A DNA stretch of 29,886 nucleotides, taken from positions 1 through 29,886 of the IMG/VR virus record IMGVR_UViG_3300007276_000198; one strand, written 5' to 3'. The position numbers and the translations under genes are program-made. Below, one piece after another: positions 1 through 29,886 of this stretch. Position 1 is the stretch's first letter. Each line of letters opens with the position of its first letter. This stretch comes from a virus. The notes under the pieces are model-generated. The model was not told where the DNA came from. It made no database searches and saw only the letters and a program-made list of their open reading frames with translations.

Positions 1-141
1 CCTCTTGCTATGAGCAAAGGTGCTACAGCAGTTAAGTCTGAAGGCTTACTGCAACAGTTGAAGGAAAAGTTTAAAACATCAACTAGTTCACAGGGTTTGC
101 TGAACGAACAAATTCTTTTAGAGGATGAAAACGATGTTTGA
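1..141 (+). CDS. C-terminal end of an upstream CDS, possibly portal protein
   Basis: Frame 1 is open from the window edge to a TGA at 139-141, giving 46 residues that end in NEQILLEDENDV. The tail is polar with a short helix (GLLQQLKEKFK) and no diagnostic motif. In T4-like phages the portal gene (gp20) lies a few small genes upstream of the prohead protease, and no portal is found elsewhere in the window, so a portal C-terminus is a positional guess only. It is the only confidently coding gene here that ends in TGA. Confidence 0.6.
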   Translation, partial: PLAMSKGATAVKSEGLLQQLKEKFKTSTSSQGLLNEQILLEDENDV

Positions 142-148
142 TTACTAC

Positions 149-157
149 TTATATATG
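149..157 (+). promoter_or_regulatory. candidate late promoter (TATA-type)
   Basis: TTATATATG lies in the 50-base gap after the first gene, about 35-42 bases before the ATG at 192. It resembles the T4 late element TATAAATA and similar sites upstream of other gene groups in this window. In AT-rich DNA such a match can occur by chance. Confidence 0.3.
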
Positions 158-191
158 AAATACTGTATACACAGCAACTGGGGACTTATAC

Positions 192-1073
192 ATGAAATCT
201 AAAAAAGTCAAGCACAATAAGCTAAAAAACACAGGATTACTCTTTGAGTTCCTGGTCAGACAAATTACTGCGGATGTGCTCAACAAGACTTCCAAGAGTC
301 CGGCTTTATCCATTACCAAAAACTATTTTAACGCTAAGACTGAAGTTAGTAAAGAACGAACACTATACAACATGATAGTTAATCAAAAATATAAGACGGA
401 TAAGCAGGCTCAATTTTTTATCAATGAAGTAAGCACTTCATTCAAACAACTTAATCGAAGTAAACTCCGAAAGGAAAAGTATCAGTTAGTTAAAGATATA
501 CAGAAGAATTACAATTTACAAGAGTTCTTATCTTCAAGTATACCTAACTATAAAAGTTACGCATCAGCTTATAAACTATTTGAATATGGCGATGAGTTGA
601 ATCCTGAAGAAAAAACAGAAACTCATTTCAATTTAGTTGAAAATATAACATCAGCTCCTGAAGTAAATTTAAACGACTCGGTTGGTAAAAAGCTACAATC
701 TAGTGACGAGCTTAGAGTATTGACATATAAGATATTGTTAGAAAGATTCAATGCTAAATATCAATATCTCAATGGTAAGCAAAAGCACCTACTCAAAGAA
801 TATATTAATAACGTATCGAATACAAATTCACTAAAAGAATTTATAAACGGTTGTGTTAGTGATTTAAAAAAATCATTAAACGAACATATTTCAAAGGTAG
901 GTCACAAAATAACAAAAATCAAGCTACAAGAAGCTGTAAATAGTATAGATAAATTTTGTGGACCAAATGAGGGTAAGTTGGTAGCTGATAGTTCTGTTTT
1001 ACAAGTAATGCGATATTATGAATTAGAAAAGGAACTGATACGACGTGACAGAGGCGCAAAAAGAAAAAGTTAA
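192..1073 (+). CDS. conserved T4-like phage head-module protein, unknown function
   Basis: A 293-residue, Lys/Asn-rich, mostly helical soluble protein with no signal peptide or membrane segment. The N-terminus (residues 10-30) reads LKNTGLLFEFLVRQITADVL; from memory this LFE-LVRQIT pattern recurs in uncharacterised proteins of marine T4-like phages between portal and prohead protease. Residues 75-110 (FKQLNRSKLRKEKYQLVKDI) form a strongly basic helix. The C-terminus is basic (RRDRGAKRKS). The start is the ATG at 192 with a GGGGA-type ribosome site upstream, and the end overlaps the next gene by 29 bases. T4 has prohead core genes 67 and 68 in the equivalent place, so a core role is possible but not shown by the sequence. 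Confidence 0.85.
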   Translation: MKSKKVKHNKLKNTGLLFEFLVRQITADVLNKTSKSPALSITKNYFNAKTEVSKERTLYNMIVNQKYKTDKQAQFFINEVSTSFKQLNRSKLRKEKYQLVKDIQKNYNLQEFLSSSIPNYKSYASAYKLFEYGDELNPEEKTETHFNLVENITSAPEVNLNDSVGKKLQSSDELRVLTYKILLERFNAKYQYLNGKQKHLLKEYINNVSNTNSLKEFINGCVSDLKKSLNEHISKVGHKITKIKLQEAVNSIDKFCGPNEGKLVADSSVLQVMRYYELEKELIRRDRGAKRKS

Positions 1074-1338
1074 AGACCTCATACGAGGCTATCTACAACC
1101 TGAACTGGAAGAGATATCAACTACTGCTGATGTTCCTGGCTACAGCACTCCATATGCTTTTAGTAAAAGCAAGTCGGATAAAAAGAAAAAATTAAAGCCA
1201 TATCTAAAGGCTACGGGATATAAATTAGCTGAAGATTTGGATAACCAAGATTTAAAACAGGTGCGAGACATGATCCGAAAGGAAGTAGCATCAATACTTA
1301 GAGACATATGGATTAAACGTGCCATATGGGCTAAATAG
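1045..1338 (+). CDS. small basic head-module protein, unknown function
   Basis: A 97-residue protein that starts with GTG at 1045, inside the end of the previous gene (29-base overlap), suggesting translational coupling. It has an N-terminal helix (EKVKDLIRGYLQPELEEI), a loop with GYSTPYAFSK, a lysine run (KSDKKKKLKP) and a C-terminal helix. The YSTP-AF stretch, as I recall, occurs in small T4-like phage proteins next to the portal. Function is unknown. Length and position fit a prohead core component such as T4 gp67/gp68, but there is no sequence proof. Confidence 0.75.
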   Translation: MTEAQKEKVKDLIRGYLQPELEEISTTADVPGYSTPYAFSKSKSDKKKKLKPYLKATGYKLAEDLDNQDLKQVRDMIRKEVASILRDIWIKRAIWAK

Positions 1339-1347
1339 GAGAACATA

Positions 1348-1716
1348 ATGGCAAACTATGGAGTAGGAGGCGAAAGCGTAGATGATCCAACAAAATCATA
1401 TCCAACACCCACGCCAGTAAAATCATTTGGTCAGGCCAAGGCTGTACCAGTAACCAAAATAGCTGAAAGAGCATCTCATGTAATAGTTAATACTAGTGGT
1501 TCATTTAACTTTTTATACGAGACTACATGTTCTGAAGGTTCGTTGAGTGGAGGAGTAGAGGGTGGTGGAGAAACTTACGTGCCAGCAATAACAGTACATG
1601 GGGATGCGGAACCAATTAGATTAGATATTAATCCAGTAGCTTGGAGTGGTAGTCGTCGCGATGGAGACCTTGATGACGCTAATGCAGTTACTTTTGTTTA
1701 TAGAGGAGGCTTATAA
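1348..1716 (+). CDS. conserved structural-type protein, unknown function
   Basis: A 122-residue Gly/Ser/Val-rich, probably beta-rich protein with AGGAGA upstream of its ATG. Residues 45-60 (VIVNTSGSFNFLYETTC) and 90-105 (EPIRLDINPVAWSGS) look like short beta strands of a virion protein. It lies between the portal-proximal genes and the prohead protease and shares a base with the protease start (TAATG at 1714). I do not recognise a named family. A small capsid or neck component is plausible from position and composition only. Confidence 0.75.
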   Translation: MANYGVGGESVDDPTKSYPTPTPVKSFGQAKAVPVTKIAERASHVIVNTSGSFNFLYETTCSEGSLSGGVEGGGETYVPAITVHGDAEPIRLDINPVAWSGSRRDGDLDDANAVTFVYRGGL

Positions 1717-2318
1717 TGAACAAACAATTATTAGTAGATGTTATCAATTTTGATGTATCGCCCATAGCTATAAACGAATCCATTGATAAGAACAATGGAA
1801 AATTAATCGTACAAGGCATTTTACAGCGTGCAGGAGCTAAAAATCAAAACGGTAGAATATACCCCAGAGATATTTTAATGAGGGAAGCTAAGCAGTACTC
1901 GGATACCCAAATAAAAGAACGTAGAGCTCTCGGAGAGTTAGACCATCCGGATAGCTCAGTAGTTAATTTACAAAATGCATCCCATAATATTACGGAAATG
2001 CACTGGAAAGATGATGATCTAGTAGGTACCGTTGAAGTTTTGAGTACTCCAAGTGGTAACATTTTAAAAGAATTATTCAAGTCGGGAATCAAGTTGGGTA
2101 TATCAAGTAGAGGTCTGGGATCTGTACAAGAAATTCACGAAGATGATGCTGTAGAAGTTCAAGATGATTTTGAATTGATAGCATTTGATTTTGTATCTAA
2201 CCCATCCACTCATGGAGCGTTTATGTATCCTATGAATGAGGGCGTTGATAAATCCAAACGGATTAATAAATGGAACAAGGTAGAGACAATTATCAATGAT
2301 ATCATGAGAGGAACTTAG
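1716..2318 (+). CDS. 21: prohead core protease, T4 gp21-like
   Basis: A 200-residue serine protease of the T4 prohead type (peptidase family S80). Seen: the N-terminal strand GKLIVQGILQRAG then NGRIYPRDIL, the GELDHPDSS block with candidate catalytic His77, GIKLGISSRGLGS with candidate catalytic Ser130 or Ser131, and FDFVSNPSTHGAF near residues 157-169. In T4 the protease sits in the prohead core, cleaves scaffold, core and capsid proteins at (I/L)xE sites, then degrades itself. It is about the length of T4 gp21. Start ATG 1716 overlaps the previous stop by one base, and its own stop overlaps the GTG of the next gene (TAGTG). Confidence 0.93.
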   Translation: MNKQLLVDVINFDVSPIAINESIDKNNGKLIVQGILQRAGAKNQNGRIYPRDILMREAKQYSDTQIKERRALGELDHPDSSVVNLQNASHNITEMHWKDDDLVGTVEVLSTPSGNILKELFKSGIKLGISSRGLGSVQEIHEDDAVEVQDDFELIAFDFVSNPSTHGAFMYPMNEGVDKSKRINKWNKVETIINDIMRGT

Positions 2319-2494
2319 TGTCCAGCTCTTACAAACGTATCATGTTAGGTAGTAGTCCCAATAAAAAAGTTGTAAAGAAGGTTAGAGTCGTAGAAGTTAA
2401 GCCTTCTCAGTTAGATAGATTAAAAGAAGAATTACGGACAATGGATTCGGTAAAATTATCAACCACTTTACAAAAGGATTATAATGCCCGCTAA
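2318..2494 (+). CDS. small basic protein in the head operon
   Basis: A 58-residue ORF starting with GTG at 2318, sharing its G with the protease stop (TAGTG), and ending 11 bases inside the next gene. It is basic in the middle (NKKVVKKVRVVEVK) with a charged helix after (QLDRLKEELRTMDSV). The overlaps on both sides, codon use like the neighbours and the absence of a gap between flanking genes support it. No family is recognised; size and location recall the small core proteins of T4-like proheads. Confidence 0.65.
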   Translation: MSSSYKRIMLGSSPNKKVVKKVRVVEVKPSQLDRLKEELRTMDSVKLSTTLQKDYNAR

Positions 2495-3575
2495 GTCTAA
2501 GGCTCAACAACGTTTTATGGGTATGGTGCACTCTTACAATAAAGGTGATATGAAAAATGCTCCTAATTCCGTCAAAAATGTTGCTAAGAACATGACTAAA
2601 AAGTCAGCAAAAGATTTTGCTTCCACCAAACACAAAGGGAAGCCAGAGCACGTTAAGGAGAATGCAACAATGAAAATTACACGTAGCGAGATTAAAGAAA
2701 TGGTCAGAGAAGTCATGTCTAAGTCTGATATGAAGAAGGAAGCTGAAAAGCTTGAAAAGTTAGCTAAAGAGAGACAAATGGCTATGTTGACTAAGAAGGA
2801 TAAAGAAACCTTAATGAAAATAGCAGATTTAATGCGCCGACAAGTTAAGAAAGAATCTGTAAATGAAGAAATACTAAAAGAGGACATACCAGAATTAAAG
2901 AAAATAGTTAAAGAACTTGAGGGTGCCTCCAAGATGCATGCGGGTCAAGCAAAAAGAATTCAAGCTCATTTAGATAGCATGAATGTTGAAGAAGAATCTT
3001 TAGATGAAACACCAGAAGAATTAGGTGGAATGAAAATGTATTCTAAAGCAGATGCTTTAAAAAAAGTAAATTCTATGAAAAAAACAGCCGGCGCCAAGAT
3101 TTATAAAGTTGAAAAAGTAAAGGCTAAGCTATATGGTAAGCCAGCTACAGTGTATAACTTATATACTAAGAATAAAAATCATTCAACCAATCAAAATCCT
3201 TATGGATTACCTATGATGAAAGGTGTTTATATAGTACCAGTTCAAGAAGCATTAAACGTAATGCCAGGACGTTCGGGAATAAATGCAGACGAACACGAAA
3301 TAAAAGATTTTTTGCTCAAGGCCATGAAAATGTCGGGAATTAAAGTACTCAAGTACAAGCCAATGAAAAAAGGACTCATAGGTAACGATGTATGGGGTGG
3401 ATTCTATACGGTTAAATCTTCCAATAAAAGTGATGTATTACCTTTGTATATACAACGTAGTGGTAAGATAAATTTGGGTGTAGCATCAAAAGAATTTATT
3501 ATTGGTAAGATCGGGGATCTATCAAAAGTAGTCAAGAATTTAAAAGATTTTAAAAAAACAGACCTAGATCTGTAA
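2484..3575 (+). CDS. DUF3008-domain N-terminus fused to a lysine-rich head-module protein
   Basis: A 363-residue protein. Residues 1-62 match the small DUF3008 family as I know it: it begins MPAKSKAQQRFMGMVHS and continues to AKDFASTKHKGKP. DUF3008 proteins are usually about 60-70 residues alone, so this is a fusion. Residues 63-79 (MKITRSEIKEMVREVMS) start a helical, Lys/Glu-rich segment to about residue 175, followed by a mixed alpha/beta C-terminal half (185-363) with VYIVPVQEALNVMPGR and VWGGFYTVKSS. Codon 63 is an ATG at 2670 preceded by AAGGAG at 2655-2660, so a second shorter product could be made from an internal start. Function is unknown; the place between protease and scaffold suggests a prohead core or internal protein. 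Confidence 0.8.
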   Translation: MPAKSKAQQRFMGMVHSYNKGDMKNAPNSVKNVAKNMTKKSAKDFASTKHKGKPEHVKENATMKITRSEIKEMVREVMSKSDMKKEAEKLEKLAKERQMAMLTKKDKETLMKIADLMRRQVKKESVNEEILKEDIPELKKIVKELEGASKMHAGQAKRIQAHLDSMNVEEESLDETPEELGGMKMYSKADALKKVNSMKKTAGAKIYKVEKVKAKLYGKPATVYNLYTKNKNHSTNQNPYGLPMMKGVYIVPVQEALNVMPGRSGINADEHEIKDFLLKAMKMSGIKVLKYKPMKKGLIGNDVWGGFYTVKSSNKSDVLPLYIQRSGKINLGVASKEFIIGKIGDLSKVVKNLKDFKKTDLDL

Positions 3576-3594
3576 ATAACATCAGGAGAGTATT

Positions 3595-3735
3595 ATGAAA
3601 AAGTTAAAAACCCTATTGTCTGAGGTTTTTGAAGAAAATCAGGAACGGATTGACGGTAGAGCTGTTAGCAAGCAAGTATCCGAGTATGGTCTTGTTGGAA
3701 GAAACTATACGGTGAGCATAATATTATGGAGATAG
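3595..3735 (+). CDS. short ORF with capsid-targeting-like N-terminus; possibly 5' part of the next gene
   Basis: A 46-residue ORF with AGGAGAG nine bases before its ATG, a better ribosome site than the next ORF has. It begins MKKLKTLLSEVFEENQERI, an amphipathic helix with an LSE site that fits the (I/L)xE cleavage rule of T4 prohead proteases and resembles T4 internal-protein targeting peptides. It continues to YGLVGRNYTVSIILWR and stops at 3733. Its end overlaps the ATG of the next ORF by 10 bases. It could be a real small protein, or the N-terminal half of the following protein separated by a one-base shift. Confidence 0.55.
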   Translation: MKKLKTLLSEVFEENQERIDGRAVSKQVSEYGLVGRNYTVSIILWR

Positions 3736-4079
3736 CGGAGCAATTGGTCAAGATGGCAGAATCTGCACAACAACACATAGTTACGGAAACCGATGACTGG
3801 TTTGACAAGGTTAGCGTCAATCGTAACATGAAGTCCATGACTGGAATGGTAAAAGAATTTAAGTCCACAGCAAAAGATCATAAAGCTCTATCTGAAAGAT
3901 TAGTCGCTCTGTATGAGGATATGGGTGGAATACTGAACAGATATTATGATATCAGAGAAGAAATGGATCCAGTGGGTAAGGAAGATGGTGACATCGATAA
4001 TGATGGAGATACAGATTCATCCGATGAATATCTAAAGAATCGCAGAGATAAAATTTCTAAGGCAATAGATCAGGCATAG
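3726..4079 (+). CDS. conserved acidic phage protein, unknown function
   Basis: A 117-residue helical protein. Residues 1-65 are the conserved-looking part (IAEQLVKMAESAQQHI, then TDDWFDKVSVNRNMKSM); I recall the DDWFDKV-xRNM pattern from unnamed proteins of marine T4-like phages. The second half (LVALYEDMGGILNRYYDI) is helical, followed by an acidic linker (KEDGDIDNDGDTDSSDEY) that resembles a calcium-binding loop in composition but is not a clear EF-hand. No ribosome site is obvious before the ATG at 3726, so it may be translated by coupling to, or fused with, the preceding 46-residue ORF. Its stop overlaps the next GTG (TAGTG). Confidence 0.75.
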   Translation: MEIAEQLVKMAESAQQHIVTETDDWFDKVSVNRNMKSMTGMVKEFKSTAKDHKALSERLVALYEDMGGILNRYYDIREEMDPVGKEDGDIDNDGDTDSSDEYLKNRRDKISKAIDQA

Positions 4080-4384
4080 TGCTTGGAGTACTAGCATGGA
4101 TTCTTATTGTCATATCAGCAACAATTTGGCAGATAGTAGCTGCAATATGGGTACTTTGTCGTATTATTCCTCAAGGAACAACATCACAGGCTACTCGAGC
4201 TATCCAAACCAAACCACCAATACTTCAAGATCCACAGCACAAACCAATAGGTGTGGTGGAAACTCACAGTAAGAGTGCTGTCATGGTCGGTAAACCGGAT
4301 AGCATTAACGTAGATATGGATAGTGTGGAAAAAAAATTGGTTGTAACTCAAAAAGACAAGCTAAAACAACTCAGGAATAAATAA
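4079..4384 (+). CDS. small predicted membrane protein in the head operon
   Basis: A 101-residue ORF starting with GTG at 4079, sharing a base with the previous stop (TAGTG). Residues 3-31 are strongly hydrophobic (GVLAWILIVISATIWQIVAA onward), a probable transmembrane helix, followed by a Pro/Gln/Thr-rich linker and a charged tail ending KDKLKQLRNK. It ends in TAATG with the next ORF. A second frame from ATG 4096 is open for 58 Ser/Asn/Thr-rich residues and could be an alternative for the N-terminal half. I prefer the GTG frame because of the coupling overlap and its uninterrupted continuation. No family is recognised; an assembly-site membrane anchor or a holin-like role would be speculation. 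Confidence 0.55.
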   Translation: MLGVLAWILIVISATIWQIVAAIWVLCRIIPQGTTSQATRAIQTKPPILQDPQHKPIGVVETHSKSAVMVGKPDSINVDMDSVEKKLVVTQKDKLKQLRNK

Positions 4385-4803
4385 TGAAAAACTTAGCAGA
4401 TTTAATTACCAAGATAGAAACGGGTAGAGTATACACAGACAAAGATTTACCCCCATTCAAGACTGAGGCACAACACATACAGGCTGAGTTGCAAGTAGAA
4501 GCTTCTAGACCTAACGGTGAACAAAAAATAAAGATATCAAGAGCAGAATTAAAAGAATTAGTAAAAGAGGTGATATCAGAAGGACGTATGATGAAGTTAG
4601 AAATGCCCAGAGATAAAAAGTCTCGAGTAAAGGTATTGGCTATTATGAAAAAACTCAACGTACCAAAAGGGAACTCCTCTAGCAAAGACGGATATAACAT
4701 AACCAAGAAGGGCGGTAAAGAAGTATTAGAACTTCCCATGAAACACATTGATGATGTTATTGAACAAATGATAAAAATGAACGTCTCTGTACGTTCTATT
4801 TAG
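4384..4803 (+). CDS. head-module protein with ELKELVKEVISE helix
   Basis: A 139-residue protein translationally coupled to the upstream ORF (TAATG). N-terminal MKNLADLITKIETGRVY is a short amphipathic segment. Residues 47-66 hold KISRAELKELVKEVISEG, very like MKITRSEIKEMVREVM in the DUF3008 fusion and IKNILKEVIREAK at the end of the 5886 gene. The C-terminal half (70-139) is a small alpha/beta unit with KVKVLAIMKKLNVPKG and ITKKGGKEVLELPMKHIDD, which could be a compact domain. Function is unknown. The recurring helix may be a shared docking or prohead-targeting element. Confidence 0.75.
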   Translation: MKNLADLITKIETGRVYTDKDLPPFKTEAQHIQAELQVEASRPNGEQKIKISRAELKELVKEVISEGRMMKLEMPRDKKSRVKVLAIMKKLNVPKGNSSSKDGYNITKKGGKEVLELPMKHIDDVIEQMIKMNVSVRSI

Positions 4804-4811
4804 GAGGTTAT

Positions 4812-5843
4812 ATGGCTGTAGGTTTAGACTGCGGAACATCGTTTTACATTTCAGCACGTGAAAAATCAATTAAGAAGCAGCGTAATGCATTCTTAACCGT
4901 GGATGGCGATGCTGAACAATCCAAGAGAATGTTAAAGAGACAACGTATACCGTTTGTCGAGAAGGCTGGTAAAGTGCACATTGTAGGAAAACATGCTTTC
5001 AATTATGCTCAAATATTTAGTACAGCAACACTGAGACGTCCTATGAAGGATGGTTTATTGAATCCAACAGAAAAGGATAGTCTTACAATCCTCAATGCCA
5101 TTATAGGTGAATTGTTGGGTAAGTCAAAGAAAGACGAGATTTGTGTATATTGTATACCATCTAAACCCATAGACGTAGAGCGTGAAGTTTCTTATCACGA
5201 TGATGTGTTGAGTACAATTATAGAGAGTTATGGATATAAACCACACAAGGTTGAAGAAGCAGTAGCTCTTGGATATGAGGGGTTAGTCGACAACGAACTC
5301 ACTGGTGTCAGTATCTCAATGGGTGCTGGTATGTGTAACATAGCCGTTATGTATCAAGGAATGACGGCATTGAGCTTTGCAGTTTCCAGAGGTGGAGATT
5401 GGATAGATAACAACGTGGCAATGGATACTGGTGTACCAGTAGCTAAGGTGTCAAATATAAAAGAATCTTCTACACAATTAGATTTGACTAAAGGTGTAAT
5501 GCAGGACATATATGGTGAAAGTACAGAAGAATTTGCAGTAATGCACGCTTTGAGATCATATTATGGAGCATTAATTAACTATCTATTGGTTAATCTAAAG
5601 GCTCAGTTTGAAGGAGCAGCAAACGTTCCAAACTTTCCAAAGCCAGTGCCAATAGTAATTGGAGGAGGTACCTCTCTAGTTAAAGGTTTTATTGAAGTTT
5701 TTAATGAACAGTTTGACCCAGAGACCTTCCCTCTAGAAATCAGTGAAATTATACTAATAGAGGATGCTCACACTGCAGTATCAAGAGGGTGTTTGAGCGA
5801 AGCACAACTAACAGAAGAAGATGAAACTCAAGACAATTCTTAA
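4812..5843 (+). CDS. actin/MreB/Hsp70-fold ATPase
   Basis: A 343-residue protein, the length of MreB/ParM-type proteins, with a strong AGGAGG ribosome site. Seen: phosphate-1 motif VGLDCGTS (residues 3-10); connector PSKPIDVERE near 116-125 followed by KVEEAVALGYEGL as in Hsp70/actin folds; phosphate-2-like VSISMGAGMCNIAVM (166-180), in which the usual Asp is Ser; VSRGGDWIDNNVA (191-203); and adenosine motif IVIGGGTSLVKGF (281-293). There is no Hsp70 substrate-binding domain and no membrane segment. The family binds and hydrolyses ATP, often as filaments. In a head-assembly operon it might act in prohead assembly, positioning or chaperoning; that role is inferred. The acidic tail (LTEEDETQDNS) is unlike MreB. 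Confidence 0.85.
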   Translation: MAVGLDCGTSFYISAREKSIKKQRNAFLTVDGDAEQSKRMLKRQRIPFVEKAGKVHIVGKHAFNYAQIFSTATLRRPMKDGLLNPTEKDSLTILNAIIGELLGKSKKDEICVYCIPSKPIDVEREVSYHDDVLSTIIESYGYKPHKVEEAVALGYEGLVDNELTGVSISMGAGMCNIAVMYQGMTALSFAVSRGGDWIDNNVAMDTGVPVAKVSNIKESSTQLDLTKGVMQDIYGESTEEFAVMHALRSYYGALINYLLVNLKAQFEGAANVPNFPKPVPIVIGGGTSLVKGFIEVFNEQFDPETFPLEISEIILIEDAHTAVSRGCLSEAQLTEEDETQDNS

Positions 5844-5889
5844 ACAAATACTACATTTTAGTGCCAACTTTGACGGATATAAAAAATGA
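5821..5889 (+). CDS. possible 22-residue leader peptide
   Basis: An ATG at 5821, inside the end of the ATPase gene and preceded by AGAAGAAG, opens 22 codons beginning MKLKTILKQIL, like the starts of other small head-module proteins. Its TGA overlaps the ATG of the next gene (ATGA at 5886). It could couple translation into the next gene, which lacks a good ribosome site, or be chance. Confidence 0.25.
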   Translation: MKLKTILKQILHFSANFDGYKK

Positions 5890-6212
5890 AAAGAGTCACA
5901 GTTAAAGAAATACGTACGTGGATGAAGACACTTGAAGAAAATCGATACAGAAGATTAGTCATTGCAGATGCTAGACGGGTGGCTTGGTTCGTAAACAATC
6001 AGTTATCTGATAACTATGATACTATGCCTAAGACACTAAGAAAAAAATGGTCAGAGGCAAAATATGGTAAAGAGAGATATTTAGCGGAGAAGTATCTTAG
6101 AAAACTAACAGAGTCCGTATTAAAAAGAAGAATTAAAAACATACTAAAAGAGGTTATTCGTGAAGCGAAGAATACTAAAAGATCCCCCGGGCTTAACAGT
6201 ACTGGTTCATAA
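5886..6212 (+). CDS. conserved basic phage protein, unknown function
   Basis: A 108-residue highly basic helical protein. Residues 8-40 read EIRTWMKTLEENRYRRLVIA then DARRVAWFVNN, and 45-60 PKTLRKKWSEAKYGKER; as I recall, the TWMKTLEENRYR / ARRVA-FVNN pattern recurs in unnamed T4-like marine phage proteins. The C-terminus (VLKRRIKNILKEVIREAK) repeats the helix type seen in two other head-module proteins. The last 52 bases overlap the bS21 gene. The basic charge would suit nucleic-acid or scaffold contact, which is inference. The start has only a weak ACGGA upstream. Confidence 0.75.
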   Translation: MKRVTVKEIRTWMKTLEENRYRRLVIADARRVAWFVNNQLSDNYDTMPKTLRKKWSEAKYGKERYLAEKYLRKLTESVLKRRIKNILKEVIREAKNTKRSPGLNSTGS

Positions 6213-6363
6213 AAACAATATAGACAATGCCCTATCTAGGTTTAAAAATAAAGTTAAGGATAGTGGTTTGATGATGGAATTACGTGATAGAGCTTTCTAT
6301 GAAAAGCCCTCAGCAGCTAAGAGAAAAAAAATTAATGCTGCTAAACGTAGAAATAAAAAATAG
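6160..6363 (+). CDS. rpsU: ribosomal protein bS21 homologue
   Basis: A 67-residue protein of bS21 size (about 70). Seen: LTVLVHKNNIDNALSRFKNK (residues 12-31), matching the V-V--N---ALRRFK pattern of bS21, then ELRDRAFYEKPSAAKRKK (40-57) with the diagnostic FYEKP, and a Lys/Arg tail. bS21 binds the 30S platform near the anti-Shine-Dalgarno helix and affects initiation; phage copies are known from pelagiphages and large phages and are thought to bias ribosomes toward phage messages. Start is GTG 6160 with AAAGAGG six bases upstream; it overlaps the previous gene by 53 bases. It is the last gene before the scaffold-capsid unit. Confidence 0.92.
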   Translation: MKRRILKDPPGLTVLVHKNNIDNALSRFKNKVKDSGLMMELRDRAFYEKPSAAKRKKINAAKRRNKK

Positions 6364-6386
6364 TATCAATTTTTATTAATTTCTAC

Positions 6387-6396
6387 TATATATAAG
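6387..6396 (+). promoter_or_regulatory. candidate late promoter upstream of scaffold-capsid unit
   Basis: TATATATAAG lies in the 139-base gap before the scaffold gene and resembles T4 late TATAAATA and the other TATWTATA sites here. A second AT-rich candidate, TATAAT at 6482-6487, sits nearer the ATG at 6503. A promoter is expected before the highly expressed capsid genes, but which box is used cannot be told. Confidence 0.4.
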
Positions 6397-6405
6397 TAAC
6401 CAAAT

Positions 6406-6426
6406 ACTCTGTCCCACTTACAGAGT
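6406..6426 (+). other. stem-loop after bS21 gene
   Basis: A perfect 7-bp stem, ACTCTGT and ACAGAGT, with a 7-base loop. It is followed by an A run rather than a T run, so it is not a standard + strand terminator. It lies within the leader of the scaffold gene if transcription starts near 6396, so it may protect the 5' end or mark RNA processing. Confidence 0.5.
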
Positions 6427-6502
6427 CTAAAAAATATACAAATCCCATTATAGTTCATAATAACTATATTTCCAAATAATATATAATATTAGGAGAGACA
6501 CT

Positions 6503-7561
6503 ATGAGTGATCTTTTAAAAGAAGCTATTGCAGATGCTAAAGCTGTTCGTGAAACAGCATTACGTAATGCAAAAATGGCTTTAGAAGAAGCATTCACACC
6601 TCAACTGAAGTCTATGTTATCCGCTAAACTTTCTGAAGAAGAAGATTCTGATGAAGATGAAATGGAAAACGAAACATGGCACGAAGAAGTCGAAGATGAC
6701 GTCGAAGATGAAGGTATGCATAAAGAAGAAATGGAAGATGAAGTCGAAGACGAAGGCATGCACAAAGAAGCAATGCACGGTGAAGACGAAGTCGAGGATG
6801 AAGGAATGCATAAAGAAGCAATGCACGGTGAAGACGAAGTCGAAGACGAAGCAATGCACCCGGAAGACGAAGCAATGCATCCGGATAACGAAGGCATGGA
6901 CATGGAAGGTGAAGAGTCTGATGAGTTGGATCTAGAATCTATCATTAAAGAGTTAGAGCTAGAGATCAATGAAGAAGACGACGCATATCCAGACAACGTT
7001 GAAGGTCATAAGGACCCTGATCATATACAGGATCTTTCTGAAGAGGAAGAAGCTGATGATGAAGAAGAGTCTAAGGAAGAGGTTTATGAAGTAGAACTTA
7101 AAGAAGAGGATGATGCATATCCAGACAATGTAGAGGGACACACAGATTCAAATCACGTCGTTGACATGAAAGAGGAACTGAGTCGCACCAAAGCTGAGTT
7201 AGATGAGCATAAGGAAGCAATTACCTACCTCAAGGATAAGATCCACGAAGTAAATATCCTGAATGCTAAGTTGTTATTTACTAACAAACTGTTCAAGGAG
7301 TTTGCACTAGATAACCAACAGAAGATGAGAGTAGTAGAAACATTTGATAGAGCACAAACAACTAGAGAAATCAAACTTGTTTACAGCACATTAAGTGAGA
7401 ACTATTCCGCTAAACCTGTTGCTAAAAAGCGCAAGCCCAAAATTAACGAGTCTGCAAGTGCAAAGACGGGATCTACAAGACCTTCTAAGCAATCACGTAA
7501 AGTGATTACTGAAGAACAAGTTGTAGCTGATCGTTTTCGTAAACTTGCTAATATTAAGTAA
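6503..7561 (+). CDS. 22: prohead scaffold/core protein, T4 gp22-like, with Met-His repeats
   Basis: A 352-residue very acidic protein directly upstream of the major capsid gene, the gp22 position. Residues 1-45 are a helical head; 61-127 hold tandem repeats of about 16 residues (EDEVEDEGMHKEAMHG) with seven Met-His pairs. A second, dispersed repeat EEDDAYPDNVEGH occurs near 157-169 and 201-213. Residues 222-300 form a coiled coil leading to LLFTNKLFKEFALDNQQKMR, which I recall as the conserved part of gp22-type scaffolds of marine T4-like phages. The basic end (residues 310-352) contrasts with the acidic middle. Scaffold polymerises inside the prohead and is cleaved by the gp21-type protease; several LxE/IxE sites are present. 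AGGAGAG precedes the ATG. Confidence 0.87.
   Translation: MSDLLKEAIADAKAVRETALRNAKMALEEAFTPQLKSMLSAKLSEEEDSDEDEMENETWHEEVEDDVEDEGMHKEEMEDEVEDEGMHKEAMHGEDEVEDEGMHKEAMHGEDEVEDEAMHPEDEAMHPDNEGMDMEGEESDELDLESIIKELELEINEEDDAYPDNVEGHKDPDHIQDLSEEEEADDEEESKEEVYEVELKEEDDAYPDNVEGHTDSNHVVDMKEELSRTKAELDEHKEAITYLKDKIHEVNILNAKLLFTNKLFKEFALDNQQKMRVVETFDRAQTTREIKLVYSTLSENYSAKPVAKKRKPKINESASAKTGSTRPSKQSRKVITEEQVVADRFRKLANIK
6683..6883 (+). repeat. tandem 48-base coding repeats in scaffold gene
   Basis: About four imperfect units of 48 bases encode EDEVEDEGMHKEAMHG variants. The two central copies are nearly identical at DNA level (sharing GAAGCAATGCACGGTGAAGA), while outer copies have diverged, as in recent unit duplication. 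The opposite frames are also open here, a by-product of the repeat composition. Confidence 0.9.
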
Positions 7562-7571
7562 GGAGACTTAG

Positions 7572-9263
7572 ATGTCAAATTATATCAACGAAGCCCTTTT
7601 GGGTGCTTCAAATTACAAGGTACAGAAGAAAGAAGCTGAAAAACTTGTATCGAAGTGGGATCGTACTGGATTACTAGACGGTCTTGAAGGTGATTTCAAG
7701 AAGGGTGGAATGGCACAGTTGCTAGAAAACCAAGCTCGTGAACTCATCAAAGAAGCTTCAGCTACTAGCCCTAATGCTGGTGTTGCGGGTTCTTACAATG
7801 GCGACGAGGAATGGTCCGGAGTTGCTTTACCACTTGTACGTAGGATTTTTGGTGAAATAGCTGCACAGGAATTTGTTTCAGTACAGCCTATGAACCTTCC
7901 TTCTGGACTAGTATTCTACCTTGATTTCCAATATGGAAATACAAGAGCTGGTAATGCTGCAGGTTCATCATTACAAGGTAAAACAGGTAAATTCTCACCT
8001 TCAGGTAGTTCTGCTCCATTTGGTGCAGACGATAATGTTGGAGGATCAGGTCTTTATGGAGCTGGAAGCTATGGATATTCATTAGCTACAGGTTCAGAAG
8101 TCATTGGTGCGCCAGCTGTTACATTAGCTACTTGGAAAGATGTAAACTTTAATAGTGAATTATCTTCATCTGTTAATGCAGGTAAAATCTTCAAAGTTGT
8201 TGAAGCTTTAACCTCAACAGATATTGACAAGTTAGCTATTAGAGCTGCCAACTTTATCTCAGGTGGACAATCAGCAGAAAGACCACACGGTGCAAACATA
8301 GGTCCTGCAAAGAGTATTAATAGATTCTTTCCAGAACTTACATCGGTTAGTGGTGATGAAGGCGAAGCTGGATCCGTAACATTTGTTGTATCTGCATCAG
8401 TTGCAGGCGATGTTACTGGAGAAGGTAGTGGCTTAGAAATACAATATCCAAAACTAAACACAGAAGCTAGCAGAGGTGATTTTGAAGATCGCATCGGTGA
8501 CGCTACTTCTAATTCACTAGACATACCTCAAGTAGACATTGAGTTGAAGTCCAGAGCGATTGTTGCGAAAACTCGTAAGTTAAAAGCTGTATGGACACCT
8601 GAGTTGGCTCAAGACTTAAATGCATATCATTCAGTTGATGCAGAAGCTGAGTTGACATCAATGTTAACAGAGTATGTGAGTATGGAAATTGACCTAGAGG
8701 TCATGGACATGCTTATCAGTGATGCCCAAACCATTGATTACTGGTCACTAAGAGCTGGTAATGATTACAATGGTGTTGGTGGATTTACTAACACAACTTT
8801 TTATGGTACACGTTTTGAGTGGTTCCAGACATTAGTTGCTAAAATCCAAAAAGTCTCTAATGAGATTCATAAATTGACCCTACGTGGTGGTGCAAACTTT
8901 GTTGTTTGTGGTCCTCAAGTGGCGACAGTACTTGAATCCATTCCAGGCTACATGACTGATACTGATGGAACTAAGAATCAGTTCGCTATGGGCGTTCAAC
9001 AGATAGGTTCACTTGCAAACAGGTTTACTGTTTACAAGAATCCTTATATGGATGAGAATACAATTCTGTTGGGTTATCGTGGTAGTAACTTCCTAGAAAC
9101 AGGTGCTGTTTATGCTCCTTACGTACCGTTAATCATGACACCATTAGTGTATGATCCAAGTGATTTTACACCAAGAAAAGGTATTATGACTAGATACGCT
9201 AAGAAGATGATTAGACCTGAGTTCTATGGTAAGATCTACGTTGATTCATTAGATCAGCTGTAA
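7572..9263 (+). CDS. 23: major capsid protein, T4 gp23-like
   Basis: A 563-residue precursor (T4 gp23 is 521). Recognisable blocks: WSGVALPLVRRIFGEIAAQ (residues 84-102), QPMNLPSGLVFYLDFQYG (109-126) and RKLKAVWTPELAQDLNAY (residues 335-352). It forms the icosahedral shell (HK97 fold). A cleavage site fitting the gp21-type rule is IKE-A at residues 59-62, close to T4's site between residues 65 and 66, so mature protein would start ASATSPNAG. AAGGAG lies seven bases before the ATG. It is followed by a strong hairpin at 9288-9311. The insertion of Gly/Ser-rich sequence near 125-175 may be surface exposed. Confidence 0.96.
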   Translation: MSNYINEALLGASNYKVQKKEAEKLVSKWDRTGLLDGLEGDFKKGGMAQLLENQARELIKEASATSPNAGVAGSYNGDEEWSGVALPLVRRIFGEIAAQEFVSVQPMNLPSGLVFYLDFQYGNTRAGNAAGSSLQGKTGKFSPSGSSAPFGADDNVGGSGLYGAGSYGYSLATGSEVIGAPAVTLATWKDVNFNSELSSSVNAGKIFKVVEALTSTDIDKLAIRAANFISGGQSAERPHGANIGPAKSINRFFPELTSVSGDEGEAGSVTFVVSASVAGDVTGEGSGLEIQYPKLNTEASRGDFEDRIGDATSNSLDIPQVDIELKSRAIVAKTRKLKAVWTPELAQDLNAYHSVDAEAELTSMLTEYVSMEIDLEVMDMLISDAQTIDYWSLRAGNDYNGVGGFTNTTFYGTRFEWFQTLVAKIQKVSNEIHKLTLRGGANFVVCGPQVATVLESIPGYMTDTDGTKNQFAMGVQQIGSLANRFTVYKNPYMDENTILLGYRGSNFLETGAVYAPYVPLIMTPLVYDPSDFTPRKGIMTRYAKKMIRPEFYGKIYVDSLDQL

Positions 9264-9287
9264 ACCTTAACAAAGAAAACTAGCTGG

Positions 9288-9311
9288 GTGGGGGTCCCAA
9301 CGGACCCCCAC
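9288..9311 (+). terminator. strong GC-rich hairpin after major capsid gene
   Basis: A perfect 10-bp stem, GTGGGGGTCC and GGACCCCCAC, around the loop CAAC, in otherwise AT-rich DNA. Only TCTTAAATT follows, so the T tract is weak. It may be a partial terminator or a 3' stabilising hairpin that raises capsid message relative to the next gene. The next gene has no obvious promoter of its own. Confidence 0.75.
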
Positions 9312-9331
9312 TCTTAAATTGGAGAAATAAA

Positions 9332-10012
9332 ATGGCTATAAAAGAGAAAATAAGCTTTGAGGGGTTGGAGTACAATCTTGATAACCGGGATAGAGTTGCC
9401 GCATCTGCTGTATTGAATAATGATAATACTTACACAGGAACACTAACATGTGACGCGATAAAATCAAATTACATTAGATTTGCAACAGGTGATTATAGTG
9501 GGCTTTCACTATCTACTAAAACGGATGCAAATGCAGATAGTGGCTTTACCATGGCAGACAATACTTTTCATCAAGTAGCAGCGTTAGGTGATGCTACTAA
9601 TGCAATTGTATTACCGGAAGCTCAAGTTGGTTCACTAACAGTATACAGATTTACTGGTCAATATGATGGTGGAAATAATGCTGGTACTTGGACTACAAAA
9701 TCTGGAGACTTCTTTGCAGCTCAAACACTAAATACAGATGTTACTAACTTTGGTGATGCACAACCAGGAAGTCGTAGAATCTTTGGTACTGATTTCACAC
9801 AGACAGTCGCGACTCATGGTGGAGCAATAATAACAATTGCAGCAACACACAATACGTTGACAATTGTACCAACTGCAACCAACAACCAAACCAATATAGG
9901 TGCTGAATTAGCATTTTATTGTGAAGTAGCTGGATTTTGGAGACTTTCATTCAAAGCATCTGAACTTGGTTCTGGTGCATTAAATGGAACATTTGCAACA
10001 AGTGCCGTTTAG
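9332..10012 (+). CDS. probable capsid-associated structural protein
   Basis: A 226-residue protein rich in Thr, Ala, Gly and Asn, probably all-beta, with no cysteine-rich or catalytic motif. The segment ATNAIVLPEAQVGSLTVYRF (residues 88-107) followed by YDGGNNAGTWTTKSGDFF resembles small beta-rich virion proteins encoded next to capsid genes. It follows the major capsid gene across a strong hairpin and is closed by a clear terminator, so it forms one unit with scaffold and capsid. A decoration or head-surface role is inferred from place and composition. GGAG precedes the ATG. Confidence 0.75.
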   Translation: MAIKEKISFEGLEYNLDNRDRVAASAVLNNDNTYTGTLTCDAIKSNYIRFATGDYSGLSLSTKTDANADSGFTMADNTFHQVAALGDATNAIVLPEAQVGSLTVYRFTGQYDGGNNAGTWTTKSGDFFAAQTLNTDVTNFGDAQPGSRRIFGTDFTQTVATHGGAIITIAATHNTLTIVPTATNNQTNIGAELAFYCEVAGFWRLSFKASELGSGALNGTFATSAV

Positions 10013-10044
10013 TAATTAACAGTCAACCGTTTAAACATAACTTT

Positions 10045-10076
10045 AAGGGTGGATTTATTTCACCCTTTTTGTTTTA
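10045..10076 (+). terminator. rho-independent terminator
   Basis: Stem AAGGGTG (10045-10051) and CACCCTT (10061-10067) around a 9-base loop, followed by TTTGTTTT. It lies 33 bases after the stop of the capsid-associated gene and ends the capsid unit. Confidence 0.85.
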
Positions 10077-10085
10077 TTATATAAG
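10077..10085 (+). promoter_or_regulatory. candidate promoter before oxygenase-like gene
   Basis: TTATATAAG directly follows the terminator and lies about 22 bases before the ATG at 10107. It is a weaker relative of the TATWTATA elements. Some promoter is expected here because the gene is flanked by terminators. Confidence 0.3.
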
Positions 10086-10106
10086 ATTAATTAATAGAGG
10101 TTATAT

Positions 10107-10991
10107 ATGTTTACTCAAACAAAAATAAATGAAAATTACCTACCTGAGCATAATATGCTTGGCTTGGTGAATAATTTATATACAGATTTTATCGAACCGG
10201 TTCTAGATGGCAATCTCACCGGTGATTTTCTAGCCAAGTGGGAAAATACACCACTTAATTTTCAATCTGGTACTATCGAGAGATGTAGTTATAATACATA
10301 CAAAGCAATAAAAGAAAAAAAAAGCAAGTATACACCCGAAGATGACTCAAATGTATTTCAATTTGATGATTTTAATTCAATTGAATCAATTGACCGCAAT
10401 ACCAAATCGACTATTTCAGTTCGAGACACTTTACTTCAAGTTGTTAATGTACTAAATGTAGTAAATGACAGTACCACTTTGAGCTTATCCAATAGACCAT
10501 TGCATTATAAAAAATACAAAGGTCATGATGGGTTCATGGGGTGGCACACTAACTCTGATAATCCTGGAGATAGATGGTATTTAGTATATAATACCAATGA
10601 AGATAGTTCATTCTTTAGATACATAGATCCCAAAACAGAAGAAATGGTGACTAAGTGGGAGCCAAAGGGATGGAGTTTAAATCATTTTGTACTCGGAGAC
10701 TTTAGCAAGCCGCTGTGGCATTGTTGCTATACTAAAAATAATAGATTTTCATTTGGTGTACGAGATGTAGGTCCAATTTTGAACAAGCACAAATGGAAAG
10801 ACGTTACTGTAGGTCACTCCACAGTTAAAAATAAAGAAGAAGATGTGCGGATGGATGGGTATATAAAAACACTGATAGCAGGCTGCAGAATAGCACAAGA
10901 CAAAGGGGTCTACACATTAGAAGAAGCCAGGTCCATTATGAATTCTATAGAGTGGCTAGCTAAAGCTAAGGACAGGGGCCTTTTCTATTAA
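10107..10991 (+). CDS. 2-oxoglutarate/Fe(II) oxygenase-like protein
   Basis: A 294-residue protein. The core runs from about residue 138 to 220: GFMGWHTNSDNPGDRWYLVY, FFRYIDPKTEEMVTKW, and PLWHCCYTKNNRFSFGVR. This is the layout of 2OG-Fe(II) dioxygenases: first metal His147, distal His205, and an R-x-S region with Arg213/Arg219 for the 2-oxoglutarate carboxylate. The usual H-x-D is H-T-N here (Asn149), with Asp151 two residues further, so iron binding may be altered. Such genes are common in aquatic phages, substrates mostly unknown. It is a single-gene unit between two terminators, suggesting independent expression and an accessory origin. AGAGG precedes the ATG. Confidence 0.7.
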   Translation: MFTQTKINENYLPEHNMLGLVNNLYTDFIEPVLDGNLTGDFLAKWENTPLNFQSGTIERCSYNTYKAIKEKKSKYTPEDDSNVFQFDDFNSIESIDRNTKSTISVRDTLLQVVNVLNVVNDSTTLSLSNRPLHYKKYKGHDGFMGWHTNSDNPGDRWYLVYNTNEDSSFFRYIDPKTEEMVTKWEPKGWSLNHFVLGDFSKPLWHCCYTKNNRFSFGVRDVGPILNKHKWKDVTVGHSTVKNKEEDVRMDGYIKTLIAGCRIAQDKGVYTLEEARSIMNSIEWLAKAKDRGLFY

Positions 10992-10996
10992 TCACT

Positions 10997-11028
10997 AAAA
11001 AGGGATAGTCAATATATCTCCTTTTTTG
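10997..11028 (+). terminator. rho-independent terminator
   Basis: AAAAAGG and GATA on the left (10997-11007) pair with TATC and CCTTTTT on the right (11015-11026) with one bulged T, ending in a six-T run. It lies just after the oxygenase-like gene. Confidence 0.8.
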
Positions 11029-11040
11029 TTTACAACAGTA

Positions 11041-11048
11041 TATTTATA
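11041..11048 (+). promoter_or_regulatory. candidate late promoter before neck genes
   Basis: TATTTATA follows the terminator and precedes the ATG at 11059 by only about 10 bases. The same octamer occurs before the tail-tube gene at 16264. If it is a T4-type late -10 box, the leader would be very short or absent. Confidence 0.4.
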
Positions 11049-11058
11049 GATAACAATC

Positions 11059-12231
11059 ATGAGCAAATTTAATTACATATACGAAGACCCCACCAACAAT
11101 GCTAGTGGAAGTACACCATACTCAATCTACGATAATGATCAAACGTTTCAAGATGACAGCTTAACTGTTACCAAGTGGGTAGCTAGAAGACTAGGACATC
11201 CGGTATTGCAATTGGAAATATTCAGTGGAAGTATATTTGCATGCTTTGAAGAAGCCATTTCAGAATATTCTCTTCACATTAACAATTATAATATGAAGAA
11301 CTGGTTATGGGATCATTATGGATCTTCCAATAAACAAAGCGGTTCCGCATACTCTCAAACAGGCAGCAACGAGCCAGTATCACCAGGATTGGGAACATCT
11401 ATTGTACTCAGTGAGGCTTATGGAACATATGCTGGTGTTGGTGGAGATACAGATCTCAAGAGTGGTTCTGTAGACTTGATATCAGGCAAACAAGAATATG
11501 ATTTACAGACATGGGCAGAGGCCTCTGAGAGTAATAAAAGACTTGAAGTTCAAATGGTATACAATCAAGGACCAGCTGCTATAACACGCTTTTATGATCC
11601 ATTTGCAGGGTCATTTGAGCAGAGAAATATGTTAGATTCGTTTGGGATGGGTAATGCAGCTCCTGCAGCTCAGTATGTTATGAGACCAGTTAGTTATGAC
11701 ATAGCACGAGCTATGGCAATAGAAACTAACGATAAAATTAGAAAATCAGCTTACTCATTCAATATAGTCAATAATAAATTAAAAATTTTTCCAAGACCAA
11801 CCAGCACTGATACCGGTGATAAGGTATGGTTTGAATATTATGTTCGTGATGATGTAAGATCCACAAGTAATTCTTTCACACAAGGCACAACATCAGATCC
11901 AAGTAATGCACCTTATAAGTTTTTACCATATAAAGAAATAAATTCAGCGGGTCGGCAGTGGATTCGTAAGTATTGTCTGGCTCTATCAAAAGAGTTATTA
12001 GGAATAATACGAAGTAAATATGCATCTTTACCGCTACCAGGAGGTGAAGTATCTTTAGATGGTGATTCCCTCAAAGCTGAAGGTAGAGAAGAAAAAGACC
12101 AAATGCTAACGGAACTGAAAGAATTTTTAGATAGTGTATCTCTATCCGAAAAGGCTCAGAGAGAAGCTGAAGTAGCCCAAGCTAATCAAACTGTACTTAG
12201 TAGAGGTCCATTAGAAATATTTATAGGATAG
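11059..12231 (+). CDS. neck/connector structural protein, probably gp13-like
   Basis: A 390-residue protein. Seen: LGHPVLQLEI-----FACFEEAISEYS (45-70), a Gly/Ser-rich middle, VWFEYYVRDDVRS (about 258-270), and a C-terminal helical region AGRQWIRKYCLALSKELLGI followed by LPLPGGEVSLDGDSLKAEGR (about 315-345). I recall the W-RKY-LALSKE--G--R pattern from neck or connector proteins of T4-like marine phages, where two neck genes precede sheath and tube. The downstream order supports this, but naming it gp13 is tentative. No ribosome site is evident before its ATG, consistent with a very short leader. Confidence 0.7.
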   Translation: MSKFNYIYEDPTNNASGSTPYSIYDNDQTFQDDSLTVTKWVARRLGHPVLQLEIFSGSIFACFEEAISEYSLHINNYNMKNWLWDHYGSSNKQSGSAYSQTGSNEPVSPGLGTSIVLSEAYGTYAGVGGDTDLKSGSVDLISGKQEYDLQTWAEASESNKRLEVQMVYNQGPAAITRFYDPFAGSFEQRNMLDSFGMGNAAPAAQYVMRPVSYDIARAMAIETNDKIRKSAYSFNIVNNKLKIFPRPTSTDTGDKVWFEYYVRDDVRSTSNSFTQGTTSDPSNAPYKFLPYKEINSAGRQWIRKYCLALSKELLGIIRSKYASLPLPGGEVSLDGDSLKAEGREEKDQMLTELKEFLDSVSLSEKAQREAEVAQANQTVLSRGPLEIFIG

Positions 12232-12234
12232 ATC

Positions 12235-12702
12235 ATGGCAGCATTTTCTCCATTTTTTATACCTCAAAAAGAAGTTGAACTATTTGATGCCCTCAACGAA
12301 GAACTCATTGATGATATACTTGGTCAGTATGTTGATATATACAAGATTTCTTTGGATGATACAAAAGCTAACATATACGGTGAAGCTGGAACTAAATACT
12401 ATCAAACGGGATTCAGAGTGAACTGTTTAATATCCTGGGAGGAGCCAGTATTCCAACAACTGGAAGCGGGACCTGATTTGGACACAAACGTGGAATTGTA
12501 CTTCCATAGAAACACACTAGCAGAGGCAGGTTTTGCACCTGAAGTTGGAGATGTGTGTGATTGGAATGATTTTTATTGGGAGATCAACTCAGTAACAGAA
12601 CCTCAATTGATAGGAGGTCATCAAGCTTTCAAGCATATGATAAAAGTAATAGCTAACCGTTCAAGACTTTCTAATTTACAGATTGAAGAGAGACCAAGAT
12701 AG
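12235..12702 (+). CDS. neck protein, probably gp14-like
   Basis: A 155-residue acidic protein. Seen: IYGEAGTKYYQTGFRVNCLI (47-66), VELYFHRNTLAEAGFAPEVG (residues 86-105), then DVCDWNDFYWEINSVTEPQL and a C-terminus LSNLQIEERPR. From memory this set of blocks matches the second neck protein (gp14-type) of T4-like cyanophages and pelagic phages, though T4 gp14 itself is longer. It starts three bases after the preceding gene. The role would be sealing the head and joining it to the tail. Confidence 0.7.
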   Translation: MAAFSPFFIPQKEVELFDALNEELIDDILGQYVDIYKISLDDTKANIYGEAGTKYYQTGFRVNCLISWEEPVFQQLEAGPDLDTNVELYFHRNTLAEAGFAPEVGDVCDWNDFYWEINSVTEPQLIGGHQAFKHMIKVIANRSRLSNLQIEERPR

Positions 12703-12703
12703 C

Positions 12704-13045
12704 ATGGCAGTTTTACCTTTGAGTAGTAGATTAATAATCAGTAATAGAAAAACTAAAACTGTTTCACGACCAATTGTAGACGAGCCAGTAGAAAATATTT
12801 ATGGAGAACAACCTCCAAGAGATAATATAGATGTGTCTGAATTAGCCAACATGATAGCTGGTAAATTGTCTGTGGGTAACCAATCAATACAATCCCAACA
12901 GAACCTACCAGTAGAAGTTGATATCAAGAGAGCAATATCTATAGGAAAGTTGGATAAAGATGCAGTGAAGTCTGAAACTCAAATAGGAACAGTTAAGACA
13001 AAGGCTCAGCAACTCAGAGCGTTGAGGAACAAAAGTGGCAATTAA
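12704..13045 (+). CDS. small neck-region protein, unknown function
   Basis: A 113-residue hydrophilic protein. The ATG at 12704 is one base after the previous stop and has GAAGAGAG upstream; it is preferred over an in-frame TTG at 12683 inside the previous gene. Residues 25-45 (VDEPVENIYGEQPPRDNIDV) look unstructured, 45-60 form a short helix (SELANMIAGKLSVG), and the tail is basic (TKAQQLRALRNKSGN), like the tail of the small membrane protein at 4079 (KLKQLRNK). No family is recognised. It overlaps the next gene's probable GTG by 11 bases. Confidence 0.7.
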   Translation: MAVLPLSSRLIISNRKTKTVSRPIVDEPVENIYGEQPPRDNIDVSELANMIAGKLSVGNQSIQSQQNLPVEVDIKRAISIGKLDKDAVKSETQIGTVKTKAQQLRALRNKSGN

Positions 13046-13891
13046 ACCAATAACTAACAAACAATCTACCAACAGACAGACTATAAATAGAGCCAGTCAA
13101 AAGTCATTCAAGACAAATGCTACTGGTAATGAAAGAAAGTCAGTAATCCTGGAAATAATTTTGGTAAAGGCCATAGTGTTACTCTTAAAGATATAGACAC
13201 TAGCGTGATAAGTCATGTAAAAAACATAATGAAACCCAGAGTGTTAGATTCTGGAGAATATGTAAAGGTACCGGTACTGTATGGTAATGAAGAAAGATGG
13301 AAATCTCTCAGAAGTAATGGAGTCTTGAGAGATAGAAATAATTCTTTAATTTTACCCGTGATGGTGTTGAGAAGGACTGATGTATCATTTAATCCAGACA
13401 TGCCACTATCTTTTGATCATGACATCAAGGGTGAATTCATTAAGGTAGAGAGGTCATCCAAATGGTCTAAAAAGAACAGATACGATAGGTTTTCCATTCA
13501 AACCGGAGCAGCTCCCATCACACAGACTATAGTAACAGGCATGCCGGATTTTGTTGTATGTAATTATAGTATAGTTATAATGACAGCATTTATGGAGCAA
13601 ATGAATGTAGTCACGGAAGTATTTCTAGAACATTTAGAAACTTACTTTGGAGACTCTGAACAATATAAATTTTTATCTAGCTTGGAAGGTGGTATTACAG
13701 ATGCTACCGAGATGACAGCTAATGGTGAACGTATCATCAAGAATGAATTTAGTATGGCTGTAAAAGCATACGTGATACCAGAGTTCACTTGAAACGTCTT
13801 GGGTACAACCGCAGAAGCATCAAAGGAATTCTCTCAGAGAAAAGTTGTGTTTGGATTTGAGGGAGATGCTACGGATTATCAAGTCAAATAG
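13035..13891 (+). CDS. conserved neck/tail-junction protein, frame interrupted twice
   Basis: The first part runs from GTG 13035 (GAGG seven bases before) in frame with MAIKPITNKQSTN to about 13136. Coding continues in the -1 frame from about 13133 (SNPGNNFGKGHSVTLKDIDT) into the intact stretch 13205-13792 with VPVLYGNEERWKSLRSNGV and SLILPVMVLRR. An in-frame TGA at 13790 follows IPEFT, and 32 more coding-like codons (ending GDATDYQVK) reach TAG at 13889. GHSVTLKDIDTSVISHVKNI matches, as I recall, one continuous protein of marine T4-like phages. Adding one A in GAAAGAAAG would restore the 5' join. It is either sequence error, a decayed gene, or recoding. The place between neck and sheath genes suggests a junction role. 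Confidence 0.7.
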
Positions 13892-13911
13892 ATGGTTTGG
13901 TAATTCATACC

Positions 13912-13919
13912 TATATATA
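13912..13919 (+). promoter_or_regulatory. candidate late promoter
   Basis: TATATATA, continuing to TATATG, sits about 25-32 bases before the ATG at 13944 in the 52-base gap. The spacing is similar to the elements before the tail-tube and tape-measure genes. Confidence 0.4.
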
Positions 13920-13943
13920 TATGAAATAACCAAGAGGTTTTAA

Positions 13944-14231
13944 ATGTCACAGGAAGTAAAATTTTCAAAACAAGAGCTAGAGAGAGTCAAATCTTTACAA
14001 GATGAATATCTATCAGTACAGTTGGGTTATGGTCAGGTTCATGTAGCGGAAATGCAATTAAATGAACAGCTAGATACACTATTGGACACTCGACAGGAGT
14101 TAAACAAAAAACTCAAGAATGTTCGCGAAGCTGAGCAAAATTTTATTAAAGAAATAAATGATAAGTATGGTGATGGTGTATTGAACCCTGAAACGGGTAT
14201 CTTCACTCAGAACAAAAGTCAAGACGGTTAA
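13944..14231 (+). CDS. small coiled-coil protein upstream of sheath
   Basis: A 95-residue protein that is almost wholly helical with a heptad pattern in residues 8-75 (ELERVKSLQDEYLSVQ, then LNEQLDTLLDTRQELNKKL), interrupted near GYGQ. It ends in DKYGDGVLNPETGIF, a short beta-like tail. This shape is like prefoldin-type or assembly-accessory proteins of aquatic phages. It has its own promoter candidate and AGAGG before the ATG. Function is unknown. Confidence 0.75.
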   Translation: MSQEVKFSKQELERVKSLQDEYLSVQLGYGQVHVAEMQLNEQLDTLLDTRQELNKKLKNVREAEQNFIKEINDKYGDGVLNPETGIFTQNKSQDG

Positions 14232-14244
14232 ATTAAACTGTCTG

Positions 14245-14252
14245 TTTATATA
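14245..14252 (+). promoter_or_regulatory. candidate promoter before sheath gene
   Basis: TTTATATA, followed by ACTTATATTTG at 14264-14274, lies in the 88-base gap before the sheath ATG at 14320. The match is weaker than at 13912 or 16264. Confidence 0.3.
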
Positions 14253-14319
14253 CCAGTAGTCCTACTTATATTTGATATCACTATACCCTTATACCCAAAG
14301 AATTCTATGGAGAAGTTAA

Positions 14320-16230
14320 ATGCCCTCAAGTGAAAAAGTAGTAAGTCCCGGTGTTTTTACCAACGAGATTGATCAGTCGTTTTTACCATCAGCCGTTGGA
14401 GACATTGGTGCAGCCCTTATAGGTCCCACAGTAAAAGGTGTGGCCAACATCCCAACAGTCGTTGGGTCTTACAGTGAATATGTACAACGTTTTGGAGATT
14501 CCTTTATAAGTGGAAGCGATCCATTGACGTATTTGACATCTCTGACTGCAAGAGAATATTTAAAGAACGGTACTGCCCTTACGGTTGTGAGAGTGTTAGC
14601 TGGTGGAGTCACTACTGCTAAATCTCTAGTACCTAACGAAGATTATCAACATCCAAACATGGCCAACACCGACGGTAACGGAGCAACAGGAGCGGCCGCG
14701 GATGGACAGATAGAACCATTTCTGGAAGCATCTTCATCCATTATACTACATACGCTGGCTCATGGAGCAGAGCAAAATAATAATATCGTACGCTTCAACG
14801 GAGCCGAGCCCCACCATTTATCAGGCTCAGTTGGTGGAGTTCTGAGTACGAACAAAGTATTAGTCAGTGGTTCAAAAGACAATTTAAGATATGAAGTAAC
14901 AGCAAGGAACCCAAAGAAAGGTACCTTTAGTATAGCAATCAGAGCTGGTAATGATTCAGAGAAACGCAAGTCAGCGTTGGAGTCATTTACAAACGTCAGT
15001 TTAGATCCATTCCAATCAAACTACATAGCTAAAGTAGTTGGAGATCAAAGTTTTACACTCAAGGGTAGTGGAACAACCGATCCATACATTCAAGCTAGTG
15101 GTTCTTATCCAAATAAATCAAAGTACGTTAGGGTCGAAGTTCTCAAGCAGACTCCAAACTATCTTGATGACAATGGTAACATAAGGTTGACCAATTCAGG
15201 GTCCATACCTATTCTATCGAGTGGATCATTCTTTGGAGGTTCTTCAGGAGCAGCAGGTTTCAACGCTTTAGGTGATACTGCAGGAACTGTTGACCCAGCA
15301 GGTGGATATGCATTTTACGAAAAGATATCTGATTCAAATTCACAGGGTTTCAATTTAAACTCTGCAGCAGAAGGTCAGACCGCATATGAAGATGCAATCA
15401 ATCTACTAGGTAATCAAGATGAGTATGATATTAATCTTGTATTACTGCCTGGAGTCATTGATGCAGGAACTGGTGGATCAAAACTTCTCACTAAGGCCAT
15501 TGACATGGCAGAAAATAGAGGTGATTGTTTTGTAGTAGCAGATCCAGTATTCTTTGATAGTGCAGTGGGAACTGTAACTACGGAAGCGGAGACTAGAGAC
15601 TCTAGCTATGCAGCAATGTACTGGCCTTGGATTCAAATAGCAGAACCTACATTGGGAACAAATGTATTCGTACCACCATCAGTAGTGATGGGTGGAGTAT
15701 ACGCTTTCAATGATAGAGTAGCTCACCCATGGTTTGCACCAGCAGGTCTAAATAGAGGTGGTATTGATGTTGCGATACAAGCAGAAAGAAAATTAACACA
15801 CAGCGTTAGAGATACACTCTATGATAGTAACGTGAATCCAATAGCAACATTCCCAGGACAGGGAGTAACAGTATTTGGACAGAAAACATTACAGAAGAAA
15901 GCTTCAGCATTAGATCGTATCAATGTAAGAAGACTTCTCATTAGAGTGAAGAAATTCATAGCAAGTACTTCTAGATTCTTACTATTTGAACAGAATACTT
16001 CAGCTACTAGAAGTAGATTCCTCAACATTGTGAATCCTTTTATGGAACAGGTACAATCTAATTCAGGTCTATCAGCCTTTAGAGTAGTAATGGATGAATC
16101 CAACAACACTCCAGATGTCATAGACAGAAATATTTTGTATGGACAGATATTTTTACAACCAACACGAACAGCAGAATTTATTATTTTGGACTTTACAGTA
16201 CAGCCTACAGGGGCTACTTTCCCAGAATAG
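14320..16230 (+). CDS. 18: tail sheath protein, T4 gp18-like
   Basis: A 636-residue protein (T4 gp18 is 659). The N-terminus SPGVFTNEIDQSFLPSAVGD, then AALIGPTVKGVANIPTVVGS and SYSEYVQRFGD, is typical of contractile sheath proteins. The C-terminal domain holds HPWFAPAGLNRGGI (about 471-484), the sheath-family W-APAG-RG element, then INVRRLLIRVKKFI and FLQPTRTAEFIILDFTVQPT. It polymerises around the tail tube and contracts on infection. The middle (residues 100-330) is Gly/Ser-rich and probably the variable outer domain. It is followed by the tube gene as in T4. Confidence 0.97.
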   Translation: MPSSEKVVSPGVFTNEIDQSFLPSAVGDIGAALIGPTVKGVANIPTVVGSYSEYVQRFGDSFISGSDPLTYLTSLTAREYLKNGTALTVVRVLAGGVTTAKSLVPNEDYQHPNMANTDGNGATGAAADGQIEPFLEASSSIILHTLAHGAEQNNNIVRFNGAEPHHLSGSVGGVLSTNKVLVSGSKDNLRYEVTARNPKKGTFSIAIRAGNDSEKRKSALESFTNVSLDPFQSNYIAKVVGDQSFTLKGSGTTDPYIQASGSYPNKSKYVRVEVLKQTPNYLDDNGNIRLTNSGSIPILSSGSFFGGSSGAAGFNALGDTAGTVDPAGGYAFYEKISDSNSQGFNLNSAAEGQTAYEDAINLLGNQDEYDINLVLLPGVIDAGTGGSKLLTKAIDMAENRGDCFVVADPVFFDSAVGTVTTEAETRDSSYAAMYWPWIQIAEPTLGTNVFVPPSVVMGGVYAFNDRVAHPWFAPAGLNRGGIDVAIQAERKLTHSVRDTLYDSNVNPIATFPGQGVTVFGQKTLQKKASALDRINVRRLLIRVKKFIASTSRFLLFEQNTSATRSRFLNIVNPFMEQVQSNSGLSAFRVVMDESNNTPDVIDRNILYGQIFLQPTRTAEFIILDFTVQPTGATFPE

Positions 16231-16263
16231 TAACTGATACGAGGATTTTTTCAAACTAAACGA

Positions 16264-16271
16264 TATTTATA
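16264..16271 (+). promoter_or_regulatory. candidate late promoter before tail tube gene
   Basis: TATTTATA lies 28-35 bases before the ATG at 16299 in a 68-base gap between sheath and tube genes. It is the same octamer as at 11041. Confidence 0.45.
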
Positions 16272-16298
16272 GGTGAAAAGAATCCTTAGGAGAAAAAC

Positions 16299-16787
16299 AT
16301 GCCAGAGCTAGTTTCAGCCAACGAGATAATGTTCACACCATTTGAACCTAAATTACAAAATAGGTTCATCATGATCATCGACGGCATTCCAGCATATATG
16401 ATAAGACAAGCAGCACGTCCTCAAATTACATTTGAAGATGTTCCACTACCTCACATGAACGTCACACAATACGTCAAGGGTAAGGGTGCGTGGGAAACAC
16501 TACAGATAACAATGTATGATCCAATAGTACCTTCAGCAGCTCAAGCTACAATGGAATGGATTAGATTATCTCATGAGTCCGTAACTGGTCGTGATGGTTA
16601 TGCTGATTTTTACAAAAAAGATATTACGTTTAATGTATTAGGACCGGTAGGTGATAAGGTTGAAGAGTGGACACTCAAGGGTGCTTACATTCAACAAGCT
16701 AATTTTGGTGAAATGGATTTTGGTTCATCTGCTCCAATAGACATAACATTGACTCTTAGATACGATTACGCAATATTACAATTCTAA
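16299..16787 (+). CDS. 19: tail tube protein, T4 gp19-like
   Basis: A 162-residue protein, almost exactly the length of T4 gp19 (163). Seen: FEPKLQNRFIMIIDGIPAYM (14-33), the start of the tube fold, VTQYVKGKGAWETLQITMYD (55-74), then EWTLKGAYIQQANFGEMDFG and a closing strand ITLTLRYDYAILQF. It stacks in hexameric rings to form the inner tube inside the sheath. TTAGGAG lies seven bases before the ATG. Confidence 0.96.
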   Translation: MPELVSANEIMFTPFEPKLQNRFIMIIDGIPAYMIRQAARPQITFEDVPLPHMNVTQYVKGKGAWETLQITMYDPIVPSAAQATMEWIRLSHESVTGRDGYADFYKKDITFNVLGPVGDKVEEWTLKGAYIQQANFGEMDFGSSAPIDITLTLRYDYAILQF

Positions 16788-16800
16788 AGGTATTTAAATA

Positions 16801-17289
16801 GTGGATAAAGCCACAAATTTTAATGATATAATAGAACACGTACTAAACCATGAAGGTGGGTACGTTGACGATCCCTCTGATTTAGGAGGTGAGACCAACT
16901 TTGGGATTGCCAAGAGGTTCTATCCAAATGTAGATATAAAGAATCTCACGAGAGATGAAGCAAAGAATATCTACTTCGAAGACTACTGGAAGCCCAGTAA
17001 AGCACAAGACCTACCTCCACAGATACGTCAGATATACTTTGATATGTGTGTGAATTTTGGTAAGTCTGGTGCAGTCAAAGTGTTACAGCAGGCTTGTAAT
17101 GCTAAGCGCAAAGAAAATAAACTGAAGGTTGATGGACAAATAGGTCCAATGACCATATCAGCATCCGAAAAGGTATCCGCAGAAAGGATACGAAGTTACA
17201 GAGTTTTACGATTCGCCAAGATTGTCTTCAATCGACCAGAACAAGAAAGGTTTTGGTACGGGTGGTATCGTAGAGCCGTACAGGTCTAA
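16801..17289 (+). CDS. GH108 N-acetylmuramidase-type lysozyme
   Basis: A 162-residue two-part enzyme. Residues 8-40 hold the GH108 signature NHEGGYVDDPSDLGGETNFG with candidate catalytic Glu18; about 85-140 hold the peptidoglycan-binding-type segment with FDMCVNFGKSGAVKVLQQAC and LKVDGQIGPMTI. It cleaves the peptidoglycan glycan chain. No signal peptide is present. Start GTG 16801 is preceded by AAAGG ten bases before. It lies between tail tube and hub genes and so may be tail-associated, like the lysozyme domain of T4 gp5, or be the phage endolysin, with no holin identified nearby. Confidence 0.9.
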   Translation: MDKATNFNDIIEHVLNHEGGYVDDPSDLGGETNFGIAKRFYPNVDIKNLTRDEAKNIYFEDYWKPSKAQDLPPQIRQIYFDMCVNFGKSGAVKVLQQACNAKRKENKLKVDGQIGPMTISASEKVSAERIRSYRVLRFAKIVFNRPEQERFWYGWYRRAVQV

Positions 17290-17300
17290 GGAGGACCACT

Positions 17301-18050
17301 ATGGCAGAACAACCATTCCCTACAGAGATAGTAGATATCCCTAGCAATGGAGACGTATATCCCAAAGATAGCGCTCTCGCTTCAGGTAAAGTAGAATTAA
17401 AATACATGACCGCTAAGGAAGAAGATATCCTCACGTCAACCAATCTTATCCAAAAGGGTGTAGTAATAGATCATCTACTTGGAAGCTTAATCATAGACAA
17501 GTCCATTAAGGTGGATGAGTTAATATTAGGTGATAAGAATGCCTTGATGGTAGCAGCTAGAATACTAGCATATGGATCGGAGTATACAGCACGGATTCAA
17601 GATCCATCCACGGGTCAAATGGTCGATTATACTTTTGATCTCAGTAAGTGTAAATTCACAACTTTACCAGAAGATGCCGAGTACTCTCAGGGTCAATTTA
17701 ATTTTACACTACCAGTTAGTAAGCACAAGGTTACGTTCAAGCTAACTACAGGAGCCATTGATAAAGCTATCAATAGAGATATAGAGGCTTCAAAGAAGAT
17801 AGGAACGTCTGCAGAAGTCACTACAAGACTAAGACATACTATAACATCAGTCAACGGTAATACTGAACAACCAGTTATCGTTGAGGCTGTCCATAACATG
17901 CTATCCAAGGACTCGTTAGAACTTAGGAAGGAAATCCTAAGAGTCACACCGGATATTGAATTGTCGCAAAACATAGAATTAGGAGGTGATACGGTTAGGG
18001 TTGACATTCCCCTTACCGTTGAGTTTTTTTGGCCTTCAACCCAAGGATAA
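17301..18050 (+). CDS. 26: baseplate hub protein, T4 gp26-like
   Basis: A 249-residue protein. The N-terminus FPTEIVDIPSNGDVYPKDSA then GKVELKYMTAKEEDILTSTN (residues 29-48) with LIQKGVVIDHLL is the pattern of gp26-type hub proteins of T4-like phages, and it ends VDIPLTVEFFWPSTQG. The same fold and position, directly before the tape measure, also fit tail-assembly chaperones. The strong AAGGAGG site at 17288-17294 precedes the ATG. The last codons contain T7 (18024-18030), where a +1 slip would lead into the overlapping downstream frame; see that entry. T4 gp26 helps build the central hub. Confidence 0.85.
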   Translation: MAEQPFPTEIVDIPSNGDVYPKDSALASGKVELKYMTAKEEDILTSTNLIQKGVVIDHLLGSLIIDKSIKVDELILGDKNALMVAARILAYGSEYTARIQDPSTGQMVDYTFDLSKCKFTTLPEDAEYSQGQFNFTLPVSKHKVTFKLTTGAIDKAINRDIEASKKIGTSAEVTTRLRHTITSVNGNTEQPVIVEAVHNMLSKDSLELRKEILRVTPDIELSQNIELGGDTVRVDIPLTVEFFWPSTQG

Positions 18051-18255
18051 AGCCACCCTTCACAAAAACATATTTGCATTAATACATCACGGTCAAGGCT
18101 TTACATTTCGTGATGTGTATGATATGCCAATATATCTAAGAAACTTTTATACTAAAGAGTTAATTGATCTGAAAGACTCTCAAAAACAAGCTATAAAGGA
18201 TCAAGAAGCGGAAAATAAAACAGTGACACCTATGTCACGGTTTCCCCGTAAATAA
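18019..18255 (+). CDS. gp51-like small protein, from internal TTG or by +1 frameshift
   Basis: The frame is open from 17986 to TAA at 18253-18255 and coding-like from about 18019. Taking TTG 18019 it begins MSFFGLQPKDKATLHKNIFA and continues FTFRDVYDMPIYLRNFYTKE; I recall the DVYNMP-WLR-F pattern from the small protein encoded after gp26 in T4-like marine phages, a likely gp51-type hub catalyst. No ATG start exists before the conserved part. TTG 18001 and GTG 17986 are alternatives, with AGGAGG at 17981-17986 too close to GTG. It overlaps the gp26-like gene by 32 bases, and the two frames join across T7 at 18024-18030, so a fused product is also possible. Confidence 0.75.
   Translation: MSFFGLQPKDKATLHKNIFALIHHGQGFTFRDVYDMPIYLRNFYTKELIDLKDSQKQAIKDQEAENKTVTPMSRFPRK
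18024..18030 (+). promoter_or_regulatory. candidate +1 ribosomal frameshift site (T7)
   Basis: In the gp26-like frame the codons are GAG TTT TTT TGG; moving one base forward gives TTT TTT GGC in the downstream frame with full anticodon re-pairing. The resulting fusion would read ...LTVEFFGLQPKDK. Chaperone gene pairs before a tape measure often use programmed frameshifts. The in-frame TAA comes seven codons after the run. Confidence 0.4.
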
Positions 18256-18268
18256 CTGACTTGGTAGA

Positions 18269-18276
18269 TATTTATT
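18269..18276 (+). promoter_or_regulatory. candidate late promoter before tape measure
   Basis: TATTTATT differs by one base from the octamer at 11041 and 16264 and lies 20-27 bases before the ATG at 18296. Confidence 0.35.
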
Positions 18277-18295
18277 CATAACTGGGGTAACCTTT

Positions 18296-20284
18296 ATGGC
18301 TAATGAAAAAAATCTATCACCGGAACAAATATCAAAAACAACTGCTGAAGTAAATAAGCTAGAAAGACAGCTCAACAAGACAGCAGGAGCAGCTAAGCAA
18401 CTTTCAGATGCTCTATCCGATATGGCAAAGTTACCGGATCAACTAAACACTCAATTCAAACAAACAGTAGGCTTCATTCAGGATATAAATAATATTACTG
18501 AACAAGATGTTTCAAACCAAGCTAAGTATGGTAAGGTCCAAAAGGGTCATCTCGACATGCAGTTCTCTGCATCTAAGATAGGTGAAAAACTGTTTAAGAT
18601 TACACAAAAGGATAGCATCTTTGCTGGAATGAAGGTCAATAGTCTAAAGAAGCAATATGATCAAGAAGTAGCAAGGACCGGTAAGACTAGTGAAGCATTA
18701 GAAAATGCATTTGCAGCGTTTGATCTGGAACAGCAAAGGGTCTCGGTAGCAGACAGATTCCTTGGTGTCATGAAGGATGTCGGTAAGAGTATAGGAGGAG
18801 CACTCAAGAGTATGTTGAGTTTTATTAATCCTTTGAATTTACTGAAGACGGGGTTTGGTATCATAAAAGATTTTGCAACTGATTTCTTTGATAGGATGAG
18901 TGCAATAACCGGTCAGTTTGGGGCTCTGGGTGAAGATAGACGAATAGTAGATGGACTCTTTGCAGCAGAAAACACAGCCATTCAGTTTGGTTTTGCTATG
19001 GAGGATGTTGTGCTGTCAACGGCTCAACTCGCAGATAACTTTGGTATATCGTTTGAACAGGCTGACGACTTAACAAAAACTATACTTCCTCTCTCGAGAC
19101 AACTAGGTCTATCTGTAGATGAGGCCGGAGCACTTGTAGCTACATTTATGACTTCTCAGGGAGTAACTGAAGAAGTAGCTAAGAATCTAGCTCAAGGAGC
19201 TTTCGAGACAGCAGCTATTGCGGGAACAAATGCTCCTCGAGTATTAAAGGATTTAGCAGGGAATACAGAACTAGTGGCTAGATTTACTGCAGACTCATTA
19301 GATAATTTGGTGAAAGCAGCAGCTCAGGCTCGACAGTTTGGATTAGGTATTGAACAAACAGCAACTTTTGCAAAAGGTCTCCTGGATATCGAAGGAACAA
19401 TTGTTGCTAATCAAGACCTTCAGTTCTTGTTTGGAAAACAAATAAATCTATTCGAGCTAGCTCGTTTGGGTAATGCAAAAGATTTTAATGGCTTGCAGAC
19501 CGAGTTATTCAAGCAGTTAAAGAATACAACAAATATTCAAGAAATGTCACTCAACAAACAAGAATTATTAACAACTGCAACCGGATTAACTGCAGACCAA
19601 ATATCCAGGGTCCAAAAGGGATTGAAACTTAATAACAATGAGATTAAAAGTTTCAACGATCTACTGGGTAAGGATGGTATAACAGCCCTAACTAAACTCA
19701 CGGGTAGCTTCAATGCAATCAAGGCTAACATTACTAAAAATTTATCACTACCCGTAAAAGATTTCTTAGATGACTTGAATGCATTTTTGGGAAAGAAACA
19801 AACAATAAATCAAATAACAGAAGCGTTTAATAAATTAGGAGAGAAGCTGAGAGGATTCTTTGATGGTTCGGGAGATGAATTATTCAAAAGGGTTGAGCAA
19901 GTAGCACTAAACGTGGAGTCTATAGTATCTAAGCTGGCTAGCGTATCGGGAGTGACACCTATATCTGAAAATCGAACAATCACCAAAGCAAATGATGGAG
20001 CCTTATTAGAGGATGGAACATTTATTTCAAGTCCAACCGGTACCGTCCAACTGAACGATCGGGATTCTATACTATTTGGAACTGATCTGTCTGGTGGGAA
20101 CTCCAGTGCAGAAACTCTAGCAGCACTTACGAGTATAGCTGAGGGACTCAAAACATTAACTACGGAGACAAAAACTTCTAACCAAGCAGTAAAAACTAGC
20201 ATGGAAAGTATGGGTAGCACTATCAATTCAGCAATGGGTCCAGGTGGTACCCTATACAACACAGCTATCAGGGTGAGGGAATAA
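18296..20284 (+). CDS. 29: tail tape measure protein, T4 gp29-like
   Basis: A 662-residue, largely helical protein (T4 gp29 is 590). Residues 12-60 form a coiled coil (AEVNKLERQLNKTAGAAKQL), about 160-190 a hydrophobic segment (SIGGALKSMLSFINPLNLL), and 230-430 repeating helical units (SFEQADDLTKTILPLSRQLG, LVATFMTSQGVTEEVAKNLA) as in tape-measure proteins. The C-terminal part is Ser/Thr-rich. Length should set tail length: at about 1.5 angstrom per residue, about 100 nm. It follows the chaperone-like pair and precedes baseplate genes, the expected place. GGGG precedes the ATG. Confidence 0.88.
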   Translation: MANEKNLSPEQISKTTAEVNKLERQLNKTAGAAKQLSDALSDMAKLPDQLNTQFKQTVGFIQDINNITEQDVSNQAKYGKVQKGHLDMQFSASKIGEKLFKITQKDSIFAGMKVNSLKKQYDQEVARTGKTSEALENAFAAFDLEQQRVSVADRFLGVMKDVGKSIGGALKSMLSFINPLNLLKTGFGIIKDFATDFFDRMSAITGQFGALGEDRRIVDGLFAAENTAIQFGFAMEDVVLSTAQLADNFGISFEQADDLTKTILPLSRQLGLSVDEAGALVATFMTSQGVTEEVAKNLAQGAFETAAIAGTNAPRVLKDLAGNTELVARFTADSLDNLVKAAAQARQFGLGIEQTATFAKGLLDIEGTIVANQDLQFLFGKQINLFELARLGNAKDFNGLQTELFKQLKNTTNIQEMSLNKQELLTTATGLTADQISRVQKGLKLNNNEIKSFNDLLGKDGITALTKLTGSFNAIKANITKNLSLPVKDFLDDLNAFLGKKQTINQITEAFNKLGEKLRGFFDGSGDELFKRVEQVALNVESIVSKLASVSGVTPISENRTITKANDGALLEDGTFISSPTGTVQLNDRDSILFGTDLSGGNSSAETLAALTSIAEGLKTLTTETKTSNQAVKTSMESMGSTINSAMGPGGTLYNTAIRVRE

Positions 20285-20285
20285 C

Positions 20286-23200
20286 ATGGGTTTAGAAAAT
20301 CTAAAGAGTGCATTTAGTAATATTACGGTACCTGACAGGGCTACGTACAATAAGTCTAAATTTAGAGATACACCTCAAGTAAACAGACCAACCGTTCCAG
20401 TGGATTTTATTTCATCACCTATATTAGGCTTTACCTTAAAGATGAACAACTCTGAAGACTCCCAGTTAGCCTTAAAGGCTGGTGACAATTATACCGCAGT
20501 TCCTCCAACCAATATGATAGATCGGTTGGGAGATATACCAACAAAACCAACAAATTCTATAAGAACTCAATTACTAACTCTCAAGACTGGATTAGGATAT
20601 GGAGATTTAACGATTAGTTCTACACCACAACAAGGAGAGTTCAAGAATGGATTCTTAGAGAAGCTACAAACACTCACATCAGTTTTTAGATCGCCTATAA
20701 CAGAAAATGTATTGGATTATGGTCTAAACAAATTTGGTTTGGATGGTTTTGGTAATTTTAAGAATATTTCTGGTCTAGCGGCTAAAGTCGAGACGCCAAA
20801 TGTAACTCAAGCATCGTATAGATTCTATAGTGCTCTAAAGGAAGAAAATTTTGCAGTAGATAATGCTAATGATTTATTTGGAGTTCTGGATAAGGCTCAA
20901 GGATTAGGAAACATTATATTTAATACCGCAGGAAAATACCGCTATGAAGATACATTGTTTGAAACTCAATTTCAACCTACTCCCACTGCTGCTGATGCCA
21001 AGAAAGTCGATAGAACGGGAACCTTTTACGGCAGACCTATTTTTGAAAATGAGTATAGAGGAATAGCATTCCAAGCCATCACACCAAATGCTCTACCTAC
21101 GGGGGGTATAGTATCACCTGGAGGAGAGTTACCTAATCTTGCTGTACTTCAAGCCGTCAAGACAGATATGTCCTATCAAGATTCAGTTCTTGATACTTAC
21201 CATGAGAATATTACATTAAACCTACCAGGTGGATTCAACTTCAGGGTACCAACCGCGGGCTCTCTCAAGAGAAAAAAGGGAAGTTTTGTTCCTGGTGACA
21301 TTTCAATAAGTGGAGGTGGTGCGGGTGGACCATCTACTCTAAATATAGATTTAAATAATCCATTTAGTGTTGGTCCAGGAAGTTATGATTTTTCAAATAC
21401 AAGATCATTTTTAGCACCATATACAGGTGTACTGGGTACACAAATAAAAAATATTCAGACTAAACTCTCACGAATTGAGTTTCGAGATTCAGTCAATTTC
21501 TTAGATGGTAGTTTAGATGGTTTAGGACCAGTTTTTACTTCCATAGGGGATAGATTTAGAAGTGCAGGTCAGACTGGAGCTGCTATAGGAGGTAGTATAT
21601 TCAACACCAGTGGTGATGTATTGTCTGCCATAAGCTCCGGAGCAGTCGATATAGGTACGAGGTCGTTTAGAGCAACGAGTGCTGGTTTAGCATTTACAAG
21701 AGATAAGAGTAGATCTTTTGGTATAGGAGCTGGTGACAAGGTAGGAGATGTACTATCCTATTTGTCTCAAACGTGGCAATCTCGACCGGTGGTAGATTGG
21801 AGATTAGATCCATCAAATAGAAATTTTTTATCCGGAATAGGCTCAGCAGGTCGTTCCACAGCAGCTTTTATTGGTTCAGCTGGAATTACAGCTGGAAGAG
21901 GAGCAATTAAAATAGGTTCAGCATTTCTTAATCCACTAGCACAGGGATTGAGGAGTAGTTTTCAGGGTACAGGAGGCAGTGCTATATTCCAGGGTAGTGT
22001 GATGGACGACCTCAAGAGTGTAGGTGATTTTGTTGCTAAGGGATGGAACAGACTGGGACAGATAGATCTCCCAGACTTACCGGGATTTGGAGGTATTCAG
22101 CGTTCTGAGCCAATTGACCTCACAGCTCTAAAAAATAGTTTGAAGGCAATAGCCATGAAGTCTGGTCAAATCTTATCCTCTGTAGGAGGGGCTGTTGGTG
22201 GAGCATTAGGACCCGTTGGTGCAGGATTAGGATCAATAGGTTCTGGAGTCAGCAGAGGTTTAGGAGCTCTGGGTAGAGGAGCAGCAGGTTTAACCTCATC
22301 GGCTGGTAGATTTGCTAGTCCGCTAGCTAGTGGAGCATTCAATACTGCCAAAGCTGGTTTTGATATAGGTAAAGATGTTGTAGGATTTACTGGAAAGTTG
22401 GGTAAAGCTATATATCTTGACGCTAAGGCTCTTCCTGATTTAAATTTAGGATCACCCATAACGGTTAATGGAAATTTAGGAGGTTTACCGTTTCTTCCTC
22501 GAATAGGAGCTTTGCTTCCTTCAGTGGGTATACCATCATATCCATATGCTGCAGCAAGACCAAAAACTTTAACAGAATTACTAAGAGATAAAGCTGGAAT
22601 ACCGTCACCATTGGGACCACCACTGAGACCTGGTCAAGAAGTGGAAGATAGATTAGTTGGTATGTTGGGAGTTAGAAACATCTCCAATAGTGAAGGCTTT
22701 TTGGTTTATGCAGAAAATAACACTTTTCAACAAAATTATGGTAGATTGGAAGCTGGAACTGTATATTCACAATTAGCCAAGATGCCAGTATCAGGACTAA
22801 ACCAGTTAGGACAGCCTGAATATGGATACGGACCTGCACGATTGAAGTATGGTAGACCACCTTATGATATAGATCCTGAGGATGGACGCAATGGTATGCA
22901 ATTCGTCCGATATGGTGGTAATGGCTCAAATATAGTAGATCAAGCATCTTTGAGTCAAATGAGGGCTTCTGGAGTGATCAGCTATGTCGATCAAACGGCT
23001 CAAAATGTAGCGCAGTTAGATCAACTCCATATAGAAAATGCAGCATCTCCTGGAAGTACGGATATTCAATCCAAAACTTTATCATATATTTATTTTGATG
23101 CACTTTCAAATGGAGCAATATCTCAACCGGTATTGATGTCGAGTACATTCTCACAAGCCTCTAGATTTCAATTAGCATATGATGCTAGATCAATTTTACT

Positions 23201-24071
23201 CAAAGGAGATACAGCATTAGGTAAACCAACACTAGCAGATCTACCAAGCAGACCAGGCGATGAAATGTATGCTAGCAGGTTTCGAACAGCTACAGATGAT
23301 GATAGTCAAATAGGTCAGTGGGTGACCAACACATATTATCCAGGAAATATACAACCTGGTGTTGATCAACACACATTAGAGCCAATAACTGAAAATAAAA
23401 ACTCATTAGTGGAATCTCCACAACATGGAATGCCTTTTTACTTTAAGGATCTCAGAGATAATAAATTTGTAGTATTGAGAGCGTATTTAGTAGGAGGTAT
23501 CACGGATGATTATTCACCCAATTGGAACACAGAAGAGTATCTGGGACGCTCCGAACCCGTTTACATATATCAAAATACGGTACGGAATTTAAACTTTACG
23601 TTGAGATGCTTTGCTTTATCTGCAGGTGAACTCGATCGTATGTATGGCAAGCTAGAAAAATTATCTGGAATGGCATATCCTGAATATAGAGAAGATGGAG
23701 ATCTATTTGGAAAAGTAAGAATGAGACCACCTCTAGTACGCATGAGACTTGGAGAACTATATGGTACTTCAAAGACTGTTGGGACTTTAGGATTTTTCAA
23801 TTCTCTGAACGTATCATTTCCTGAGAATACTGTGTGGGAACATAGAGAAGGTGCAAGAGTACCTAAATATTTTGACATATCAATGAACTATACAGTTATC
23901 TCAGAAGGTGTACCAGAAATGGATAGTAAGAGGTATGGTATATCAACCGGTACGGATTTATCTTATAAACAAGAAAAATATGGACAATTATCAAAAGCAC
24001 TAGAACAAATACCTAACATCGATTTAGATACAATAAATACAGTGGCTGGGAATATAGGGAATTTAGTATAA
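20286..24071 (+). CDS. large Gly-rich baseplate/tail-cap protein
   Basis: A 1261-residue protein. Residues 1-430 are mixed with many Asn/Pro/Gly turns; about 430-720 are Gly/Ala/Ser-rich with repeated amphipathic stretches (GGAVGGALGPVGAGLGSIGS, LGRGAAGLTSSAGRFASPLA), unusual for a baseplate protein and possibly fibrous or membrane-active. The C-terminal 200 residues are a compact domain (FYFKDLRDNKFVVLRAYLVG, NFTLRCFALSAGELDRMYGK, VPKYFDISMNYTVISEGVPE) resembling T4 gp48/gp54-type tail-tube initiator proteins; VPK-FD-SM--- VI is a typical strand pair. It lies directly after the tape measure, where such proteins belong. The N-terminal two-thirds have no recognised family. Confidence 0.75.
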   Translation: MGLENLKSAFSNITVPDRATYNKSKFRDTPQVNRPTVPVDFISSPILGFTLKMNNSEDSQLALKAGDNYTAVPPTNMIDRLGDIPTKPTNSIRTQLLTLKTGLGYGDLTISSTPQQGEFKNGFLEKLQTLTSVFRSPITENVLDYGLNKFGLDGFGNFKNISGLAAKVETPNVTQASYRFYSALKEENFAVDNANDLFGVLDKAQGLGNIIFNTAGKYRYEDTLFETQFQPTPTAADAKKVDRTGTFYGRPIFENEYRGIAFQAITPNALPTGGIVSPGGELPNLAVLQAVKTDMSYQDSVLDTYHENITLNLPGGFNFRVPTAGSLKRKKGSFVPGDISISGGGAGGPSTLNIDLNNPFSVGPGSYDFSNTRSFLAPYTGVLGTQIKNIQTKLSRIEFRDSVNFLDGSLDGLGPVFTSIGDRFRSAGQTGAAIGGSIFNTSGDVLSAISSGAVDIGTRSFRATSAGLAFTRDKSRSFGIGAGDKVGDVLSYLSQTWQSRPVVDWRLDPSNRNFLSGIGSAGRSTAAFIGSAGITAGRGAIKIGSAFLNPLAQGLRSSFQGTGGSAIFQGSVMDDLKSVGDFVAKGWNRLGQIDLPDLPGFGGIQRSEPIDLTALKNSLKAIAMKSGQILSSVGGAVGGALGPVGAGLGSIGSGVSRGLGALGRGAAGLTSSAGRFASPLASGAFNTAKAGFDIGKDVVGFTGKLGKAIYLDAKALPDLNLGSPITVNGNLGGLPFLPRIGALLPSVGIPSYPYAAARPKTLTELLRDKAGIPSPLGPPLRPGQEVEDRLVGMLGVRNISNSEGFLVYAENNTFQQNYGRLEAGTVYSQLAKMPVSGLNQLGQPEYGYGPARLKYGRPPYDIDPEDGRNGMQFVRYGGNGSNIVDQASLSQMRASGVISYVDQTAQNVAQLDQLHIENAASPGSTDIQSKTLSYIYFDALSNGAISQPVLMSSTFSQASRFQLAYDARSILLKGDTALGKPTLADLPSRPGDEMYASRFRTATDDDSQIGQWVTNTYYPGNIQPGVDQHTLEPITENKNSLVESPQHGMPFYFKDLRDNKFVVLRAYLVGGITDDYSPNWNTEEYLGRSEPVYIYQNTVRNLNFTLRCFALSAGELDRMYGKLEKLSGMAYPEYREDGDLFGKVRMRPPLVRMRLGELYGTSKTVGTLGFFNSLNVSFPENTVWEHREGARVPKYFDISMNYTVISEGVPEMDSKRYGISTGTDLSYKQEKYGQLSKALEQIPNIDLDTINTVAGNIGNLV

Positions 24072-24072
24072 C

Positions 24073-24372
24073 ATGAAGAGATACGCCAATACAATTATTA
24101 GAAAGAAAGACCAAAACAATGAGTATGGAGAGAGAGTCGGAACAGTGAATGCTTACAGAACCACTCTATACGCACCGGTCCAAGAATCAAACAATGATGT
24201 TTTTGTTGTGACACAAGAGGGTGACCGTTTAGATCAATTAGCGTTTCTGTACTATGGAGATCAATCATATTGGTGGTTCATAGCAAGAACAAACAATTTA
24301 GTTACTATGAATGTACCTGCAGGGACATCCTTGAGGATACCACCTGATCCTGCAGGAGCAACCGATCTATAA
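24073..24372 (+). CDS. LysM/tail protein X-like baseplate protein, gp53-type
   Basis: A 99-residue protein that starts one base after the preceding stop. Residues 45-95 read FVVTQEGDRLDQLAFLYYGD, then SYWWFIARTNNL and VPAGTSLRIPPDP: the pattern of P2 gpX and of the LysM-like part of T4 gp53, with YYGD--YWW-IA-TN as the core. These small proteins sit in the baseplate and bind either hub proteins or peptidoglycan. Neighbours are the tail-cap-like and hub-like genes, so a baseplate role is well supported; the gp53 name is tentative. Confidence 0.85.
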   Translation: MKRYANTIIRKKDQNNEYGERVGTVNAYRTTLYAPVQESNNDVFVVTQEGDRLDQLAFLYYGDQSYWWFIARTNNLVTMNVPAGTSLRIPPDPAGATDL

Positions 24373-24375
24373 TAA

Positions 24376-27300
24376 ATGAGTGATCCAAAAAAGTTTTTAG
24401 GTAATACCAATCTAGACGGTTTTGATTTACCCCAAGACGTCAAGATGAAACTATATGCTCGACAGGTTTTAGCTGGAGGCACCACACCTCCAAATCAACC
24501 ACTTAGTTTTAATTTTGATGTGGGCGATATACCCAACCCAACTATAAATGAAGTCTTAGGTGGAGAGGGACATGGATACGGAGGTGCAGCGGATTTATCC
24601 TCAAGAGTACCAATGGCACGTTTATGGACTGCTGTTCAGGTAGTCCAACAAGACGACTCCAACGACAATCTATCCACTGATTATCCGGATAACAAATTTC
24701 CATCAGAAGACAAAAGAATTGAAGCAGAGCAGGCTGGTACGTCATATGTCAGAAAGACAGACGAACAAGGAAGAGAAAGAATCTACGAACGACCAATAAC
24801 GGAAGTAACACAGATAACAAAACCTAAAGTGTACATGCTAGGTAATAACGTTGAGAATACGTTAGATTCAAAGTTAATATATTCTACCGAGCAACAACTC
24901 GACAGTACAGGCATATTTCCTGATCCCAAAATGTCTCAGAAGAATCCAAATGAATTCTTTTCACCTCCAGCAGGTTTGACATCAGTCACCATTAACTCAC
25001 GCAGCATCACTGGTACTCTGGCGTCTCAGTATGAAGCTGTGGTGAGATTTTCTGTACATAATATTCATGACTTCACTAACATTTATTCAAGATACATTCT
25101 GAGAAATGGAGCTACAGTCGTCATAGATGCTGGATGGGATACCAGTTTGCTATACAATCCAGATATCATTATAGATGAATCTGCAGTCAAGGGACTGGGT
25201 AGAGGAGATACTATGTTCGATGCCTTGTATGGTAAAAAGGGCTTTGTGACTACATCCGGGGGCGATCTGTTGACGATCGTAGGTACGGTTGGAAATTTTA
25301 GTGCTGAGTTTAGACCAGATGGTTCATTTGATTGTAGCATAAACGTATATGGAAGAAATGTTGGTTTAGTAGAAAGATCTTTTGATTCATCATCACCCAC
25401 AGACCCATCAGAGGGTCAAGCCAGTAATGAAAGTAATCTCTTTGTGAAAAAAATCCACGATAGAATTCTTCAAACAATTAAAGGTAATCACAAAAATCAA
25501 GTAGGAAACATAGATTCTCTTAACTCTTCCAAAGCAAAAAAATATGTGATAGAAGACTTTGGTCCTACAATACAATCTCCTACTGGTGTAGTACCTTTTG
25601 AAAAAGATAATACACCTCCAAAGACCAAGGAGTCTATTGCAACAACTGGAATTTATATCAATACAACAGATCCTCATAAGTCTCTAGATTTTTCAAACAC
25701 ATTTATTACCGTTCAGGTGATGGAAGAAATTTTGAGTGAAATTAGCGGAACGGGAAATACAGATAGTCCACTTTTCAAAACTACAAACGAATATACTCAA
25801 GTAACTGATGGGTTGTATGATCAACAAACATCATACCAACCGGATGATACTAACAAACTTCATATTATATATCCCGAGGATTGGGGTATGATTATTGGCT
25901 CGGAGCCACCACCATCACCAATAACAGAATTTAATTTTGCAGAAATAGATCCAGGAGAAGAATCTAGTGTATGGGATACAATACAAAGTAGAATACCCAG
26001 TGGTGGCATAAAGATTAAGATAACTAGTGGAATAACAGACAATCTAAAAGCCAAAACGAATACAGTGAGTCTCATGGGAAGAGATGGAAGAACACCACTT
26101 TATATAGAATTTGTTGACGGTGGTAACATTCTCGGAGAACTTCAGGGTGGAGGTGAGTATGCAGTGAGAGAGTATATCCCGGGACTAGGTGGCAAGAGTG
26201 GTCACTTCAAGATTGATTATCCATGGCCAGAAAAAGCCACTACGGACCTCAGTGCATTCAAACTATTGGATCAGCTCCCTGGACCATATGATATACCAAT
26301 GGTTAGATTATCATTTACCATTGATCTAGCTCTTTCGGACCAATCCATTAATGCTCAACAACAACAATACGCTTGGATAGATGAGAATACAAATAACAGT
26401 ATATATCTCCACACCGTGGGTAATGAATACATAGGAGGAATTCCAAATCGTTTTGATATAGGTTTTTTTGATGAACGGTTGGGTGAAGGAGCGACTGCTC
26501 TTTTGGAGGTTACTGTAGGTGAAAATCTGTTAGCTCAGTCAGGTAAGGCACCTCAAACAGATGACCCATCAGTAGGAAGATTCAAGGTGAAGAAGAATTT
26601 TGAAACTGTACTTGGTGGAGACACAAATACTGCACCATCTCTCCCAACATGTGAATTTTATCTGTGGGATTCAAACGGAAATCGCGTAGATCTTAATAAT
26701 CTACCCACTAATATCAGCACATTTCAGTTAGAGCCAACCACTAGTGAAGAGTACTTTGAAGATCTAAAGATGCTCCATGATAATGGGTATGGGTTTATCG
26801 ACAACAGGGGACGTCTCTTAAATGCAGCTCAGAAACTAAAATCTATATTCTATGATCCCAAAATGTACTGGTGGTCCACTACGGATGATGGATTTTTTGT
26901 AAACGCACAATTACCAACTTGTTATTGGAAGAAAGTAGAGATGAGCGATGCTCAACGAGCAGCTCCTGATATGATCTTGAATATTGGGTCTTGGAGATGG
27001 AGCTATGATCCAACAATCGAGTTTCCACAAAAGTGGAACAGCTCCAATGCAACCATACAAGAGTATGTTTCAGAAGATTATGAAAATACCAAGAATTACA
27101 ACATAGAAACGGATCCACAGAACAACTCAATTCGACGAGCACTCAAGCAACTATTGGATGTAGCAAAGATCGGAACACCAACTGCTGAACGATCTGTAAA
27201 TCTTTTGAATACCGTATTGGCTTCAAATCCAGCATATCGTGATCTAAATTACAACCCTGATATAACCGATGATGGCATCTTGGTACCAAACCCTGGTACT

Positions 27301-29148
27301 CAGGCGTATATTAAAGTCGCAGCAGGAACCATCACTACTCCGATTCCACCACAAGAACGAACAAAGGATAAACACCTCTTCAACACTAAGTATTATGATT
27401 CCGTGAAAGATCTACTACAAGAACCACAGGGTAAACTACAAGAAGACAAGACGAAAATGTCAAGGGATGGAAGAAGTCAGGTTCTAGAGAGCGATATGTT
27501 TAGTGGACAGATTGGTATCCCAATAGGTGAAATATTCATAAATTTAAACACCATAACGACTCTATATAGGACATCAACCAAGATTCCAGAATTTTTAGGT
27601 AAGCTGACAGATGAGTTGGATTCGTACACTTCAAATAATGCTGATTTTCAATTAGGAAACTATCCTAGCGGTACATACTACTTGAAAGATTTATCATTTC
27701 CTAAATTGAAAAAGAGTTCTTTTGATCAACTGTTTATATTTAATCCACACTCACCCAATAGTATTGTAAAGAATTTATCAATGAACTATACGGTTACCAA
27801 TGATTCCTTGATAGCTGATGAGGTAATAAATGCATTGGGTGGATCTGCAGGAGGTTTATTTCCTCTGGGCGATCTTGTGGATTCTAGAATAACTACTAAT
27901 GATTGGTATGACAGCCAAATAACACTTCCTGAGAATGCTTCGATACGATATCTACCCAGTACTGCAGGAGGTATCCCTCAAGCACTCAAGATAGATGGAG
28001 TCTCTACGGGGTATGCAGACAAAGGTGCATATGAAGCAACGTTTGCAAAACCGGCAGATTTTAGAGAAGTTATGGGAAAGCCAGAGAGTACTTCCAGAGA
28101 GGTTGGAACCAGTAACGCTTCATTATCTAATGATTCCGGTGTAAACGTATCGGATGAGGGTAACGATGATGTAGGAACAGGGGTGGGAAGTGCTGCTGAT
28201 AGAAATCAAAAGAGTAATGAACTAGAAAAGTATGAAGATGGTATAAAAATATTACCAATAGAGGTATCATTTGACACGTATGGTATTGGATACAATATGG
28301 TTGGAGGGATGGTTAGATTAGATTATCTTCCCAGTACGTGGTTGGATAGACAGGTCATACAGCTACTTGGACAATCTCACACAATAACACCGGGTACATG
28401 GACAACCACATTATCAGGGAGAATGGCAACTCACCCAAGTTTACTTACGGGTCCTGGTCGAAAATTTAACCCAAGGACAGGCAATCCATTATCAAACATA
28501 ACATATGTATCTAAGGATGATTTGGTTGTAGATAAGAAAGGTATTGATTTTATAGGACTGAAGGGGTGGAGTTCATTTACTAATGCAATAACTCAGCTGA
28601 ATCCGATACAATCAACACAACCGTTTACTACTGGAGCAAAATTTACAACAAAGATAGCATTGGATCTTTTCAACTATCCATTGAGAGACAATTTTCCAGA
28701 TCTGACTAAATCTCAAATCAAAAAAATGTTAGATCCTAAACAACCAAGAGTATTTGCTTCTCTTGTAAATATTTTTTATAATTGTTTTGCTCAAGGACCT
28801 ACTATAGTGGTACCATCAAATCCACTGGATAGTAATTCAGAGCAGATAGATATTGAAGATCCTTCGAGTAATGAAATATTTCCAGCATTGGGTTTTGGTA
28901 GATATGAAGTTCCGTTTCAAGGAACACCAAATGAAAATTTAGAGAGAGTTCTCGATGCCATGTTTACTTTGGGATCAAGAGGAATAACGATCAAGGCAAA
29001 CACTGATATAGAGATTTTCCAATACAGAGGCAATGGAATAATTTCTTGGTTCTTTGCACCTAGAGTGAACGAACAAGAAAAAGTGTTGCCTGGTGAGTTA
29101 CTTTTTAGTAAGTTTATACATGGGATAATACAATCTAACAAGTCTTAA
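24376..29148 (+). CDS. very large baseplate hub protein, gp27-like
   Basis: A 1590-residue protein, about four times T4 gp27 (391). Residues 215-345 hold a hub-type unit: SVTINSRSITGTLASQYEAV, FSVHNIHDFTNIYSRYILRN, ATVVIDAGWDTSLLYNPD and GTVGNFSAEFRPDGSFDCSI. A second unit near 1300-1350 holds EVSFDTYGIGYNMVGGMVRL and LLGQSHTITPGTWTTTLSGR, the V-H-I--G-W-T-L-G pattern of tail hub proteins. Between them are about 900 residues with a WWSTTDDGFFVNAQ stretch near 830 and no recognised enzyme motif. The last 230 residues are a separate domain. It probably forms the central hub at the tail tip. The start is ATG four bases after the previous stop. Confidence 0.8.
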   Translation: MSDPKKFLGNTNLDGFDLPQDVKMKLYARQVLAGGTTPPNQPLSFNFDVGDIPNPTINEVLGGEGHGYGGAADLSSRVPMARLWTAVQVVQQDDSNDNLSTDYPDNKFPSEDKRIEAEQAGTSYVRKTDEQGRERIYERPITEVTQITKPKVYMLGNNVENTLDSKLIYSTEQQLDSTGIFPDPKMSQKNPNEFFSPPAGLTSVTINSRSITGTLASQYEAVVRFSVHNIHDFTNIYSRYILRNGATVVIDAGWDTSLLYNPDIIIDESAVKGLGRGDTMFDALYGKKGFVTTSGGDLLTIVGTVGNFSAEFRPDGSFDCSINVYGRNVGLVERSFDSSSPTDPSEGQASNESNLFVKKIHDRILQTIKGNHKNQVGNIDSLNSSKAKKYVIEDFGPTIQSPTGVVPFEKDNTPPKTKESIATTGIYINTTDPHKSLDFSNTFITVQVMEEILSEISGTGNTDSPLFKTTNEYTQVTDGLYDQQTSYQPDDTNKLHIIYPEDWGMIIGSEPPPSPITEFNFAEIDPGEESSVWDTIQSRIPSGGIKIKITSGITDNLKAKTNTVSLMGRDGRTPLYIEFVDGGNILGELQGGGEYAVREYIPGLGGKSGHFKIDYPWPEKATTDLSAFKLLDQLPGPYDIPMVRLSFTIDLALSDQSINAQQQQYAWIDENTNNSIYLHTVGNEYIGGIPNRFDIGFFDERLGEGATALLEVTVGENLLAQSGKAPQTDDPSVGRFKVKKNFETVLGGDTNTAPSLPTCEFYLWDSNGNRVDLNNLPTNISTFQLEPTTSEEYFEDLKMLHDNGYGFIDNRGRLLNAAQKLKSIFYDPKMYWWSTTDDGFFVNAQLPTCYWKKVEMSDAQRAAPDMILNIGSWRWSYDPTIEFPQKWNSSNATIQEYVSEDYENTKNYNIETDPQNNSIRRALKQLLDVAKIGTPTAERSVNLLNTVLASNPAYRDLNYNPDITDDGILVPNPGTQAYIKVAAGTITTPIPPQERTKDKHLFNTKYYDSVKDLLQEPQGKLQEDKTKMSRDGRSQVLESDMFSGQIGIPIGEIFINLNTITTLYRTSTKIPEFLGKLTDELDSYTSNNADFQLGNYPSGTYYLKDLSFPKLKKSSFDQLFIFNPHSPNSIVKNLSMNYTVTNDSLIADEVINALGGSAGGLFPLGDLVDSRITTNDWYDSQITLPENASIRYLPSTAGGIPQALKIDGVSTGYADKGAYEATFAKPADFREVMGKPESTSREVGTSNASLSNDSGVNVSDEGNDDVGTGVGSAADRNQKSNELEKYEDGIKILPIEVSFDTYGIGYNMVGGMVRLDYLPSTWLDRQVIQLLGQSHTITPGTWTTTLSGRMATHPSLLTGPGRKFNPRTGNPLSNITYVSKDDLVVDKKGIDFIGLKGWSSFTNAITQLNPIQSTQPFTTGAKFTTKIALDLFNYPLRDNFPDLTKSQIKKMLDPKQPRVFASLVNIFYNCFAQGPTIVVPSNPLDSNSEQIDIEDPSSNEIFPALGFGRYEVPFQGTPNENLERVLDAMFTLGSRGITIKANTDIEIFQYRGNGIISWFFAPRVNEQEKVLPGELLFSKFIHGIIQSNKS

Positions 29149-29161
29149 CGGATACATACAA

Positions 29162-29886
29162 ATGGTTACATTAGAAGATTGCTACATAGTAATACCTATA
29201 TTTGCATCACCTACCAGACATTCTCGACATGAAGAGAACTCCTTGTCTGTTTTGTACGTGAAGCCACCAAACGAACCTTCTGAGATCAGAACATTCAACC
29301 ATCTGGATAATCTGGAAGCGGGAACACTAGACGATCTCATGAATGTTCCTATGATCACACCTAACAAGAAGGATTTGCTATCCGTGTATCCATTTCCTCA
29401 AGTATATGATGCAAGTCTAATGTGGTATTATCTAACAGGAAATGATCTAGATCTATCCGACATCAGGATAAATTGTTTGGATGTCATGTATAATAAACAC
29501 TATAGTATAGAAAATATTAATGTAGTAATACCACTATTAAAACATAAAGAATATTGCGATGCCGTAGCTGTCAGGATTGAAACTTTCTACTCGCTTCTCA
29601 AGGATGATCAACTTACTAGTTATATCGAGTACAATAACAATGCTATACTTGCTCTATACTCAATTGAGAGAGTTGGAGTGAAGGTTGATCCACAAGTCAT
29701 TGAGTTGTTTGGATCCAAAGTAGAGAAACACATTAGTGAAAACAAAATGTATACGGATTATTTCTTATGCACATCTGCAGGTCGTCCATCAAATAGCTTT
29801 GGTGGTATCAACTTCGCAGCTCTGGAACCCAAGAAGAGAACTTTCATTGTAGCTCAAAATGACTATCTAATGGAATGTGATTATGA
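29162..29886 (+). CDS. family A DNA polymerase, N-terminal part, cut by window end
   Basis: 241 residues are visible, from ATG 29162 to the window edge. The last part holds FLCTSAGRPSNSFGGINFAA then LEPKKR and YLMECDYD: the T-TGRPSN-F-GIN---L-K--R pattern followed by the start of motif A (DYD) of PolA-type polymerases. The preceding 190 residues begin with LEDCYIVIPIFASPTRHSRH and contain YSIERVGVKVDPQVIELFG, a helix common just before the polymerase domain. No exonuclease motifs (DxE) are obvious in this part. It would copy phage DNA. The gene follows the hub gene by 13 bases, so it may be co-transcribed with tail genes. Confidence 0.82.
   Translation, partial: MVTLEDCYIVIPIFASPTRHSRHEENSLSVLYVKPPNEPSEIRTFNHLDNLEAGTLDDLMNVPMITPNKKDLLSVYPFPQVYDASLMWYYLTGNDLDLSDIRINCLDVMYNKHYSIENINVVIPLLKHKEYCDAVAVRIETFYSLLKDDQLTSYIEYNNNAILALYSIERVGVKVDPQVIELFGSKVEKHISENKMYTDYFLCTSAGRPSNSFGGINFAALEPKKRTFIVAQNDYLMECDY

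Follow-up and report, generated by a model that had tools for sequence, protein, structure and literature searches.

A clade of T4-like phages was found to carry, within the operon for head assembly, a gene for an actin-fold protein of the volactin family, and the analysis suggests that T4-like phages with volactin build a small cytoskeleton organising particle assembly at the cell membrane. In a window of 29,886 nucleotides, the whole stretch of viral DNA analysed here, together with related loci, computation assigned the protein to its family and fold, revealed constraint on its gene and conserved synteny with head genes, and detected two partner proteins, one of them with a membrane helix, that share a C-terminal tail, co-occur with volactin and have a related tail in Planctomycetota. 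The volactin family itself is already known; what is new is the head-operon context and the adaptors. The reading favoured here, to which we give somewhat less than an even chance, is that the shared tails bind volactin and that a membrane-tethered volactin filament captures head or neck intermediates with the help of the two adaptors. The genes of the head operon discussed below are the following:

1716-2318 (+): gp21-like prohead protease (Peptidase_S77, E 8.9e-30; phrog_207, E 5.8e-55)
4079-4384 (+): proposed membrane adaptor with a TM helix, its tail ending in ...VVTQKDKLKQLRNK
4384-4803 (+): small protein encoded between the TM-protein and volactin genes, with homologues in a subset of the clade
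4812-5843 (+): phage volactin, an actin-fold protein of 343 aa (PF25216, E 2.4e-70; AlphaFold pLDDT 87.6, pTM 0.86)
5886-6212 (+): small basic protein encoded after volactin, which the clade conserves at a shifting place in the operon
6160-6363 (+): phage homologue of ribosomal protein S21 (PF01165, E 4.1e-16)
6503-7561 (+): acidic protein in the gp22 (scaffold) position, assigned by position and conserved synteny
7572-9263 (+): gp23-like major capsid protein (Gp23, E 5.7e-76)

The gene at 4812-5843 (+) is a complete ORF of 343 codons with an ATG start preceded by AGGAGG, and its product contains the motifs VGLDCGTS, SMGAGMCNIAVM and IVIGGGTSLVKGF. The Pfam Volactin family PF25216 was matched over the full length (protein residues 1-331 against profile positions 1-321; 238 bits, with a curated cut-off of 35), as is the case for Volactin HVO_2015 of Haloferax volcanii, the filament-forming archaeal actin that gave the family its name, from which the phage protein differs in its head-operon location and in having different partner genes. 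The Pfam MreB_Mbl model gave a partial match that passed its own cut-off but covered residues 51-202 only (E 2.9e-7), and the NCBIfam models for MreB (NF010539; 22.9 bits against a cut-off of 293), MamK (19.2 against 400) and BeeR (likewise far below its cut-off) were not reached. A phmmer search of PDB sequences returned only weak MreB matches (E 0.07). No match was found in PHROGs, so that database annotation alone would leave the protein unknown.

An AlphaFold2 model built from a 44-sequence alignment displayed a two-lobed actin fold, MreB-like rather than kinase-like. In a Foldseek comparison against the PDB, MreB, MamK, BeeR and actins came out on top, with 619 matches at E <= 0.001, and VIA-align gave a Z of 28.0 for MamK over 300 residues (4.2 A) and of 26-27 for BeeR and MreB. 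No solved fold came closer than these three (Z 26-28 over 286-303 residues), which differ from the phage protein in their low identity (16-17%), in the NCBIfam cut-offs that it does not reach and in genomic context. The family match, the model and its nearest folds bear out the preliminary description, which had placed the protein in the actin superfamily by motifs at MreB-like spacing. All 343 residues were modelled as a single actin body, the last helix ending at 342, and no Hsp70-type C-terminal substrate-binding domain was present in the model; the head-specific chaperone that the description had also entertained is unlikely for this reason. The gene is under strong constraint, since the median dN/dS among 626 pairs of close relatives was 0.053 and the highest 0.099.

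The residues of the nucleotide pocket were invariant in the alignment of 44 sequences, cellular homologues included; invariant positions comprised, among others, D6, G8, T9, E149, S169, G171, G173, M174, N176, D196, K217, G285 and G286. In a pairwise alignment with MreB, E149 was paired with the catalytic-region Glu of the motif DEPMAA, and S169 with the phosphate-2 Asp. Ser169, within the pattern SxGxGMxN, was present in all 170 distinct volactins aligned, which belonged to four groups and included cellular ones, and the same Ser phosphate-2 motif was found in both haloarchaeal volactins read (n=2). A serine at phosphate-2 is thus a mark of the volactin family, and its interpretation as a phage-specific change was rejected. 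It had been supposed that this substitution might alter hydrolysis; given that the serine is universal in the family and that the filaments of Haloferax volactin, the one member known to behave so, are dynamic (PMC10869688), it provides no argument against dynamics.

At least 91 close relatives of the phage volactin were found in IMG/VR. The only two relatives in INPHARED were encoded by huge phages of 485 and 595 kb (31-34% identity), and the use of huge-phage volactins as queries led to two further viral groups. Cellular homologues were common in Planctomycetota (38-41% identity), where 98 of 246 sampled genomes contained a volactin that passed the Pfam cut-off; the family was also present in 20 of 243 Thermoplasmatota and on haloarchaeal replicons. 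The actin itself was therefore not invented by phages, as it belongs to a named family that is common in archaea as well as in Planctomycetota. In a quick tree, in which long branches were flagged, the T4-like volactins formed one branch (support 100) nested with those of Planctomycetota and huge-phage group A (support 97), and huge-phage group B and the archaeal volactins fell outside this latter branch. Several Planctomycetota genomes (G497, G641, G653 and others) contained two to four family matches each, partly adjacent to one another (contig 75 of G653, contig 78 of G641), which suggests paralogous filament systems. The same phage operon (72% identity) was also observed in NZIO01000030.1 (L087), binned as Candidatus Pelagibacter; this is a virus contig in a MAG and offers only a weak hint of the host.

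The volactin gene lies between gp21 upstream and the gp22-position and gp23 genes downstream, separated from both by several small genes, which confirms the location between prohead protease and scaffold genes given earlier. The identification of 6503-7561 as a gp22-type scaffold rests on its position, acidic composition and synteny, and no Pfam or PHROG family model matched it. Among T4-like IMG/VR loci with enough flanking sequence, gp23 was found on the same strand within 6 kb downstream of volactin in 45 of 45, and gp21 on the same strand within 8 kb upstream in 21 of 21. A reverse survey started from three different gp23 proteins and covered 152 complete gp21-gp23 intervals among their relatives: volactin was missing from 147, and the five intervals that contained it all belonged to close relatives of the window. 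It was also missing from Flavobacterium phage immuto and Microcystis phage Mel-JY01, the nearest isolates by capsid gene. The absence of volactin from these sister intervals indicates a clade-specific addition to a conserved operon. Since the T4-like volactins all form one clade, their synteny and co-occurrence do not represent independent events, and a place in the head operon can be due to late expression instead of to function. A search for the T4-type late promoter TATAARTA was not informative (8 matches against 5.4 expected). As a separate observation, the S21 gene adjoins the prohead protease gene in Mel-JY01, and in the window it lies between the volactin and scaffold genes.

The idea that orthologues would always sit beside gp21, gp22 and gp23 therefore held within the T4-like clade and failed for the huge-phage relatives, which lie outside such a cluster. 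In ten huge phages of group B, volactin was encoded 24-46 kb upstream of the gp23-like gene on the same strand, a spacing consistent with a loose connection to the structural genes but not with an operon, and a Pfam search of the 485-kb group-A phage gave no gp23 match. Location in DNA-segregation operons, the contrary case envisaged earlier, was not encountered among the phage orthologues.

A regular companion of the T4-like volactins is the protein encoded at 4079-4384, from a family of about 100 residues with an N-terminal single-pass TM helix. A profile search detected this family upstream of volactin in 69 of the 71 T4-like loci with enough flank, two genes upstream in the window and directly upstream in most loci, and it was found in none of the 147 complete gp21-gp23 intervals lacking volactin. 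Its structural model, of low overall confidence (pLDDT 63), consisted of a TM helix (residues 2-29) joined by a disordered linker to a short helix at the C-terminus (91-99). Lys and Arg were concentrated after the TM helix in 57 of 64 family members (mean 4.1 after it and 0.9 ahead of it), an arrangement suggestive of a cytoplasmic tail.

A second partner, encoded further downstream, was recognised through the C-terminal end of this protein, among the following genes:

12235-12702 (+): conserved neck-region protein upstream of the neck-site adaptor, syntenic in sister phages
12704-13045 (+): proposed adaptor at the neck site, which shares the C-terminal tail (...ETQIGTVKTKAQQLRALRNKSGN)
13205-13792 (+): tail sheath stabiliser of the gp15 type, encoded after the neck-site adaptor (T4-gp15_tss match at E 6.1e-5, narrowly missing the curated cut-off)

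For the neck-site gene, the ORF list gives a TTG start at 12683, and relatives support the ATG at 12704. About 50 C-terminal residues are common to the products of 4079-4384 and 12704-13045 (profile comparison, 98.9% probability, E 3.7e-17). The second gene lay between the same two neighbours, the neck gene (12235-12702, without a Pfam or PHROG family match) and gp15, in every volactin phage tested; in 30 sister loci that lack volactin, this interval contained no tail-bearing gene and was often a gap of 4-9 bases. Eight truncated contigs gave a tail match without volactin, these matches being located downstream of gp23, at the neck site, on contigs that stop near gp23. Both tail-bearing adaptors are restricted to volactin phages. 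The neck-site adaptor is named for the place of its gene, and a link to the head-neck vertex would be its putative role.

Related tails were also found on partners of other volactins. In Planctomycetota, a coiled-coil gene directly upstream of volactin encodes a product that ends like ESNMDNIEVKQKAGGGIAANLARLKKLKGGG, and the upstream partners in huge-phage group A end like DALKALKKLRKGGG. With an LKxLK-type motif set as L[KR]x[LAMTI][KRQ] within the last 25 residues, the tail was detected in 53 of 61 T4-like TM partners, 26 of 33 cellular partners and 5 of 6 group A partners, against 30 of 1589 other neighbouring genes taken as controls, and, once the motif had been settled, in 20 of 30 additional loci retrieved from Planctomycetota. 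An earlier expression, with an extra hydrophobic residue, had missed the T4-like tails. Comparison of tail profiles gave scores of 22.8 between the TM and Planctomycetota families, 23.1 between the neck and Planctomycetota families and 23.9 between Planctomycetota and group A, over short stretches of 25-30 columns, and none of 63 control families scored above 16.3 against any of these profiles. Because the motif was defined after inspection of the sequences and members within each group are related, the strength of this result lies in the agreement between groups and in the controls. The volactins with LKxLK-tailed partners corresponded to a single branch of the tree (support 97).

Neither the tail nor the membrane anchor is a general property of volactins. 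A universal LKxLK tail was rejected, as it was found in 0 of 66 group B cases and was also absent from Thermoplasmatota partners, these two groups having other conserved partner segments instead; a universal membrane anchor was rejected since the Planctomycetota and huge-phage partners mostly have no TM segment. Haloarchaeal relatives have a membrane protein (DUF7139) encoded immediately upstream of their volactin. In group B (L132-L211), a conserved protein of 70-90 residues with no known relatives, LIKPxxVKIITKDGE...WAIPDF...KxNFGK, is encoded directly before volactin, and a WGGVE...KRLNF segment of haloarchaeal partners is faintly similar to it. In Thermoplasmatota (L470-L485), the gene directly upstream carries a distinct segment, TEKWGSIGIDKASxQLA.

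In the mechanism proposed here, the phage volactin would be an actin-like nucleotide-binding protein expected to polymerise in an ATP-driven manner. The short helix that ends each adaptor tail would bind it, in the way that the tail of ParR binds ParM. The single-pass membrane adaptor would tether or nucleate the filaments at the inner membrane, and the soluble neck-site adaptor would link them to the head-neck vertex. In this way, volactin may gather, position or hand on capsid intermediates at the membrane, a role in positioning or organising head assembly that is strengthened by the tail-sharing membrane and neck proteins. Such a mechanism would fit the assembly of T4 proheads, which begins on the inner membrane at gp20 with gp40 (PMC9958956), and the polymers of Haloferax volactin, whose tips contact the membrane in cells (PMC10869688); T4 differs from the volactin phages in using no known actin-like protein. 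The broader proposition, that this is a phage actin cytoskeleton dedicated to virion assembly with filaments joining the inner membrane to heads, and that the tail is an old volactin-binding motif which also serves Planctomycetota, is advanced with slightly more reserve still.

A role of volactin in positioning or segregating phage DNA, as for ParM or AlpC, is unlikely; its place in the head operon would then reflect late expression only. The phage actins with tested roles do act on DNA (AlpAC, PMC4446434), salactin affects DNA distribution (PMC10746226), and operons of an adaptor plus an actin are typical of segregation systems, as in AlpC/AlpA of Corynebacterium prophage CGP3 and in ParM/ParR (PMC4446434). 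However, the adaptors of these systems bind DNA repeats, and alpAC has 24 repeats upstream, whereas no iteron array was found near the volactin gene and no tandem or clustered repeats of a segregation centromere in positions 2300-6600 of the window. Furthermore, no DNA-binding domain was recognised in its conserved partners, the membrane protein and the product of the neck-site gene, although neither matches any Pfam or PHROG family, and the linkage of volactin to gp21-gp23 is constant.

Rather less probable is that volactin, through its membrane partner, remodels the shape, membrane or cytoskeleton of the host late in infection. Haloferax volactin takes part in the rod-to-disk change of cell shape (PMC10869688), and the conserved partner of the phage protein is a membrane protein, but this would explain neither why the product of a gene between neck gene and gp15 has the tail as well nor why volactin resides strictly in the head operon. 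A non-filament role seems equally improbable, with volactin as a monomeric ATP-driven assembly chaperone or virion component for gp22/gp23 and the tails as capsid-binding or packaging peptides: the gene does lie beside the scaffold and major capsid genes and the basic tails could bind other partners, but the Hsp70 substrate domain is missing, and the related tails on partners of chromosomal volactins in Planctomycetota, on contigs that reach 1.1 Mb and have no gp23 cluster in the vicinity, make a capsid target unlikely.

If the membrane-tethered filament proves correct, phage volactin would become the first actin with an assigned role in virion assembly, and the old question of how proheads are placed at and released from the membrane would become testable. 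The phage actins tested so far act on DNA, and the one phage cytoskeleton known to move capsids is a tubulin. According to a citing passage of PMC13282480, the capsids of the nucleus-forming jumbo phages with PhuZ ride on filaments of this tubulin; PhuZ resembles the proposed system as a phage-encoded cytoskeletal filament and differs in its tubulin fold, its location outside a T4-type head operon and its work with the phage nucleus. The tail comparison also yields the first candidates for binding partners across the volactin family. In the open-access literature searched, no paper was found that deals with volactins of phages, with partners of volactin or with an actin encoded in a T4-type head operon, and the jumbo-phage reviews examined made no mention of actin.

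Two further observations concern other genes of the window. The 294-residue protein encoded downstream of gp23 at 10107-10991 (LHYKKYKGHDGFMGWHTNSDNPGDRWYLVYN) had no Pfam or PHROG match, and its HTN and RWYL segments look like parts of a 2-oxoglutarate oxygenase core. In the head operon, the genes at 2484-3575, 4384-4803 and 5886-6212 each encode one matching segment, ITRSEIKEMVREVMSKS, ISRAELKELVKEVISEG and LKRRIKNILKEVIREA respectively, which is also visible as a three-copy repeat in the DNA. The prohead protease of T4 has the cleavage consensus (I/L)xE|(A/G/S), and the segments of 4384-4803 and 5886-6212 contain a site resembling it; they could be capsid-targeting sequences of internal head proteins.
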